From contig NZ_AP026695.1 in the NCBI RefSeq assembly GCF_025998175.1, forward strand, positions 1,494,581-1,558,580: 64,000 bases of DNA, read 5' to 3'. Source of the DNA: Nitrosopumilus zosterae (lineage in GTDB: Archaea > Thermoproteota > Nitrososphaeria > Nitrososphaerales > Nitrosopumilaceae). The notes below the pieces were generated by a model. It saw only the letters and a list, made by a program, of their open reading frames with translations. It had not been told where the DNA came from and did no database searches. The translations under genes were made by a program, and so were the position numbers. Shown piece after piece: positions 1-64,000 of this stretch (position 1 is its first letter; every line of letters starts with the position of its first letter).

Positions 1-227
1 TGGGACTCTAGTGATTCAGAGCCAATTTTTATTTCTCCGATAGAGTAGCCTGCATTTTCAGTTTTTCTTGCAATGATTTGAGCTACATCTACAGCACGGC
101 CTATGCTGAGTCCTCTAGCTTTGATGTTGACGGATGGTAAGTTTGCCAATTGAATTAGCGTTGATGTAACATATGCCATCAATGGTTTCTTACCAATGAA
201 TATGGTGTCTCTGGCTTCGTTTGACAT
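1..227 (-). CDS. albA: DNA/RNA-binding protein Alba (C-terminus cut by window edge)
   Basis: Reads from an ATG at 227 leftwards and runs off the window, so only about 75 N-terminal residues are visible. The visible protein begins MSNEARDTIFIGKKPLMAYV and continues with the Alba pattern of an N-terminal GKKP nucleic-acid-binding loop followed by a helix and an RG(L)SIGRAVDVAQ segment. Alba is a small dimeric chromatin and RNA-binding protein of archaea. It lies divergent from the HEAT-repeat gene to its right. The identity is clear from the conserved motif; the C-terminus cannot be checked. Confidence 0.9.
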   Translation of the reverse strand, partial: MSNEARDTIFIGKKPLMAYVTSTLIQLANLPSVNIKARGLSIGRAVDVAQIIARKTENAGYSIGEIKIGSESLES

Positions 228-340
228 AGAATTTTTACTATTTAAGGATAATTTAAAGCTAAAAGTGTTTTTTGGAATTTGATGAAAAATATTGAAAAAT
301 TCTAACTAATATTAACCAGAAACGAGGATTTCTTAAGAAC

Positions 341-874
341 TTGGAAAATATTTCAAAAGTTTTAGAATCAGGAAATAGTCAAGAAAAAATCAAAATTTTA
401 GAAACGCTAGACAAAACAGACAATCCAACAATTTTAGAAAAAATTATTTCAAAGTTAGATGATGAGGATATTCAAGTAAGAGGAGAAGCATTTGGTTCCC
501 TCGTATTAAATAAAAATAAGATTTCAAATTTTTTGATTAAAAGTTTGAATTCTACCAGTAAAAATATCAGAGGTTTTGCATTACTAGTATTAGCAAACAG
601 AAATGAAATAGAGGCAATTCCAGAAATAGTAAAACGGGTCAAAGACGAGAGTTCTATGGTTAGATCATGTGCAATAGGCGCGTTACGACATCTCAAGGCA
701 AAGGAAGATAAGGAAATTTTTCTTCAATCTCTTTTAGATTCAAATTTAGAAGTAAGAAAAAGTGCTCTTCAAGCAATTATTGATCTAAAAATTTCAATTC
801 CAGAAGACAAGAGAAATGAAATCAACAAACTGAAAGATTTGGAAATGGAAAAATTAATTTCTAAATTAAAATAG
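341..874 (+). CDS. HEAT-repeat protein
   Basis: A 177-residue soluble protein made almost entirely of paired alpha helices. Segments such as IISKLDDEDIQVRGEAFGSL, VKDESSMVRSCAIGALRHL and LDSNLEVRKSALQAIIDL show the D-x-VR-x-x-A pattern of HEAT repeats (about four repeats). HEAT proteins are protein-interaction scaffolds; nothing shows the partner. The start is a TTG with no nearer ATG that keeps the first repeat. It ends exactly at the tRNA-Ala gene on the other strand. Function beyond scaffold is unknown. Confidence 0.75.
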   Translation: MENISKVLESGNSQEKIKILETLDKTDNPTILEKIISKLDDEDIQVRGEAFGSLVLNKNKISNFLIKSLNSTSKNIRGFALLVLANRNEIEAIPEIVKRVKDESSMVRSCAIGALRHLKAKEDKEIFLQSLLDSNLEVRKSALQAIIDLKISIPEDKRNEINKLKDLEMEKLISKLK

Positions 875-948
875 TGGACCGGAAGGGATTTGAACCCTTG
901 ATCCGATGCATGCCATGCACCTATCCTACCAGACTAGACGACCGGCCC
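875..948 (-). tRNA. tRNA-Ala (anticodon GGC)
   Basis: Read on the minus strand this folds as a full cloverleaf: 7-bp acceptor, D arm, anticodon loop ATGGCAT, 5-nt variable loop, T arm with loop TTCAAAT, discriminator A. The acceptor carries the G3-U70 wobble pair that marks alanine tRNAs, which agrees with anticodon GGC. CCA is not encoded (CT follows the discriminator). A perfect inverted repeat (AATCAGA, 2 nt, TCTGATT) lies just upstream of the 5' end at 952-967. Confidence 0.95.
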
Positions 949-1072
949 AATAATCAGAAATCTGATTGAATAAGATTTTTCAAATTGGTTATTAACGTTT
1001 AGCGGTTTTATTGAAATCTACCTATGAAATTAACACAATATATTTAACCTCGAGAATGATGATTCAATCGTT

Positions 1073-1918
1073 ATGGTAGTAGATAACAAAGCGACTGTCA
1101 CCTATGTACAATTACTAAAAGAAGATCTTGTAATAATTAGATTAGTTCCAAAAGAAGGACCAGTTCCAGATTATCAAGCCGGTCAATTTATCACACTAGG
1201 ATTACCAAATCCTGCAGAAGGTGGAAAAATTGTTAGACGTGCATATTCTATTGCATCTCATCCAGAAAATAGAGATTACATTGAGCTGGTAATTAGGTGG
1301 GTAAGAAAACCCCTTCCCGGAAGATTAACTACGCAGATATTTAATACAAAAGAAGGAGACGAGATTCTTTGGTTAAAGCCTACAGGCAGAGCGTTGTTAA
1401 TTAATGAAGAACTTCCAAATGGAGAAAAAGACAACAGGAGAATTATTTGTATCGGTGGTGGTACTGGTCTTGCACCATTTGTTAGCTATGCGCAACATCT
1501 TCACGATATAGGAGATAAACGAGAGATCATTGTTTTGCATGGCGCAAGTTATGTTGATGAATTAAGTTACAAAGATTTGCTTACTGGTCTTGAAAATGAA
1601 AGTATTGCAAGAGGCAAGGATGAATGGAATTTTAAATATAGAGCAGCCATCAGTAGACCGCAAGAATGGTTTAACAGATCATGGGCAGGTCAAGTTGGCA
1701 GAGTTGAGACATTCCTAAGACCTAGAGACAATGGAATGTCACCACTAGAAGAATTAATCGGCGATAAAATCACAAAAGAAAATACAATGTTTTATGTTTG
1801 TGGTTGGCAGGGAACAATTGATGGAGTAATGGATTTCCTAAAACCAAAAGGCTTTGTAACAGAACATGATAAACGCGAAGACGGAAGCTTTGAAGTCAAA
1901 TACGAATCTTACGGATGA
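1073..1918 (+). CDS. FAD/NAD(P)-binding oxidoreductase, ferredoxin-NADP reductase type
   Basis: A 281-residue protein with the two-domain plan of ferredoxin-NADP(+) reductases. The N-terminal beta-barrel carries the FAD motif RAYSIAS (about residue 56-62), and the C-terminal Rossmann-like part carries GGGTGLAP (about residue 127-134) and a late CGWQG that fits the NAD(P)-site Cys-Gly pair. The family moves electrons between NAD(P)H and ferredoxin or flavodoxin. ATG start, in a leaderless position after an AT-rich promoter. It stands alone, so its redox partner is not evident from context, although two ferredoxins are encoded at 12.5-13.7 kb. Confidence 0.88.
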   Translation: MVVDNKATVTYVQLLKEDLVIIRLVPKEGPVPDYQAGQFITLGLPNPAEGGKIVRRAYSIASHPENRDYIELVIRWVRKPLPGRLTTQIFNTKEGDEILWLKPTGRALLINEELPNGEKDNRRIICIGGGTGLAPFVSYAQHLHDIGDKREIIVLHGASYVDELSYKDLLTGLENESIARGKDEWNFKYRAAISRPQEWFNRSWAGQVGRVETFLRPRDNGMSPLEELIGDKITKENTMFYVCGWQGTIDGVMDFLKPKGFVTEHDKREDGSFEVKYESYG

Positions 1919-1984
1919 TTTTAAAAAAAGAAGATTCTCTAAAAATCAATCATTGAAATATGAGATCTATCTAAGAAAACTAAT

Positions 1985-2599
1985 TTGATTACAGCATTAT
2001 ATCTTGCACATCTTAATCCAGTGACTAATGCTCATGTAGAAATAATTTCTGACCTAAAAAGAGAGGCAGACACAGTCAAGGTAATGCCAGTTGTCTTCAG
2101 AGATGGAGACAAGGAGATTAACAGTAAAAGTTTTCCATTTAATTTTGAAATCAGGAAAAAAATGCTTTTGTCAGTTTTTGGAGATTCAATTCAAATAACA
2201 GATGATTATGCTTTTTTTGCACCGTTTAAGAAATACATGCCACCGTTACTAGCACCAAAATCATGGCAACTACGAAAACAAATTCTCAGAGGAGTTCAAG
2301 GGGATTTTTTCTCGTATACTGGTGACAAAGCAGAGGGATACATGCTAAAAATATACAGATTAAATCCCAAAGTAGGAGAGAGAAAATCCCTTTCAGCTGC
2401 ATCTGTTAAAGAGAAATTATATGATGCAGCTCTTGGAAAAGAATCTTCATGGAAAGAATACGTTCCAGAAAGTATTGCCAAGATAATTGAAGAAGAGTGG
2501 GAAACAGTTGAGAGATTTTCAAATTCTGAAGATTTGACTACCCGTGTAGTAGGAATGAAATTTCCCAAAGAAGGGTGGTCAAAGAATAGTTCAAAGTGA
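1985..2599 (+). CDS. Nucleotidyltransferase of the HxGH (cytidylyltransferase/NMNAT) superfamily
   Basis: A 204-residue protein. The N-terminus shows a beta strand followed by LNPVTNAHVEII, which matches the nucleotidyltransferase signature in which the last His is kept but the Gly before it is Ala. A later LSAASVKEKL (about residue 138) matches the ISxxxVR motif that binds the triphosphate. Such enzymes transfer AMP or CMP onto a phosphorylated acceptor (NMN, pantetheine phosphate, glycerol phosphate); the acceptor here cannot be told. TTG start is chosen because it is the first start before the first strand. Soluble and monocistronic. Confidence 0.65.
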   Translation: MITALYLAHLNPVTNAHVEIISDLKREADTVKVMPVVFRDGDKEINSKSFPFNFEIRKKMLLSVFGDSIQITDDYAFFAPFKKYMPPLLAPKSWQLRKQILRGVQGDFFSYTGDKAEGYMLKIYRLNPKVGERKSLSAASVKEKLYDAALGKESSWKEYVPESIAKIIEEEWETVERFSNSEDLTTRVVGMKFPKEGWSKNSSK

Positions 2600-2673
2600 T
2601 TTTTTCCAATTACTAAATTAGTGAAATATGAATAATTGAAAATAGATTAATACACATCAAGTAAAATTTTCTT

Positions 2674-3591
2674 ATGAAACTTCCACTTTCAAAATATGTA
2701 TGGTTTGATGGAGAATATACCCTTACTGAAAAGGCAAAAGTGCCAATTACTACACACGCAATTCACTACGGGACATCAATATTTGAAGGAATTAGAGGTT
2801 ATTGGAATGGAAAAAACCTTTATGTTTTTAGACTAGATGAGCATGTAAAACGATTTAGAAGATCAGGACAATTCTACAACATCTCATTGAATTTTTCAGA
2901 TAAAGAAATCACGGATGCCATTGTTGGGATCTGTAGGAAGAACACAATCAAAAAATCATGTTACATAAGACCGTTTTACTTTGTAGGCGATTATGGGATC
3001 AATCTCCATGTTACTGAAAAGGCTCCAACAAATGTTGCAATTTTTACATTTCCTTTTGGGGATTTATTTAACAAAAACGGAATTACTGCAGGAGTTGTAT
3101 CTTGGAGAAAATTCTCAGACATGTCTACACCGCCACAAGCAAAAATGGGTGGGAATTATCTGAATTCAATCATTGCAACTCAAGAAGCAAAAAGAAATGG
3201 TTTTGATGAAGCAATTTTACTTGATCATAATGGAAATGTGAGTGAAGCACCAGGAGAAAATGTCTTCATTGTAAGAGAAGGACAACTAGTAACACCTGCA
3301 TTATCATCATCTGCACTTGAAGGAATTACACGCGATGCAATTATCAAAATTGCAAAAGATTTGGATATCGATGTTATAGAAAGAGATGTTACTAGAAGTG
3401 AACTGATCATTTCAGAAGAGATTTTTCTTACGGGAACAGCAGCTGAAATCACACCTATCATATCAATGGATGCAAAAAAGATCGGTAATGGCAAACCAGG
3501 CGACATTACAAAGAAAATGATGCAGGAATATACAGACATAGTTATGAACAAAAATGGCGATTATTCTCATTGGCTAACGGAAGTGTACTAA
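2674..3591 (+). CDS. ilvE: Branched-chain amino acid aminotransferase
   Basis: A 305-residue fold-type IV PLP aminotransferase. Visible family marks are THAIHYGTSIFEGIRGY (residues about 28-44), the KMGGNYLNS segment following PPQA, and EAPGENVF and FLTGTAAEITPI near the C-terminus. It interconverts Leu, Ile and Val with their 2-oxo acids using glutamate. Length is normal for IlvE. The next gene starts directly after its stop, so it may be the first gene of the transcript that continues into the sugar-modification genes. Confidence 0.92.
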   Translation: MKLPLSKYVWFDGEYTLTEKAKVPITTHAIHYGTSIFEGIRGYWNGKNLYVFRLDEHVKRFRRSGQFYNISLNFSDKEITDAIVGICRKNTIKKSCYIRPFYFVGDYGINLHVTEKAPTNVAIFTFPFGDLFNKNGITAGVVSWRKFSDMSTPPQAKMGGNYLNSIIATQEAKRNGFDEAILLDHNGNVSEAPGENVFIVREGQLVTPALSSSALEGITRDAIIKIAKDLDIDVIERDVTRSELIISEEIFLTGTAAEITPIISMDAKKIGNGKPGDITKKMMQEYTDIVMNKNGDYSHWLTEVY

Positions 3592-4527
3592 ATGAAAATT
3601 GTTCAAATTGGGACAGGAGGATGGGGGAAAAATCACACTAGAATTTTATCTCAACTAGGAGTTCTTTCAGCAATTTGTGATGCAAACCCTCAAAAAAGTA
3701 AAGAATACGGAGATAAGTATTCTGTAAAGCATTATGATTCATTAGATGAATTGCTAAATTCTGAGGAATTTGATGGTGCGTTTGTGGTAACACCAACATC
3801 TACTCATACTGAAATTGCAAAAAAATTGTTAGAGGCAAAAAAACATGTTTTTGTAGAAAAACCAATGACCTACAAATCGGAGGATGGCGAATTACTTGCT
3901 AAACTTGCAGAAAAGAACAAAGTTATTCTCACATGTGGATACATAGAGAGATTTAATCCAGCAGTAGATGAAGTGAAAAAATTGGTGAAAGGAAAAAAAT
4001 TTGGTGATTTAGTAATGTTAGAATTTCATCGTGAAAATAGAATGCCTCTACATATCAAAGATGTTGGAATAATTTATGACACATCAGTTCACGATATTGA
4101 TACTGCTAATTGGTTGTTTGATGACATGCCACACGTAGTTTTTGCAAGGGCAGGTAAAATTAAACATGAACATGAAGATTTTGCAAGCATAATGCTAGGA
4201 TACAAAGATGACAGAGTCGCAATAATTTCATCAAATTGGATTACACCCAAAAAAGTTAGAAAATTCAATGCAGTATGTACAGATGCGATTATTTCATCAG
4301 ATTTTATCACCCAAGAGATTATTGTAGAAAAAGACAATCATAATGAAACTATTCAAAATGAGAAACAAGAGCCATTATTACTAGAAATTCAAAGTTTCCT
4401 TGGAGCAATCGAGGGCAAAAATGAGCATATTGTAAAATCACAAGAAGCTGTAAATGTGACAAAAATCGCAGAAGCGGCACTCTTATCTAGTTTAAAGGGA
4501 ATTCCAATTTATCTGGATTTAAAATGA
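3592..4527 (+). CDS. Gfo/Idh/MocA-family NAD-dependent sugar dehydrogenase
   Basis: A 311-residue oxidoreductase. An N-terminal Rossmann fold opens with GTGGWGKNH; EKPMTY (about residue 92-97) is the family EKP motif; GYIERFNPAV and VHDIDTANWL contain the residues of the C-terminal sugar-binding domain. Family members oxidise or reduce sugar nucleotides or inositols. The start codon directly follows the ilvE stop, and its end overlaps the next gene by 4 nt (ATGA). With the acetyltransferase at 4798 it resembles WlbA/WlbB-type pairs that make 2,3-diacetamido-2,3-dideoxy uronates; that substrate is an inference from context. Confidence 0.85.
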   Translation: MKIVQIGTGGWGKNHTRILSQLGVLSAICDANPQKSKEYGDKYSVKHYDSLDELLNSEEFDGAFVVTPTSTHTEIAKKLLEAKKHVFVEKPMTYKSEDGELLAKLAEKNKVILTCGYIERFNPAVDEVKKLVKGKKFGDLVMLEFHRENRMPLHIKDVGIIYDTSVHDIDTANWLFDDMPHVVFARAGKIKHEHEDFASIMLGYKDDRVAIISSNWITPKKVRKFNAVCTDAIISSDFITQEIIVEKDNHNETIQNEKQEPLLLEIQSFLGAIEGKNEHIVKSQEAVNVTKIAEAALLSSLKGIPIYLDLK

Positions 4528-4793
4528 ATAAAACAATGATGGATATTTTAGCATGCCCAATTGACAAAAATCATCCGTTAGAATTATTCGAAATTGAAGA
4601 AAAAGACAACGTAATTTCAGAAGGTGCGTTATTTTGTGAAAAATGTTCTAGATTTTATCCTATTATAGAAGGTATTCCAATCATGCTTCCAGATGAATTA
4701 AGGGACAAAAAGCAAGAGATGGATTTCCTAAAAAATTACAAAAAAGAATTACCTGAAAAAATTATTACGCAGGGAAATCCATGGCACTTGTGA
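4524..4793 (+). CDS. Trm112-like zinc-finger protein
   Basis: An 89-residue protein with the Trm112/YcaR layout: MDILACPID near the N-terminus, then LFCEKCSRFYPIIEGIPIMLP. In the usual family the first pair of cysteines is CPxC; here the second Cys is replaced by Asp, leaving three cysteines (one plus CEKC). Trm112 proteins activate methyltransferases, but those next to sugar genes often have unknown roles. Translation is coupled to the upstream dehydrogenase by a 4-nt overlap, so it probably serves the same pathway. Confidence 0.7.
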   Translation: MNKTMMDILACPIDKNHPLELFEIEEKDNVISEGALFCEKCSRFYPIIEGIPIMLPDELRDKKQEMDFLKNYKKELPEKIITQGNPWHL

Positions 4794-4797
4794 GACA

Positions 4798-5274
4798 ATG
4801 GTTACAAATTTCATTTCAGATAAAGCAAAAATAGGTCAAAATGTGCAGATTTGGCATTTTTCATATGTGGGGGATAATGTAGAGATTGGAGACAATGTCA
4901 AAATTGGATCTCTTGCACATATTGATTATGATGTAAAGATTGGTGAAAACACAAAGATAGAAGGACAAGCGTACATTCCACCATTATCTAGAATTGGAAA
5001 GAATGTTTTCATAGGTCCAGCAGCAGCCCTTACAAATGATCCTTATCCAATGTGCGATAAAATGATTGGAGTTACAATTGAGGATAATGTAATAATTGGT
5101 GCAAGAGCAGTAATCAAAGCTGGTGTCACTGTAAGAAAGAACAGCGTTGTTGCAATGGGAGCAGTCGTAACAAGAGATGTTCCTGAAAATTCTGTGGTAA
5201 TTGGTTCTCCTGCTACGATAAGATACAGCAGAGGAGAATACGACAAGAAACAAAGAAAATGGAAAGAAGGTTAA
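4798..5274 (+). CDS. Left-handed beta-helix (hexapeptide) acetyltransferase
   Basis: A 158-residue protein built of hexapeptide repeats (IGDNVKIGSL, IGENTKIEGQ, IGKNVFIGP, IEDNVIIGAR, VRKNSVVAMGAVVTRDVP) ending with GSPATI, the mark of WbbJ/WlbB-like N-acetyltransferases. Such trimers acetylate an amino group of a UDP-amino sugar with acetyl-CoA. It is 4 nt downstream of the Trm112-like gene and two genes from a Gfo/Idh dehydrogenase, which supports a UDP-2,3-diamino-sugar path for N-glycan or S-layer sugars. Its end overlaps the convergent small membrane gene by 4 nt. Confidence 0.85.
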   Translation: MVTNFISDKAKIGQNVQIWHFSYVGDNVEIGDNVKIGSLAHIDYDVKIGENTKIEGQAYIPPLSRIGKNVFIGPAAALTNDPYPMCDKMIGVTIEDNVIIGARAVIKAGVTVRKNSVVAMGAVVTRDVPENSVVIGSPATIRYSRGEYDKKQRKWKEG

Positions 5275-5501
5275 GATTTAATTTCTTTTTTAAATATCCA
5301 ATTTTTCAGTTTTGATAATATTAGAATCCAAACTACAACAAGAACAATAGCAACTATAGCTTTGATGATTGATGCTATAAACAGACTAAATTCTCCATAA
5401 CCAGTAATTGAGATTGGGCCTAAAATTGTAACAAGAATTCCACCTCCAAGAAGAATCAGAATCCACATTGCAAACAAGAATCCAAACAGATCAGATTTCA
5501 A
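5271..5501 (-). CDS. Small two-helix membrane protein
   Basis: A 76-residue protein with two strongly hydrophobic segments (residues about 6-30 and 38-62) and a basic C-terminus (KNWIFKKEIKS). It overlaps the end of the GT4 glycosylphosphotransferase gene by 4 nt, so it is likely translated with it. No family recognised. It could be a partner of the membrane glycosyltransferase upstream; this is only context. Confidence 0.6.
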   Translation of the reverse strand: MKSDLFGFLFAMWILILLGGGILVTILGPISITGYGEFSLFIASIIKAIVAIVLVVVWILILSKLKNWIFKKEIKS

Positions 5502-6490
5502 AGAGACACTCCCATCAAAAATGCCGTAATTATTGCCAAAATTCCTGAAAAAATAGCCAGTCTAAAGATAGCAAATCCAACCTGTTTTTCAGTTAGTGGA
5601 CCTCCAGCGAGAATTAATCTCACCAGAGTTACAGGTGCGGTTTTGTCATCAGTTGCTTTTAGTTTAAAATCATCAGTATGCTCTACAGGTTTTCCTTTGA
5701 TTTGTCTATGTTCAACTATACGTTTTACACTTGACAGAAACAAAAAGGAGTTGATCACTGCAGGCAGCAGTGCTACTGCTGCAATTATTTCAACGCCACC
5801 AACGATTGCAATTGCTCCGTACATTGCACCAAGAGTTAGTGCACCAGAATCACCAGGAAAAATTTTGCTTGGGATTTTATGGTATTTGTAAAATGCTAGA
5901 GAAACAAATCCAAGTGGCAGACTTATGATTGCAATTTCATAATTTTGAATTATAAACAAACATAATGATAATGAAAAACTAGCAATTACCATAAAGCCAC
6001 TTGCAACTCCATTTAGAACATCAATTGAATTAATTGTATTACCAGTAATAGGGATCATGAAAATTATTAATCCAAGATATAATGCTGGGATTTGAACAGT
6101 TCCAAATAGAGGAAAAGCAAGATCTGAATCATATGCACCAAAAACAATTATTGGAATTGCTGCAATTCCAAGCGCTATGGGTTTAAACCATCCACCCATA
6201 ACTCTTCTATCATCAACGTATCCTATTAGAAAAGCTGCAAATGTGGTAATAGTTATCGCAAGAATTTCATTTGCCTGTAAAAATACATAAAGTGTAATTT
6301 CAGATGCAATAATTCCCACAATAATAGATATTCCACCAGGTCTTGCAACCATCACGTCCTCTTTCTTGTTCATATCTTTGACTGTAAGATTTCTTTTTTC
6401 AAGAAATTTAATCAGTGGAGGAGTCATTACAAAAACTAGAAAAAATGCAATAAAGCATGAAACTATTACAGGAAGTATTAATTCAATCAA
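5498..6490 (-). CDS. UDP-GlcNAc-1-phosphate:polyprenyl-phosphate transferase (GT4, MraY/WecA/AglH-like)
   Basis: A 330-residue polytopic membrane protein with about ten hydrophobic helices. Conserved loops of the PNPT family are visible: MNKKEDVMVARPGG (substrate loop), GYVDDRR (DD motif), NSIDVLNG (the N-x-x-D motif), FPGDSGAL, and a C-terminal HTDDF. The enzyme puts GlcNAc-phosphate or a related sugar onto dolichyl phosphate, the first step of archaeal N-glycosylation. It starts directly after hel308. The converging sugar-modification genes at 3.6-5.3 kb act on the same class of substrate. Confidence 0.88.
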   Translation of the reverse strand: MIELILPVIVSCFIAFFLVFVMTPPLIKFLEKRNLTVKDMNKKEDVMVARPGGISIIVGIIASEITLYVFLQANEILAITITTFAAFLIGYVDDRRVMGGWFKPIALGIAAIPIIVFGAYDSDLAFPLFGTVQIPALYLGLIIFMIPITGNTINSIDVLNGVASGFMVIASFSLSLCLFIIQNYEIAIISLPLGFVSLAFYKYHKIPSKIFPGDSGALTLGAMYGAIAIVGGVEIIAAVALLPAVINSFLFLSSVKRIVEHRQIKGKPVEHTDDFKLKATDDKTAPVTLVRLILAGGPLTEKQVGFAIFRLAIFSGILAIITAFLMGVSL

Positions 6491-8617
6491 TTATCTAACC
6501 TTTCGTAACTCCGTCTTTATGTTATCCGCTATGGTTGAACCAATTTTATCAATTTCTGCCAATTTATTTACAGGAATTTTGGCCAAATCATCCAGATTCT
6601 TTATCCCATGTTTGAATAGAACTCTTGCTCTCACCCTTCCAATTCCTTTGACTTTAACTAGGTCCAATAACTCCTCTCGAATTCCATAGACAATTCTATT
6701 TCTCAGATCGGCTAATTCTTCAAGCAAATCTGCTCTTTCAACATGTTTTGAAATTTCCCTAAGGCAATATGATAGCCAATTGGCATTTTCAACCATCCTA
6801 TGCATGTCTCCTGACTCTATTCCAAGGTTGTCAGACAAAGATAATTCAGAAGATTCGGTAATCCAAGACTGTAAGGCCAAAAGGCTTCGTGAGCAGTCAT
6901 ACTCAGAAATTGGTTCAAGTAATTCTGAAGAGTTATTTTCTATCATCAAGCTTGCTGACTCATAATCCTTTTGGCGTAATGAAAATTTTGGAAAAAATTC
7001 ATCGCAATTTGTAATCAAATGCAAAAATCCGAACGTGTGTTTTCTTTCTTGAGATACGTTTTCAATTGCATCTCTAAAATACGTAGCAGTTAAAGGATCA
7101 ATGTACAACATTGATGTTTTTTTGCCAAACTCAGTAGCTGCGTATCGTTCACCTTTTTTGATTATCAAAAATTTGCTAGAAAGAAAACGCAGAGATATGT
7201 CAATCGCAAATTTCAGAGTGGGTTTTCTTGATTGTAGTCCCCCCAACGTTTGCAAAAAGAATTCCAAAATTTCTTCTTTTTTAATTCCAGGGTGTGTCAC
7301 TATTACACTAAGTATATGTGTTCGCAGAGATTTATCATCGGTAATCTTTGAAATTATTGGTTCTGGTTCCCCATTAATGTAATACTCTATAAGATCATCA
7401 GTGTTTCCATTTCCAACAATTATTGATTCGCCAAAATCGTCATATTGTGGTCTACCAGCTCTGCCACAAAGTTGTTTGTATTCCAGAATACTAATAGGTC
7501 TATTTGCACCAACTTTTGCATTATATCGATTAATATTTGAAATCACAACTCTTCTTGCAGGAAGATTTACACCTGCAGCTAAAGTTGGAGTCGAGGACAA
7601 TAGTTTGATTGTGCCTTTCCTAAATTCAGTCTCTATTATCTCTCTGCATTTTTGATTCAGTCCTGCATGATGAAATGCAACTCCTTTTTTTACAAGGTGT
7701 GCTAATGTTTTTACTAATTCTGTATGCTCATTTTCAGATAGAATTTTTTTTGATGTTTTTTCTAATTCAGTCAATTCATTTTTTTTTAGAATCTGAAATA
7801 TAGCATCAGCAGCTTTTGTAGCAAGGGATTTTGAGCGAGTCCTGGTTTCAGCAAATACCAATGATTGACCACCTTGTTGTACTGATTGCACGCCTAAATC
7901 AATTGGCGTTCCACGTAAACTCCGCTCAACTTCAAAGGTCTTACCATCACTCATAGTAACCTCACCACCATCACATACTCCTTCAGAGAGAGGTACTGGT
8001 CGCCAGTCATTTCTTACTAGTTTGCAGTTTAGCCAATCTGCAATCTCATCAGAATTGGTAATTGTTGCACTAAGTCCTACAAGTTGAGGCTTTGTATCTA
8101 ATAGTTTTAGCTGTGTCAAAATTATTTCAAGTGTTGGACCTCTGCTTTCATCTCCAATCAAATGCACTTCATCAGAAATCACCAATCCAATTTCTTCAAC
8201 CCATTCAACACCATGTCTAATAATTGAATCCATCTTCTCATTTGTCAGAATTAAGACATTGCTTTTCTCAAGATTTTTCTCAATATTTTCAAAATCACCA
8301 GTTGAAATTCCAACTTTGATTTTTTTTCCTAACGCAACTTTTTCTAATTTTTTAAATTCTGAAAACTTTTCAGCCGCTAATGCTCGCAAAGGACTAAGAT
8401 AAATCACTTTACCGTCATTTTTAGAAAGAAAACTAATCATGGCAAGCATTGCAATCAGAGTCTTTCCACTTGCTGTTGGAGCAGAAACTAGAATATTTTT
8501 TCCAGATAATAATCCAGACTCTACACTATCTGCTTGTGGCGGATATAATTTTTCAAAACCTTGTGATTGTAAAAAATCAATTGCTGATTTTGGAAGATCT
8601 AGTTGCTCAATTTTCAT
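6491..8617 (-). CDS. hel308: Hel308-type superfamily 2 DNA helicase
   Basis: A 708-residue 3'-5' helicase. Q motif region near the N-terminus, Walker A APTASGKT (about residue 45), DEVH box (motif II), SATITN (motif III), motif VI QLCGRAGRPQYD, a winged helix, a ratchet domain, and a terminal helix-hairpin-helix (VKGIGRVRARVLF). This is the complete Hel308 plan. The family unwinds lagging strands at stalled forks and helps recombination. The start overlaps the mcm stop by 4 nt, so it is co-translated with the replicative helicase. Confidence 0.95.
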   Translation of the reverse strand: MKIEQLDLPKSAIDFLQSQGFEKLYPPQADSVESGLLSGKNILVSAPTASGKTLIAMLAMISFLSKNDGKVIYLSPLRALAAEKFSEFKKLEKVALGKKIKVGISTGDFENIEKNLEKSNVLILTNEKMDSIIRHGVEWVEEIGLVISDEVHLIGDESRGPTLEIILTQLKLLDTKPQLVGLSATITNSDEIADWLNCKLVRNDWRPVPLSEGVCDGGEVTMSDGKTFEVERSLRGTPIDLGVQSVQQGGQSLVFAETRTRSKSLATKAADAIFQILKKNELTELEKTSKKILSENEHTELVKTLAHLVKKGVAFHHAGLNQKCREIIETEFRKGTIKLLSSTPTLAAGVNLPARRVVISNINRYNAKVGANRPISILEYKQLCGRAGRPQYDDFGESIIVGNGNTDDLIEYYINGEPEPIISKITDDKSLRTHILSVIVTHPGIKKEEILEFFLQTLGGLQSRKPTLKFAIDISLRFLSSKFLIIKKGERYAATEFGKKTSMLYIDPLTATYFRDAIENVSQERKHTFGFLHLITNCDEFFPKFSLRQKDYESASLMIENNSSELLEPISEYDCSRSLLALQSWITESSELSLSDNLGIESGDMHRMVENANWLSYCLREISKHVERADLLEELADLRNRIVYGIREELLDLVKVKGIGRVRARVLFKHGIKNLDDLAKIPVNKLAEIDKIGSTIADNIKTELRKVR

Positions 8618-10701
8618 ACTCGGTTATAGTGACCGGGTTTTGATTCATAAATAGATGCTTCTCTGAGCATTCTTCGGATATAGTTTCTTGCCTCTTCTTC
8701 TGTGAATTTTTCACTCTTTTCAAGTTCTTTGACAAATGCTCTTTCTTCAACTGGAACTTTGTTGTCTCCTTCAAGACTTTTTAGAACATCCATGAATAGT
8801 TGCATCTTTGAAACTTCACTTCGTGGCTTTCCTTGTAATACTCCAAGGTCTACCTTTCCAGTATTCACATCAACACCGGCATCTTGAAGCATGCTTTGAA
8901 TAAGGAATATTGCACGCTCAGCATCTTCTTCTTCTACCTTGTCTTTCATGAGCAATCTTGCTCGTGCAGTAGAAAGTCGAATAATTCCTTCTAGTTGTCT
9001 TGGAGTCACAGTAATCATTTCTTCAGATTCTACATTTCTCATTTGAAGGTAATACGACAGAATTTTTTCTTCTGCTTCTTTGGTTAATTCAGGAATACCG
9101 CGTTTTGCATAGGATAGGTACTTTGTAAGTAAATCAACCTCAATAACAGATTTTTTATCGGTTCCTTGAGTGGTGTTTCTTTGTATAATGTGTCTTGCAA
9201 TCTTTTCATCTCTTTCTTTAGTTGGAATGTCTCTTACAACAAAGATCAAATCAAATCTTGTAAGTAATGGAATTGGCAAATTTACATTTTCAGTGATATT
9301 TTTGAAAGGATCATATTTTCCATACATGGGGTTTGCAGCAGCTAAGATTGAAGTTCGAGCATTTAGTGTCGCAACAATACCGCCCTTTGCAATACTCGCT
9401 GACTGTTGTTCCATTACTTCGTGTAATGCACTTCTGTCTTCTGGCTTCATCTTGTCAAATTCGTCTATACTTACAAGACCTTGATCCCCTAGAACTACTG
9501 CACCAGCTTCTAACATCATAATTCCTGTTTTATCTCTAACTACGGCAGCTGTAAGTCCTGCAGCAGTTGAACCCCTACCTGAAGTATACAAACCTCGTGG
9601 TGCAATTCTTGCACAGAATTTTAACATCTCACTTTTTGCAGTACCAGGATCCCCAACTAGAAATACGTTAATGTCCCCTCTAATCTTACTTCCATCGCCA
9701 AGTAATCTCTGATTAGAACCTACAATGAGTAGCAAAATAGATTCCTTGATTAATGACTGTCCTTGAATGTGTGGTGCAAATGAATCAATTAGTCTTTGAT
9801 ATACATCAGAACTTTGACTGAGAGCTTTGATCATTTTTTCTTCCTCAGGTGAAATCTCTTCTCTTCCTATTTTTCTATCAGTTTTAGAACCACGACCACT
9901 CAAAAATTCGATATTATTTCCCTCAATTCTTAATCGATATAATCCGCTGTGACCTCGCTGAATTCCTGCAACAGACTCTTGTTCTACTCTAACTACACCA
10001 GTAAGAATAATTCTATCACCAGGTCTTGAATTATCTACTAAATCCTGCCTAATTGTGACATCAATATAATGAGGAAGTTGACCAGGAGGCAAATCCTCAG
10101 GAAGTTCCTGTAATCTAAGTATTTGAAAATCAATAAACTTGCTTGCTTCAGGTTTTAACTCAAAATCTCTCTGTTTACAATTTGGATTATCACACACAAC
10201 AGGAATTTTAACATCCATTCCCTTTAGCTGAATTACTTTTGTTGTATGTTCATCAGGGCATACAAAGACCAGCTCTTTGGCAAGTGGTTTTACTTCTGAT
10301 GCTCTAACTACCATTCCTGAAACACTTGTAATGTGTCCAATTGTTTCAGCATTGATTTGTCTTAGACTTCGCTCTAGTGGGAAATTAATTAATCTTACAC
10401 GAACTTCATCTTTGATTTTTTCTGCATAATCAGGAAATCTAGTTTGTAATGCTTCTTTGATTGCTCTAGAGAATGCATCAAATATCCTATCAGGATTTTT
10501 AGAAAACATTACTTCAATTTGTGGTTCTACTACCAAATCATTATAATCAACGATAATGTATTTTGCATTTTTTGGCATCATCTCATCGATTGCATCTACA
10601 TACTTGTAGACACCATTCTTATCTTTGAATCTAGTCAGGAATTCTTTTACTTTATCTGACAAGGCAGAATCTGTAAAAGTACTAGCCTGTTTACTGCTCA
10701 T
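8614..10701 (-). CDS. mcm: Replicative minichromosome maintenance helicase MCM
   Basis: A 695-residue AAA+ helicase. N-terminal domain with a zinc-binding set (CPDEH, then CDNPNC), Walker A GDPGTAKSE, Walker B DEFDKM, arginine finger LLTRFDL, and a C-terminal winged helix. It forms the hexameric motor of the archaeal CMG complex with GINS and GAN/Cdc45. It overlaps the gins gene by 11 nt at its start and hel308 by 4 nt at its end, giving one replication operon. Confidence 0.97.
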   Translation of the reverse strand: MSSKQASTFTDSALSDKVKEFLTRFKDKNGVYKYVDAIDEMMPKNAKYIIVDYNDLVVEPQIEVMFSKNPDRIFDAFSRAIKEALQTRFPDYAEKIKDEVRVRLINFPLERSLRQINAETIGHITSVSGMVVRASEVKPLAKELVFVCPDEHTTKVIQLKGMDVKIPVVCDNPNCKQRDFELKPEASKFIDFQILRLQELPEDLPPGQLPHYIDVTIRQDLVDNSRPGDRIILTGVVRVEQESVAGIQRGHSGLYRLRIEGNNIEFLSGRGSKTDRKIGREEISPEEEKMIKALSQSSDVYQRLIDSFAPHIQGQSLIKESILLLIVGSNQRLLGDGSKIRGDINVFLVGDPGTAKSEMLKFCARIAPRGLYTSGRGSTAAGLTAAVVRDKTGIMMLEAGAVVLGDQGLVSIDEFDKMKPEDRSALHEVMEQQSASIAKGGIVATLNARTSILAAANPMYGKYDPFKNITENVNLPIPLLTRFDLIFVVRDIPTKERDEKIARHIIQRNTTQGTDKKSVIEVDLLTKYLSYAKRGIPELTKEAEEKILSYYLQMRNVESEEMITVTPRQLEGIIRLSTARARLLMKDKVEEEDAERAIFLIQSMLQDAGVDVNTGKVDLGVLQGKPRSEVSKMQLFMDVLKSLEGDNKVPVEERAFVKELEKSEKFTEEEARNYIRRMLREASIYESKPGHYNRV

Positions 10702-11212
10702 TTAAGCCCCCAGTGATTTGTTTTTCAAACTCTTTGCTGTTATCATAGATAGTTTGGTAAAAGATATTTTCTTCAACAGTTAGTTTGTTATATAATTCAG
10801 AATTCAGTTTGATAGAGTCTGCCGTCTTTACTAGTTTTCCTCTTCTCATTCTAAATAATTCTAGCATCATGCTTTCAACTTTATCAAAATCATCACGATT
10901 CAGTTCTTTCATAGACTCTCTTAATTTTATGTAAAAATGTGGATCAAGTGTAGATATTTGATACTCTCCAACCATTTTTTCTTTTGACAGTGCTTGTTTT
11001 AATTCAGTAATCATATCAGGAGAATCCAGTACACCCAAGTTATTATCAGATAGAATCTTTCCTACCCACCGTGGAATATTATCAGTATCACCCTGAGTTG
11101 CATCAATTTTTACACCTGCCACATTAAATTTAAAATCCTGATTTACAGTGAATTTAGCATCCTTTAGGCGATATCCAATACTATGAACTTTTTCTACTTT
11201 ATCAATTTCCAT
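10691..11212 (-). CDS. GINS complex subunit (Gins23-like domain order)
   Basis: A 173-residue protein directly upstream of mcm. A small beta domain lies first (VKIDATQGDTDNIPRWVGKI) and an all-helical part follows (LDPHFYIKLRESMKEL ... LELFRMRRGKLVK). That B-then-A order is what is known for Gins23 and the reverse of Gins51, while the DFY/R-x-x-K pattern of the helical part is shared by all GINS. GINS ties MCM to primase and polymerase at the fork. ATG at 11212. The paralogue assignment is the least sure part. Confidence 0.8.
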   Translation of the reverse strand: MEIDKVEKVHSIGYRLKDAKFTVNQDFKFNVAGVKIDATQGDTDNIPRWVGKILSDNNLGVLDSPDMITELKQALSKEKMVGEYQISTLDPHFYIKLRESMKELNRDDFDKVESMMLELFRMRRGKLVKTADSIKLNSELYNKLTVEENIFYQTIYDNSKEFEKQITGGLNEQ

Positions 11213-11404
11213 GCGAGACTACTTATCCTCTTTTAGATCCTCAAGTATCGGATCGATCAATTCTGTTAACAATTTAGTGAGATCAATTGATCCTAATTAA
11301 TCTCAGGCTGATCGCATCTTGATTATAATGAATTTGATTTTAAAAGATGGTATGATACAATAACCAATTCGGATTTATTAATGGGGATTAGGCCTTAAGA
11401 ACTC

Positions 11405-12355
11405 ATGTTGGGAAGCGGCATGTGGGTTGAAAAGTATCGACCAACAAAACTCTCAGAGATCGTAAACCAAACTGAGATTATTGGGAGTTTGGAGGCCTTA
11501 ATCAAAGATCCAACAGATATGCCTCATCTGATGTTTTCAGGATCTGCAGGGGTTGGAAAGACAACTGCCGCGCTATGTATCGCAAATCAGATTTTAGGAG
11601 ACAATTTCAAAGACTACACACTTGAGCTAAACGCATCAGACGAGAGAGGAATCGGCATGGTCAGAGAAAAAGTTAAGAAATTTTCAAGATTTGCTGGAAT
11701 GGGCGAAGTTCCATTCAAGATTATCATTTTAGATGAAGCAGATGAGATGACAGCAGATGCACAAACTGCCCTAAGAAGAATCATAGAAGACACTGCAAAA
11801 ATTTGTAGATTTATTTTCATTGCGAATAACATTTCAAAAATTATCGACCCCATTCAAAGCAGGTGTGCTACATTCAAGTTCACAACCATTCCAGAAGAAG
11901 ATCTCATTAAAAGACTAGAAGAGATTGCAAAGAATGAAAAAATAAAATTTGATAAAAAAGGCCTCAAGGCAATTTATGATTACTCTGAAGGAGACATGAG
12001 GCATGCAATTAATCTAATGCAGGCAACTGCAAGTCTTGGTGGGATTACAGAAGAGCATGTAAAGGGATCAGCTGGCCTAACTAAAACTAGCGATGTAGAC
12101 GAGGTTCTAAAGATTGCTCTTTTGGGTAAAGTTGCAGAAGCAAGAGAGAAGATGATAGAATTAATCAAAGTTTATGGAATGTCGGAATCTGATTTTTTAA
12201 AATATCTCAACTCGGCAGTTTTCAAGTCAAAGCATGAAAAGTTATCAGACATTTTAGAGATTATCGCAAAATATGATTATAGAGTTCTAGTTGGCGCAAA
12301 TTCTGAAATTCAGTTATCCGCAATGCTAGCTGAACTCGGAAAGATAGAAAAATAA
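11405..12355 (+). CDS. rfcS: Replication factor C small subunit (clamp loader)
   Basis: A 316-residue AAA+ protein. MWVEKYRP at the N-terminus, Walker A GSAGVGKTT, Walker B ILDEADEM, and the RFC SRC motif (QSRCATF). It loads the PCNA clamp together with RFC large subunit. Two ATGs are possible, at 11405 and 11420; the second gives the usual MWVEKYRP start, so the first five residues are uncertain. A TATA-like stretch (TTTATTAATGG, about 11375) precedes it. Divergent from the gins-mcm operon. Confidence 0.95.
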   Translation: MLGSGMWVEKYRPTKLSEIVNQTEIIGSLEALIKDPTDMPHLMFSGSAGVGKTTAALCIANQILGDNFKDYTLELNASDERGIGMVREKVKKFSRFAGMGEVPFKIIILDEADEMTADAQTALRRIIEDTAKICRFIFIANNISKIIDPIQSRCATFKFTTIPEEDLIKRLEEIAKNEKIKFDKKGLKAIYDYSEGDMRHAINLMQATASLGGITEEHVKGSAGLTKTSDVDEVLKIALLGKVAEAREKMIELIKVYGMSESDFLKYLNSAVFKSKHEKLSDILEIIAKYDYRVLVGANSEIQLSAMLAELGKIEK

Positions 12356-12358
12356 GAA

Positions 12359-12442
12359 CGCAGAGAGAGGGATTTGAACCCCCGTATGCTTGCGCACACA
12401 GGCTCTCAAGGCCCGCGCCCTACCGAGCTAGGCGACCTCTGC
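12359..12442 (-). tRNA. tRNA-Ser (anticodon UGA)
   Basis: Minus-strand cloverleaf of 84 nt with 7-bp acceptor, D arm, anticodon loop CTTGAGA, a long variable arm typical of serine tRNAs, T loop TTCAAAT and discriminator G. CCA not encoded. It begins 4 nt after the rfcS stop on the opposite strand. Confidence 0.95.
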
Positions 12443-12515
12443 GAAAACTCTTCGATGGAAGTGATTAAAATTTGTTGATGTGAAATAGAAAAATAAGAAA
12501 AAAGAAAAAATTTCT

Positions 12516-13064
12516 TTAATCGTGTGCGTGTGGGTTTTCAGAGCCAGATTTCATAAGTACATATGTACCGGCTGCTTTCTCGTGCCATTCTTGGTTAGCT
12601 GATTCAATTCGAATTGCGCCTTCAGGACAGATTTCTTGACATGCCATGCAAACAGTACAATCATGTTCTCTGATTGGTTGTGATTTGTCTGTATAGTCTA
12701 ATCTTTCATCTTGTTCTGTTTTACCAGTACCTTCAAAAGTTTCGCCCAGACATTTGTCTGCTGGAATATCTTTTTCGGTTCTGTACCATTGGAATGTTTG
12801 AACTGGGCATACACTCATGCATGCACCTGCTGCAACACAGGAATCCCAATCTACTGCGACAGTTGTTCCATGAATTCCTAGAGGAACTTGTTTTTCTCCT
12901 CGAGCTTCATAAGCTGCCTTCACATCTTCATTTGAAAATGCGGCACCATCAGTTCTTCCCTTGCCCCAAATCCAGTGGAAATTTTCACCATCTGCATGGC
13001 TTGTTTTTCCTGTTGGTTTTACATCATTGTGACAAAAGTCTTCTGGTATTTGTAATTCTGCCAT
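12516..13064 (-). CDS. Zinc-type (ZFd-like) dicluster ferredoxin, paralogue 1
   Basis: About 182 residues from the ATG at 13064 (an upstream TTG would add two residues). Two cysteine clusters, CVAAGACMSVCP and CTVCMACQEICP, fit the two [4Fe-4S] clusters, and an N-terminal extension with His and Asp residues (FCHNDVKP, GENFHWIW) resembles the zinc-binding extension of archaeal zinc ferredoxins. It carries electrons for 2-oxoacid oxidoreductases and reductases. It shares about the same length and layout as the next gene and an almost identical promoter. Confidence 0.9.
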   Translation of the reverse strand: MAELQIPEDFCHNDVKPTGKTSHADGENFHWIWGKGRTDGAAFSNEDVKAAYEARGEKQVPLGIHGTTVAVDWDSCVAAGACMSVCPVQTFQWYRTEKDIPADKCLGETFEGTGKTEQDERLDYTDKSQPIREHDCTVCMACQEICPEGAIRIESANQEWHEKAAGTYVLMKSGSENPHAHD

Positions 13065-13084
13065 ATACAAACTACCCCCAAAAT

Positions 13085-13101
13085 ATTATTTAAATCTAGA
13101 T
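13085..13101 (-). promoter_or_regulatory. Promoter of ferredoxin 1 (shared TATA element)
   Basis: On the minus strand reads ATCTAGATTTAAATAAT, 21 nt upstream of the ATG. The same element with one change (ATCTAGCTTTAAATAAT) lies 20 nt upstream of the paralogue. The distance fits a TATA box of a leaderless transcript. Confidence 0.65.
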
Positions 13102-13165
13102 ATAATTAGTCAAGACTAAATAAAAAAGAAAATAAAAATTACAGATATGATTTTGTCTTGAATTT

Positions 13166-13711
<546 letters not shown>

Positions 13712-13799
13712 AGGGTAAATTACGAATGCACCAGTAACAATCGATCTTTCAGGAATGAATTCCTTACGTTCATAACGCTGAACGATCAATTCTCTGGAT

Positions 13800-14465
13800 A
13801 TGGATATTATCAAGTATGATGTATATCGTGGACCAAACATTGGAGTTTACACTAAAGTAAATGACAGTGTAATTTTACTTCCAATGGGATATGCACAATC
13901 AAAAGCAGAAAAACTTGCAAAATATCTTGGTGTAGAATATCGATTCATGTCAATTGCCAACACAAGATTAATTGGAGCATTATGTGTAATGAATAACAAA
14001 GGAATACTGATTCCAAAAACTGCATATCAAGATGAATTTGACTTTCTCAAAAACGAAACAGATCTGGAAGTAGGTGTTCTTGATTCAAAATTATCTGCTT
14101 TAGGAAATGTCATTTGTACTAATGACAAAGGAGCAGTTGTGTCTCCTTGGTTATCTCCTCAAGACTGTAAAAACATTTCAGATGTTTTAGGAGTTGAGGT
14201 AATTCAGAAAAAAATTGCAGGTTTTAATCAGACAGGAGCTGTAATGGTAGCAAACAATTCTGGTGCAGCAATTCATCCGGAAGCGGATGAAGAAGATATG
14301 AAGACATTTTCCAATTTGTTAGGCGTAAAAATCGAGCAGTGCTCCATAAATAACGGAATTCCATATGTAGCATCAGGAATTCTAGTAAACAATCATTCTC
14401 TTGTTGTAGGGTCATTAACTACTGGTCCTGAAATAATGATGTTGACTAGGGCTTTTCTAAATTAA
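13800..14465 (+). CDS. eif6: Translation initiation factor aIF6
   Basis: A 221-residue protein with the five-fold pseudo-symmetric IF6 repeats: YRGPNIGVYTKVNDSVILLP, NTRLIGALCVMNNKGILIP, VGVLDSKLSALGNVICTNDKG, HPEADEED and GSLTTGPEIMMLTRA. It binds the large ribosomal subunit through L14 and L24e and blocks subunit joining; L24e is encoded at 38.1 kb. ATG start. Its last 20 nt overlap the convergent hisS gene. Confidence 0.95.
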   Translation: MDIIKYDVYRGPNIGVYTKVNDSVILLPMGYAQSKAEKLAKYLGVEYRFMSIANTRLIGALCVMNNKGILIPKTAYQDEFDFLKNETDLEVGVLDSKLSALGNVICTNDKGAVVSPWLSPQDCKNISDVLGVEVIQKKIAGFNQTGAVMVANNSGAAIHPEADEEDMKTFSNLLGVKIEQCSINNGIPYVASGILVNNHSLVVGSLTTGPEIMMLTRAFLN

Positions 14466-15729
14466 GAATAGACTTTGGATCCTCAGTTAATTTCTCCAGT
14501 GAAATGGTTCCTTCAGTTCCATTAACCATATCTTTGAGTACGACATTTCCTTCTTCAAGTTCATCAGGACCAACTATAATTGATAATTGTGCATTGCTTG
14601 CAATATCCATTTGTTTTTTTAGATTTCGCCCTGCCAAGTCAATATCAGTTGGAATATTGTTTAGTCTTAACAGTGATGCAATTGAATATGCGACTTTTTG
14701 CATTTCTTCATTTATGTACAATACTGCAACTCGCTTTTGTAAAATTTTTGGAATTATTTTTTGTTCTTGCATTGTAAGGATTATTCTTTCAACACCTCCT
14801 GCAACTCCAGTTGCACCAATATCATCCCTTCCAAATGCTTTAGTTAGTGTGTCATATCTACCACCACCGGCTAGTGCACCCAGTGTAGAATTTTTGTCAA
14901 ATACTTCAAATACAGTACCGGAATAGTAATCCAGTCCTCTAACAATACCAAAATTAATTCTAACATTTGATACTCCCCTATTCTCAAGCGAATCAAATAG
15001 TTGTTTTAGTTCATTCCATGATCCTAATTGTGTTGTGTCAAATATTTTTTCAACTTCTGAAATTGTTCCTTTGATTTGCGAGAACTCTAGTATTTTTTCA
15101 ATTTTTTCTGTTTGGTAACCTTTTGCTTGAAATTCCTTTAGGATTTCGTCTTTTGATTTTTTTGCAATTTTGTCGACTGCTCGTAAAATATCAGCAACTA
15201 ATTCGGGATCATTAGAATTAAATATTTTGTTAATGTATGACTCTACCAGATTTCGGTGATTAATGTCAATGGTGATTTCACGGAGTAAAAGCGAATCAAA
15301 CAATCTAGAGGTTAATTCAATGATTTCAGCTTCTGATTCAATGCTTGGTTTTCCATATATCTCAATATCCCATTGATGAAAGTATCGATATCTACCTTTT
15401 TGTGGTTCATCATATCTGAAGACACCTCCAAAACTGGATAGCTTTGCAGGAAGTTTCATCGATTTTTGAGATGCGGCATATCTTGTTAGGCCCATTGTAA
15501 AGTCAAATCTTAATGCAACTTCTCGATCTCCTTTGTCTTTGAAATAGTAAATTTCGTCCCGTATTCCTGGACCTGACTTTGTCTCTAGAGTCGATAGCAG
15601 TTCAATGGGAGATGGATCCATAAATGAAAACCCATACAAATTTGATAACTGCTTGAAATGATACCTGACATGCTCAATGTTTGCATTTTCTGCTCCCTCA
15701 AAATCTTTCATTCCTCGTGGCAGTTCCAA
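14446..15729 (-). CDS. hisS: Histidyl-tRNA synthetase
   Basis: A 427-residue class II synthetase. N-terminal ELPRGMKDFEG, motif 2 FRYDEPQKGRYR, the histidine-binding block RGLDYYSGTVFEV, motif 3 with GGGRYDTL and GVERI, and a C-terminal anticodon-binding domain (VAVLYINEEMQ). It charges tRNA-His. Length is normal. It converges on aIF6 with a 20-nt overlap of coding ends. Confidence 0.96.
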   Translation of the reverse strand: MELPRGMKDFEGAENANIEHVRYHFKQLSNLYGFSFMDPSPIELLSTLETKSGPGIRDEIYYFKDKGDREVALRFDFTMGLTRYAASQKSMKLPAKLSSFGGVFRYDEPQKGRYRYFHQWDIEIYGKPSIESEAEIIELTSRLFDSLLLREITIDINHRNLVESYINKIFNSNDPELVADILRAVDKIAKKSKDEILKEFQAKGYQTEKIEKILEFSQIKGTISEVEKIFDTTQLGSWNELKQLFDSLENRGVSNVRINFGIVRGLDYYSGTVFEVFDKNSTLGALAGGGRYDTLTKAFGRDDIGATGVAGGVERIILTMQEQKIIPKILQKRVAVLYINEEMQKVAYSIASLLRLNNIPTDIDLAGRNLKKQMDIASNAQLSIIVGPDELEEGNVVLKDMVNGTEGTISLEKLTEDPKSILNLEKP

Positions 15730-15812
15730 GATGATTCTTTCTTAGATGGTTGTGATTTAGATATTTCTCTAAAAATGCCAATTTTTTAAAGAGATTTTTT
15801 CTAAGAATACTT

Positions 15813-16799
15813 GTGACAATTGAGAAAATCACTATTGGAGAAGATTTGGAAATTTGTAGAATTCTAAACGGAATGTGGCAAGTTGCAGGAGGTCATGGTC
15901 AAATTGACAAAGAATTGGCGATAGCAGACATGATAGAATATCACAAATCAGGATTTACAACTTGGGACTTGGCAGACATTTATGGTCCTGCAGAATCACT
16001 AATTGGAGAATTCCAAGAAAAAATAGACAAGACTCAATCTCAAGCACTTACTAAGTTTGTTCCCAATCCAGGTCCTATGAGCAACAGTATTGTTACCTAT
16101 CATATAGAGCAATCATTAAAAAAAATGAAAACAGAATGTATTGATTTACTCCAGTTTCATTGGTGGGATTATAATGATTCAAGTTATCTTGATGCATTGA
16201 ATCATTTATCAAAATTACAAAAAGATGGGAAAATTAAACATCTTGGATTGACAAACTTTGACACCAAACGAGTAAAAATAATGATTGAGAATGATTTTCA
16301 AATTGTATCAAACCAAGTTCAGTATTCAATTTTAGATCAAAGGCCAGAAAAAATCATGACTCCATTTTTTGCAAAACATGGAATAAAGATTTTAACATAT
16401 GGAACATTACTTGGAGGATTCTTTTCTGAAAAATATCTGGGTTTGGATGAACCGCATAGAGGAGAATTAACCACATCCAGTCTGCAAAAATACAAGAATA
16501 TGATTGATGTTTGGGGAGGATGGAATTTATTTCAAGAATTACTTTGTGCCTTAGATCAAATTTCAAAGAAACATGGTTGCAGCATTGCCAATGTTGCAAC
16601 AAGATTTGTATTAGATAGGCCACAAGTTACAGGAGTAATTATTGGCGCAAGACTTGGAATCAATAATCACAGAAATGACAATTCAAAAGTTTTTGACATA
16701 AAATTAGATAACGATGATATTTCAATGATTAATGCCATCACTGAAAAATCAAATGATTTGTTTGAGATTATTGGTGATTGTGGAGACGAATACAGATAA
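15813..16799 (+). CDS. Aldo/keto reductase
   Basis: A 328-residue (beta/alpha)8 oxidoreductase. DLADIYGPAE carries the catalytic Asp and Tyr, LTKFVP the Lys strand, and LLQFHWWDY the His; KIKHLGLTNF and the C-terminal VIIGAR are the NADP-binding part. It reduces aldehydes or ketones with NADPH. GTG or TTG start (GTG at 15813). Substrate unknown; stands alone. Confidence 0.85.
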   Translation: MTIEKITIGEDLEICRILNGMWQVAGGHGQIDKELAIADMIEYHKSGFTTWDLADIYGPAESLIGEFQEKIDKTQSQALTKFVPNPGPMSNSIVTYHIEQSLKKMKTECIDLLQFHWWDYNDSSYLDALNHLSKLQKDGKIKHLGLTNFDTKRVKIMIENDFQIVSNQVQYSILDQRPEKIMTPFFAKHGIKILTYGTLLGGFFSEKYLGLDEPHRGELTTSSLQKYKNMIDVWGGWNLFQELLCALDQISKKHGCSIANVATRFVLDRPQVTGVIIGARLGINNHRNDNSKVFDIKLDNDDISMINAITEKSNDLFEIIGDCGDEYR

Positions 16800-17152
16800 A
16801 AATTAGTGAGAAAGAGGTTGTTACTTTTTTGCAATAAATTGTCTGTACGTACATATATCAGAAGGAGTAATGGAATCACATCCTTCAAGAATCCTGTGAA
16901 GTTAATTTTTTGCAGGCTTGAGGTTTTGACAAGAATTATTCATGGAATTTTGATGATTGCTCATCAAAACCCATGGTGTGTTAGGTGATTTAATTTTCAA
17001 AATTTGTATTTAACCCCGATGGTCGATTTATCCGTAAATTGCAGCAAATTCTAACTAGAGAATTTTAGATATAACTATGCAAAACTATTCAGTTTTTGAA
17101 AATGAATTGGTTTGGTTTCAATGCCCCTTAATTTAGGTGTAAAAACACAGTT
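16800..17152. other. Intergenic region of about 350 bp with hairpins
   Basis: No convincing protein gene: one 60-residue open frame from 16806 is basic, lacks any recognisable pattern and overlaps strong hairpins. Visible structure: TGTACGTACA palindrome (16844-16853), a GAAGGA/TCCTTC stem, the long hairpin at 16941-16975, and AAATTCT/AGAATTT at 17046-17065. Confidence 0.5.
16941..16975. ncRNA. Strong hairpin, possible structured RNA
   Basis: CATGG pairs with CCATG and, two nt inside, TTTTGATGA pairs perfectly with TCATCAAAA around a TTGC loop (14 pairs). An upstream GGTTTTGA (16922-16929) can pair with TCAAAACC (16964-16971), which would break the hairpin. The strand is open: a TATA-like TTAAATACA at about 17005-17015 would favour the minus strand. 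No known family recognised. Confidence 0.4.
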
Positions 17153-17617
17153 TTAATTATTATAAAAAAATGTAGAATCAATGTCAGAACCAATTGACAG
17201 ATCAGAGTATTGTTCTGGATTCAAAGAATAGCACACACTGGGCTCAAATTGTATTACAGTAGATTCTTTTTCAGATAATGATTTTATTTTTGGAGAGGAA
17301 TTTTTTTGCAATATGTTTTTAATTATTGATTCTTTAATCTCGGTTCTGATAGGTTCATCTGTAATAAAACGTACATTTCCACGAAGTTGATAACCTTCTA
17401 AATCATCTTTGTTAAAAACAGCAACAGTGACCCATGAATTTATTTGGAAATTCTTGTAGGATTTGTGTTTAAAAAAATCAAGCCAGTAAATTACATTTTC
17501 TTCCACCTTGAAGAATATTCTAGGAGATACATTTGCAATCGTGGTGCCACTAACGGTTCCTACAACAAAAATTCCTTGCGTATTAATGAAATCTTTAATC
17601 GTGTCTGGAATCCGCAC
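17153..17617 (-). CDS. PNPOx-like flavin-binding split-barrel protein
   Basis: A 154-residue protein. IPDTIKDFINTQGIFVVGTV, ANVSPRIFFKVEENVIYWLD and KSYKNFQINSWVTVAVF follow the pyridoxamine-5'-phosphate oxidase-like split barrel, where the central strand reports a flavin or F420 contact (SPR...D-x-x-x-K-S-x-K-N). Family members are FMN or F420 reductases or haem-degrading proteins; no substrate is evident. Divergent from the symporter, with a perfect palindrome between them. Confidence 0.7.
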   Translation of the reverse strand: MRIPDTIKDFINTQGIFVVGTVSGTTIANVSPRIFFKVEENVIYWLDFFKHKSYKNFQINSWVTVAVFNKDDLEGYQLRGNVRFITDEPIRTEIKESIIKNILQKNSSPKIKSLSEKESTVIQFEPSVCYSLNPEQYSDLSIGSDIDSTFFYNN

Positions 17618-17693
17618 ACCATATGATGAATTGAAGTTGGTAATAAAGACACAATTTTAATTTAAAATATGAGTGATGCTGGATGTTTCTATT

Positions 17694-17705
17694 ATTATCG
17701 ATAAT
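17694..17705. promoter_or_regulatory. 12-bp palindrome between divergent genes
   Basis: ATTATCGATAAT is a perfect palindrome in the 166-bp gap between the PNPOx-like gene (77 nt from its start) and the symporter (79 nt from its start), almost exactly midway. It could be an operator; no regulator is assigned. Confidence 0.35.
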
Positions 17706-17783
17706 CAGTTAAAATCCAAAATAAGATTTTCAAGTTCGAGAACGTGTACCTATTCTTATTACACATACATAAATGGATAAATT

Positions 17784-19100
17784 ATGGTCATAAAGTCTTT
17801 CAAGTATCCCATTCCACAGATTACTTATCTAGTAAAGAAAAGACTTTGGGCTCAAGTTCTATTTGCATTGTTTTTAGGATTAGTGGCAGGGATAATTTTA
17901 GGTCCAGAAATAGGATTAGTTGAGAAAGAAACTGCAGGAGTCATCACTGATTGGTTATCAATTCCAGCAAATCTGTTTTTAAAAATTATTCAAATGATCA
18001 TTATTCCGTTAATTTTTGCATCAATCATTAGAGGAATAACATCGTCTGGAAGTATGGAACAATTACAAAAACTAGGATTAGGTGTATCAGTATATTTTGT
18101 TGCAACAACAATCATTGCATTAACAATAGGAATTCTACTTGTATCAACAATAGAACCGGGAAATTTTATTGACAGTTCTTTGATTAGAGAAAGTTTTGGA
18201 ATTGAAGATGCCGAACCTGTTGAAAAAGCAGAATTTAGCATACAAGATATTCCTCAAAGCATAGTGAGTTTGATCCCAAGTAATCCTTTAGCTTCTTTTA
18301 TGTCTGGAGAGATGTTAAGCATCATAATTTTTGCATTGATTGTAGGAGTGTCTATGATTTCAATTCCCAAACAAAGTTCTCTACCAATTCTGGATTTATT
18401 AGAATCCATACAAAAAATTACTCTGAAAGTAGTTTCATGGGCCATGCGTCTTGCGCCGTTTGCAGCATTTGGTCTAATGGCAGGAATTACGTCTAAAATT
18501 GGTCTTTCCGCATTAGGAGTACTTGGGGCATACATGCTAACTGTTGTGATAGGTCTTTTTGTAATGATATTGGTGTACATGCTAATCATCAAGTTTTTTG
18601 CAAAGAGACCACTTTCTTCCACATTTAAAATGATGAAAGATGCTCAACTTCTTGCATTTTCAACTTCTAGTTCGGCAGCTGTTATGCCGTTATCAATTAA
18701 AACTGCTGAAGAAAAAATGAAAATCAAGCCCAAAGTTTCTCAGTTTATCATCCCATTAGGCGCTACAATTAACATGGATGGAACTGCACTTTATCAAATT
18801 GTAGCAGTATTTTTTCTTGCACAGCTTTTTAGCATAGATTTAGGATTTACAACAATTCTTTTGATAACATTAACTGCACTTGCAGCATCTATTGGTGCAC
18901 CGTCAGCACCTGGAACAGGTATTGTAATTCTTTCAACAATTCTCATCACTGCAGGCATTCCACCTGTTGCAGTTGTATTATTGCTTGGAGTAGACAGAAT
19001 ATTAGACATGACAAGAACAATGGTCAATGTTACTGGAGATCTTACTGCATGTTTGGTTTTCGATAAGAGGGTAAAAGAAGAAGATATTGTCGAAGATTAA
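17784..19100 (+). CDS. Dicarboxylate/amino acid:cation symporter (DAACS, GltP/DctA type)
   Basis: A 438-residue polytopic membrane protein. The helical hairpin 1 motif FSTSSSAAVMPLS, the TM7 motif NMDGTALYQ and the HP2 motif SIGAPSAPGTG are those of sodium- or proton-coupled glutamate/aspartate/C4-dicarboxylate carriers. Length and motif order are normal for the family. It imports substrates such as glutamate, aspartate or succinate. ATG start with a TATA-like element upstream. Regulation might involve the palindrome at 17694. Confidence 0.93.
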   Translation: MVIKSFKYPIPQITYLVKKRLWAQVLFALFLGLVAGIILGPEIGLVEKETAGVITDWLSIPANLFLKIIQMIIIPLIFASIIRGITSSGSMEQLQKLGLGVSVYFVATTIIALTIGILLVSTIEPGNFIDSSLIRESFGIEDAEPVEKAEFSIQDIPQSIVSLIPSNPLASFMSGEMLSIIIFALIVGVSMISIPKQSSLPILDLLESIQKITLKVVSWAMRLAPFAAFGLMAGITSKIGLSALGVLGAYMLTVVIGLFVMILVYMLIIKFFAKRPLSSTFKMMKDAQLLAFSTSSSAAVMPLSIKTAEEKMKIKPKVSQFIIPLGATINMDGTALYQIVAVFFLAQLFSIDLGFTTILLITLTALAASIGAPSAPGTGIVILSTILITAGIPPVAVVLLLGVDRILDMTRTMVNVTGDLTACLVFDKRVKEEDIVED

Positions 19101-19259
19101 TTTTCATATTGATGCAAATTACGCTTTTTTAATTCAACAAATCGGGATTTGAAATTATTCCAATTACTTTTTAATTATCTTTAAGATCAACTGCAGGAAC
19201 ACACCAAATGGATGAGTTCATAGTTTGAATTACAGAATAAAGATAATCATTCTATAATA

Positions 19260-19421
19260 TTATTTCCAAGGATCAGATTCATCATTCCATGATTCTATAC
19301 CTTTTGATGATTCATCAGCAGGTTTACTATTTCTGATGTCAGATAAAAGACATTCATCAGAGCAATGGGTGGCATCTATATTCTTCATTAATCTTCCACA
19401 TTTCTTGCAGAATTTACCCAT
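19260..19421 (-). CDS. Small zinc-ribbon-like protein (53 aa)
   Basis: ATG at 19421, stop at 19260-19262. The protein starts MGKFCKKCGRLMK and has HCSDECLLSDIR, giving CxxC and CxxxC pairs that would bind one zinc, then a polar acidic tail ending SDPWK. The layout resembles the C-terminal zinc finger seen in small archaeal proteins of the DUF2116 kind. Function unknown. Confidence 0.65.
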   Translation of the reverse strand: MGKFCKKCGRLMKNIDATHCSDECLLSDIRNSKPADESSKGIESWNDESDPWK

Positions 19422-19511
19422 GTCTGATGATTGATTCTAAAAATAAAACAAGTTCGCAGTTTTTCATGCTTGATAATGAACTAGTATTTAATTTGTTTAG
19501 TCATAATTTAA

Positions 19512-19523
19512 ATATGTTCATAT
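19512..19523. promoter_or_regulatory. Inverted repeat before the RHH regulator
   Basis: ATATG TT CATAT, 16 nt upstream of the ribbon-helix-helix gene and overlapping the TATA region (TAATTTAAAT). RHH proteins often bind short palindromes in their own promoters, so autoregulation is plausible. Confidence 0.35.
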
Positions 19524-19538
19524 GATAATATTCGTTCG

Positions 19539-19763
19539 ATGGATGTCTCAACAGTAAAACGAAAACCCCACATCCCAAAAAAGGAAAAAACAAGAACGAT
19601 AACATATAGACTTTCAGAAAAACTTGTTGCGGAACTAGAAAACGAAGCTATGCAAAAAGGAATTTCTCACAATGTTTTGATGAATCAGATTGCAGAAAAA
19701 TATATCCAATGGGATAGGTTTGGCGACAAAATCGGAATGATACCTGTTCCAAAAGGGTGCTGA
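19539..19763 (+). CDS. Ribbon-helix-helix protein, N-terminal part of a split gene
   Basis: 74 residues. TRTITYRLSEKLVAELENEA followed by GISHNVLMNQIAEKYIQWDRF is a ribbon-helix-helix DNA-binding domain. It stops at PVPKGC, seven nt after the GTG of the next frame. Thaumarchaeal proteins of this type usually continue from this point into the domain that here sits in the next ORF. One extra G in the AAAAGGGTG run would rejoin the two frames (PKG-VLTAL). Either a frameshift, a sequencing error, or two coupled genes. Confidence 0.65.
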   Translation: MDVSTVKRKPHIPKKEKTRTITYRLSEKLVAELENEAMQKGISHNVLMNQIAEKYIQWDRFGDKIGMIPVPKGC

Positions 19764-20125
19764 CAGCACTTGGCATTGATTTGGAAAGACAGGACATCAA
19801 CATGGTTGTGGATCTTCTAAAGCCTGTCATCAAAGATAATGTGATGTTCATGAAAGGAAAGTATGATCTAAAAAGATGCATAGAGGCACTTGAGGATTAC
19901 ATGAGGGCATCTGGAATGAAATCAGATCACAGAATTGAAGGATCGTTGCATCATTTTATTATTCAGCATGGACTTGGGATGAATTGGTCATTACTCACTG
20001 AACAACTATTAAAAGAAATATTCCATGAATTCTTGCCAGAAAAGAATGTAAAAGCACAGATAACTGAAACTACTGTGATCACCACTATCTCATTGGGCGA
20101 GGACTTTAACGAGCATGAATATTAG
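19757..20125 (+). CDS. C-terminal domain of split RHH-type protein
   Basis: 122 residues from a GTG overlapping the preceding stop (GTGCTGA). It contains VVDLLKPVIKDNVMFMKGKYDLKRCIEALEDYM and HRIEGSLHHFIIQHGLGMNWS, ending with a strand-rich ITETTVITTISL. This arrangement looks like the ligand or effector domain normally fused to the RHH part in this lineage. No enzymatic motif seen. Could be expressed by translational coupling. Confidence 0.6.
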   Translation: MLTALGIDLERQDINMVVDLLKPVIKDNVMFMKGKYDLKRCIEALEDYMRASGMKSDHRIEGSLHHFIIQHGLGMNWSLLTEQLLKEIFHEFLPEKNVKAQITETTVITTISLGEDFNEHEY

Positions 20126-20133
20126 AAAAATAA

Positions 20134-20460
20134 CTAGTTGAGAATTAACTCAACTTCTGTCTTACCATCATTGTATCTACTTTGAATTCCTTTGATCCTG
20201 CTTTTGTACATGAATAGTCTTTTACCATCATCAGTGATGATTCCAGATGTTTTGAGTAATTTGTTGTCATGAAGTGTTTGAATTCTTCTATACACCGTAC
20301 TCATCGGGATTCCAGCCTCTGCGGTTATCTCAATTGCGGACTTTGGCTTGTCCATAGTAGATTCTAGGATGGCTCTACAATACTTGTCAGATAAAATTTC
20401 AAGTAGGCTATCTTTTTGCTCTGCTTCTTCAACTTTGAAGACATGTTGTAATGTTTGCAT
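20134..20460 (-). CDS. Winged-helix transcriptional regulator
   Basis: 108 residues from the ATG at 20460 (a TTG at 20472 is less likely because it falls inside the operator-like repeat). ILSDKYCRAILESTMDKPKSAIEITAEAGIPMSTVYRRIQTLHDNKLL is an ArsR/MarR-type winged helix: recognition helix MSTVYRRIQTL, then a wing IITDDGKRLFMY. Likely a DNA-binding repressor or activator. An 8-bp-arm inverted repeat lies 6 nt upstream of its start. Confidence 0.8.
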   Translation of the reverse strand: MQTLQHVFKVEEAEQKDSLLEILSDKYCRAILESTMDKPKSAIEITAEAGIPMSTVYRRIQTLHDNKLLKTSGIITDDGKRLFMYKSRIKGIQSRYNDGKTEVELILN

Positions 20461-20465
20461 GAGTA

Positions 20466-20486
20466 ATATCAAACAACATTTGATAT
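20466..20486. promoter_or_regulatory. Probable autoregulatory operator of the winged-helix gene
   Basis: ATATCAAA, 5 nt, TTTGATAT: perfect 8-bp arms immediately upstream of the ATG at 20460, where a leaderless transcript would begin. A further half-site (TTTGATAT) is seen at 20516-20523 in the TATA region. Binding by the gene's own product is an inference. Confidence 0.5.
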
Positions 20487-20630
20487 AACGACTCAGTACA
20501 CACTGTATTGCAAATATTTGATATTATTTTTAATGCCTAAATAATTTAAAAAGATCAATAAATCATACCATCATCGCTATAGAACACAATTTTCATACCT
20601 AAAATTGGTCTAAAAAATAAAAAAGAAAGA

Positions 20631-22094
20631 TTAGTTAGCAGGAACTACAATTCCCCTATCGATCATCTTAAGAGCAGTGTCTGATTTGAGACACATTGGT
20701 ACTCCATTTGATGCTTTCATTACCAGACTGAATCCTTCACGACACTCTACGTCTGAAGCATCAATGCCTGCAGTAATTTGTGTACGTGGGGAAATCCATG
20801 CTAATTGTATGTTTTTTGCCTTTTCAATGAATTCTTCTCTAAGTTTTTGTTTTTCCTCGTCAGTCATTTCAGATGCTTTCTCACGAAGTTCTGCCTTGAA
20901 TGCCTTCATGTCAGCCAGTCTGTCATGAATTGCAGATCTTCGCTCATCAGACATTTTGATTTTGACTTTTGTCATGTGATCTTTGAACTTTATCTTTAAT
21001 TCTGATTTTAGCTCATCTGTTATCTCACCGTGTTTTTCTCTGTATTTCATCTTGATTTCTTCACGTTTCTCATCTGAGATTTCATGGTTTTCCATGATCA
21101 TTGCCTTGAGTCGTGGGGACATGTCAGACATTCTAATTCTGTCAGTAACTTTGTCTTTGATGTCATCATGATGTTCTTTGTAGTCATCTCTTTCTTCAGG
21201 TGTCATATTACACCATTTTGAGATTCTATCAAGTGTTGCAACATCAGTAATTTCTGCGGCTCTATCAGATGCGGTCATTGAACACAATCTATCATAATCC
21301 ATGACGTCTGTCATTTTATCATGAATTTTCTCGTTCATGTAATCACGCATAACATCTTTGTGTTCTGCAATAAATTTGTCAATTGCGTCATCCCTTTCAT
21401 TTTCGGATATTTCACAATAGTTCAGAATTCTATCAGAAAACTGTTCTAGTCTTGGATAGTTATCAAAGAATTTCCGTTTGTCTTCGTTTGTCATATCACA
21501 GAATCGTTCCAGCATATCATCAAGATCATATTTGTCATGTTCTTTAGTATCGGACACATGTTCTCTGATGAAATCATCAATTTTATCTTCACGTTCATCT
21601 TCAGACAAACCACAATAGTTTACTAATCTGTCTGAGAACTGTTCTAGTCTTGGATGGTCTGCAAATAACTGACGTTTTTCCTCGCCAGTCATGTCACAGA
21701 AATATTTCAGTCTATCTTCAAGATCTGCATGTCGGTTATATTTGTCGTCTACATCGTTTTCTTCGTCTCTATCATCTTCTAGTTCATCATATTCGTCATC
21801 AAAGTCGTTTTCAATTTCGTCTCTAGCTAGAACAACATCAAAAATGAAATCATCAAGAGCATTTTCACGTTCATCCTCATCTTCTATCTCACAAATTACA
21901 GAAAGTTTTTCATCATATTCTACCATATCTGGATAGTCGATGAAAAAGTCGCTTCTTTGCTCGATGTTCATTTCACAAAAGTCTTCTAGTCTATCTTCAA
22001 GATCATCGGTATCAGCAAATGCCGTACTACTGGCAGTTACTCCAGTAAACATGATCAGTGAAAAAACAACGCTTAGAAGTTGTGTATTTTTCAT
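20631..22094 (-). CDS. Secreted, highly charged repeat protein
   Basis: A 487-residue protein with an N-terminal signal peptide (QLLSVVFSLIMFTGVTASSTAFA). The body is very rich in Asp, Glu and Lys and contains at least four copies of a roughly 60-residue unit with the core FCDM(T/N)xEx(K/R)R and PRLEQFSDR(L/I)xNYC, with two conserved cysteines per unit. The C-terminal 45 residues (VECREGFSLVMKASNGVPMCL ... IDRGIVV) form a small two-Cys domain also present in the protein at 45199. Likely an extracellular or surface protein, perhaps metal binding through its acidic residues. Monocistronic. Confidence 0.75.
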   Translation of the reverse strand: MKNTQLLSVVFSLIMFTGVTASSTAFADTDDLEDRLEDFCEMNIEQRSDFFIDYPDMVEYDEKLSVICEIEDEDERENALDDFIFDVVLARDEIENDFDDEYDELEDDRDEENDVDDKYNRHADLEDRLKYFCDMTGEEKRQLFADHPRLEQFSDRLVNYCGLSEDEREDKIDDFIREHVSDTKEHDKYDLDDMLERFCDMTNEDKRKFFDNYPRLEQFSDRILNYCEISENERDDAIDKFIAEHKDVMRDYMNEKIHDKMTDVMDYDRLCSMTASDRAAEITDVATLDRISKWCNMTPEERDDYKEHHDDIKDKVTDRIRMSDMSPRLKAMIMENHEISDEKREEIKMKYREKHGEITDELKSELKIKFKDHMTKVKIKMSDERRSAIHDRLADMKAFKAELREKASEMTDEEKQKLREEFIEKAKNIQLAWISPRTQITAGIDASDVECREGFSLVMKASNGVPMCLKSDTALKMIDRGIVVPAN

Positions 22095-22298
22095 TACGAG
22101 AATTTTTTATTTTAGTATATAAAGAATATCGGTCAATATCATAGCAAGTATTATTACAAATGAGACAATTTTTGAAAAATCATGCCTGACTGGCATTGTT
22201 TAATTTTAGTCAAAATAATAATGTGTAATCAAATTGATCTTATGAACAAAAGATAAGTGAATAGTAATTTCTTTTATTCTATAATTGATAATTTTTTT

Positions 22299-22394
22299 AT
22301 GTTTTCTCAGAAAGAAAATGAGTTTGTAGATGAGATAGCGAAATGGGCAGAATCAGTCGGGATTAATCTGGATAGAGATCCTGAGCAGGTGTAG
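22299..22394 (+). CDS. Possible 31-aa microprotein
   Basis: ATG at 22299, MFSQKENEFVDEIAKWAESV then a short acidic tail. The amphipathic helix and a preceding AT-rich promoter-like stretch (ATAATTTTTTTAT) make it possible, but there is no family support. Confidence 0.3.
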   Translation: MFSQKENEFVDEIAKWAESVGINLDRDPEQV

Positions 22395-22441
22395 CTTTTG
22401 AACACGCATTTTGTTAAGTAAAAAAAATTTGAAGGAAAGTC

Positions 22442-22546
22442 ATGAAACTAATAGGACAAACAAAACTACCACATGGAATTGTATATCACTATTCAAACAG
22501 TAGTGGAAATATAGAATCCTATTTTATTGAACATGAATCTCAATAG
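22442..22546 (+). CDS. Possible 34-aa microprotein
   Basis: ATG at 22442, MKLIGQTKLPHGIVYHYSNS and on to HESQ, preceded by GAAGGAAAGT that could serve as a ribosome site. Begins 32 nt before the uracil-DNA glycosylase. No family recognised. Confidence 0.3.
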   Translation: MKLIGQTKLPHGIVYHYSNSSGNIESYFIEHESQ

Positions 22547-22578
22547 AATTTTTAATGGAATGAATCAATTCATTTCAG

Positions 22579-23238
22579 TTGGAATCAATTGAATCGCTAA
22601 ACAAAAAAATTGCAAGTTGCAAAAAATGTCCCAGATTATCAAAATACATCAGAGATGTTGCAAAAAATAAGGTCAGGCGATTCAAAGATGACAGATACTA
22701 TGGAAAACCCCTTTCAGGATTTGGGGATGTCAATGCTAAATTACTCATAGTGGGTTTAGCCCCAGCTGCACATGGAGGAAACAGAACGGGAAGAATGTTT
22801 ACTGGGGATTCATCAGGGGATTGGATCGCCAAAGTAATGTACAAACATGGATTTGCATCAATTCCTACCAGTCAGAGAATTGATGATGGACTGATCCTCA
22901 AAAATGCATACATCACTGCTGCAGTTAGATGTGCACCACCACAAAACAAGCCTACACAGGAGGAGATGAATACATGTTTTGGTTACTTGGAGAAAGAAAA
23001 AGAGATTCTAAAAAACATCACAACAGTTCTTTGTCTTGGAAAAATAGCATATGATGCTACTTGTAAATTGTACAAGATAAAACCTGAAAAATTTGGGCAT
23101 AACAAGTTATTCCGATATGATAAAATCAGAATTCTTACATCTTATCACCCCTCAAAACAAAATACCCAGACAGGACGACTGACTTGGGCACAATGGTCCG
23201 CAGTATTTGCAAAAGCCAAAAAACTCACTATGGCTTGA
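22579..23238 (+). CDS. Family 5 uracil-DNA glycosylase (UDGb)
   Basis: A 219-residue protein. Four cysteines for the iron-sulphur cluster (CKKCPRL near the N-terminus, plus CAPPQ and a later CFGYL), motif A GLAPAAHGGNRTGRMFTGD and motif B SYHPSKQNTQTGRLT. These match UDGb enzymes, which lack the polar catalytic residue of motif A seen in other UDGs. It removes uracil and other deaminated bases from DNA. TTG start at 22579. Confidence 0.92.
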   Translation: MESIESLNKKIASCKKCPRLSKYIRDVAKNKVRRFKDDRYYGKPLSGFGDVNAKLLIVGLAPAAHGGNRTGRMFTGDSSGDWIAKVMYKHGFASIPTSQRIDDGLILKNAYITAAVRCAPPQNKPTQEEMNTCFGYLEKEKEILKNITTVLCLGKIAYDATCKLYKIKPEKFGHNKLFRYDKIRILTSYHPSKQNTQTGRLTWAQWSAVFAKAKKLTMA

Positions 23239-23291
23239 ATTAATGATTTTTAGCGAAAAATAAAAATATTGTAAATACTCAGACTGCTAAA

Positions 23292-23402
23292 ATGGCCGCA
23301 GGTAAGGGTTGTTTGACATGCAATTCAGAGCATGACGGAGATTTTTACAGATTTTGCAAGTGTTCTTGTCATGACAGAATTGCAAGGGAAATTGCAGGTT
23401 AG
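23292..23402 (+). CDS. Cys-rich microprotein (36 aa)
   Basis: MAAGKGCLTCNSEHDGDFYR then FCKCSCHDRIAREIAG. Four to five cysteines plus histidines (CxxC ... CxCxCH) would form a zinc site. A TATA-like AAAATATTGTAAAT stretch lies about 28 nt upstream. No known family. Confidence 0.5.
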   Translation: MAAGKGCLTCNSEHDGDFYRFCKCSCHDRIAREIAG

Positions 23403-23440
23403 AAATAAGTTAATTAAAATCTAAAACTTTAAGGTTTTTT

Positions 23441-23575
23441 TCAATCATTTTTTTCATAAAGTCTCTTGATTTGTTCAACAGTTGTGGAATCTAACTTTTC
23501 AAAAAACTTTTGTAAATCTTGTTCATCTAATTCTTCATCATGAAATAACATTCTATTTTCTATCTGATTTACCAT
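23441..23575 (-). CDS. Small helical protein (44 aa)
   Basis: ATG at 23575; MVNQIENRMLFHDEELDEQD, then LQKFFEKLDSTTVEQIKRLYEKND. Two amphipathic helices, acidic. It is 70 nt upstream in the direction away from the roadblock-like gene at 23646-24041 (same strand), so the two may share a transcript. Function unknown. Confidence 0.45.
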   Translation of the reverse strand: MVNQIENRMLFHDEELDEQDLQKFFEKLDSTTVEQIKRLYEKND

Positions 23576-23645
23576 GTTTCAAAGATTATCTTGTTTGATT
23601 ACAAACAATGTACCAATGACTCAAAAAAATATACTTTTTCAGAAT

Positions 23646-24041
23646 TTACATCCCATGAAACTCAGACCACTGATGTTCTAGCTTGTAAATTATTTTCCAA
23701 GCAAGTCTATCTATGTTTACGTTGGGTTCAGCAATAACCAATAATATATATCTGCCAAAAGGAAAACTCATCATCACAACCTTTTCTCTCCTTGAAGATG
23801 AATATTTGACTCTGCCCAAATTGGCATCAAATCCTTTTCTGTTTGCAACTCTATGAGCTAGTTCTTGAAATGTCTGCCTTCGTCTTGCATCATTTTCAAA
23901 AGGAATAACTCCTTCTTTAAAATCACCTGCAATTAGTTCTCCTTGGCAATCAATCAAACCACAATATCGAATTTCAGGTTCTGCCAAAATATCTTTAATT
24001 TTATTTTTAACATCTTCAATTGAAAATTGCTCATCAGACAT
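23646..24041 (-). CDS. Roadblock/profilin-fold-like protein
   Basis: A 131-residue protein: IRYCGLIDCQGELIAGDFKEGVIPF, then a helix with RRRQTFQELAHRVANRKGF, then strands LGRVKYSSSRREKVVMMSFPFGRYILLVIAEPN and a final helix. This strand-helix-strand plan resembles Roadblock/LC7-like sensors that are common in thaumarchaea (DUF6659-like). Role unknown; possibly a small GTPase or signalling partner. Confidence 0.55.
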   Translation of the reverse strand: MSDEQFSIEDVKNKIKDILAEPEIRYCGLIDCQGELIAGDFKEGVIPFENDARRRQTFQELAHRVANRKGFDANLGRVKYSSSRREKVVMMSFPFGRYILLVIAEPNVNIDRLAWKIIYKLEHQWSEFHGM

Positions 24042-24199
24042 ATGAAATAAGATGTGTTTTTGTGTATTTAATACAACTATTCATAGATGAGATTAGTTAG
24101 AGAGAAAAATTAAATAACAATTAAAATAATTAATTTGATGTATATTTGTTTGAATATTTTATAAATAATGAATAAATATTAAGAATTTTCTTAGAATAC

Positions 24200-24208
24200 T
24201 TTAAATTT
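24200..24208 (+). promoter_or_regulatory. TATA box for the 24.23-kb RNA candidate
   Basis: TTTAAATTT centred about 26 nt upstream of the first base of the outer helix of the RNA candidate at 24230. Confidence 0.45.
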
Positions 24209-24227
24209 CATTTTTACATAATGTACA

Positions 24228-24350
24228 TGACGAGGTCTATCATATCTGCCGAAAGTCAAAAGGAGAAATTTGAGGAGGTAGACAGATAGGAAAACACGAA
24301 AAAAGATGGAAACATCTAAAGTTCGTAGTTTTCCAGCATACCTCGTTTCC
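24228..24350 (+). ncRNA. Candidate structured non-coding RNA (about 120 nt)
   Basis: Nested perfect pairings: outer P1 ACGAGGT (24230-24236) with ACCTCGT (24340-24346); P2 TATCTG (24243-24248) with CAGATA (24283-24288) holding TCAAA/TTTGA (24256-24260, 24269-24273); P3 GGAAAAC (24289-24295) with GTTTTCC (24328-24334), continuing as CGAA/TTCG and AGATG/CATCT closed by a GAAA tetraloop (24309-24312). The tetraloop sets the plus strand. A TATA box sits at the right distance upstream. No RNase P or SRP motif is seen. No known class recognised. Confidence 0.6.
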
Positions 24351-24363
24351 TATTTCGTACCAA

Positions 24364-24381
24364 TTCAATTACATAATTGAA
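24364..24381. repeat. 18-bp near-perfect palindrome
   Basis: TTCAATTA CA TAATTGAA, just downstream of the structured RNA and 36 nt before the decayed zinc-finger gene. Could be a terminator or an operator for what follows. Confidence 0.35.
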
Positions 24382-24416
24382 AGAATGTCTAGATTCATCA
24401 CAGTATCCAAAAAGAT

Positions 24417-24590
24417 ATGAAAAAATACCAATGTGACAAATGTGATTATTCAAATTAGATCAAGGAGCTTGAGCATATGTATGAAGAAAATGTGATAGTT
24501 CAAGCAGAATTTGAAAACGATTAATCTGTATCAACAATCAAAGAGATTTGTGAATCTTGCGAGAAAGGACAACACAAGGAAACAAAGTAA
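24417..24590 (+). pseudogene. Decayed zinc-finger microprotein with two in-frame stops
   Basis: One frame from ATG 24417 to TAA 24588 reads MKKYQCDKCDYSN, stop (TAG), IKELEHMYEENVIVQAEFEND, stop (TAA), then a CESCEKGQHKETK tail. CxxC and CxxC pairs on either side of the stops look like one zinc-binding protein broken by two nonsense codons. Alternatively only the first short peptide is real. Confidence 0.4.
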
Positions 24591-24646
24591 TTAAAAATAT
24601 AAAATATTCATTAAACCTTAATTGTAAAAGAAACTAACAAACTCTA

Positions 24647-26122
24647 GTGAAAGAGATAATTTTTGCAGTTATTTTATTTTCAATTCCAGTGTCTTTTGCT
24701 CAAGAATACCCTGAAATTGGTGTGAAAGTGGAGACGGTGGCTGAAAATCTAACCATACCTTGGAGTATTGATTGGTTACCTGATGGAACAATATTGTTTA
24801 CAGAAAGAAATGGGCATCTTAGAGTAATTCAAAATGGAGAATTGTTGGAAGAACCATTATTGTCACTGGGAGTTGGCGGAGTAGAAGGAGGGATGCTAGG
24901 AGTTGCAGTTGATCCAGATTTTGAGGAGAATAATTTCATATATCTATATTATACATACAATGAATTTCTATCAACCATAAACAAACTTGTTCGGTTTCAA
25001 CTTGTAGATGGAAAATTGACTGAAGATAAAATGTTGCTAGATGGGATTCCCGGAGGGCCATTTCATGATGGAGGGAGAATTCAATTTGGACCGGATGGAA
25101 AATTATACATAACTACAGGAGAAGCAGGGGATCCAAAATTAGCCCAAGATCTAAATTCACTTGGTGGGAAAATTCTTCGAATAAATTCAGATGGAACAAT
25201 TCCAGAAGACAATCCCTGGGAGAATTCTTCCATTTACTCAATTGGTCATAGAAACCCACAAGGGATTGACTGGGATGAATTTGGAAATCTTGTTGCAACA
25301 GAGCATGGACCATCAGGATGGAGAGGGGTAGCACATGATGAAATCAATCTAATTTTTCCAGGCATGAATTATGGGTGGCCAGACATTATTGGGGACGAAA
25401 CTGCAGATGGTTTGCAAAATCCAATCTTGCATACAGGGGATGATACATGGGCACCATCTGGTTCAGAATTCTATTATGGTGATAAAATTCCACAATGGAC
25501 TGGAAAATATTTTGTTGCAACATTAAGGGGAAGTCATTTGCATATGATTGATTTTGATTTGCAAGAAAAAAAGGTGTTGTCACATGAAAAACTTTTCCAG
25601 GATGAATTTGGAAGGCTGCGAGATGTGCAAACAGGACCAGATGGCTTTTTGTATATTCTCACAAGTAATCAAGACGGCAGAGGATTTCCAAATGCTAATG
25701 ATGATAAAATTCTCCGAATCATTCCAATAAATTCAATTAATAATTTTGAGGAGTGTGTTGCATTTGGAAACCCTGTAATGGAATCATATCCTAGACAATG
25801 TAGGACTGAAGATGGAAAACATTTCGTGGAAGTGATTTCTGAAATTCCTGATTGGGTCAGAAAAACTGCAAAATGGTGGTCATTAAATCAAATTGCAGAT
25901 GAAGAATACGCTTCAGGTTTACAATACCTCATAGAAAAAAATATCATTATTGTTCCGGCAGGGACTCTAGCTGAAGGATCCTCCGAGCAGCAACTGCCAT
26001 CATGGTTAAGAAAAGATGCAGGATGGTGGAGTCAGGGATTAATATCAGATGAAGAATATTTTAAAAGCATCCAATGGATGATAAATAACAATTTTATCAA
26101 AACAGAACTTGGGTTAAAATAA
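24647..26122 (+). CDS. Secreted PQQ-dependent sugar dehydrogenase-like beta-propeller
   Basis: A 491-residue protein with a signal peptide (EIIFAVILFSIPVSFAQ). The propeller carries LTIPWSIDWLPDG, ERNGHLRV, PGGPFHDGGRIQFGPDGKLY, GHRNPQGIDW, TEHGPSG and WAPSGSEFY, all marks of glucose/sorbosone dehydrogenases (YliI/Asd type). After residue about 385 come two copies of a module with a paired tryptophan (IPDWVRKTAKWWSLNQIADEEY; LPSWLRKDAGWWSQGLISDEEY), common in thaumarchaeal surface proteins. It oxidises sugars or aldehydes outside the cell with PQQ, if PQQ is available. GTG start. Confidence 0.85.
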   Translation: MKEIIFAVILFSIPVSFAQEYPEIGVKVETVAENLTIPWSIDWLPDGTILFTERNGHLRVIQNGELLEEPLLSLGVGGVEGGMLGVAVDPDFEENNFIYLYYTYNEFLSTINKLVRFQLVDGKLTEDKMLLDGIPGGPFHDGGRIQFGPDGKLYITTGEAGDPKLAQDLNSLGGKILRINSDGTIPEDNPWENSSIYSIGHRNPQGIDWDEFGNLVATEHGPSGWRGVAHDEINLIFPGMNYGWPDIIGDETADGLQNPILHTGDDTWAPSGSEFYYGDKIPQWTGKYFVATLRGSHLHMIDFDLQEKKVLSHEKLFQDEFGRLRDVQTGPDGFLYILTSNQDGRGFPNANDDKILRIIPINSINNFEECVAFGNPVMESYPRQCRTEDGKHFVEVISEIPDWVRKTAKWWSLNQIADEEYASGLQYLIEKNIIIVPAGTLAEGSSEQQLPSWLRKDAGWWSQGLISDEEYFKSIQWMINNNFIKTELGLK

Positions 26123-26128
26123 TAAAAA

Positions 26129-26275
26129 TTACTTTTTTAGAGACTTGCTTAATTCTGCGTTAATTACATGTGAGAAACTTATGTTTTTAGAGGATTCTTG
26201 GATCATTTTAGCTTGTTTAAGTCTTAGCCTCTTGACAATATCATCCTGCAAAACTACGGTTATTCTTTGTGCCAT
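26129..26275 (-). CDS. Ribbon-helix-helix DNA-binding microprotein (48 aa)
   Basis: ATG at 26275. MAQRITVVLQDDIVKRLRLK, then QESSKNISFSHVINAELSKSLKK. Strand-helix-helix spacing matches CopG/MetJ-type RHH regulators of minimum size. Its end is 7 nt from the convergent PQQ gene. Might be an antitoxin-like or autoregulatory protein; no toxin is seen beside it. Confidence 0.65.
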   Translation of the reverse strand: MAQRITVVLQDDIVKRLRLKQAKMIQESSKNISFSHVINAELSKSLKK

Positions 26276-26736
26276 CTTAACTTCTCTATTTATGTAAAGA
26301 TGATTTTCAGTATAAAAACCACATCTATTTCGTATAAAATTATCTCAAAATAAAAAATGCAAACAATTGTTATGAGAGGATTAACAAGAGTAAAACCAAC
26401 TGTTAATCTCGGTACTTTGAATCTAGTTTTGATAAATTTGACTTTTTGATACAGGCGGAATGTAAATGAATTTGGATTCTCTTTTCTTTTTTAGATTAAA
26501 CATAGATTAATTTATCAAAATTTTCATATAAACTTCAAGTAGAAATTATCCATTTAACTTTGAAATTATACATATTAACATATGAAAAATATCATAAATA
26601 CTAAGATCATATTCAATTGTAGCCTTTTCCTTCTCTGAACATTGATTTAAGGTTCAAGTGTCTATTACCAGCACAAAAGGAAACATCATGCTTTAGATCT
26701 ATAATCATCGGCATATCTGAGAATGAGGATCTACTT

Positions 26737-26748
26737 TTTATTTAATAA
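26737..26748 (+). promoter_or_regulatory. TATA box for the 26.77-kb RNA candidate
   Basis: TTTATTTAATAA, centred about 24 nt upstream of the outer helix of the RNA candidate. Confidence 0.45.
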
Positions 26749-26765
26749 CTGCATATAGTACTGTG

Positions 26766-26867
26766 GAAAGCTGACACAATATCCTATTGTCTGAATGCAG
26801 GTGATTGTTTACCGGTCTATGCATACAGCAGGGCTGTGTAAAGATTAATCCGCTCTAGTCAGCTTTC
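26766..26867 (+). ncRNA. Candidate multibranched non-coding RNA (about 102 nt)
   Basis: A perfect 10-bp outer helix, GAAAGCTGAC (26766-26775) with GTCAGCTTTC (26858-26867), encloses three hairpins: ACAATA/TATTGT (26776-26790), ATGCA/TGCAT with an inner GGTG/TACC (26795-26824), and ACAGC/GCTGT (26825-26837). The inner G-U pair (26803, 26810) favours the plus strand. A TATA box lies upstream and a T tract (AAATTTTT) follows. It could be a free RNA or the leader of the DUF72 gene that starts 35 nt later. No known family recognised. Confidence 0.6.
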
Positions 26868-26902
26868 AAATTTTTAAAAACAGAGTTTGCCCTATTCATT
26901 CA

Positions 26903-27694
26903 ATGAATATCAAAATTGGGTGCACCGGATGGAGCTATAAAGGATGGTCCGACACATTTTATCCCAGAAATCTAAAGAGTTCAGAATGGCTCAAATACTA
27001 TTCACAGATTTTTGAAATTACTGAAATTAATTCCACATTTTACAAGATACCTTCTCAAGAAATTGTAAGAAAATGGAATGCAGACACTCCAAGACATTTT
27101 AGATTTACAGCCAAATTTCCAGCATTAATTACGCATGAAAAGAGGCTAGAAAGGGTAAATTCAGAGATTTTTTCATTCATGTCATCACTCATTCCAATTC
27201 ATGAAAAGATTTCAGCATTAGTTCTTCAACTGCCTCCATCATTATCATTTGATGAGGCAAAACCAAGACTGGAAGAATTGTTTGATATTTTGCCTAACGA
27301 TTTTTTATATCCCATCGAGGGCAGACACGAATCATGGTTTACTGATGAAGCGACATCATATCTTAAACAAAACAAACATTGCCTTGTATGGAATGATGTC
27401 GAGGGAGTATCCAATCCAATGCCGGTAACTGCAAGCTATCTGTATGTAAGATTAATTGGAGATCACTCTATTCCAGATTCAGAATTTGGTAAAGTTTCAA
27501 AAAGCAAAAAAGAAGCAATTAGAAACTGGGCAGAGAGACTAGGAAACATTCAAGATGTTCCACTCGCAATGGTAATGACAAATAATCACTATGAAGGATT
27601 TGGTCCTGCAACTGCTAATTCTTTAAGAATGGAATTAGGAATGAGAGAATTGATGTGGGACGAAAAAAAACAGAAAACATTGGGTAATTTTTAA
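26903..27694 (+). CDS. DUF72 family protein (YecE-like)
   Basis: A 263-residue TIM-barrel-like protein. KIGCTGWSYKGWSDTFYP, FEITEINSTFYKIPS, FRFTAKFPALITH, EGRHESWF and TNNHYEGFGPATA are the conserved stretches of DUF72, a family of unknown biochemical role found beside nucleic-acid repair or Fe-S genes. ATG start. Complete length. The structured RNA ahead of it could be its leader. Confidence 0.9.
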   Translation: MNIKIGCTGWSYKGWSDTFYPRNLKSSEWLKYYSQIFEITEINSTFYKIPSQEIVRKWNADTPRHFRFTAKFPALITHEKRLERVNSEIFSFMSSLIPIHEKISALVLQLPPSLSFDEAKPRLEELFDILPNDFLYPIEGRHESWFTDEATSYLKQNKHCLVWNDVEGVSNPMPVTASYLYVRLIGDHSIPDSEFGKVSKSKKEAIRNWAERLGNIQDVPLAMVMTNNHYEGFGPATANSLRMELGMRELMWDEKKQKTLGNF

Positions 27695-27790
27695 ACAGAA
27701 ATTCTTCAATAACTAGGGGAGCATTGAAGAATTCCTGTCAAACATCCGCCAAACAATAGGATGGTATTATACATAGAGCATTTTTGATAT

Positions 27791-28339
27791 TTAAGGTAAT
27801 GATGAAATTACATTGGTACCAAGTCCTACCGCTTCTCCAAAATAATATCCAGACAGAATTGTTCCAGTAGACCAAACACATGATCCAGCAAATGTGTAAG
27901 CCACAAATTTGGGAATTCTCATTTTCAATAATCCAGCAGGAATTGAAATCATTTCTCTCATCACTGGAACCATTCTTCCCAAAAATACAGCTTTGTCACC
28001 ATATTTTTCAAACCATATTTCAACTCGTTCTAATTTTTTTTCAGATACGCGAACATATCGTAAATAACGAATTAGAACAACTCGTCCAAGTTTTAATGCA
28101 ATTAGGTAAATAGCCGAAGTACCAAGAGTGGCACCAATTGCTCCCAGTATAATCATTGGAATAAGACCAATGACAGAAATTCCCTGTTGTGATGCCAAGA
28201 ATCCAGCAGTAGGAAAAACAGCAAGTGTCGGGATAGGCGGAACTATAGTCTCAAGTAAGGCAGCTAGGAAAATTCCTTCGTAGAGATGTTCTCCTAGAAA
28301 ATCTGCAATCCAGACCAGAAACGAATCAAACGGTTCCAT
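27791..28339 (-). CDS. DedA/VTT-domain membrane protein
   Basis: A 182-residue membrane protein with about four to five hydrophobic segments. ETIVPPIPTLAVFPTAGFLA and FLGRMVPVMREMISIPAGLLKM are the two re-entrant motifs of the DedA family, thought to be lipid (undecaprenyl or glycerophospholipid) scramblases or transporters. Length is slightly short but complete. Convergent with DUF72. Confidence 0.88.
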   Translation of the reverse strand: MEPFDSFLVWIADFLGEHLYEGIFLAALLETIVPPIPTLAVFPTAGFLASQQGISVIGLIPMIILGAIGATLGTSAIYLIALKLGRVVLIRYLRYVRVSEKKLERVEIWFEKYGDKAVFLGRMVPVMREMISIPAGLLKMRIPKFVAYTFAGSCVWSTGTILSGYYFGEAVGLGTNVISSLP

Positions 28340-28466
28340 TTGCTTCTGCCAGTGAAATCTTACTAAATTACTTTACGAGTGTAAATAGGACAGACTAGTC
28401 ACTTTGAGATGACAACTTGAGATGATGTGTTAATTAGAATTATTGAGCATTTGTTGATTTTATAAT

Positions 28467-28634
28467 ATGGCAAACCACATTATTCATTTTGCAGTGTCAA
28501 TTAAAAACCCTATTTCAGGTCAGGAAAATGCAGGATCATGTGAATTTGAAAAACTAGCAAGTTTCAGAAAATTAAATATTTTGGATTATGATCGATCTTT
28601 TAAAAAATATTTTTTGGAAATTGGGATCACTTGA
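28467..28634 (+). CDS. Hypothetical 55-aa protein
   Basis: ATG at 28467; MANHIIHFAVSIKNPISGQE, then a basic stretch ending KKYFLEIGIT. A TATA-like GATTTTATAATATGG just precedes the start. No domain recognised; may be spurious. Confidence 0.35.
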   Translation: MANHIIHFAVSIKNPISGQENAGSCEFEKLASFRKLNILDYDRSFKKYFLEIGIT

Positions 28635-28765
28635 TTATTCGAGTTAAAATTTGTAAAATGAATAAATTTTGTAGATCTTTATTTTGAATAATTGTGATCC
28701 ATAAAATGAAAAATAACAAAATAAAGGATTTATACTCAAAAATATTTTTGTATGTTAGGGGAGTA

Positions 28766-28900
28766 ATGGAGCAAAAAGAATTTCACCTAATGGTAGACAT
28801 GTTAAAGACTGCAATTAAACAAGAAAGAGAATTTACAAAAGATGAATTAAAAAAGTTTGATGACTTGTTTGAAAAGATAATAGATGTCAAAGTAACTTAA
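28766..28900 (+). CDS. Hypothetical small helical protein (44 aa)
   Basis: ATG at 28766, preceded by a good ribosome site (TTAGGGGAG). MEQKEFHLMVDMLKTAIKQE, then REFTKDELKKFDDLFEKIID. Two charged helices. The frame stays open upstream to 28694 but the RBS supports the later start. Function unknown. Confidence 0.5.
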   Translation: MEQKEFHLMVDMLKTAIKQEREFTKDELKKFDDLFEKIIDVKVT

Positions 28901-29050
28901 TATTTTAGGTTTTACTGTTTAGTGACTTATTTTTCAGAATTCATTCATTTTTTCTACCGATGTTAAAAAAATCAAGAATGCTAAACATATTGAAGTATTT
29001 GTGAATATTTGTACGAATATGGATAAAAGTAATGAAATGTACATTATATT

Positions 29051-29182
29051 GTGGAAGAACAAGATGATGAAGAAATAACTTGTTTGGTATGCAGTGCTGA
29101 GATTATTGAATATTTTGAGGAACGATACAAAGGTCAAAGAGGCAAATGCACGATATGTAAAATTGATTTTCCCTTAGAATGA
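29051..29182 (+). CDS. Zinc-ribbon microprotein (43 aa)
   Basis: GTG at 29051; VEEQDDEEITCLVCSAEIIE, then GKCTICKIDFPLE. Two CxxC pairs spaced by about 26 residues make a treble-clef or rubredoxin-like zinc knuckle. Overlaps nothing on its strand. Unknown role. Confidence 0.55.
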   Translation: MEEQDDEEITCLVCSAEIIEYFEERYKGQRGKCTICKIDFPLE

Positions 29183-29418
29183 TTCTTGAATTAGGGGAGT
29201 ATTACCAGAGAATGTCAATACAGAGCAAAAACGTATTGTCCTCTATGCATATACATTGTACAAACCATCTATTTTAGGAATATCGTTTGTCGAACAATTA
29301 GCTTGTCTCCTTTTTGACAATTTTCTATATTCACCAAGTATCGAAATGACTGAGAAAGCACAATAGCACTAAACTAGAATAAGGAATAATTCAAATTTTA
29401 CAATAGAGGAAAAAAGTT

Positions 29419-29979
29419 TTGGAATTAGTTAAAAATGCAGAATTGTTTGCAAAAGCAAAACATTCTGGACAATACAGAAAAGACAGCAACGCACCATATT
29501 CAAAACATCTAGACGATGTTGTTAACAGACTCAAAAGTTTGGGCGTAATAGATCAAGAGATTCTAAGTGCAGGATGGCTTCATGACATTATTGAAGAGAC
29601 GGATACAAATTTTGATGATTTGTATGAGCAATTTGGAAACAGAATAGCAGTAATTGTATCATCATTAAGTAAAAATAAAACACTGCCAAGAAAGAAAAGA
29701 GAGAAAGAATACAGCATACAACTCAGAGAAGCATCATTTGATGCAAAATTAATCAAACTTTGTGATATTTCCGCAAACTTGAGTGATTTAAAAAATTATG
29801 AAACATCAAAATCTAAAAAAATCCGTCAAGCAAAACAAAAAAGACATTATCTAACAATAATCAAAACGGATTTAACAAATAGCAACTATCCCAAGATTGC
29901 AACATTACTAGAAACAATCAATCAAATCCTAAAGAGATACGGACTGAAATCTGTTTCTCTTCAACCAGAATTAAGATAA
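29419..29979 (+). CDS. RelA/SpoT-like HD-domain hydrolase
   Basis: A 186-residue single-domain protein. H (KHSGQYRK ... YSKHLDDVV), HD in GWLHDIIEETD, and D with N in KLCDISANLSDL reproduce the metal ligands and the ED-type pair of the HD domain of bifunctional RelA/SpoT and of Mesh1. It likely hydrolyses (p)ppGpp or a related nucleotide (NADPH for Mesh1). No synthetase domain is present. TTG start. Stands alone. Confidence 0.8.
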   Translation: MELVKNAELFAKAKHSGQYRKDSNAPYSKHLDDVVNRLKSLGVIDQEILSAGWLHDIIEETDTNFDDLYEQFGNRIAVIVSSLSKNKTLPRKKREKEYSIQLREASFDAKLIKLCDISANLSDLKNYETSKSKKIRQAKQKRHYLTIIKTDLTNSNYPKIATLLETINQILKRYGLKSVSLQPELR

Positions 29980-30050
29980 ATCATAGTTCTCTGTCAACAT
30001 AGATTCAAAATAGACTAGATTAATAATCAGAAAGTTTCCAAAAAATACAA

Positions 30051-30467
30051 TTGAGTTACAAGTTTTTAGATCATGCAACTGATGCAATTATTGAAGTCAC
30101 TGCAAAAGATATCAAAGAAGCATTTGCAGTAGCAGCAGATGCAGAAATTAATCTCACACTTGATCAAGACAAAGTTGAAGAAAAAGATAAAAAAGAATTT
30201 TCTGCCAATGGAAAAGATTTACGCTATCTTCTTTTCAGTTGGCTTGAAGAGATACCATTTCTTCTAATTACCGAAGGCTTTGCTATTAAAAGGATTGAAT
30301 TTGACATCGAGGAAAATAATGGATATAAAATTAGTGCAACAGCATTTGGAGAACCACTTGATGTTCACAAGCATAATTTCAAAGTAGAGATTAAGGCTCC
30401 AACATTTTATGACATGGAGATTAGAACAAACGGTCAAGTTTACATGAGATTCCTGCTAGATTTGTAG
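30051..30467 (+). CDS. Archease
   Basis: A 138-residue protein. YKFLDHATDAIIEVTAKDIKEAF at the start, LRYLLFSWLEEIPFLL, and the C-terminal VHKHNFKVEIKAPTFYDMEI are the archease signature, with the Asp and His that bind calcium. Archease activates the tRNA ligase RtcB and has been linked to RNA methyltransferases. TTG start at 30051 keeps the SYKFLDHA beginning. Confidence 0.93.
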   Translation: MSYKFLDHATDAIIEVTAKDIKEAFAVAADAEINLTLDQDKVEEKDKKEFSANGKDLRYLLFSWLEEIPFLLITEGFAIKRIEFDIEENNGYKISATAFGEPLDVHKHNFKVEIKAPTFYDMEIRTNGQVYMRFLLDL

Positions 30468-30510
30468 GTTTGGTGAAGATTTCTTTGCATAAAGCAAGAA
30501 GAAATTATAC

Positions 30511-32169
30511 GTGTTTTTTAAAAATAAACTCGGAATAAGCATTATTGTGCTCATTAAATTAACAGGATTTCTTGTATTATCGTTGTTTGTTTTAATGGTA
30601 ATTCCATCATATGCAGAAGTAACAGAAGTATCTATGGGAAAAAGTTTCTACACTATTGATGAAAAAATTTCATTTTTGGGAAATGAAAGCGAAGGTAGTG
30701 TGTTGGTCAACGTAGTTGTAAAAGATCCGAATGGTAAAGCAAAATTACTTGGAGGTTTTTCTGATCCTGATGGAGGTTTTGAAACAATACCGCAAACTGT
30801 AAAAAATATCTTTTCTACAGTGGGAACCTATAATGCAACTGCATTTGTATATAAAATCGAGAATGGTACAAGTTTATCTCTTCAATTTGATGGAACCAGA
30901 GTTTTAAAAATTCAAAATTTTGTATTGCAATTAAATTCTATTTCAGATAAAGAAGTGAACGTAGAAAAAACAGTCACATTTACTGCGAGTCTTACTGATA
31001 GTTCAATTACTAATACAGTATTTAGTTTGAATAATGCTCCATCAGGTGCAACAATAGATCAAAATTCAGGAAAATTTGTTTGGACTCCTTCAAAATCTCA
31101 TGGGAATATTCAAGATGTTTTTTATACATTCGATGTTGTCGCAACCAACGGAAACCAGGAAGATAGAGAAAAAGTCACAATTACTGTAAAAAAATCATAT
31201 GAAGAAATTGAACCTAAACAAACAACACCTGAACCAGAACCCGAACCTAAAGAATTAGAGATTCCAGCTTCATTTGTTGATGAAACAAAAGATCCACAAA
31301 GTTATGTTGACAGATACAACAATGAGGCAAGCTACAAAAAGTGGTTTGACGATAATTTTGCAGAGTATGAGTCAATTTATCAAGCAGTAGGATTGGAGGA
31401 GCCGTTGCAAGTGCCGGCTGCATTTGTTGATGAAACAAAAGATCCACAAAGTTATGTTGACAGATACAACAATGAGGCAAGCTACAAAAAGTGGTTTGAC
31501 GATAATTTTGCAGAGTATGAGTCAATTTATCAAGCAGTAGGATTGGAGGAGCCAAAAGAATTAGCAGCATTTGTCGATCCAAATCTGGATCCTCAGTATT
31601 ACATTGACAGATACAATAGAGAAGATACTTACAAAAAATGGTTTGATAAAACATATCCAGACATCACAATTTATGATGCAGTTGGAATTCAAGAGCCTGA
31701 AATTGAGGAACCAGTAGTTGAAGAATCTGAATTTGGCGAATGTGGTGAAGGAACAGAATTGATTGAAGGGATGTGTATCATTATAGACAATTCCGAAGGC
31801 GGCGGTTGCCTTATTGCAACTGCAACATATGGGACTGAATTAGCGCCACAAGTTCAATTACTCAGAGAAATTCGAGACAATCAATTGATGAATACCCACT
31901 CAGGCGCATCATTTATGGCAGGATTCAACCAATTCTACTATTCATTCTCACCAATAGTTGCAGACATGGAAAGAGAGAATCCAGTGTTCAGAGAAGCAGT
32001 GAAGATTGGAATCACCCCATTGCTGTCATCACTAGTTATTTTATCACATGCCGAGTCTGAATCAGAGGTCTTGGGATATGGGATAGGCGTGATTTTGATG
32101 AACATAGGGATGTATTTTGTAGCACCAGTCATAGTGATTTTAAAATCTAGAAAATACATCAAAATTTAG
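30511..32169 (+). CDS. Secreted modular protein with 50-residue repeats and CFI-box C-terminus
   Basis: A 552-residue protein. Signal/TM at residues 8-31 (IIVLIKLTGFLVLSLFVLMV), a beta-rich Ig-like part, a cadherin-like putative Ig module (NNAPSGATIDQNSGKFVWTP), then three units of about 50 residues with core PQSYVDRYNNEASYKKWFDD; units 1 and 2 are the same at DNA level, unit 3 has diverged. Then CGEGTELIEGMC and a C-terminal domain starting GGGCLIATATYGTELAP, the CFI-box, ending in a hydrophobic segment and KSRKYIKI. The CFI-box is thought to be a surface-attachment domain. GTG start. Confidence 0.75.
   Translation: MFFKNKLGISIIVLIKLTGFLVLSLFVLMVIPSYAEVTEVSMGKSFYTIDEKISFLGNESEGSVLVNVVVKDPNGKAKLLGGFSDPDGGFETIPQTVKNIFSTVGTYNATAFVYKIENGTSLSLQFDGTRVLKIQNFVLQLNSISDKEVNVEKTVTFTASLTDSSITNTVFSLNNAPSGATIDQNSGKFVWTPSKSHGNIQDVFYTFDVVATNGNQEDREKVTITVKKSYEEIEPKQTTPEPEPEPKELEIPASFVDETKDPQSYVDRYNNEASYKKWFDDNFAEYESIYQAVGLEEPLQVPAAFVDETKDPQSYVDRYNNEASYKKWFDDNFAEYESIYQAVGLEEPKELAAFVDPNLDPQYYIDRYNREDTYKKWFDKTYPDITIYDAVGIQEPEIEEPVVEESEFGECGEGTELIEGMCIIIDNSEGGGCLIATATYGTELAPQVQLLREIRDNQLMNTHSGASFMAGFNQFYYSFSPIVADMERENPVFREAVKIGITPLLSSLVILSHAESESEVLGYGIGVILMNIGMYFVAPVIVILKSRKYIKI
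31228..31557 (+). repeat. 330-bp module shared with 34579-34908
   Basis: Two tandem 150-bp units (50 codons each) encoding FVDETKDPQSYVDRYNNEAS. The first 320 bp match the copy inside the next gene base for base; the first difference is G/A at 31548. Such identity at third positions points to recent duplication or gene conversion. Confidence 0.9.
31789..32126 (+). repeat. 338-bp CFI-box module shared with 62621-62958
   Basis: Codes for the CFI-box domain. It matches the copy 30.8 kb away with only a handful of substitutions, several silent (CGA/AGA, GCC/GCT). Confidence 0.9.
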
Positions 32170-32262
32170 AAAAATCTGGAAATATTGTAAATCTCAATTG
32201 ATCAAATGAGTAGTGAAATTAATTATTCAGTTTATTAAATTTGTATTCAAGGAAATTACAAC

Positions 32263-35016
32263 TTGAAGAAAAAAATAATTTTTAGTTTATTGTTTGTGCT
32301 TTGTATAGCATCTATCCAAATAGCACATGCAGAACCAGAATTTACCTTCAAGTTTGGCACATTAGGTTCAGATGATGATGAATTAGATACTCCAACTGAT
32401 CTTATAATGGATAAAAATGGAAAAAATATCTATGTAGTAGATAACAAGAACAGCAGAATCAATGTATTTGAAGATGATGGAGATGATGACTTTATTTATG
32501 GCTCATTTTGTGATATTACGGCAATTCAGAATTGTGATAACAATGCAGATGGAGCAAATGAAATAGGAGACGGTCAATTTAATGATCCAATTAGCATTGC
32601 CAGAGATGCATTAGGAAAATTTTTTGTTGTGGATTCAGATAATTCAAGAATTCAGATATTTGATGACGATGGAGAGTTTCAATCAAAATTTGGATCATCA
32701 GATAGTGGTATTGATGAATACCTAGGATCAGCTAAAGGAATTGCAATACAAGAATCAACAAAGAACATTCTAGTTTCAGATATTGAAAGAGATTCAGTTT
32801 CTGTTTTTGATTCTACAGGTGATTTTCTGTTCAAGTTTGACTCATTTGATGGAAATGATGATTTTCAAAATCCAACATACATGGTAATTGACAACTCGGA
32901 GGAAATGTTGTATGTTACAGACTCAGGAAATGACAGGATTGTAATCTTTGAGCTAGTTGACGGTACAACGTGTCCTAGTGGCACAGAAGAGGTGGTAGAT
33001 GGCGTATGTTTTGTAGAAGAGTTTGGTTCTTCAGGTGATGACAATGGAGAATTCGATGATCCGTCAGGTCTAGCGTTTGATTCAACCAATAATTTGTTAT
33101 ATGTTGCAGATACAGACAACAATAGAATTCAAATATTTGAAATCATTGATGGTACAACGTGTCCTAGTGGCACAGAAGAAATAGTAGATGGCGTATGTTT
33201 TGTAGAAGAGTTTGGTACTTTAGGAACAGGTAATGGAAATTTTGATGCCCCATTAGGAATAACACTAGATCCAACAAATGAATTACTGTTTGTTGCAGAC
33301 TCGGACAATAATAGAATTCAGGCATTTAATGTGAACCCAGAACCAGTTGCATTAATTCCAGAAAAACCAAGTAATCTCAAAGCATCTCCAATATCACCGA
33401 CTTCAGTAATAATTTCATGGGATGAACCCGTAATTGATGAAAACGTGCCTGAAATAACAGGATATAAAATTGAATACAAAATTGGCTCAGAAGATTTCAT
33501 GATAATTACTGCAGATACTGCTAGTACTTCCACATCATTTATTCATCAGGGACTTGATTCAAAGAATGTTTATTTTTATCGAGTGCATGCTATTAATTCA
33601 GAGGGAATAAGTGATTCATCATCAATTGTTTCTGTAAAACCAGAACACACCACAGCTCCTGCAGCATTAACGGCAACTGCTATTTCACCTAGTCAAATAA
33701 AGCTTTCATGGTCACCACCATCAGAAACTTTTGGACAAAAAATTAATGGATATGAAATTAAACGAGAGATTATTCCGGGCGTTTATGACAATATAGGAGA
33801 CACAAATGCTAGTACTAGAACATTTATTGTTAGTAATTTAGCAATTGACAAGACATATTCATTTGCAGTAAGTGCAAAGATTGGATTTGGATCAACAGAA
33901 GAATCAAACGCCGCATCCGCCACTCCTAGAGAAGATTCTACAGACACATCAGAAGAACCAGTTACATCTACTGCAGTACAAATGACGGTTTCTACACCGC
34001 CAATAAAATTAACGGCATCTGTTGTATCTTCAACTCAAATCAATTTATCGTGGAGTCCACCAGTAGAGAATGGAAAAACTCCAATTACAGGTTATAAAAT
34101 TGAAGTAAAAAAAGACAGTAATTCATACACAACACTAGTTGAAGATACTGAAAGTACAACTAGAACATATTCGCATACAAATCTAGTTACAAATACAAAG
34201 TATACCTACAGAGTATCAGCAATTAACAATGTGGGAATTAGTGAACCATCAAATGAATTTTCTGCAACACCAAAATCAACAAATGTGCAGATTAGTCCAA
34301 TAGGAAAACTTTCAATCGATGAAGGAAAACTCCTATCATTTACAGTCAGGCTTTTAGATAATTCAGTTAAAGATGTGGTATTTAGTTTAGAAAAAAATCC
34401 ACCTGCAGGTGCAAAAATCATATCAAATACAGGCATGTTTTCATGGATTCCATCCGCATCTGATGCGGGAAAAACCCACACATTTGACGTGGTAACAAAA
34501 AAAGATGGGCTAGTAGATAGAGAAACAATCACAATAACTGTAAACGACATTATTGGGAATTCACAACCCACATCAGAGCCTGAACCAGAACCCGAACCTA
34601 AAGAATTAGAGATTCCAGCTTCATTTGTTGATGAAACAAAAGATCCACAAAGTTATGTTGACAGATACAACAATGAGGCAAGCTACAAAAAGTGGTTTGA
34701 CGATAATTTTGCAGAGTATGAGTCAATTTATCAAGCAGTAGGATTGGAGGAGCCGTTGCAAGTGCCGGCTGCATTTGTTGATGAAACAAAAGATCCACAA
34801 AGTTATGTTGACAGATACAACAATGAGGCAAGCTACAAAAAGTGGTTTGACGATAATTTTGCAGAGTATGAGTCAATTTATCAAGCAGTAGGATTGGAAG
34901 AGCCAAAAGTTGTAGAGAAAAAATTTGGCATATGTGGTCCTGGAACAAAGTTGATTGAAGGAGTTTGTACTATTGTTGTTAAACCATCTGTAAAGCCATG
35001 GTGGCAATTTTGGTAA
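32263..35016 (+). CDS. Secreted NHL-propeller, fibronectin type III and repeat-module protein
   Basis: A 917-residue protein. Signal peptide (IIFSLLFVLCIASIQIAHA), then NHL repeats (DNKNSRINVFED, DSDNSRIQIFDDDG, DTDNNRIQIFE, DSDNNRIQAF) interrupted by two copies of CPSGTEEVVDGVCFVEEFG, three fibronectin III domains (about residues 365-460, 463-555, 575-670), an Ig-like cadherin-type module (NPPAGAKIISNTGMFSWIP), then two 50-residue modules shared with the previous gene and a CGPGTKLIEGVC motif. No CFI-box at the end. Likely an extracellular adhesion or binding protein. Start is a TTG. Confidence 0.78.
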   Translation: MKKKIIFSLLFVLCIASIQIAHAEPEFTFKFGTLGSDDDELDTPTDLIMDKNGKNIYVVDNKNSRINVFEDDGDDDFIYGSFCDITAIQNCDNNADGANEIGDGQFNDPISIARDALGKFFVVDSDNSRIQIFDDDGEFQSKFGSSDSGIDEYLGSAKGIAIQESTKNILVSDIERDSVSVFDSTGDFLFKFDSFDGNDDFQNPTYMVIDNSEEMLYVTDSGNDRIVIFELVDGTTCPSGTEEVVDGVCFVEEFGSSGDDNGEFDDPSGLAFDSTNNLLYVADTDNNRIQIFEIIDGTTCPSGTEEIVDGVCFVEEFGTLGTGNGNFDAPLGITLDPTNELLFVADSDNNRIQAFNVNPEPVALIPEKPSNLKASPISPTSVIISWDEPVIDENVPEITGYKIEYKIGSEDFMIITADTASTSTSFIHQGLDSKNVYFYRVHAINSEGISDSSSIVSVKPEHTTAPAALTATAISPSQIKLSWSPPSETFGQKINGYEIKREIIPGVYDNIGDTNASTRTFIVSNLAIDKTYSFAVSAKIGFGSTEESNAASATPREDSTDTSEEPVTSTAVQMTVSTPPIKLTASVVSSTQINLSWSPPVENGKTPITGYKIEVKKDSNSYTTLVEDTESTTRTYSHTNLVTNTKYTYRVSAINNVGISEPSNEFSATPKSTNVQISPIGKLSIDEGKLLSFTVRLLDNSVKDVVFSLEKNPPAGAKIISNTGMFSWIPSASDAGKTHTFDVVTKKDGLVDRETITITVNDIIGNSQPTSEPEPEPEPKELEIPASFVDETKDPQSYVDRYNNEASYKKWFDDNFAEYESIYQAVGLEEPLQVPAAFVDETKDPQSYVDRYNNEASYKKWFDDNFAEYESIYQAVGLEEPKVVEKKFGICGPGTKLIEGVCTIVVKPSVKPWWQFW
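34579..34908 (+). repeat. Second copy of the 330-bp module
   Basis: Same two tandem 150-bp units as 31228-31557, at an offset of 3351 bp. The end differs by one base (GGAAGAG for GGAGGAG). Confidence 0.9.
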
Positions 35017-35063
35017 TTTTCATAAAAGTTAAGTTTTAATCATAATGCTTATTCAGCATCAGT

Positions 35064-35210
35064 ATGGGGAAGTTGAGTCGAAATCTTAGAATTTGTGGAG
35101 ACTGTGGGATTGCATACACTTCTGTAAGCTTTACAAAATACATAGATCAGTGTCCTATATGCAAATCACGAAGATTTGAAGCTATTCCCATTAAAACAGA
35201 CGATGATTGA
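35064..35210 (+). CDS. Zinc-ribbon microprotein (48 aa)
   Basis: ATG at 35064; MGKLSRNLRICGDCGIAYTS, then YIDQCPICKSRRFEAIPIK. Two CxxC pairs in a rubredoxin-like knuckle with basic surroundings. Frequent in AOA genomes but without assigned function; may bind nucleic acid. Confidence 0.6.
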   Translation: MGKLSRNLRICGDCGIAYTSVSFTKYIDQCPICKSRRFEAIPIKTDDD

Positions 35211-35449
35211 CTTACAGAAATAGTTTAAGATTCAATATTTACTAGATTTCTGAATCACATAAAGAACTAGCAATAGAACAATATAACAAATAAAAAACAG
35301 CATCCATTCTCAAATTCAGTGTTGCAATTTTTGATAATTTCATAAGTGAATAATTTTTTTACTGCATGATAGACGAATTGTTTCCCTAGTGTTAATTTGT
35401 GATTAATAATGAGGTTAGATTTTTTAGTAGAAGTTTTTTCTTGTAATTA

Positions 35450-35851
35450 TTGTCTGAAGACCCAGAAATTCAAAAAATTATGCAGAAAAAATTAGCAGAG
35501 ATGCTTAACCAGAAAAATCAACCTAAAATTGAGCCTGGAATAATTGATTTGAACGGTTCCAATTTTGACCAAATAATATCTGCTGAAAATCCAACGTTGG
35601 TAGATTTTTGGGCAGAATGGTGTGGTCCGTGTAAATCTATGCATCCAGTATTTGAAAGCCTCTCAAAAAAATATCCAAACATAAAGTTTGCCAGAGTAAA
35701 TGTTGATCAAAATCAAAATATTTCAATCAGGTATGGAGTTCAATCTATTCCAACATTTATCATGTTCAGATCTGGTAAAGTCGTGGATAAGATGATGGGC
35801 GCAGTAGGAGCTCCTGGAATTCACATGATCTGTAAAAAGCATTCAGACTAA
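35450..35851 (+). CDS. Thioredoxin with N-terminal extension
   Basis: A 133-residue protein. VDFWAEWCGPCKSMHPVFESL is the thioredoxin active site and IPTFIMFRSGKVVDKMMGAVG holds the cis-Pro. About 30 extra N-terminal residues (SEDPEIQKIMQKKLAEMLNQ) form a charged helix. Cytoplasmic disulphide reductase. TTG start; a second, simpler thioredoxin is at 60033. Confidence 0.92.
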   Translation: MSEDPEIQKIMQKKLAEMLNQKNQPKIEPGIIDLNGSNFDQIISAENPTLVDFWAEWCGPCKSMHPVFESLSKKYPNIKFARVNVDQNQNISIRYGVQSIPTFIMFRSGKVVDKMMGAVGAPGIHMICKKHSD

Positions 35852-35881
35852 AAATCAGAATGTTTATTTTTAAAATTTAAT

Positions 35882-37663
35882 CTAATAACCGTATATTGGT
35901 TCTTTTTCTCTCTGAATTCTAACAATATCATTCAGAACTTCTTGTTCTTCAGGACTTAATTTGTGCATGTACTTGGTAAGTAATTTTTTCGCATCAGGTG
36001 AGGGAGGAAATGTGTAAAATATCTCTTCTTCAAATATTTGCCTTCCTATTGTAACGTCATTTACAGAACATGCAACCTCATCACCTGCTTTTGCTGATGA
36101 TACTGTTTTTTTGTCAAGTTGTAATTGATGAATAGTTCCAACTTTGCGTCCAGACATATTCATAAATGGAATTTTATGTTTTAAAGTTCCGACATCTACA
36201 CGAACTCCAAATACTGCAGGATTGTTATTTCTAAATATCATTCCTTTAAGAAAAGTGAATTTAGCAATAGGAGTTAGTTCTGCAAACATTGCATCTTCTT
36301 CATTTGCGGTATCTTCTTCAACCCATGCGTTGTAGTTATCAATCAAACTGTAGATAACTTTGTCTTCAAATATTTTGATATGACTATCTTCTGATTCATC
36401 TTTTGCATCTGGCAAAATTTTAACATTAAATGCCAAAACAATTCCAAGATGTCGATCGTTTTCTTTGATTGCCTTTGCTTCCATAATATCACGTCTATTC
36501 ACAGGTCCAATGTCGGCCTTTGCAATAGGAACTTGTGAACGTCTTAGCATCTCAACTATAGCCTCAAGTGAGCCTATTGTATCACATTTGAGGATTATTC
36601 CATTAGTTTCAGTATCAATGAACACAGATTTCATTTCAGCCTCAATGAGCTTGGTGTATTTTTCAATCTCAGCATCATTTGTTGCAACATAAAGAGTACT
36701 TCCAGGAAGTACACCTTCAAGATCAGGTGACGCTATTTTTAGTCCTGCTGCTGCATCTACTTGTGAAACGGGTTTGAATTTATCTCGAGGATCTCGCATC
36801 TCATCAAGGGGTTTTGGTAAAAGTATTGCTTTGGGTTTTGTGACAATTACAGAATCTCTTTTTGCAACTACAATGCTGTTTTCTTTTTTAATCGTACCAT
36901 CAATCAAAATGATATTTGCAGTTTGACCCAATCCAACTTCATCATTAACTTCTAAAACAATGCCGCGTGGTTCTTTTTCTTCCTGATTGAGTCTCTTCTG
37001 AAGATATTGTTGTGTCAATCCTACTAGAACACTTAGTAATTCAGGAATTCCTACACCAGAACGAGCAGAGATTGGAACTATTGCAATTTCAGATCTAAAG
37101 TCCTTGACACGATAAAACGCCTCTGATTGATATCCAAGAATTGACAAAGTTCCTACAACATCATAGATTTTTTGATCAAGATCAGTTTGAATTGAAGCAT
37201 CTTGTTCTTTGATTGCTTGTGAGATGAATTTTGTTTCAGATTTCCTCCATCCAGAAATTTGATCACATTTGTTTAGCGCAACAACAAAAGGAACTTTTCT
37301 GCTCTGTAAAATTTTCAAACTTTCATTAGTTTGTGGTTGAAATCCGCGATTCACATCAACTACTAGAATTGCTATATCAGCAGCAGAACCCCCACGTGAA
37401 CGAAGATTTGTAAAAACTTCGTGTCCAGGAGTGTCAATCACTAAAATTCCAGGAACTTTGTGTTCTGCCTGTTCAAGTTTTTTGTATAGTATACCACAAG
37501 TTTCTTTGATTGTTTCAGATGGAAGAAAACTTGCACCAATGTGTTGAGTGATACCTCCTGCTTCTCTACCTTGAACTCCAGTACCACGAATTCTATCTAA
37601 AAGAGATGTTTTTCCAGAGTCTACGTGACCAAGAACTGCCACTATGGGCTGACGAATTTGCAA
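35882..37663 (-). CDS. infB: Translation initiation factor aIF5B
   Basis: A 593-residue GTPase. G1 GHVDSGKTSLLD, G3 DTPGHE, G4 NKCD, then domain II barrel, domain III (GSLEAIVEMLRRSQVPI) and domain IV. It promotes subunit joining. Archaeal aIF5B without the long N-terminal extension of eukaryotes. It is the last gene of the L7Ae-S28e-L24e-NDK-IF5B cluster that is common in archaea, starting 6 nt after NDK. Confidence 0.96.
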   Translation of the reverse strand: MQIRQPIVAVLGHVDSGKTSLLDRIRGTGVQGREAGGITQHIGASFLPSETIKETCGILYKKLEQAEHKVPGILVIDTPGHEVFTNLRSRGGSAADIAILVVDVNRGFQPQTNESLKILQSRKVPFVVALNKCDQISGWRKSETKFISQAIKEQDASIQTDLDQKIYDVVGTLSILGYQSEAFYRVKDFRSEIAIVPISARSGVGIPELLSVLVGLTQQYLQKRLNQEEKEPRGIVLEVNDEVGLGQTANIILIDGTIKKENSIVVAKRDSVIVTKPKAILLPKPLDEMRDPRDKFKPVSQVDAAAGLKIASPDLEGVLPGSTLYVATNDAEIEKYTKLIEAEMKSVFIDTETNGIILKCDTIGSLEAIVEMLRRSQVPIAKADIGPVNRRDIMEAKAIKENDRHLGIVLAFNVKILPDAKDESEDSHIKIFEDKVIYSLIDNYNAWVEEDTANEEDAMFAELTPIAKFTFLKGMIFRNNNPAVFGVRVDVGTLKHKIPFMNMSGRKVGTIHQLQLDKKTVSSAKAGDEVACSVNDVTIGRQIFEEEIFYTFPPSPDAKKLLTKYMHKLSPEEQEVLNDIVRIQREKEPIYGY

Positions 37664-37669
37664 ATCAGA

Positions 37670-38071
37670 TCACTCAAATGCTACCCTCGATTCGTGATCA
37701 AAACTTTCTTGTGAATCTGATGCGTGAATAATGTTTTCACTAAATCCTAATCCAAAATCCCCTCTAATTGAGCCAGGTTCTGCTTCAAATGATTTTGTTG
37801 CACCAATCATAATTCTAGTAGTTGCAATTGCATTATTTCCTTCAATTATTGCTGCAACAACAGGTCCTGATGTGATAAACGATGTCAGTTCACCAAAAAA
37901 GGGTTTATCTTTGTGTACACCGTAAAAATTCTCGGCTTGTTGTTGAGTAAATGTAAACATCTTCAATTTCAATAGTTTGAACCCCTTCCTTTCAAATCGT
38001 GATATGACTTGACCAACTAGATTTCTAGCTACCGCATCAGGCTTTACAATGAATAATGATTGTTCAGTCAA
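37670..38071 (-). CDS. ndk: Nucleoside diphosphate kinase
   Basis: A 133-residue enzyme. FIVKPDAVARN, the GSIRGDFG loop and active-site His in NIIHASDS are the NDK marks. It equalises nucleoside triphosphate pools by a phospho-His ping-pong path. TTG start at 38071. Third from the ribosomal-protein end of the operon. Confidence 0.96.
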   Translation of the reverse strand: MTEQSLFIVKPDAVARNLVGQVISRFERKGFKLLKLKMFTFTQQQAENFYGVHKDKPFFGELTSFITSGPVVAAIIEGNNAIATTRIMIGATKSFEAEPGSIRGDFGLGFSENIIHASDSQESFDHESRVAFE

Positions 38072-38073
38072 TT

Positions 38074-38274
38074 CTATTTCTTTCTAATTCCGCCTTTGAC
38101 GTATTTCTTTGTCCACTTTAGTTTTCTTGGATCACGTTTTAGGTCTAGCATATTCTTTTTGCATTTTGAAGAGCAAAACCAAAGAACAGTTCCATCATTT
38201 TTTGCAAGCATTGTACCAGAGCCTTTGGCGACAGGTCTGTCACAGAAATTGCATGGTTTAACTAAAAGACTCAT
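38074..38274 (-). CDS. rpl24e: Ribosomal protein L24e
   Basis: A 66-residue zinc-ribbon protein. CNFCDRPVAKGSGTM and FCSSKCKKNMLDLKRDPRKLKWT are diagnostic. Large-subunit protein that contacts aIF6. It ends 2 nt before ndk. Confidence 0.95.
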   Translation of the reverse strand: MSLLVKPCNFCDRPVAKGSGTMLAKNDGTVLWFCSSKCKKNMLDLKRDPRKLKWTKKYVKGGIRKK

Positions 38275-38284
38275 ATCTTATCAC

Positions 38285-38497
38285 CTATTTGATTTTCTTT
38301 GCTTCTCTCTCGGTTTCTCGTAGCATTAGAATTTCGCTTACCCTAACAGAACCTTTGACGTTTCTTGTAAGAATTCTACCTTTATCTTTACCAGTAAGAA
38401 CTTTAACTCTAACTTGAATAACTTCACCAGCAATACCAGTTCGTCCAACAATTTGAATAATTTCAGCTTGAACTACTTCTTCAGTTGTAGAGCTCAT
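38285..38497 (-). CDS. rps28e: Ribosomal protein S28e
   Basis: A 70-residue OB-fold protein: [20 protein letters not shown] and the C-terminal [13 protein letters not shown], which is conserved in S28e. It overlaps the L7Ae end by 4 nt. Confidence 0.95.
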
Positions 38498-38880
38498 TGA
38501 TCAGTCTTTCCACCTTTAATTTTAGCAATTGATGATACAACTTGGTCTACAATGTGTTGTGCATCACCAGCATCCAAAATTGCTGCAGCGGCAGAAGTAA
38601 TATCAATACCCAAAGACTTGCCTAATTCTTGTTTACTTGGTACAAATGCATATGCTGCCCCTTGTTCCTCACATAGAATTGGAAGATGTGCTACAACCTC
38701 TGGTGGTTCTACATCTTCAGCGATAACAATTAGTTTGCTAGTACCACGCTCTATTGCCTTTGTAGCCTCATTGGTTCCTTTCTTTACTTTACCGCTGGTA
38801 GATGCTACTCTAACGGCCTCTAAGATTGGATTTACGAGGTCTTCTGGCGTTTCAAATTTAACATAATACGATTTTCCCAT
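38494..38880 (-). CDS. rpl7ae: Ribosomal protein L7Ae
   Basis: A 128-residue protein that binds kink-turns. [38 protein letters not shown] and ILDAGDA match L7Ae. It serves in the large subunit, in C/D and H/ACA sRNPs and in RNase P. Given the RNA candidates in this window it may be their partner, but no k-turn was proven. First gene of the operon. Confidence 0.96.
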
Positions 38881-38942
38881 ACTTCGTCACCCTTAGGGTT
38901 CATTCTCCATTCTCTCAAAACGTTGGAATGGTTTTAAAAGTG

Positions 38943-40304
38943 TTATCGGGAAATGGTTGTCTTGACTTTTTTGAGGTATTCGGACATCAAAGAGTCTAGT
39001 TTTTCTTGACTTTCAGCTTCTGCATAGATTCTAACTATCGGTTCCGTACCACTTGGTCTAATCATTACCCAATTTTTTGGATCTATGGTAATTTTAATTC
39101 CATCTGTAAGATCAGAATTTGGAAACTCTTCTTTAAGAGAGGAAATCAATCCTGAAACTTTTTCAGAAGGACACGGTACTTTGTCCTTTGTAGTAAAAGA
39201 GGGAGGTAAAAGAGAAATCTCATCAGACAATGTTTTTCCAGATGTAGCTAGGAGATCAAGCATTAGTCCTAACGTCATACAGCCATCTCTTACTTGGTTA
39301 TGTTTTCCATACATGAATCCACCATTTTCTTCAAACCCAATTAATGCATTAATTGGAACCATCTTCCTTGATACTTCTACACTTCCGACTTTAGTTCGAA
39401 TAACTTTTGAATTAAATTTTTCAGCTATTTTTTCAATGTTAGATCCTGAATTCAAACAAGTTACGACTAGTGAGTTTGGATTCTTCTTTAAGATATGTTG
39501 AGTAAGTAAAAGTGCAGATTTATCGCCAGTCAGAATGTTTCCCTTGTTATCACAGAATATACTTCTATCACCATCACCATCAAATGCTATACCCACGTCA
39601 GCGTTATTTTCAATTACAGTTTGTGAAAGCAATGAAAGATTTTCCGGTGTTGGTTCGGATCCACGACCTGGAAAATTGCCATCTATGTATTCATTTACAA
39701 GAAATGTTTCACATTGTAGTTTTTTGCAAAAAGTAGGTGCAGATATTGCTTGTGCACCATTTCCTAAATCTAAAACAACTCTAAATTTTTTTGATTCTAT
39801 CAACGTAGAATCAATGTGGGAAAAAATTCCATCGATATAGGTATCAATAGTTCTATTTTCTATTCCTGTAGTGCCCCATTTTGAAGGATTTGTAATCCAG
39901 TTTTTGTTCATGTAAATGTCTTCAATTATTAATTCATCTTCTCTTGAAATTTCCACTCCATCTTTTGCAGCAGGTTTAATTCCATTGTATTGAGGAGGAT
40001 TATGAGATGCAGTGATCATGATTCCACCAGAATATCCCAAAGTCTTTACTGCAAATTCAAGACAAGGTGTTGGAATAATTCCTGCAACATTGCAATCAAT
40101 TCCAATTGAATTAAGAGCAGCGCTTACAACCTTACAAACAATTGGACTTGATTCTCTTCCATCATATCCAATTAACACAGGTCCACACTCAAAGTAAGTT
40201 CCAATAGCCAAAGTCATATCATGAACAAATTCTAAAGTAAAATCTTCAGAAAACACTCCACGAATTCCATTAGTTCCAAAAAATTTTGCCATGTCATTAT
40301 TCAA
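38943..40304 (-). CDS. glmM: Phosphoglucosamine mutase / phosphomannomutase
   Basis: A 453-residue alpha-phosphohexomutase. Phospho-Ser loop MITASHNPPQYNG, metal loop DGDGDRSIF, sugar loop GFEENGGFMYG and phosphate-binding RPSGTEPIVRIYAEA. It makes glucosamine-1-phosphate or mannose-1-phosphate for the UDP- or GDP-sugars that feed N-glycans. The TTG or ATG choice at the start is uncertain: an ATG 12 nt inside (MAKFFGTNG) is the usual start. Confidence 0.92.
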   Translation of the reverse strand: MNNDMAKFFGTNGIRGVFSEDFTLEFVHDMTLAIGTYFECGPVLIGYDGRESSPIVCKVVSAALNSIGIDCNVAGIIPTPCLEFAVKTLGYSGGIMITASHNPPQYNGIKPAAKDGVEISREDELIIEDIYMNKNWITNPSKWGTTGIENRTIDTYIDGIFSHIDSTLIESKKFRVVLDLGNGAQAISAPTFCKKLQCETFLVNEYIDGNFPGRGSEPTPENLSLLSQTVIENNADVGIAFDGDGDRSIFCDNKGNILTGDKSALLLTQHILKKNPNSLVVTCLNSGSNIEKIAEKFNSKVIRTKVGSVEVSRKMVPINALIGFEENGGFMYGKHNQVRDGCMTLGLMLDLLATSGKTLSDEISLLPPSFTTKDKVPCPSEKVSGLISSLKEEFPNSDLTDGIKITIDPKNWVMIRPSGTEPIVRIYAEAESQEKLDSLMSEYLKKVKTTISR

Positions 40305-40339
40305 TAATAGATAAATTTGTGTTTAATGGCAAAGTCGTT

Positions 40340-40427
40340 GCGGGAGTCGCCCAGCCTGGTCAAAGGCGTAGGGCTTAGGACCCTATCTCTTAGGAGTTCG
40401 TGGGTTCAAATCCCACCTCCCGCACCA
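40340..40427 (+). tRNA. tRNA-Leu (anticodon UAG)
   Basis: 7-bp acceptor GCGGGAG/CTCCCGC, D arm, anticodon loop CTTAGGA, variable arm of the long class, T arm GTGGG/CCCAC with loop TTCAAAT, discriminator A, and CCA encoded at 40425-40427. Confidence 0.95.
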
Positions 40428-40452
40428 TTTTAATTTCTGTGAATGATTAATA

Positions 40453-41322
40453 ATGAGAAAATCTTCACCAAACAAAGTCATGAAAAAGACAGTAGTAGGA
40501 ATTACAATAGTAGGAAAAGATAGAGAGGGAATTGTTGCATCATTTACTAATTTTGCATTTTCAAAAGGCGGAAACATTGAGAAAGTAAATCAAAATGTAA
40601 TCAAAGGTCTTTTTGGAATGTATCTAGAGGTATCATTTTCAAAATCACTTGATGTAAAGAAATTTGATTCAGAGATTCAGAATTTGGCTAAAAAAGAAAA
40701 GATGGATGTTAGTACTCATCATGAAACAAACTCAGAGAAAAATATTGCAGTGTTTGTAACAAAAGAGCCATTGTGTCTTGAAACAATTCTTAAAAATACA
40801 AAATCCCTTAAAGGAAAAATATCCGTAATAATAGGTACAGAAAATACATTGGAATCACTTGCAAAAAAGGCCAAGATTCCATTTGTCGCAGTAGAAGAAA
40901 ATAATCAAGAAAAAGCCGAGGAGAAAATTATTCAGATATGCAAAAAATATGATGTAGATTTAATTGCACTTGCAAGATACATGCGAATTCTTAGTCCCAA
41001 TTTTGTTTGGAGATATCCAAATAGAATAATTAACATCCATCCATCTCTGTTGCCCGCATTTCCCGGTGCCCTAGCATACGCACAAGCATTTGAGAGAGGC
41101 ACAAAAATTGTAGGCGTAACTTCACATTACGTAACTGAAAACTTGGATCAAGGGCCAATCATATTCCAAGATTCCTTCAAGGTAGATCCTAATGACACAT
41201 TAGAACAAATAAAAACAAAGGGGCAAAAATTGGAAGCAGATACACTGCTCAAAGCAATGAAGATGCATCTAGAAAACAAACTTGAAGTACGTTGGAGAAA
41301 GGTTCACATCAAATCCAAGTGA
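40453..41322 (+). CDS. purU: Formyltetrahydrofolate deformylase-like protein (ACT + formyltransferase)
   Basis: A 289-residue protein. N-terminal ACT domain (VGKDREGIVASFTNFAF), then the formyltransferase domain with ARYMRILSP, the NIHPSLLPAFPG active-site stretch and VTENLDQGPII. PurU releases formate from 10-formyl-THF; AOA may use it for one-carbon balance or purine synthesis. The first start adds 12 residues; MKKTVVGIT at 40489 is the more usual beginning. Six nt before the creatininase gene. Confidence 0.85.
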   Translation: MRKSSPNKVMKKTVVGITIVGKDREGIVASFTNFAFSKGGNIEKVNQNVIKGLFGMYLEVSFSKSLDVKKFDSEIQNLAKKEKMDVSTHHETNSEKNIAVFVTKEPLCLETILKNTKSLKGKISVIIGTENTLESLAKKAKIPFVAVEENNQEKAEEKIIQICKKYDVDLIALARYMRILSPNFVWRYPNRIINIHPSLLPAFPGALAYAQAFERGTKIVGVTSHYVTENLDQGPIIFQDSFKVDPNDTLEQIKTKGQKLEADTLLKAMKMHLENKLEVRWRKVHIKSK

Positions 41323-41327
41323 ATTAA

Positions 41328-42050
41328 ATGACAGATATCAAATCACAGTTAGATCCAGATCTTAGAAAATTAATTTCAAAGAACAAACAAGTTGCAATAA
41401 TTCCAGTGGGCTCAATTGAGCAACACGGATCACACTTGCCAATATCAACTGACACAGATATTGTAACTGAAGTTGCAAAAAGAATATCAGAAAAAAATAG
41501 ATATCTTCTCCTTCCAACTATAACCTTTGGAGTATCATTTGAGCATGCACCATTTTTTAATCTGAGTATAAGAGAATCTACTTTACGAACAGTTCTTTCT
41601 GATTTGTGTATATCATTATTATCAAATAGAATCAAGACTGTTTTCATTATTAATGGACATCATGGAAATCTAAAGCCAATAAAGAATATAGATATCAGAC
41701 TAAAGAAACTCTCAAAAAACAAGCTTAAAGTTTTCCCATTATCTTATTGGCATTTTATGAATAGAGAGTTTGATCATGCAGGATTTGTGGAAACATCGCT
41801 AATGCTTGCAATCTCAAAAAATGTAAAAATGAAATTAGCTAAAAAAGGACTAACCACAGATAAAATGACAAAGCAACAAATCCAAAAACTAGGGAAATTA
41901 GCAAACAAATCATTTCCAAAAGCTACCAAAAATGGGATTTGGGGTGATCCAACAAAGGCAACAAAGAAAGATGGACAGAGAATTTTAGACGAAATCATCA
42001 ATAATCTATCAAAAAGGTGTCAAACTTGCCTTACTGGGCATAGCTCATAG
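41328..42050 (+). CDS. Creatininase-family hydrolase
   Basis: A 240-residue protein. PVGSIEQHGSHLPISTDTD (metal-binding Glu, His, Asp), NGHHGN (metal His) and a late GFVETSLML (Glu) are the two-metal creatininase site. In archaea the family includes the formamide hydrolase ArfB of riboflavin and F420 synthesis, which could fit here. It starts 5 nt after purU, so the two are co-transcribed; both then concern formyl-group chemistry. Confidence 0.8.
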   Translation: MTDIKSQLDPDLRKLISKNKQVAIIPVGSIEQHGSHLPISTDTDIVTEVAKRISEKNRYLLLPTITFGVSFEHAPFFNLSIRESTLRTVLSDLCISLLSNRIKTVFIINGHHGNLKPIKNIDIRLKKLSKNKLKVFPLSYWHFMNREFDHAGFVETSLMLAISKNVKMKLAKKGLTTDKMTKQQIQKLGKLANKSFPKATKNGIWGDPTKATKKDGQRILDEIINNLSKRCQTCLTGHSS

Positions 42051-42108
42051 TTTCACCAATGGAAATTTAATATAACGCCTCAATATCCAAGTCAATAAGT
42101 GATTATAG

Positions 42109-42345
42109 ATGTCCGTTGATATGGCAGTAAAAGTATTGGATGAGAGTATCAATCAAGTTGTATTGATAAAACTCAAAGGAAATAAAACCATCAGAGGCAT
42201 GCTTCTGGGTTTTGACCAACACATGAACCTGCTACTCGATTCTTCAGAGGAAATTCCTACTGAAGGCGATTCTAAAAGCCTTGGAAGCATTGTAGTTAGA
42301 GGAGACAATGTCGTTATGATATCTCCTCCACCAGCACAACATTAG
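42109..42345 (+). CDS. Archaeal LSm (Sm-like) RNA-binding protein
   Basis: A 78-residue Sm fold: [34 protein letters not shown] (Sm1) and [14 protein letters not shown] (Sm2). Forms rings that bind U-rich RNA ends. It precedes L37e by 10 nt, as in many archaea. Confidence 0.95.
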
Positions 42346-42355
42346 GTGATTTGAG

Positions 42356-42523
42356 ATGACTAAAGGCACAACTTCTATGGGTGGTTTTACAAAGAAAAAA
42401 GTTCACATCAGATGTAGACGATGTGGTAAAAACTCACTTCATAAACGTCATCATGAATGCGCAAGTTGTGGATTCCCAGAGGCTAAACGCAGAAAGTATT
42501 CCTGGATTAAATGGTATACATAG
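42356..42523 (+). CDS. rpl37e: Ribosomal protein L37e
   Basis: 55 residues, ATG at 42356. [20 protein letters not shown] and [21 protein letters not shown] hold four zinc cysteines. Too short for many gene lists but certain by pattern and by its position after LSm. Confidence 0.96.
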
Positions 42524-43477
42524 ATGCAAGAAATTGTATTAATTCTTAGTTCATTAGCAGGCGTTGCTACTGCTGCTGCAGTACGAAAAATGCCTCGAGA
42601 TAAAAATCAATTACTTAGTCTTGGTGCAAGCTCACATATCAAAAGTCAAATTAATTCTCTAAAGATAGAAAAAGATATTCTCACTAAAACAATATCACGA
42701 TTGTATCAAGCAGATACTGAATTTTCTAAAATTCAAAAAGACAAACTTTTACTGAAATACCAGCATCAATTAGGAATTGTTCTAGCAAAGTTAGAAAAAC
42801 TAGAACAAGCAAGCAAACACCCAGACTTGGGTCCAGTGGGAGATGGTTTGATCACTTTGATGGATCAAAAATTATCAAAACTAGATGATAGGCTTTATGA
42901 ATTATCATCAAAGATCATCAGCTCAAAAGCTGAAACAGAAAGCACAGTAAAAGAATCAAAACAAGACATTTCAAAATCATTCAAAAATACATTCAACTTT
43001 GAAGTTCCAAAGAAAACAGAGACAAAACCAATTGAGATTCCTGCAACAAAATCAAGACAATCATTTGAGTTAACTACATTAACAAACATTACAAGAAAAG
43101 AACCAAAGTTTCCACTCTTTGAAAAAGAAGAAAAACAAGTCGTAAAACCAATGCCACAGCCAAGAGTGATGCAAACAGAACTAATCAAACCAAAAGAAGA
43201 GATAGTTGAAGAAATTATTCAACCAAAACCAAAAGTTGAGGATAAAATTGAGATTATTCAATCAGTTACTCCAAAACCAGAAGTAAACTTTGAAACTAAA
43301 CCGGATATTAACAAAGAAGTAGCAAAAATTACCGAGCATAAAGCATTACCAGAACCAGAAAAACCAAAGACTACAACACTAGATGATGACTTTGATGATG
43401 ATACAGATGATTTAGATAAAATCAAAGGAAACATCATGAGAGTATTATCAAAGCTTGATCAAGCAGAGGTAGAGTGA
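42524..43477 (+). CDS. Coiled-coil protein with N-terminal membrane or signal helix
   Basis: A 317-residue protein that begins directly after the L37e stop. Residues 2-18 are hydrophobic (EIVLILSSLAGVATAAA), followed by long helices with heptads (residues 35-150), a Pro/Lys/Glu-rich linker, and an acidic end (TLDDDFDDDTDDL) with a short C-terminal helix. No catalytic motif. Conserved place between L37e and rpiA suggests a common transcript. Function unknown. Confidence 0.6.
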   Translation: MQEIVLILSSLAGVATAAAVRKMPRDKNQLLSLGASSHIKSQINSLKIEKDILTKTISRLYQADTEFSKIQKDKLLLKYQHQLGIVLAKLEKLEQASKHPDLGPVGDGLITLMDQKLSKLDDRLYELSSKIISSKAETESTVKESKQDISKSFKNTFNFEVPKKTETKPIEIPATKSRQSFELTTLTNITRKEPKFPLFEKEEKQVVKPMPQPRVMQTELIKPKEEIVEEIIQPKPKVEDKIEIIQSVTPKPEVNFETKPDINKEVAKITEHKALPEPEKPKTTTLDDDFDDDTDDLDKIKGNIMRVLSKLDQAEVE

Positions 43478-44152
43478 TTGTCTTACGATGATGCCATTGC
43501 GGCATTGTCAAATGATGCATTAAAGTTAGTTAAAGACAATTACATCGTTGGATTGGGAAGTGGCAGAGCAGCTACTACACTTGTAAAATCACTTGGAAAA
43601 CTAATCAGAATAAAAAATTACAATATTAGAGGAGTTCCTACATCTTTGCAAATCAAATTGGTTGCAGAAAAAGTTGGCATTCCACTTGTAGAAGCTGATC
43701 AGGTGAGCCACATTGATGTTGTTTTTGATGGTGCAGATCAAATTGATTCTCAAAAATATGTTATCAAGGGAGGGGGCGGTGCACTACTACGAGAAAATAT
43801 TTTGTTTAGCCTTGCAAAAAAAGTAATTGTCATGGCAGATAGTACAAAATTTGTAAAAAACTTTACAAGATCTGTTCCAGTAGAAGTTCATCCACTTGCA
43901 AGAAATTCAGTAATATCATCAATTCAAAAACTAGGAGGAAAAGCACAATTACGTTCGCTTGACAGAGGATATCCATTCTTTACAGAAAATGGAAATATCA
44001 TTTTGGATTGTGATTTTGGAACAATAAAGAACCCTAAAGTCATCACTCAAAAAATCAAGCAAATCACAGGGGTTTTAGAGTCAGGAATTTTCCTGAGAAA
44101 ACCAGACATTATTTACAGAGCCAAAACTGGCGGTAAATTTGACATACTATAG
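43478..44152 (+). CDS. rpiA: Ribose-5-phosphate isomerase A
   Basis: A 224-residue enzyme. GLGSGRAATTLVKSLG, FDGADQID (catalytic Asp), KGGGGALLREN (catalytic Glu) and the C-terminal GVLESGIF match RpiA. It converts ribulose-5-P to ribose-5-P. TTG start directly after the coiled-coil gene. Confidence 0.96.
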   Translation: MSYDDAIAALSNDALKLVKDNYIVGLGSGRAATTLVKSLGKLIRIKNYNIRGVPTSLQIKLVAEKVGIPLVEADQVSHIDVVFDGADQIDSQKYVIKGGGGALLRENILFSLAKKVIVMADSTKFVKNFTRSVPVEVHPLARNSVISSIQKLGGKAQLRSLDRGYPFFTENGNIILDCDFGTIKNPKVITQKIKQITGVLESGIFLRKPDIIYRAKTGGKFDIL

Positions 44153-44220
44153 AAAGAGATAATTCAGATTTGTAAGAATTTCGTTGTCAAACAGTAAGAT
44201 AATTCTAATAAGTTACAACA

Positions 44221-44236
44221 TGTCATAAATATGACA
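44221..44236. promoter_or_regulatory. 16-bp inverted repeat before the zinc-finger gene
   Basis: TGTCATA AA TATGACA, just upstream of a TATA-like TTAAAATATC (44241-44250) and 34 nt before the ATG at 44271. Position fits an activator or repressor site. The half-site TGTCA/TGACA also occurs near 58.67 and 58.97 kb. Confidence 0.4.
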
Positions 44237-44270
44237 ACATTAAAATATCAAAAAAAGGTTAATCTCGACA

Positions 44271-44477
44271 ATGCAAATTGCAACTTTTCAGCCAGATGAG
44301 TTACAATCAAAACCAAAATCAGAAAGACAAATTACATATTTTTGCAGATTGTGCAGACAATACAAAATTAAAACAAGAAAAGCTCATCTGCAAAATTTCC
44401 ATAATGCAAATAGAGATACTGTTACAAAAAGAAGCAACAATGATCTAGTTGACGTAATTTTCATTGAATCAAAATGA
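44271..44477 (+). CDS. C2H2-type zinc-finger protein (68 aa)
   Basis: ITYFCRLCRQYKIKTRKAHLQNFHNANRDT is a single C-x2-C ... H-x4-H finger. The flanks are charged. Single-finger archaeal proteins of this kind are thought to bind nucleic acid. Preceded by an inverted repeat and a TATA box. Confidence 0.7.
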   Translation: MQIATFQPDELQSKPKSERQITYFCRLCRQYKIKTRKAHLQNFHNANRDTVTKRSNNDLVDVIFIESK

Positions 44478-44498
44478 TTTTTGAAAAATAGAAAAAAA

Positions 44499-44987
44499 TT
44501 ATTGTACAGACACTGATTTTTTGGCCTGTACTTTAGTTGGTGTTGATTTGGGCAAGACGATATCCAACACTCCATCTGTGAGTTTTGCCTTTGCTTGTCC
44601 AGAAACTACTTTTTCTGAAAGTGGCAATGTTCTATAATAGGAGACTTGGCTACGTTCCTTTCTCAGATAGTTCTTTTTCTTTTCTTCTGATTCTTCTTTG
44701 TGTTCAGCAGATACTTCTAAGGAATTATCTGTCACGTTTAGCTTGATGTCTTTTTTCTGAATTCCCGGAACATTCATCTTTACTCTGAGTTGTTTTCCCT
44801 CATCAATTACATCACACGAAGTCTCTTGCATATGTGGGAATCTAGGCATTGAAATCGAAGGAAATGATGAAAATGATTTTTCAAGATCCCTCCTAAAATT
44901 TTCAAAGGTTTTGTCCAGTTCTTCCCAACTAGAATGCCACGGAGAAATTCCACGTGAAGATTTCTTTGGTGTATTTTTAGAAACCAT
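44499..44987 (-). CDS. hsp20: Small heat shock protein Hsp20
   Basis: A 162-residue protein. Alpha-crystallin domain from about residue 55: CDVIDEGKQLRVKMNVPGIQKKDIKL, SLEVSAEHKEE, and YRTLPLSEKVV with AKLTDGVLDIVLPK. C-terminal I/V-x-V tail (SVSVQ). ATP-independent chaperone. ATG start at 44987. Confidence 0.92.
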   Translation of the reverse strand: MVSKNTPKKSSRGISPWHSSWEELDKTFENFRRDLEKSFSSFPSISMPRFPHMQETSCDVIDEGKQLRVKMNVPGIQKKDIKLNVTDNSLEVSAEHKEESEEKKKNYLRKERSQVSYYRTLPLSEKVVSGQAKAKLTDGVLDIVLPKSTPTKVQAKKSVSVQ

Positions 44988-45198
44988 GTATTATGTTTTT
45001 TTTGGATATACTTATTGTATGAATTTGATTCTCAAATATGGAAATTAATATCTGCTGATAAGAACCAAACTCCATTAAAAATGCCAAATTCACGACTATG
45101 AGAAAAATTTCCAGAGAGGAAACATTTGAGTAAAATTATGTAGATTAATTTGCATTTTTAGCAATTAAAACACTGTGAATTCCAAATTAATTTAAAAT

Positions 45199-46068
45199 TC
45201 AGTTACTGGTTTCAGGATTTTCATGTCTTATAGAATTCATAAACTCAGGATTCTCCAACATTAATTTTATCATTTGTTGGCGTAAATCTTCATCATCCAT
45301 TATTGCATCAAGCATTGGATCCATTAGTTGGTATGACATTTGAGCCAAGTGAGTTGGGTTTTGAATCATCAGCCTATGCATATCATTGCTCATTCCAGAA
45401 TTCACCCATATCGCATGAATCACATCCATCATTCTATCTGAATTTTCAAACCCCATTGAAGGAGAACTAGTGTGCATTTGATAATTTGGACACCACGAAC
45501 ATGTACTATGCATTCCAGAATTCATCATTTCATGATGAACTGAATCCATCCATTCTGAATGCATTTTTAGAGAATTTTCCATTTTAGAGTGACTCTTCAT
45601 AGATTCAATCATTTTTTCACGCAATTGCGGCTCACTTGTCATCGGACCCAACATATTTTTCATCAATTCAGGTTCTTCCTTCATTTGAGAAACCCAATCA
45701 CTCATGGTATGCATCAGAATACTAGGATTTTTCTGCATCATCTCATGCCAATGATACATTAGTTTTTCATTTGCGACCATGTTTTGCATGAGTTGGTTCA
45801 TCATGTCTGGACGTTTGCTCATTATTGATGAATCATAGTTCCCATACCCTCGATCTATTAGTTTAAGGTACGTAGATGGCATAACGCATGAAGGAGTACC
45901 ATCATTTTTTTGGATCAAAAGATGTCCAGATTTACATAAAACAGAATCAGGATCTGCGTATTTTTTCCATTGATGGTGTGGCGACATGTTTTGCTGAGCA
46001 AAAGAATTTTCAAAAACAACAGAAATGCTAAAAACAATCAAAAGAACAAAAAATAATTTGAAATTCAA
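45199..46068 (-). CDS. Secreted Met/His-rich protein with two-Cys domain
   Basis: A 289-residue protein. Signal peptide (LFFVLLIVFSISVVFENSFA), then a two-Cys domain (VLCKSGHLLIQKNDGTPSCV ... KLIDRGYG) like the C-terminus of the gene at 20631, then a long helical Met-rich body with about 40 Met and many His (MMNQLMQNMVANEKLMYHWH, SDRMMDVIHAIWVNSGM). Met/His clusters suggest copper binding at the outer surface, in line with the large copper need of ammonia oxidisers. Inference only. Confidence 0.65.
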   Translation of the reverse strand: MNFKLFFVLLIVFSISVVFENSFAQQNMSPHHQWKKYADPDSVLCKSGHLLIQKNDGTPSCVMPSTYLKLIDRGYGNYDSSIMSKRPDMMNQLMQNMVANEKLMYHWHEMMQKNPSILMHTMSDWVSQMKEEPELMKNMLGPMTSEPQLREKMIESMKSHSKMENSLKMHSEWMDSVHHEMMNSGMHSTCSWCPNYQMHTSSPSMGFENSDRMMDVIHAIWVNSGMSNDMHRLMIQNPTHLAQMSYQLMDPMLDAIMDDEDLRQQMIKLMLENPEFMNSIRHENPETSN

Positions 46069-46129
46069 CAGAAAGAGTTAGAGACATATTCATAAAAAGT
46101 AATCGTATAAAATCACAAATGTTAAAAAC

Positions 46130-47521
46130 TTAAGCAATTTTTCGCTCAACTAATTTTCCATGACCAATCTTTCCAATAACCTCAAAATTTTCTGCAATAA
46201 TTTCTCCCCTAACAATGGTCTTTACAGGCCATCCTTTTAGATTTCTTCCCTCATATACAATATAATCAGAGAATCCACCAAACAAATCTGAAGTTACTTT
46301 TTTTTCTTTTTTCAAATCAATCATGGTTATATCTGCATCAGAATTTTTTTCCAGGGTTCCTTTTTGCGGATACATTCCAAATATTTGAGCAGCGTTTTGA
46401 CTAGTGAATTTTACAAACTGTTCTAGAGTTATTTTATTTTGATTAACTCCATCATTAAGTAATATTGGAAGAGACGTTCCAATTCCGGGAAACCCTGCAA
46501 GTGCATCCCACACATCAGTTCCACCTAGTTTTAGTTTGAGTTGATTTGCCACATGATCAGTGCCAATTGTATTTATGAAATTCTTTGACAATGCATTCCA
46601 AACCGCTTTAGAATCTTTTTCGGTTCGTATTGGAGGCATAACTTTTGCAAGATATCCATTTTGTTTTTCATAAGATAATGTAAGATAATGAGGGCATGTT
46701 TCAACATAAATTTTAGTTCCTAATTTTCTCTCTTCTTCAATTTGTGCTAATGCTCGCTCAGATCCAATGTGAACAAAGTAAATCACACAACCATAATCTC
46801 GTCCAAATTTTGAGACAGTTTTGATTGCTTTTGCCTCATATTCAGGAGAGCGACTCTCAGACCAGGCATGCAATCCGTCTTGGTTTTTCTCTTTTGCAGT
46901 TTTAATTCCACATCCACATGATTCATAGTCTTCAGCATGAACTAATACGGGACAACCAAGTGATGCAGCAGTCTTTACTGTTTGTTCGACGATTTTATCT
47001 GTGACATTTACCTCAGATTCAACTAGATGCGTAGAGTCTGGCAACATATCCATGTATACATGACCAATTTCACCTCCAAGATTCATGTAAATTTTAAAAG
47101 ACGTGATTCCTTTATTTACACACAAGTTCATCTCATTGATTTGTTCCTGTGTAAAAATCGAAGCATGAATTGCATAATCGACATAGTGATTTTTAGATGC
47201 AGCATCAAGCTGTGCTTGCAATGACTTGCTGAACGGATCTCCCAGTCGAAGCATCCTCATCATGGTTGTTATTCCGCCTATAGCTGCTGCATGAGACTCA
47301 GTTTTTGCAGCTTCATTAATTGGAGAGTAAACACCATAATGAACATGAGGATCAATCGGACCTGGAACTGAAATCAATCCATTGCCATTAATTTTTTCAT
47401 CACACGCAGGAGTATCATGAGTGAATCCAATAATTTTTCCTTCATCAATTATGATGTTTTTGTCAACCATTCCCTGAGGCAAAATAATGTGAGTGTCTGT
47501 AATCACAGTATCATACGTCAT
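46130..47521 (-). CDS. Dihydropyrimidinase/hydantoinase-type amidohydrolase
   Basis: A 463-residue metal hydrolase. DPHVHYG metal motif, carbamylated-Lys site SFKIYMNLG, VLVHAEDYES, YFVHIGSERA and the catalytic IGTDHVANQ. C-terminal MYPQKGTLEKNSDADITMID is typical for cyclic-amide hydrolases such as dihydropyrimidinase, allantoinase and dihydroorotase; which one is not decided. Cytoplasmic. Monocistronic. Confidence 0.85.
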   Translation of the reverse strand: MTYDTVITDTHIILPQGMVDKNIIIDEGKIIGFTHDTPACDEKINGNGLISVPGPIDPHVHYGVYSPINEAAKTESHAAAIGGITTMMRMLRLGDPFSKSLQAQLDAASKNHYVDYAIHASIFTQEQINEMNLCVNKGITSFKIYMNLGGEIGHVYMDMLPDSTHLVESEVNVTDKIVEQTVKTAASLGCPVLVHAEDYESCGCGIKTAKEKNQDGLHAWSESRSPEYEAKAIKTVSKFGRDYGCVIYFVHIGSERALAQIEEERKLGTKIYVETCPHYLTLSYEKQNGYLAKVMPPIRTEKDSKAVWNALSKNFINTIGTDHVANQLKLKLGGTDVWDALAGFPGIGTSLPILLNDGVNQNKITLEQFVKFTSQNAAQIFGMYPQKGTLEKNSDADITMIDLKKEKKVTSDLFGGFSDYIVYEGRNLKGWPVKTIVRGEIIAENFEVIGKIGHGKLVERKIA

Positions 47522-47597
47522 CTGAAAACATTATTCTTTGCAGTCTATTATGCGTTGAGAAAATGAATAAAAGTACAGCTCAAAGAGGTATTACGTT

Positions 47598-47672
47598 GGG
47601 CCGGTGATTTAGGGGTATAATGCCTCGTTCGCAACGAGGATGTCGAGGGTTCGATTCTCTCCCGGTCCACCA
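47598..47672 (+). tRNA. tRNA-Ala (anticodon CGC)
   Basis: GGGCCGG/CCGGTCC acceptor with G3-U70, short D arm, anticodon loop TTCGCAA, T loop TTCGATT, discriminator A and encoded CCA. Sharing the acceptor with the tRNA-Ala at 875. Confidence 0.95.
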
Positions 47673-47709
47673 TTACTTAATTAAATTTCTCGTGAACTAA
47701 GGTTTGTAC

Positions 47710-48354
47710 TTAATCTGTTAAATTAGCAGGCATTGAAATTATTGGTTTTGCAAATATACGACAATAGAGAAATATTCCTAAAATCTCTACTTGTTCTACT
47801 AGTAAAATAAAATACAAATGCTCTAACCATCCTCCTGAAAACTCATTCATTATAGCATATGTAATTGAAAATGCATAATCAAATGTAGAATAAAGTCGAT
47901 TATCAGAATCATAAATTATTTTAATATTTTTTAGATTATTTGGAGTTATTTGTTCAAAGTCATTTTTTAAAACAATTGCATCATAAAATAGAGCCTTGTC
48001 CTCAGAAAAAACAGATTCCCCCCGTTCCATGAAAAACATGGTACTGCCAAAATACAACAAAGATAGAACAGATATTCCAATTACAAATTTGCCAGTCTTT
48101 CCAAAAATTGTTTTTTTCATCTGTTTTTCAAAAATAATCCCAATTCTTCCCAGCTTCCCTTTTTTAATTAAAATCAGTAAAATAATACCTAACCCAGAAA
48201 CAAGTCCAAAATTACCTATCCACTGATCAGAAACATATTCCACAAAAAGCAATCTTAGAGGCAAAAATACCCCTAAAAGAAATCCGATCACAATTAGCTT
48301 TTCTTTAAAGTCACCTTTGCCCATAACCCTAACCCAGATACAATAGAGACTCAT
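47710..48354 (-). CDS. Membrane protein of unknown function
   Basis: 214 residues with about five hydrophobic segments (IGFLLGVFLPLRLLFV, FGLVSGLGIILLILI, FVIGISVLSLLYFGSTMFF, and two near the C-terminus). No family motif seen. Two ATG starts are possible (48354 and 48324); the second, MGKGDFKEK, is more usual. Confidence 0.55.
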   Translation of the reverse strand: MSLYCIWVRVMGKGDFKEKLIVIGFLLGVFLPLRLLFVEYVSDQWIGNFGLVSGLGIILLILIKKGKLGRIGIIFEKQMKKTIFGKTGKFVIGISVLSLLYFGSTMFFMERGESVFSEDKALFYDAIVLKNDFEQITPNNLKNIKIIYDSDNRLYSTFDYAFSITYAIMNEFSGGWLEHLYFILLVEQVEILGIFLYCRIFAKPIISMPANLTD

Positions 48355-48653
48355 TCGGTTAAAACATTTCTAATAAAGTATATTCCAGATGTCTGTCAAT
48401 CGTGATTTTGGTTTTAAAATCATTTTATGATAAATAAAACTTGTCAATTCAAAATCAAAAAAAATATAGTGTGGTCATAATAATTTCATAGTCATTCATC
48501 CATAAACATAATATTAAAAAAATTTTTGAATGTACAAAAGAAATTATTTGCAACCAGTAAAAATAGAATGTCTTCATCATAGGTATAAAAACAAACGGTG
48601 TACTAGAGGAATAATTTGAGTCAACATGAAAAGAAACGAATGAGAAAAAATAA
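48355..48653. other. AT-rich intergenic region, nothing recognised
   Basis: No open frame with support, no long inverted repeat and no tRNA found on either strand. Confidence 0.5.
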
Positions 48654-48806
48654 CTATCTCTTATTTTTACGATACGGAATTGAAATACACTTACTACAAA
48701 GATAAGATGGATCGGTGAGGAGATTAATACTAGCTTGTAGGTTATCTTTTGATTTACAGCACATACAAAATTTTTCTTTTGTTACTTTCTTTTTTTTCAC
48801 TTTCAT
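48654..48806 (-). CDS. Basic zinc-ribbon microprotein (50 aa)
   Basis: ATG at 48806; MKVKKKKVTKEKFCMCCKSK, then a spacer and YLCSKCISIPYRKNKR. CxCC and CxxC make a zinc knuckle flanked by very basic ends, suggesting RNA or DNA binding. Not recognised. Confidence 0.5.
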   Translation of the reverse strand: MKVKKKKVTKEKFCMCCKSKDNLQASINLLTDPSYLCSKCISIPYRKNKR

Positions 48807-48926
48807 ACTTTAACTCTCTTTTCATAATAATCTGCCCTTTAGCATTCATATGAACTCATTATTCGATACTGTTACCTCATCGTATCATACTAATATTAAT
48901 TGAAACTCTCACCAAGTAACTTTCCT

Positions 48927-49139
48927 TTATTTCTTAGTTGTCAACATTGTTAGAATAGTATCAATCTCTTTTTGATCATAATCTTTGATTTTCTTTAGTT
49001 CATAAGTATAGGTTGATGGATTTGTCTTTATTTGTTCTAACACAATTTCTTGCAATTTGTAAAGCTCTTTGCGAGTATGTTTTGATGTGGCAAGATATCT
49101 TTCATCATATTCAAATATTGGAGATTTTTGGTTTTCCAT
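48927..49139 (-). CDS. Hypothetical 70-aa protein
   Basis: MENQKSPIFEYDERYLATSK, then helices with ELYKLQEIVLEQIKTNPSTY and KKIKDYDQKEIDTILTMLT. Soluble, helical. It follows the secreted gene on the same strand by about 40 nt. Function unknown. Confidence 0.5.
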   Translation of the reverse strand: MENQKSPIFEYDERYLATSKHTRKELYKLQEIVLEQIKTNPSTYTYELKKIKDYDQKEIDTILTMLTTKK

Positions 49140-49179
49140 GTCTTTTCTTAATAAAAAAATAAAAAAAGGTTTTGGTCTC

Positions 49180-49902
49180 CTACCAAATAGATTGTAGCAC
49201 AGCTACAAGCTTAACTTTATCATTACCATAGATTGGTGTGTAAGCTACTGGAGATGGATAATCTTGTTGTATTGTTGTAGAACTTACTGTTTGTTGGAAT
49301 GTACCATAATTGTGTACTAACCCATCATTACTGTTAGTAATGTAAGGAGTAAAATTCACATTTGCACCATTAGCACCATTTGCTAGGTAATATTGATACC
49401 AAGTGTGTGCATAATCAGCACCCCATGAGCCTACCAAAGCTTGAGAAAATCCATTTGGGTCTGCACTGGTGATTGTATCCCAGTTACCGTTTGCAGTTCC
49501 ATAGAATCCCCATAGTTTGTAGTCAAAACCTACTTTGACTTTGACAGCATCATCACAAGAAGGACAAAATGACTGAATGGATTCAGAAGTTTCTTCGGGA
49601 GTATCATATTGTCTTTCTTCCTTAATGACCTCAAACTGTTCTTCAGTGTACAATCCTACAGAATTAAGAATTACCAAAAGGCGCTCTAACTGCTTTTGCA
49701 TTCTATCTATTTTGTTAGGATTTTGTTCTGTCTCTAGTTGTTCCATGAGAGCAGTAGCTTTGTTGGCTATTTTTTCTACATATTCCTTGTCGACTTCTTC
49801 TGCAACTGCATAATTCATTCCAGAGAAAGGAAGGATCATTGCAGCAATCAAAGAAGCAAACAATATTGTTTTGATTGTTTTTGTAGTCATTACTAATCCC
49901 AA
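49180..49902 (-). CDS. Secreted protein of unknown function
   Basis: A 240-residue protein with a signal peptide (TIKTILFASLIAAMILPFSGMNYAVA), a helical stretch (KIANKATALMEQLETEQNPNKIDRMQKQLERLL), one CxxC (FCPSCDD), and a beta-rich end with many aromatic and Asn residues. Looks like an exported, structural or binding protein. Its promoter holds the 20-bp palindrome at 49940, and a winged-helix gene lies directly upstream on the same strand. Confidence 0.6.
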   Translation of the reverse strand: MGLVMTTKTIKTILFASLIAAMILPFSGMNYAVAEEVDKEYVEKIANKATALMEQLETEQNPNKIDRMQKQLERLLVILNSVGLYTEEQFEVIKEERQYDTPEETSESIQSFCPSCDDAVKVKVGFDYKLWGFYGTANGNWDTITSADPNGFSQALVGSWGADYAHTWYQYYLANGANGANVNFTPYITNSNDGLVHNYGTFQQTVSSTTIQQDYPSPVAYTPIYGNDKVKLVAVLQSIW

Positions 49903-49939
49903 GTTTGGAAATTGCTAATAAGACAAACGCACTACATGG

Positions 49940-49959
49940 TACGTACTGATCAGTACGTA
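49940..49959. promoter_or_regulatory. Perfect 20-bp palindrome (operator candidate)
   Basis: TACGTACTGA followed by TCAGTACGTA. On the minus strand it lies between a TATA-like TTAAAAATAT (about 49959-49968) and the ATG of the secreted protein (49902), where a repressor would block transcription. The winged-helix gene ending at 49966 is the natural candidate regulator. Confidence 0.55.
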
Positions 49960-49965
49960 ATATTT

Positions 49966-50295
49966 TTAAGCTAACAAATGTGTCTGTTGTATTTTAACAG
50001 AATTGAGATCTTCACTTGCCAGAATTCTTTTTTTGCAAAATAAAATTCCCTCAGCAGAAAGATGTATTGAACTTGCATGTTTAAGATCAACACCTAATTC
50101 AAATTCAACAAAGCCCATCTTTGTGTGAAGCCATTTAAGATAACGCATGCAGCTTGTGTATTTCAGTCCAGATTTTGACGTAATCTGAGATTTCTTTAGC
50201 GAACCATTCTCATAAAAAGCAAGCATGATTCTCTCAACTACGGACCAATTTATGATATCCATTTCTTTGATATTAGAGTTGATTTTTTGATCCAT
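49966..50295 (-). CDS. Winged-helix DNA-binding protein
   Basis: A 109-residue protein: WSVVERIMLAFYENGSLKKSQITSKSGLKYTSCMRYLKWLHTKMGFVEFEL is a winged helix with a recognition helix around YTSCMRYLKWL, similar to archaeal ArsR-like or SSV-type regulators. It ends 6 nt from the palindrome, ahead of the secreted gene. Likely controls that gene. Confidence 0.65.
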   Translation of the reverse strand: MDQKINSNIKEMDIINWSVVERIMLAFYENGSLKKSQITSKSGLKYTSCMRYLKWLHTKMGFVEFELGVDLKHASSIHLSAEGILFCKKRILASEDLNSVKIQQTHLLA

Positions 50296-50525
50296 TTCTT
50301 ATCCTCCCAGAGTATTATTTTCATATTTTTGAGCATATAAAACATTACTGATGCGTTCTATGTACTACAATGATTTGCAAGGATCATCATATAGGAGAGG
50401 GGTAATTTTATAATCAGATAATCAGATTTTGTCCGATCTGAAATATACAATAAAATCGTATCCATAATTTTAAGATATTTATATACTCATAATGTCATAT
50501 TCTAAGAATTAAATAAAAGATTTAT

Positions 50526-50648
50526 GTGAAAATAATTGCTTTGCTGGAATTCAGATGCAAGACATGTGGCGTGACTTTGACCAGTGAGGGGTTTCTGAGA
50601 AGGCATTGCAAAGTGGTGCATAAAGAAAACAATGATTCTTGTTTTTAA
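50526..50648 (+). CDS. Single C2H2 zinc-finger microprotein (40 aa)
   Basis: GTG at 50526 (or an internal TTG). FRCKTCGVTLTSEGFLRRHC then KVVHKEN: C-x2-C-x12-H-x4-H, the classical finger. It opens the accessory island. May be an RNA or DNA binding factor. Confidence 0.6.
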   Translation: MKIIALLEFRCKTCGVTLTSEGFLRRHCKVVHKENNDSCF

Positions 50649-50789
50649 CAAAATAACGAGTGGTGAGAAACAAATATTTCACTTAGACATTTTTCCAATT
50701 ATTTTAGGCATATACTATATCCAGAAATTAATTTAATATGATTATATTCTAAAGGATCACTTTTTATTTCAATTTGCTAATCACAGCCT

Positions 50790-53072
50790 ATGGCTGAAGT
50801 TAGTACTACTAAAAATTTTAGAGCATTTCTCCATCATTTAGATCGAGAAATTAATGCAACAAAACCCTATAGATATTTAGTAATTGAAGCATTACTCAAT
50901 TCATACCCAAATCCATTATTGAAGAAAAATATTTCAGATTATCTACGAAATAATCTAAAAACAAATGAACCATTTGAACATTATAACATTTGGTCTCAAT
51001 TAACTGATAAGGATGAGTTAATAGTTGAAACTGAAAATGGATTTAAACTTAATATTGAAAACATATCAAATAATGAAAAAAATAGTTTGTTAAAAATTTG
51101 TATGAAAAGAATTTCAAATGTGGACACGGACTATAAACAAAATCTAAAACAACCTCAAGCATTTTCTACACCTAGTATAAATAATTATAATTTAACTCAA
51201 CCAGATAGAAATATTTCCAGAATTGGATACTATTTAGTTCGTTTTAGAAATAACAGTATAAGATATGGTGATTTTACCAAATTAGATAAAATTCAAAAAC
51301 ACAGTTTGAATTTGTCCAGAAATAAAATGAAACATTTCAAAATTAATGATAATAATAGAAATCTAGCAATTCTGTACGATACCAAAGCAAGTCAAATTAG
51401 AATTTGGGGAAGGGCTGAAATGGTACAAAAGTCACAATTTTCTCATACAACACCAAATATTACATTTAAAAATTTTGAACCACTTTTACAAAAAGATGGA
51501 ATAATTATTCCAAAATGGCTTTTACAACATGATAAGAGAGAATCTATGTTTGGAAATAAACCTATTCTAGTAATTAATAAAAATGATTTTGATCGAATAT
51601 TAAATTCTGCTGTGGAACAAGAAGATCTTTTTCCAACAGACAATACTTCTGATTCAGATCAATCAAGAAAAACAAATATAGAAAATTCTAAAGATGGTAA
51701 AGCAGTTACTTCAGAATCACAAATGAATGATTCAACTGCAAATGTGTTTGAAGATGGAGATGGTAATGAGTTTATAGAACAAATAAAACATTTAGAAAAT
51801 ATACCATTAGAAATACCTAATAAAGAAGTATTAGAGAATGGTATTAAAGAAATTCAAAAAAGTCTTTTAATTGACTCAAAAACAATAAAAGAAATTGTTA
51901 TTCATTTAACTAGCGGACGTAATATTTTACTTGCAGGCCCTGTAGGAACTGGAAAAACACATCTTTCTAAATTAATTCCTAAAATATTTTGGCAAAAAGA
52001 AGGAAAAGGATTCGATGTTAAAGTATACACTGCATCAAATGAATGGAATGTAAGTGATGTAATTGGAGGAATTGTGCCACGTATGCAAAACGGAAAACCA
52101 ATAGTGAAAATTCAACGTGGTTGTGTTACTGATACAATTAAACGAAATTGGGACAATAAAATTTTTGGGAATCAATCTCCATTTCGTGGAACATGGTTAA
52201 TAATCGATGAATTTAATCGTGCTGATATTGACAAATCATTTGGGCAATTATTTACATCGCTAGAATCAAAAGTTCTTCGTGTACTTGATGATAAAAACCC
52301 CACATTAATTGAAATGCAAATCCCTCTCGATTATAGGATAATAGGAACACTAAATACATCAGACAAGCATTATTTATTCAAATTATCTGATGCATTAAAA
52401 AGAAGATTTGCATATATTGAAGTAAAAACACCATTACGAAAGGATGCTGAACATGAAATTTATTTTGCGCTATCAAGAGCACTTGATGAACTTCCTTCTG
52501 ATGTTTCATCATTAATACAATTAAATTCAAATGAAGAGAAAGTTAGCAACGAACAATCCAATAATCAATTATATTTGGCAATAAGAAGTGCATATGAAAT
52601 TCTATCGTTTGTTAGAATTATAAAAGATATGGGAACAGCAATTCTAAAATCAATTTATCAATCTATGTTGATTGGAACACAAATCAGCGGATATGACAAT
52701 TCCATTTTAGACATATCCTTATGTGGAATTATAATACCACAATTAGAAAAAATTGAAGCTACAAATATTGAAGTTTTGTTACAATTTTGTTTTGATGATG
52801 TACATAGTTTCTTCCATAGAAAATATGATGGTACAGATGATGAAGATCGACAAAAATATGTAGAAGAATTTGAATTTTATTTGAAATATCTTCAAATCTC
52901 AGAGATTGAAAAATTAAAACAAGGTTTTTCAAGAAAAAACCTATCAAAAGAAAATTGGGATAGGATATTAGATAAATGGAGAATACAAAAATCAAAAAAT
53001 CAAATTCCAAAAGATCTACCGTTATTTAGAGATGCGTTAAAAGAACTGAAAAAAACATTTGAATTTTTATGA
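50790..53072 (+). CDS. McrB-like AAA+ motor of a type IV restriction-like system
   Basis: A 760-residue protein. An N-terminal helical region (residues 1-110, RYLVIEALLNSYPNP) looks like a DNA-binding winged helix; residues 140-270 form a beta-rich domain of unknown kind; AAA+ core from about 360 with Walker A AGPVGTGKTH (about 382-391), Walker B IIDEFNRAD (about 468-475) and the McrB-type NTSD motif (about 521) followed by LKRRFAYIEV. McrB proteins use GTP to drive a nuclease. The stop overlaps the nuclease start by 4 nt. Base composition is more AT-rich than the neighbours. Could also be a MoxR-like chaperone. Confidence 0.75.
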   Translation: MAEVSTTKNFRAFLHHLDREINATKPYRYLVIEALLNSYPNPLLKKNISDYLRNNLKTNEPFEHYNIWSQLTDKDELIVETENGFKLNIENISNNEKNSLLKICMKRISNVDTDYKQNLKQPQAFSTPSINNYNLTQPDRNISRIGYYLVRFRNNSIRYGDFTKLDKIQKHSLNLSRNKMKHFKINDNNRNLAILYDTKASQIRIWGRAEMVQKSQFSHTTPNITFKNFEPLLQKDGIIIPKWLLQHDKRESMFGNKPILVINKNDFDRILNSAVEQEDLFPTDNTSDSDQSRKTNIENSKDGKAVTSESQMNDSTANVFEDGDGNEFIEQIKHLENIPLEIPNKEVLENGIKEIQKSLLIDSKTIKEIVIHLTSGRNILLAGPVGTGKTHLSKLIPKIFWQKEGKGFDVKVYTASNEWNVSDVIGGIVPRMQNGKPIVKIQRGCVTDTIKRNWDNKIFGNQSPFRGTWLIIDEFNRADIDKSFGQLFTSLESKVLRVLDDKNPTLIEMQIPLDYRIIGTLNTSDKHYLFKLSDALKRRFAYIEVKTPLRKDAEHEIYFALSRALDELPSDVSSLIQLNSNEEKVSNEQSNNQLYLAIRSAYEILSFVRIIKDMGTAILKSIYQSMLIGTQISGYDNSILDISLCGIIIPQLEKIEATNIEVLLQFCFDDVHSFFHRKYDGTDDEDRQKYVEEFEFYLKYLQISEIEKLKQGFSRKNLSKENWDRILDKWRIQKSKNQIPKDLPLFRDALKELKKTFEFL

Positions 53073-54628
53073 ACAGATTAGAAATAATTAAAGAAATTCA
53101 TGATTTAACAATAAAAGAAAAGAAAAAGAAAATTCGTGAACAAATTAGAGGTAGATTAATTAATAAAAATTTCATAAATTCAGAAAAATCATTTTTTGAC
53201 GAGTGGGGCAAATCTGAAAACAAAGTTACAGGAGAACAATGGCATCAATTTGTAAGATTAGCAACAAATTTTGATGAATTTATGTATATGTTTCAAAGAG
53301 TGAATTGTCTTGTATCACGTTATAGAAAATCCACAGATGGGTATTTTAAAGCAAAATTTCAATCAGGGATAGCTGAATTACCGGATAGATCTTCAGAATT
53401 ACAACAGATTTTTACTTTTAGTCGAGAATATTTTGAAATATATAAAAAAATTATTAATCGAATGAATTTTGGACAAAATAAAATTGATTTTACTGGAGCA
53501 ATTAGAGGGAAAATAAATTGGAGTGAAACAATAAAAAATTCATATACAAATTTTCCTTCATCGTTTAAAACTTATGAATGGAAAAGAAAATTTGATGTGC
53601 CAGAGAATGTATTATTGGTTTGGATTTGTATTTGGTTAAATAAACAAATTGAAAAATTATTACAAGAAAATTTTAAAGATCCATTAGATTTTGATGAAAT
53701 AAAAAAATTAAAAGAAATATCTCTTAATTGTAAAAAAATTATTAAGTTTTTTCCATTTCAAGAAGTAATACAAACGGTAAGAGATAACTTTAGTTTAGAT
53801 ATAAAAAGTAAAAAAATACATGTGTTAGAATTAGAAATTAAAAATAGAATTAAAGAGGGACATATAGAAAATGAATCCTATTCAAAACTTCTAAAATGGT
53901 TTAGAAAAGTTAAAGGATTTAATTTTCCAAATATAAGAAAGAAAGACAGATCAGGTAAATTTCTTCGTGAAGCAACTAAAAATATTGATGAAATGTATGA
54001 AATATGGATATTTTTTGAGATATTGCATTATTTTACTAAATATGTAGATGTGAAACTTGAATTAAATTCAATGCCTCACTTCCTTCAATTTACTCTAAAT
54101 CATCAGGAAGTGAAATTATATTATGAAAAAACTTTTGTTGAAGATGAAAGTTTTGCATGGGTAAATACACATGAGCCAGATTTTACAATTCAAACAAACC
54201 AAGAAATAATTGGCGTATTAGACGCAAAGAATTATAATTTTCCAGATGAAGATGCACCAAAAAACAAAATCTTAGCATACATGACTAATTTAGGAACTGG
54301 TTATGGCGGTATAATATGGCCTAAAGATTCAATGGAGTATATTTTTCCTAGAAATAATAAATCAGATTCTACAAAATATCATAAAAATCTCAAACTTGTG
54401 TTTTATTCATTAAATCCTAATACCATTATGAATCAAACAAATATTCTAGAAACAGTTTTAGAAAAAATTTATTTGGAAATTAGAAATAGATTAGAATCTG
54501 CAACAAAATGTCCAAAATGTGGAATAGTTGCAATAGGTAATTCAGAGATAGAACGATTATTTGGATACAGAAAAATGGGTGAAATCACCAGAGTTCAGTC
54601 ATGGTGTAGAGAGTGCAGAAGTTTATAA
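53069..54628 (+). CDS. McrC-like nuclease with C-terminal zinc knuckle
   Basis: A 519-residue protein co-translated with the motor. Its last third has EPDFTIQTNQEIIGVLDAKNYNF (about residues 369-390): a PD...DAK pair that fits a PD-(D/E)XK active site as in McrC and DUF2357 nucleases. A C-terminal CPKCG ... CRECR (about 480-517) adds a zinc finger not found in E. coli McrC. The N-terminal 300 residues are helical and unlike known McrC. The call rests on motif and gene order, so it is tentative. Confidence 0.65.
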   Translation: MNRLEIIKEIHDLTIKEKKKKIREQIRGRLINKNFINSEKSFFDEWGKSENKVTGEQWHQFVRLATNFDEFMYMFQRVNCLVSRYRKSTDGYFKAKFQSGIAELPDRSSELQQIFTFSREYFEIYKKIINRMNFGQNKIDFTGAIRGKINWSETIKNSYTNFPSSFKTYEWKRKFDVPENVLLVWICIWLNKQIEKLLQENFKDPLDFDEIKKLKEISLNCKKIIKFFPFQEVIQTVRDNFSLDIKSKKIHVLELEIKNRIKEGHIENESYSKLLKWFRKVKGFNFPNIRKKDRSGKFLREATKNIDEMYEIWIFFEILHYFTKYVDVKLELNSMPHFLQFTLNHQEVKLYYEKTFVEDESFAWVNTHEPDFTIQTNQEIIGVLDAKNYNFPDEDAPKNKILAYMTNLGTGYGGIIWPKDSMEYIFPRNNKSDSTKYHKNLKLVFYSLNPNTIMNQTNILETVLEKIYLEIRNRLESATKCPKCGIVAIGNSEIERLFGYRKMGEITRVQSWCRECRSL

Positions 54629-55059
54629 TTCAAATTATTGTATAATGAGATTAAAAAAATGAAATTTCAATTAACAAGAACCTCATTACTATCTCTTCTG
54701 CAACAGATAAGGTACCACTAAAATCCAAAATTACATCTTTTATTTTCTGGAATTTTACATTTTTTTAAACTCTGCTTTTTTTCAGGTTTGATATTAGAGA
54801 GAATTTACATTCTATAAAATATTAGGTTTAGTTACGCATAATTTTTACGTTTGAGTATTTGTTGTGTAAAAAGTGTTCAAAATGAAAAAATTGGCTAAAG
54901 AAAATTGTATATAATAATCTTAAATAGAATAAAGATATAGATTATTGTTTAGAGATCACCTATTTGTTAAAACTTTATGAGAGAATCAATTCACACATAA
55001 AACTGATAGTACAAAGCAGTTACAAACCGTAAAAGATTTGTCAATAATACTAAAGGTTG
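54629..55059. other. Intergenic region of about 430 bp
   Basis: Very AT-rich, no supported ORF, tRNA, or long inverted repeat. Possibly promoter of nothing seen; may be element junk. Confidence 0.5.
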
Positions 55060-55365
55060 TCAATTCGGAAGTTGTTCATTTTGTATATTCAAAGGAAGAT
55101 CCAAGGGAGTAAGTTCATGTTTGATTGTTCTAATTTCATATATACAATTTTGTAGTATTTGTTCCAATTGTTCTAGTTTTTTGTAATGTTCTTTTCTTAA
55201 TTTACGGCGTGTTTCTTCAGATTTGTAGACATTATAATCTGTGTTGAATCTATGTCCACACTTACTACATTGCCCATCACTTCGTCTACAAGGGAATATC
55301 CATGCACATACAGGACATTGAACATTTCGTTTTTGTCTATCAAGATGATACCACATTCCACCCAT
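55060..55365 (-). CDS. Zinc-ribbon protein with coiled-coil tail
   Basis: 101 residues. MWYHLDRQKRNVQCPVCAWIFPCRRSDGQCSKCGHRF gives CxxC, C, CxxC zinc ligands; the rest is a basic helix (SEETRRKLRKEHYKKLEQLEQIL). Probably nucleic-acid binding. ATG at 55365. Part of the accessory island; role unknown. Confidence 0.55.
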   Translation of the reverse strand: MGGMWYHLDRQKRNVQCPVCAWIFPCRRSDGQCSKCGHRFNTDYNVYKSEETRRKLRKEHYKKLEQLEQILQNCIYEIRTIKHELTPLDLPLNIQNEQLPN

Positions 55366-55555
55366 GATAAAGATAACAATATAATAATTAAAAAATATTA
55401 CTATATAACAAAAAATGGCAAATATTAAACTAATAAAAATATTATTATCTACCTAAGAATGTTTTTCATGCCTAATTAAAGATAAAAATTTAGTTATACA
55501 CCTAACAAAGCGACAAACAGAGAATTTTTAAGCAAGGAAGAAGAGTAATAGTAAA

Positions 55556-55630
55556 GTGAGACCGGAGGGAATTTCGCCCTCAACTAATCCTCCGTCAATG
55601 GATTGCTTTGTAATTAAGCTACGGCCTCAC
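55556..55630 (-). ncRNA. tRNA-like cloverleaf RNA (non-canonical)
   Basis: Read on the minus strand, 75 nt fold with no mismatch: 9-bp acceptor-like helix (GTGAGGCCG/CGGTCTCAC, one G-U), 2-nt connector, 4-bp D-like stem GCTT/AAGC with 7-nt loop, 5-bp anticodon-like stem AATCC/GGATT with 9-nt loop ATTGACGGA, 4-nt variable loop, 5-bp T-like stem GAGGG/CCCTC with 7-nt loop CGAAATT, directly abutting the acceptor as in tRNAs. The G-U pair would be A-C on the plus strand, so the minus strand is favoured. The D loop lacks GG and the T loop lacks TTC; CCA is not encoded. A TATA box (TTTATATA, about 55655-55665 reversed) lies about 30 nt upstream. Not a normal tRNA. Confidence 0.6.
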
Positions 55631-55654
55631 TTTATTCTCACTTAACTAGTATTT

Positions 55655-55665
55655 ATGTATATAAA
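55655..55665 (-). promoter_or_regulatory. TATA box for the cloverleaf RNA
   Basis: Minus strand TTTATATACAT lies 25-35 nt upstream of the 5' end of the cloverleaf, the normal archaeal distance. Confidence 0.5.
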
Positions 55666-55825
55666 TTAAAAGAATGATCGTATATTTTAGCAAATTAATG
55701 AATTTAGGCATAAAATTTACTTGAAAAATGAAAAACATCATAAATAATCTGATCGACAATGTTTTATGTATGAAGAATATAATATGTATTGGAGGATAAA
55801 GTAAGAATAAATTACAAACCAAGAA

Positions 55826-56947
55826 ATGAGTGAAAAAAAAGAAAAATCAAACCCCAAAATGGGAAAACGCTCTAAAGAGCATTTATTTCCGCGTGACACG
55901 TTAAAACGATCCTTAAACGTATCACACGCAATATGGGAACAGAATGGTGGGAATCCTTTCAACATTTTAGACTTAGCACCACAAGTAGGGTACTCACCAA
56001 ATAGTAGTGGATTTCGAGTATTATTAGCATCGTCATTCAGATACGGATTAACGGAAGGCAGTCACATTACTAAAATTATTTCACTTACAAATCTAGGCAA
56101 ATCTATTGTAGCACCATTAGAACAAACAGATGTTGGAAGTATGTTACGACAGGCTTTGTTACATAACGATTTGTTTGCAAAAGTATACAAACATTTTGAC
56201 GGAAAACCCATACCAAAAAAAGAAGTTCTTCGAAATACGCTAGTACATGATCCTTCAATGGGCGGATTTGGGATTCCAAGAGAAGATGTAGAGTCATTCA
56301 TAGACATATTCATACAAAATATAATAGATTATAATTTAGAACAAGATATTCGTGGTACAAATTATTTAAGATTAGACAAACTCAGTACGTCAAACAATAT
56401 AGAAAGTGAAGATAAAGACATGCAAGATGTAGAATTTGAAGAAGAAGATGAAGAAAACAAAGAACAAAAACCAATAATTAAAGAACAGAAATTATCAGAA
56501 ACAGAAACACCAAAAGTATTCATCTCACATAGCAAAAACAAGAAAATTTTAGAGCAAATTAAACAAATGTTACAGTTTGGAAAATTCGAATATGAGATTG
56601 CAATAGAAACAGAAACAACAGCTATTCCAATTCCTGAAAAAATTTTTGGTTTGATGCGAGAATGCACTTGTGCAGTGATAAATGTAAGTGCTGATGAATC
56701 AGAGAGAAAAGAAGATGGGAGTTATGGAGTAAATCCAAATGTCTTAATAGAAATAGGAGCAGCATTTCTAAGATATGATAAAAGAGTAATTTTATTGGTA
56801 GATAAAAAGGTAAAACTTCCCAGCAATTTACAAGGATTGTATCAAACATATTATGAAGGTAATGAGTTAAGTTGGGACACAGCTATGAAATTACAAGAAT
56901 CATTGTCAAAGTTCAGAGACAATAAAACTAATGCAAAGATTGAATGA
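55826..56947 (+). CDS. TIR-like nucleotide-binding effector with N-terminal winged-helix region
   Basis: A 373-residue protein. The C-terminal third (from about 228) reads TPKVFISHSKNKKILEQIKQML, CAVINVSADESE, and NPNVLIEIGAAFLRYDKRVILLVDK: strand I, the late conserved Glu (IEIGA) and the strand after it, as in the TIR-like nucleotide-binding family (PF10137-like) linked with NAD-degrading defence proteins. The N-terminal 190 residues look like two helical winged-helix units (RDTLKRSLNVSHAIW ... GFRVLLASSFRYGLTEG) as in DUF5343-type proteins; an acidic linker (EEEDEENKEQ) joins them. Likely a defence effector; NADase activity is inferred. Confidence 0.7.
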   Translation: MSEKKEKSNPKMGKRSKEHLFPRDTLKRSLNVSHAIWEQNGGNPFNILDLAPQVGYSPNSSGFRVLLASSFRYGLTEGSHITKIISLTNLGKSIVAPLEQTDVGSMLRQALLHNDLFAKVYKHFDGKPIPKKEVLRNTLVHDPSMGGFGIPREDVESFIDIFIQNIIDYNLEQDIRGTNYLRLDKLSTSNNIESEDKDMQDVEFEEEDEENKEQKPIIKEQKLSETETPKVFISHSKNKKILEQIKQMLQFGKFEYEIAIETETTAIPIPEKIFGLMRECTCAVINVSADESERKEDGSYGVNPNVLIEIGAAFLRYDKRVILLVDKKVKLPSNLQGLYQTYYEGNELSWDTAMKLQESLSKFRDNKTNAKIE

Positions 56948-56995
56948 AAAAAGTAAATCACATACGTAATCGAAAAAGAGATGCCACATACCGTA

Positions 56996-58345
56996 TCAAT
57001 TCATCATTATACCTTTAATTTTTCTTTGAAAATCTTTCTGGGTTCTTTTTCCATACCATTTCTTCAAGGTTTCAGTGCCTTCATGTGACATTTCAGCAAC
57101 CAGATTGTAATTGTAATCAGTTGCAATAAGCCACATTTGGATTCCAAAATGCCTAAAACCGTAATTGGCTCTGAAATAAAGTCCAAAATCTGATTTTTTA
57201 AAACCTATCATAGACAGGATTTTTTTGAAAAACTTGTTATCCCTAGCTACCGAACTAGTCAAAATTTTATCATATGTTTTAAATTCAAATTTAGTATCAT
57301 TATCTTCCCAAAACAGATATTTTTTTCCTTGTGATACTCGTGTATTGTAAAATTGTTCTAATGGTTCAACAAATTCAGGATCCAAAATGTATTTATCAAA
57401 ATCATCATGGGTTTTGTTTTCATGGACTTCAATGTGACATATTCTTCTAACGTAAGTGTAGATCTTATCACCTCTAAATTTTGCATATGATATAACTTTT
57501 TCATCAGTTAATTTTACACCATCTGTGCCTTCTACATATTCAACTATCTGGTCAATGAAATCCATTTTTGCCAATTCAATCAAGTAAACTGTAGAGGGTC
57601 GAACAAAAGTCCATGTCTTGACGCCAAATTTTAGATAATCTTCAATAGAGTAATGTTTTAACAGTAATTTTTTTGCTTGTACAATTTGTTCTGGTGTGAT
57701 ATGCAAGTCTGAGGATTTTTCTTTTGGTTTTTGTCCACTAATTCTTAATTTGATTCCCTCATCTTTGCTAATTTCTATCCCCAATCCATATTTTAGAGCG
57801 TGTCTTATTGCCTGTCTGTTTGACCAGCTAGGTTCACCATCAACAACATCATAATTGGCAACATCTATCAATGCATTAACCATATTTGGAATGATTTCTT
57901 TCCAATTTTCTTTGGTAATGTTATCAGGATGTATTTTGAATTTGGGTGTTACAAAACCCAATACAATTCTGGCAAATCGTGTCTGATTTTTATATTCAAA
58001 TTTTGAATGATTGTTTCTAGTCCAATTTTTGAATAATTCAGTCTTGAAAATTTCATATTCTGAGCGTAACTGTTTTTGAATTGTGACAATTGTGTTTTTT
58101 TGCCCTGTTAATTGGTAATAGTTGGATCCAGCAACTTTGACAATTAATCCTTCATTTCGCATTGGATATAGATGATTTCTTGAAAATGCTTCTCTTGTTT
58201 GATGAAAGTGTTTTGATAATTCAGTAGGGGTATGTGGTTTTTTTAGAATTTTTAAAATTTCATTTCTAATATCGGCTTTTGAGATTATTACTCTACTCTT
58301 TCTTGAATGAGTAAGAGGAATTTTTGTACTTAGATCACTGTACAA
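56996..58345 (-). CDS. Divergent tyrosine recombinase/integrase
   Basis: A 449-residue protein. An N-terminal winged helix (EILKILKKPHTPTELSKHFH), a SAM-like helical middle and a C-terminal catalytic region with YGFRHFGIQMW (box II Arg, about residue 398), MSHEG (His, about 421) and WYGKRTQ (Tyr, about 431) that match the R...H...Y of tyrosine recombinases; the His of HxxR is not kept. An earlier VRRICHIEV may hold Arg I. TTG start at 58345. It makes the island look like an integrated element. Attachment sites are not found. Confidence 0.65.
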   Translation of the reverse strand: MYSDLSTKIPLTHSRKSRVIISKADIRNEILKILKKPHTPTELSKHFHQTREAFSRNHLYPMRNEGLIVKVAGSNYYQLTGQKNTIVTIQKQLRSEYEIFKTELFKNWTRNNHSKFEYKNQTRFARIVLGFVTPKFKIHPDNITKENWKEIIPNMVNALIDVANYDVVDGEPSWSNRQAIRHALKYGLGIEISKDEGIKLRISGQKPKEKSSDLHITPEQIVQAKKLLLKHYSIEDYLKFGVKTWTFVRPSTVYLIELAKMDFIDQIVEYVEGTDGVKLTDEKVISYAKFRGDKIYTYVRRICHIEVHENKTHDDFDKYILDPEFVEPLEQFYNTRVSQGKKYLFWEDNDTKFEFKTYDKILTSSVARDNKFFKKILSMIGFKKSDFGLYFRANYGFRHFGIQMWLIATDYNYNLVAEMSHEGTETLKKWYGKRTQKDFQRKIKGIMMN

Positions 58346-58370
58346 TCATCCCAACCCCTACTAGTGGGAC

Positions 58371-58384
58371 TGAGATTAATCTCA
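58371..58384. promoter_or_regulatory. 14-bp perfect palindrome upstream of the integrase
   Basis: TGAGATTAATCTCA starts 26 nt upstream of the integrase start codon, overlapping the expected core promoter. Candidate operator. Confidence 0.4.
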
Positions 58385-58568
58385 TAATTGTATATGAAAA
58401 GATTTTGACTCTTTCCCACTTGTTTTCTCAACAAAAAATGATAATCATGCAAGTTTTAAAATCTTACTGAAAAACGGTATCAGCAAAATGATAATCAGGC
58501 ATCAATATAGGTAAAATTTGTAGAAATCGGTCAACGTATTACTTGATTCAAAACTTTCATGGAATCAG

Positions 58569-58791
58569 TGTCCGACAGTAGGAAGCCAAAATGAATTTGT
58601 TGAGAAAACATAGGGAATCCATACCATCGGACATTATTTTCATGACTTCATTTCTATAAAAAATGATGGATCATGTCATTTGACATGAAAAAGGCAATAT
58701 CATGAGGCTTTCATTTTTTGAAAATGGTTTCCATTTTCATTTTTTCAAGTGTATGAACTATTTTGTGAGTTCACATTTTTCATTTGAATGA
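58569..58791. repeat. Cluster of inverted repeats beside the integrase
   Basis: Within 223 bp: TGTCCGA (58569-58575) and TCGGACA (58627-58633); TCATGTCA TT TGACATGA (58671-58688); TGAAAATGG TTT CCATTTTCA (58719-58739); TGAACT 8 nt AGTTCA (58754-58773); TCATT TG AATGA (58780-58791). No ORF lies here. Such density suggests recombination site, origin or regulatory region of a mobile element. Confidence 0.55.
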
Positions 58792-58921
58792 GCGTGTAAT
58801 AATAAAAAATGATTATTTTTCAAAAGTGTGGGCTCATGAAAAAAATGGTTACAAAATGGAACGTAAAATGAGATTTTTGGTACATTTAATGGAGTGAAAA
58901 AACGTGGGAATGAAATATTTC

Positions 58922-58933
58922 GTGAACATTCAC
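58922..58933. repeat. Short inverted repeat GTGAA CA TTCAC
   Basis: A perfect 12-bp inverted repeat in the same non-coding region, 122 nt before the gene at 59055. Confidence 0.3.
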
Positions 58934-58963
58934 AAATGAAATCATTTTGTTAACATCACGCTA

Positions 58964-58988
58964 TATGTCACGTTTTATGTCACGTTTT
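58964..58988 (+). repeat. Tandem 12-bp repeat before the 59.05-kb gene
   Basis: TATGTCACGTTT occurs twice in tandem with a 12-bp period, about 67 nt upstream of the start of the zinc-ribbon gene. May be a binding site; it shares TGTCA with other sites in the window. Confidence 0.35.
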
Positions 58989-59054
58989 GTGCCTAAAAGA
59001 CAGCAAAAAAGTGTTTCCAGAAACTATTATACATAAATAAAAAATATAATTATC

Positions 59055-59411
59055 ATGGAAGTTTTTGACGGCAAAAAAGCTGCACAGGATTACATGTCAA
59101 AACATACTTTGGCGTTTTCAACTCCAGAACTAACTCTAATGAGATTTGCATTTTGGTTAGGTGATTCAGTACCAGATCCAAAAAACGAAGGAAAGGGAAT
59201 TCCAAGAATGATGACATATTTGACTGAACAAGATTTTCAACCAGTACTTATTGATGATGATAAATACGAACCATCTGGTGCAGTTAGAAGTTCAGCAAGT
59301 GTTGGAAATGCGTACAAGGAAGTAAAAACAGATGGAAAGTTTTGTTCAGAATGCGGTACTAGTCTATCTGCTACGGCAAAGTTCTGTCCAGAATGCGGTA
59401 CAACACAATAA
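59055..59411 (+). CDS. Zinc-ribbon protein (118 aa)
   Basis: N-terminal helical part (MEVFDGKKAAQDYMSKHTLA ... LMRFAFWLGDSVPDP) and a C-terminal zinc ribbon FCSECGTSLSATAKFCPECGT. The next two-gene group carries the same kind of ribbon. Cytoplasmic; role unknown. TATA box about 26 nt upstream (ACATAAATAAAAAATA). Confidence 0.6.
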   Translation: MEVFDGKKAAQDYMSKHTLAFSTPELTLMRFAFWLGDSVPDPKNEGKGIPRMMTYLTEQDFQPVLIDDDKYEPSGAVRSSASVGNAYKEVKTDGKFCSECGTSLSATAKFCPECGTTQ

Positions 59412-59436
59412 ACAGAAAATAATTTTTTGACTAGTT

Positions 59437-59967
59437 TTATGCTTTAGTTCCACACTTTGTGCAAAACTTTGCATTTGGTCTTAGATCAGCACCACATGAA
59501 GAACATCCATTCTCACTATGAGGAGTAGTTCGTCTTGGCATTAAAGATGGATCAGGTGAAGGCAAGGTTCCAACATCTCCAAACGCCTCTTTTGCAGAAA
59601 CAATTCCTGGTGGACCACCACCTACTGGGTTTTGTGCAGTTCCTGCTCTTGGTGGCACCCCCATTCCTCCTGCCATCATACCAGGATTTCCCATGCCAGG
59701 CATCAAACCGGGAGACTGTGTAGTTCCAGAACCAGAACCCATTGATTTTTTCATTTCAAATATTACTTTGATTGCAAGAAATTCTAATGCAGAATATGCA
59801 ACAGTGTAATCACCTAATTTTTGAAAGAATTCTTTGTCGCTGAGTTGTCCTTTTTTGTACATGTTGTTTGTATCTAGAAATGATTCGTAATAGCCCTGTG
59901 ATTCATCAAACAGACTCTGCAGTTTATCAAACAGCATGTTTAGCGTATCGACTTCACCAAATGACAT
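59437..59967 (-). CDS. Helical protein with Gly/Pro/Met linker and zinc ribbon
   Basis: 176 residues: an N-terminal four-helix-like part (LNMLFDKLQSLFDESQGYYE, ALEFLAIKVIFEMKK), a disordered Gly/Met/Pro linker (residues 80-130), and a C-terminal ribbon CSSCGADLRPNAKFCTKCGT. Convergent with the previous gene. Such architecture is common in thaumarchaea and has no assigned function. Confidence 0.6.
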   Translation of the reverse strand: MSFGEVDTLNMLFDKLQSLFDESQGYYESFLDTNNMYKKGQLSDKEFFQKLGDYTVAYSALEFLAIKVIFEMKKSMGSGSGTTQSPGLMPGMGNPGMMAGGMGVPPRAGTAQNPVGGGPPGIVSAKEAFGDVGTLPSPDPSLMPRRTTPHSENGCSSCGADLRPNAKFCTKCGTKA

Positions 59968-60032
59968 ATTCTCACTTCATTTTTGGAATATTAATTACTT
60001 TAGGATCAAAAAAGAGGAAAACGTGTTTGAGT

Positions 60033-60359
60033 TTATGCAAGTGCTCTATCAATCATATTTTTGTATGATTCTTTAGAAGCTGCACCTACTTGTTGGCTTA
60101 CTATTTCACCTTTGTTAAGGAGGATTAAGGTTGGAATACTAAAGACATTGTATTTAGATGCCAATTCATTGGCCTCATCAACATTAACCTTGACAAATTT
60201 AACTTTGCCATCATAGTCATTAGCCAATTCTTCAACTACTGGACCTACCATTCTACATGGACCACACCATTCGGCCCAAAAGTCTACAAATACAGGAATG
60301 TCAGAGTTTATCACATCGACTTCCCATGATTTTGCATCTGAAATTTGAGTAATTCCCAT
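60033..60359 (-). CDS. trxA: Thioredoxin
   Basis: A 108-residue canonical thioredoxin: VDFWAEWCGPCRMVGPVVEEL and cis-Pro in FSIPTLILLNKG. Reduces protein disulphides in the cytoplasm. ATG at 60359. Confidence 0.96.
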   Translation of the reverse strand: MGITQISDAKSWEVDVINSDIPVFVDFWAEWCGPCRMVGPVVEELANDYDGKVKFVKVNVDEANELASKYNVFSIPTLILLNKGEIVSQQVGAASKESYKNMIDRALA

Positions 60360-60474
60360 TGTAATGTTGGTGGGTCAAACGTACCTAAAAATGTTCACCA
60401 GAATTAACACCATATTTTTTGTTGTACAATAAAATTTCATATATACTTAAATGACGTTTTGGTAAAATCCAGAT

Positions 60475-61200
60475 ATGAGTTCAGAACAAAGATTAAAGAA
60501 ATTACGAGGTTCTGGAGGCTATGTTATGGCCACAGTTACAGATGAACAGCAGATGAAAGGCAATCTAGGCGGTCCTGATCTGTTTTTAGCTCCAATCGGA
60601 AGATTAGAAGCTGAAAGAATTACTAAACATTTTTGCAATACTTGTGAAAAAGAATTTGAAGGTTCTCCAAAAATAGAATTTGAAAATCCTAATGAAGAAG
60701 TTGCAGAAAATCTTGTTCTATATGAAAAAGGACAATACATTTGCAATGCATGTAATGCATCAATTGCAGAATATAGAGAATTTAGAAAACAGGATGAGTC
60801 AGGTGAAGTCGGAGTTGCAAAACCAATTGAGCCATCTACTCAAAACATTCCACAACAAGTTGCAGAACCAACAATTCAAACTCCACAAGAAACAGTAACG
60901 CAACCAGGTCCAACAACTTCAGTTAGCTCAATTGAAGGAAGAGTAGTATATGATGAAAATGCAAACAAGATTGGTAATGCAAAACAGGTGGGAATTGACT
61001 CTACACAATCGATGGTTCTAGTAATTACAAAAAATGATGGTACTGAAGGAAGTATTCCATGGAGCAATATCAAAAAAGTTGGAGAGATTATTTTATTAGG
61101 AAATCCAGAAGAGAAATCACAGCCTGGAAAGTGTTCTAATTGTGGGTTTGGCAACAAAGAAGGGTCTAAGTTTTGTGAAGAATGTGGAACAAAGATCTAG
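60475..61200 (+). CDS. Zinc-finger, PRC-barrel-like and zinc-ribbon protein
   Basis: 241 residues. An N-terminal part with FCNTCEKEF ... ICNACNASI (two CxxC pairs), a Gln/Thr/Pro linker, a PRC-barrel-like unit (IEGRVVYDENANKIGNAKQ ... GSIPWSNIKKVGEIILL) and a C-terminal ribbon CSNCGFGNKEGSKFCEECGT. PRC barrels often act in RNA processing or in signalling. It precedes the signal peptidase by 33 nt. Confidence 0.65.
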   Translation: MSSEQRLKKLRGSGGYVMATVTDEQQMKGNLGGPDLFLAPIGRLEAERITKHFCNTCEKEFEGSPKIEFENPNEEVAENLVLYEKGQYICNACNASIAEYREFRKQDESGEVGVAKPIEPSTQNIPQQVAEPTIQTPQETVTQPGPTTSVSSIEGRVVYDENANKIGNAKQVGIDSTQSMVLVITKNDGTEGSIPWSNIKKVGEIILLGNPEEKSQPGKCSNCGFGNKEGSKFCEECGTKI

Positions 61201-61233
61201 TTAGTAAATGTAATCAATGATATTAAGGAGATA

Positions 61234-61983
61234 ATGGAATTGGCAAAAAAATCCATTTCAAAAGGAATCATCAAGGATATCATCATTGTAGGCGTTGGAG
61301 TTTTAGTTATTTGGATAGGGCTTCAAGTCGCATTTGGAACACAAAATCCATTTTATGTGGTTGCAAGCGGAAGCATGATTCCAGTTTTACAAGTATATGA
61401 TGTGTTAATTGTACAAGGACATGAACCATTTGAAGACATCGAGGTAGGCGATATCATTGTGTTTAATCGGCCATCTGATCACAATCGAGTTATTGTTCAT
61501 AGAGTTGCATCAATAATTGATGATGATCCTAAAACAGTTAGAACTAAAGGTGATGCAAATCCTGCATCGATTCCAGGTACAGATTTTCCAATTACAGAAG
61601 AAGAATACATAGGAAAGGTTGCATACACAATCCCCCAAGTAGGATATGTAACACAATTACTAAAACCACCTATTAACTATGTCATAATTGCAGTCGTAAT
61701 TGGAATAATGGTTGTAAAACAGATGACAAAGAAAAAAAGTGAAAAAGAGTTTACATTTACTGATCCGTTAGATTCAGAAAAAACAGATACCATTGAAGAA
61801 TTATCAGACATTGATAAAATAGAAAAAGATTCGGAAAATTCTAAACACATGGAAAAATCTAAAGATGTAGAAAGATTGGAAGATTCTGAATATTTAGAAG
61901 AAATGGAAGAGGTAGAAAAAGAAATGAAAGACATAGATGAATCCATTGAGGATTCAGTTGAAAAAAAGAAAGACAGGGAATAG
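61234..61983 (+). CDS. Signal peptidase I (archaeal S26B type) with acidic tail
   Basis: A 249-residue membrane protease. Two membrane segments (IIIVGVGVLVIWIGLQVAFG; INYVIIAVVIGIMVV). Catalytic Ser in ASGSMIPVL, His in VIVHRV, Asp near KGDANP, as in archaeal and ER-type peptidases. After residue 165 a long Glu/Asp/Lys tail (about 80 residues) of unknown use faces the cytoplasm. It cleaves signal peptides such as those of the secreted proteins in this window. Confidence 0.9.
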   Translation: MELAKKSISKGIIKDIIIVGVGVLVIWIGLQVAFGTQNPFYVVASGSMIPVLQVYDVLIVQGHEPFEDIEVGDIIVFNRPSDHNRVIVHRVASIIDDDPKTVRTKGDANPASIPGTDFPITEEEYIGKVAYTIPQVGYVTQLLKPPINYVIIAVVIGIMVVKQMTKKKSEKEFTFTDPLDSEKTDTIEELSDIDKIEKDSENSKHMEKSKDVERLEDSEYLEEMEEVEKEMKDIDESIEDSVEKKKDRE

Positions 61984-61987
61984 AAAA

Positions 61988-62057
61988 GATCTATTAGAAA
62001 TCAGGCAAACAGGTTCACATATGCTTTTGAAAAGCAATAGATCGTCCTGTCTGCTTG
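61988..62057 (-). ncRNA. Candidate pseudoknot RNA (about 70 nt)
   Basis: Two crossing helices: GATCTATT (61988-61995) with AATAGATC (62036-62043), and CAGGCAAACAGG (62002-62013) with CCTGTCTGCTTG (62046-62057; one mismatch, one wobble). A GCTTT/AAAGC hairpin (62023-62035) lies between. On the minus strand a TATA-like TTTAGTAAAT sits about 24 nt upstream and TTTT follows the last stem, so the minus strand is favoured. The two helices may also be alternatives. No known class. Confidence 0.5.
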
Positions 62058-62155
62058 GTGATATTATTACGTAAAATTTACTAAAAAAGGATCCTCAGAA
62101 ATCATCAGTTTCAAGAGTAGAATCATTTATGAATTAGCACAAAAAAAATTGCTCA

Positions 62156-63004
62156 TTGAAATACCTAGCTGTTTTTTCAATATTGCTTTTATTTGGTTCA
62201 GCATTTGCACAGACCCCTTTTCGTGATACAGCAGGATTGACAAAGAATGGAATAGAATGGTGTGAAGAAAACTATCAATTGTACAAGATTATGGGAAAAG
62301 ATTTTTTTGAACATCATAAACATTCAATTGAATCAAGATTATGTGGAAATCTTTACAATGATGACTTGTGGGCATATTCCGAACATGATAGGTATCAAAA
62401 ATTAATTGAACAAAGTAGAATGTACTACAATTTAGAAATCCAAGAAAGTGTTGAAGAGTCTAAAGAGGGAATTGTAGATACAAATCCTGTAAATGTAAAA
62501 GAGATCCCACAAGAGATAGAGCAACAAAAAAAGGAGCAACAGCAAAAAGAACTAAATGAATCAAACATAGAATCAAAATCAGAGGAAGTAATTATTGAAT
62601 CGCCACAAATTGAAGAGGTGAATTCCGAAGGCGGCGGTTGCCTTATTGCAACTGCAACATATGGGACTGAATTAGCGCCACAAGTTCAATTACTCAGAGA
62701 AATTAGAGACAATCAATTGATGAATACCCACTCAGGCGCATCATTTATGGCAGGATTCAACCAATTCTACTATTCATTCTCACCAATAGTTGCAGACATG
62801 GAAAGAGAGAATCCAGTGTTCAAAGAAGCAGTGAAGATTGGAATCACCCCATTGCTGTCATCACTAGTTATTTTATCACATGCTGAGTCTGAATCAGAGG
62901 TCTTGGGATATGGGATAGACGTGATTTTGATGAACGTGGGAATGTATTTTGTAGCACCGGCCTTATTGTTTTATGGATTTCAAAAAAGAAAAGATCAGAT
63001 TTAA
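62156..63004 (+). CDS. Secreted CFI-box protein
   Basis: A 282-residue protein. Signal peptide (YLAVFSILLLFGSAFAQ), a helical region with a coiled-coil Gln/Lys/Glu segment (IEQQKKEQQQKELNES), and the CFI-box C-terminal domain GGGCLIATATYGTELAP with a final hydrophobic segment. The last 110 codons match the protein at 30511 almost base for base. TTG start. Surface protein of unknown partner. Confidence 0.7.
   Translation: MKYLAVFSILLLFGSAFAQTPFRDTAGLTKNGIEWCEENYQLYKIMGKDFFEHHKHSIESRLCGNLYNDDLWAYSEHDRYQKLIEQSRMYYNLEIQESVEESKEGIVDTNPVNVKEIPQEIEQQKKEQQQKELNESNIESKSEEVIIESPQIEEVNSEGGGCLIATATYGTELAPQVQLLREIRDNQLMNTHSGASFMAGFNQFYYSFSPIVADMERENPVFKEAVKIGITPLLSSLVILSHAESESEVLGYGIDVILMNVGMYFVAPALLFYGFQKRKDQI
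62621..62958 (+). repeat. Second copy of the CFI-box module
   Basis: 338 bp nearly identical to 31789-32126 (offset 30832 bp); differences include two silent changes, Arg to Lys and Gly to Asp. Points to recent exchange between genes far apart. Confidence 0.9.
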
Positions 63005-63013
63005 AATAATTTT

Positions 63014-64000
63014 CTAAAGAACAGAGTCTTTAGTTTTGAATACTCGCTTAAAGTATTCAGATGGTTCATGTGGTTCTTCAACGTCATTTTTAATTCCTGC
63101 CAAATTCTTTGCAAGATTCTTTTTGTATCCTATTTGCATCTGTCTCTGAATTTGGATTCTTTGGGCTTGAGGAGAACCCGCACCATGCATGGATTCTGTA
63201 AGATATCCAACTGCATTTCTACCAAGAGTCATATTCTCAATTAATCTAAGTATTCTCATTCTATTTTCAACATCAACACCTTTTCTTCCTGCTAGGTATT
63301 TTTTGAGTAATGGTCCTGCTTCTGGATGTCTAAAGTCTTTTTCAGATGGAAGAGTAACTACTAAGCCACCTGCAATATCTTGTGCAAGTCTACTAATTTC
63401 GTATGGGAATCTAGTAACATTATGTTTACAAACTTGTGCAAGCATATCGTCATTAAGGTAAACGCCAGATTTCATCTTATATCCTTGATGAGAAGATGCA
63501 ATTCCGGCAGCAAAGATTGTCTCATTTAGATGAGTCATCTCAATAATTTTGTCTTTGATATGAGATACTTTTGGAACTCCATTATAATCTGCAATTGTGG
63601 CTGCAGCACCAATTAGTACATCGCCAAGTCCTGTTTTACACACATAACTACGTCTATGATAACAAGTAAAACGCTCTATAAGCATGGATGCAAATTCAAA
63701 TTCTCCATTCATGAAAACTTTATCCCATGGAATAAAGACTCTATCTAAAATGATTAATGCTTCTTGTCCACCAAATTTTGAGTTACCATCATCAATATCA
63801 CCTTCTTCCATACTTCTAGTGTCACAAGATTGTCTACCATAGATGTAAGTAACTCCTTTTGCGTCTGCCGGAATTGCGCCTACAATTGCCCAATCTTTAT
63901 CATTTTCTGTCAATCTAATTGTCGGCATCAAAATAATCCAGTGTGAGTTAATACAACCAGTTTGGTGTGCTTTTGCACCAGACACATAAACTCCTTTTTC
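63014..64000 (-). CDS. abfD: 4-hydroxybutyryl-CoA dehydratase (N-terminus beyond the window)
   Basis: About 328 C-terminal residues are visible; the reading frame continues to the window end, so the N-terminus is cut. RSYVCKTGLGDVLIGAAATIADYNGVPKVSHIKDKIIEMTHLNET, LRLIENMTLG and YLAGRKGVDVENR match 4-hydroxybutyryl-CoA dehydratase / vinylacetyl-CoA isomerase, a flavin and [4Fe-4S] enzyme of the 4-hydroxyphenylacetate 3-hydroxylase family. The CYHRRSYVC stretch supplies His and Cys in the place of known Fe-S ligands. Key enzyme of the thaumarchaeal carbon-fixation cycle. Confidence 0.88.
   Translation of the reverse strand, partial: EKGVYVSGAKAHQTGCINSHWIILMPTIRLTENDKDWAIVGAIPADAKGVTYIYGRQSCDTRSMEEGDIDDGNSKFGGQEALIILDRVFIPWDKVFMNGEFEFASMLIERFTCYHRRSYVCKTGLGDVLIGAAATIADYNGVPKVSHIKDKIIEMTHLNETIFAAGIASSHQGYKMKSGVYLNDDMLAQVCKHNVTRFPYEISRLAQDIAGGLVVTLPSEKDFRHPEAGPLLKKYLAGRKGVDVENRMRILRLIENMTLGRNAVGYLTESMHGAGSPQAQRIQIQRQMQIGYKKNLAKNLAGIKNDVEEPHEPSEYFKRVFKTKDSVL

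Follow-up and report, generated by a model that had tools for sequence, protein, structure and literature searches.

A 75-nt element of tRNA ancestry was found on the minus strand of the window (the whole 64-kb stretch of DNA that was analysed). Its stems are intact, its elbow is lost, it is closed by a 13-bp helix and it lies within an island. The best explanation, put tentatively at a probability of about 0.4, is that it is a gene for a structured RNA which derives from a tRNA, does not decode and is retained for its fold, and that a 10.6-kb integrated mobile island carries it as cargo. The genome is a single contig of 1.775 Mb, and its relatives form a single genus of ammonia-oxidising archaea (AOA).

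Fold of the element and tRNA ancestry

The element and its arms were located as follows.

55556 to 55630, minus strand: tRNA-like cloverleaf of 75 nt, with canonical tRNA positions 1-73 at 55628-55557 (RNAfold, RF00005)
55605 to 55619, minus strand: D arm GCTT-AATTACA-AAGC, with TAC in place of GGN at positions 18-20; A14, A15 and A21 kept
55586 to 55604, minus strand: anticodon arm with loop TTGACGG, U33, anticodon GAC at 55594-55596, an A31.A39 mismatch and A26-U44
55565 to 55581, minus strand: T arm GAGGG-CGAAATT-CCCTC, with CGA replacing T54 T55 C56; G53:C61 and A58 kept

When positions 55556-55630 of the minus strand were folded with RNAfold, the minimum free energy structure and the centroid were the same 23-pair cloverleaf (-25.7 kcal/mol, z -3.34), which reproduces the coordinates, the strand and all 23 pairs of the sequence-only reading. 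The Rfam tRNA model RF00005 matched 55557-55628 (minus strand) with 44.9 bits (E 2.5e-6 in the 64-kb window) against a curated cut-off of 29 bits. The element is therefore derived from a tRNA and did not arise by chance. In the standard tRNA register its body has 72 nt with arms of 7-4-5-5, the acceptor stem is GAGGCCG/CGGTCTC, A73 is present and 20 of the 21 canonical pairs are intact. A permissive cmscan against Rfam (E up to 1) returned only tRNA and a chance match to MIR529.

A chance cloverleaf in AT-rich intergenic DNA would agree with the single copy known, but it is excluded for practical purposes. Besides the E value given above, none of 200 shuffles folded as well as the element with its flanks, and the tRNA consensus is matched at U8, A14, A21, U33, G53, A58 and C61.

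Ranked by RF00005 score with the real tRNAs of the whole genome, which scored 41 to 70 bits, the element came 36th of 42; two partial matches lay near 31 bits. Partial tRNA matches of 31 bits, not called by ARAGORN, lie at G000:C1:59733-59798(-) (L017) and 189353-189409(-) (L034); by eye these are tRNA-Arg(CCT) and initiator tRNA-Met with D-loop introns.

Bases kept and lost in the arms

The element had been said to break every tRNA consensus. This proved too strong, as many consensus bases and core contacts are retained. Like the canonical archaeal tRNA (RF00005), it has arms of 7-4-5-5, a 72-nt body, U8, A14, A21, U33, G37 (R37), G53:C61 and A58, together with A9, A26 and a 5-nt variable loop. 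The core contacts U8:A14 and R15:Y48 are present (T8, A14, A15, T48). The 15:48 pair is A:U in the element against G:C in 26 of the 27 own tRNAs, so, relative to the host, both bases have changed and the pair has been kept.

Unlike the canonical archaeal tRNA, the element lacks G18 and G19 as well as T54, T55 and C56, has the A31.A39 mismatch and extends its acceptor helix to 13 bp through the discriminator base. The D loop AATTACA without GG and the T loop CGAAATT are as had been read from the sequence. The anticodon loop had been given as 9 nt because A26-U44 was counted as a stem pair; in the standard register it has 7 nt (TTGACGG), and its central GAC holds. That no CCA is encoded is true of the element but uninformative, as only about 9 of 39 tRNA genes in this genome encode it.

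The elbow is defined by the contacts U54-A58, G18-U55 and G19-C56 (PMC7912444). All five of the bases G18, G19, T54, T55 and C56 are changed, which places the element outside this definition, and none of these contacts can form in the usual manner. The D-loop GG is present in every one of the 27 class I tRNAs of the genome. When the conserved loop positions were summed, the element scored -5.0 and the own tRNAs 8.8 to 30.4 (leave-one-out). An alternative kissing pair between the D and T loops (AAUUAC with GAAAUU) forms 5 of 6 pairs (P 0.03 on shuffled loops), and as a substitute contact it is suggestive only. The sequence-only reading had named a normal tRNA as an outcome against itself, and this is not what the element proved to be.

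It is unlikely, though conceivable, that the element is a mobile-element tRNA which still decodes valine GUC/GUU without the standard elbow. Some mitochondrial tRNAs decode in this way. The RF00005 score lies inside the range of the genome's real tRNAs, and U8, A14, 15:48, A21, U33, G37, A73 and the 7-4-5-5 arms are all present. Furthermore, a tRNA-Asp with a D loop just as short is encoded on an AOA contig that carries plasmid- or virus-like genes. Against this, five nearly universal bases are lost, the loop-position score lies below that of every own tRNA, the discriminator base is paired by the 13-bp helix, ARAGORN does not call the element as a tRNA and a normal tRNA-Val(GAC) exists in the genome.

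The contig just mentioned (G212 contig C8, L043) has 11 kb, is mobile-element-like and carries actin-like and toxin-antitoxin-like ORFs in plasmid- or virus-like surroundings. Its tRNA-Asp(GTC), at L043 3807-3879 on the plus strand with the 7-nt D loop AATCGTA, is the nearest parallel to the element in mobile DNA. The two share the 7-nt D loop, the 72-nt body and the T-loop end AATT, and the tRNA-Asp(GTC) scored 43 bits with the covariance model of the element. Unlike the element, it has a normal TTC in the T loop, is called by ARAGORN and bears another anticodon.

Closing helix and promoter

The acceptor helix had been described as having 9 bp. When the flanks were included in the fold, the closing helix was in fact 13 bp long.

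55622 to 55634, minus strand: 5' strand of the closing helix, TAAAGTGAGGCCG, the 7-bp acceptor plus 6 pairs outwards (fold of 55540-55645)
55552 to 55564, minus strand: 3' strand of the closing helix, CGGTCTCACTTTA, the partner of TAAAGTGAGGCCG (fold of 55540-55645)

The discriminator base lies paired within this helix. Beyond the 13 uninterrupted pairs there is a 3x3 loop, followed by 5 further pairs (z -4.15 for the element folded with its flanks). The outward extension of 6 pairs was the largest among the 42 tRNA-like loci of the genome, the next largest being 4, and had P 0.006 against shuffled flanks.

Bacterial Y RNAs (YrlA) are tRNA mimics in which a tRNA-like module is closed by a long helix, and the element shares both of these traits. 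Membership of the Y RNAs was considered and rejected, as no Y RNA match was obtained in Rfam at E up to 1.

The TATA box that had been proposed upstream was found in an AT-rich region.

55658 to 55665, minus strand: TATA-like box TTTATATA (sequence)

The centre of TTTATATA lies 33.5 nt upstream of tRNA position 1, and its distance to the base of the 13-bp helix is 27.5 nt. The latter is the usual archaeal TATA spacing, given a transcription start at the base of the long helix. A promoter motif derived from 39 own tRNA genes (BRE-TATA, centre at about -31.5) scored TTTATATA poorly, and the case for this box as the promoter of the element is a weak one.

Genomic setting

The element had been placed between a zinc-ribbon gene and a TIR gene in an accessory island. 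This was borne out by an insertion that carries defence genes.

48390 to 59021, no strand: 10.6-kb insertion with the element; TTCCAGA at 48383-48389 and 59015-59021; empty site in the relative G122
50790 to 54628, plus strand: McrB-like AAA+ ATPase and McrC-like PDDEXK protein, the nuclease assignment being weak
55060 to 55365, minus strand: zinc-ribbon-like ORF of 101 aa, which shares its strand with the element and begins 190 nt downstream of it
55826 to 56947, plus strand: protein with a TIR domain (Pfam CAP12-PCTIR_TIR, 59.5 bits), oriented divergently to the element
56996 to 58345, minus strand: integrase-like ORF of 449 aa, whose homologues in G002 and G323 are 85-87% identical to it

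Comparison with the empty site of G122, whose flanks are 95-98% identical to the window, set one junction at 48389/48390 and the other at about 59021. The element is absent from the empty site of this 98%-identical relative, which indicates that it arrived with the recently inserted island and can be regarded as horizontally acquired cargo. In most of the 20 congeners compared, the gene at 59055 follows tRNA-Ala(CGC) directly or one gene later. The site is empty in most congeners, and in G002 it holds an integrase-like gene of 87% identity with other cargo beside it; for this reason the insertion site is taken to be an integration hotspot. The 7-bp repeat TTCCAGA comes close to the short att repeats of integrated Thaumarchaeota elements, which are as short as 8 bp, with a median of 17 (PMC6563490).

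The integrase-like ORF had no Pfam or PDB match; a C-terminal H...WYG motif, seen by eye, marks it as a putative tyrosine recombinase. Its homologues occur in many AOA genomes, and a more distant one in G055 adjoins MGE-like genes. No homologue of the zinc-ribbon ORF was found among 95 congeners or in IMG/VR. Another ORF of the island, at 49180-49902 (minus strand), adjoins a winged-helix ORF; it seems to encode a signal peptide and matched nothing in Pfam. In G323, an Rfam DUF3800-X RNA (L248 8884-8976, minus strand, 49.2 bits) lies beside a DUF3800-like ORF and also adjoins the integrase homologue of 85% identity; it is another small RNA carried as cargo next to such an integrase.

The minus and plus strands of the element region give the same folded shape. 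Together with the integrase-like gene nearby, this would suit a structure at the DNA level instead of an RNA, namely a cruciform through which the island recombines or replicates. Such a role is very improbable, however, since the likeness to tRNA is one of sequence beyond shape, the ends of the insertion lie at distances of 7 and 3.4 kb and homologous integrases have no such element beside them.

tRNA-Ala(CGC), at 47598 in the window and for example in G165, occupies the same chromosomal site. It was dropped as the integration target, as the empty site of G122 puts the junctions elsewhere. The two have the same length and a 7-nt D loop and align without gaps, with 42 of 72 positions identical for the copy of G165. 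In contrast, six to nine of the stem pairs have both partners changed, the element lacks G3:U70 as well as the elbow, and no long match is shared with the adjacent copy. By this comparison, tRNA-Ala(CGC) is not demonstrably the parent of the element.

A tRNA fragment left at an att site was also rejected, as the element is full length and internal to the insertion and TTCCAGA is the sole end repeat. Like the attR partial tRNA copies described in archaea (PMC9897764), it is an extra non-canonical tRNA-like gene near an integrase; unlike them, it is full length, internal and has no matching full copy as a direct repeat.

Search for relatives

Whole-genome searches covered about 730 genomes. BLAST with the element DNA gave nothing in 100 relatives, and no similarity was found in phages and plasmids. 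With a single-sequence covariance model, no elbowless relative was detected across 400 genomes from the order and 398 from the phylum; strong matches, where inspected, were ordinary tRNAs (Ala, Asp, Arg, Ile, Phe, Met) with TTC in the T loop. Degenerate patterns for both odd loops in IMG/VR and GTDB, and for the T, D and anticodon arms in IMG/VR, matched at the level that a model assigns to chance. No such element adjoined the homologues of the TIR, zinc-ribbon and integrase-like genes, or stood alongside 21 further tRNA-Ala(CGC) sites.

Homologues with compensatory changes had been expected of a new elbowless tRNA-like family. As far as the collections reach (genomes, IMG/VR, GTDB, phages and plasmids), no independent one was found, a result that the sequence-only reading had itself named as counting against it. 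A specific role as a defence RNA, suggested earlier, did not gain from these searches either: TIR and integrase homologues occur elsewhere without such an element, and the neighbourhood is the sole link.

Decay or retention

In a single-rate model, the loss of five elbow bases with at least 20 of 21 pairs kept had a likelihood of at most 2.4e-6, and the same losses as one block event per loop 1.5e-3; the model is a rough one of our own, applied to one sequence with a canonical ancestor assumed. The joint loss of both D-loop/T-loop partners over intact stems thus fits simple neutral decay poorly, as the sequence-only reading had proposed. This argues, within the model, that the stems were retained while the elbow disappeared.

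A possible alternative is a relic, a functionless tRNA gene carried or left by a mobile element, in which a few events changed the loops and the stems survived by luck. TTC to CGA and GG to TA could be two block changes, at the likelihood of 1.5e-3 just given. The island has an integrase-like gene, the anticodon is redundant, A31.A39 is mismatched and no relative was found. There is also a precedent, as non-canonical tRNA copies from element integration occur in archaeal genomes (PMC9897764). On the other hand, the element is not an att copy, being full length, inside the insertion and without a long match to the adjacent tRNA-Ala(CGC), and its stems are intact and its helix extended, yet the most conserved loop bases are totally lost. 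Compared with a non-decoding RNA, the relic is nearly as likely, and a marginal decoding tRNA less so.

Discussion

We propose that the non-decoding RNA gene gives a minus-strand transcript whose 5' end falls close to the base of the 13-bp helix. The cloverleaf core (8:14, 15:48) would be tRNA-like and the D and T loops undocked. As a consequence of this undocking, the RNA would be a poor substrate for RNase P, CCA addition and elbow modification and would not decode. A decoding role is unnecessary, since the genome's own tRNA set is complete and ordinary, including Val GAC, TAC and CAC. From a single sequence and an assumed canonical ancestor, we infer that the fold has been conserved.

With its ends locked by the long helix and its elbow open, the RNA may have enough likeness to tRNA to be bound and too little to be matured and used. 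By mimicking tRNA it could then serve as a stable bait or as a sensor, to which a protein that recognises tRNA would bind; this protein might belong to the island, to the host or to an invading virus. The role as bait or sensor is the weakest step, its basis being location alone, and we know of no island protein that binds tRNA. That the mimic was purpose-built for the island defence module, so that a viral or host tRNA-targeting factor cleaves or binds it and the TIR or McrBC-like system responds, is an improbable elaboration.

RNase P, modification enzymes and the ribosome all recognise tRNA by its elbow. If expressed, the element would be a rare prokaryotic tRNA-like RNA with a cloverleaf and a core but without an elbow. 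Because it lies in a mobile defence island, one could then test whether tRNA mimics serve such islands as baits or sensors. If the element is instead a relic, it would be a clean case of non-canonical tRNA genes arising from mobile DNA in archaea.
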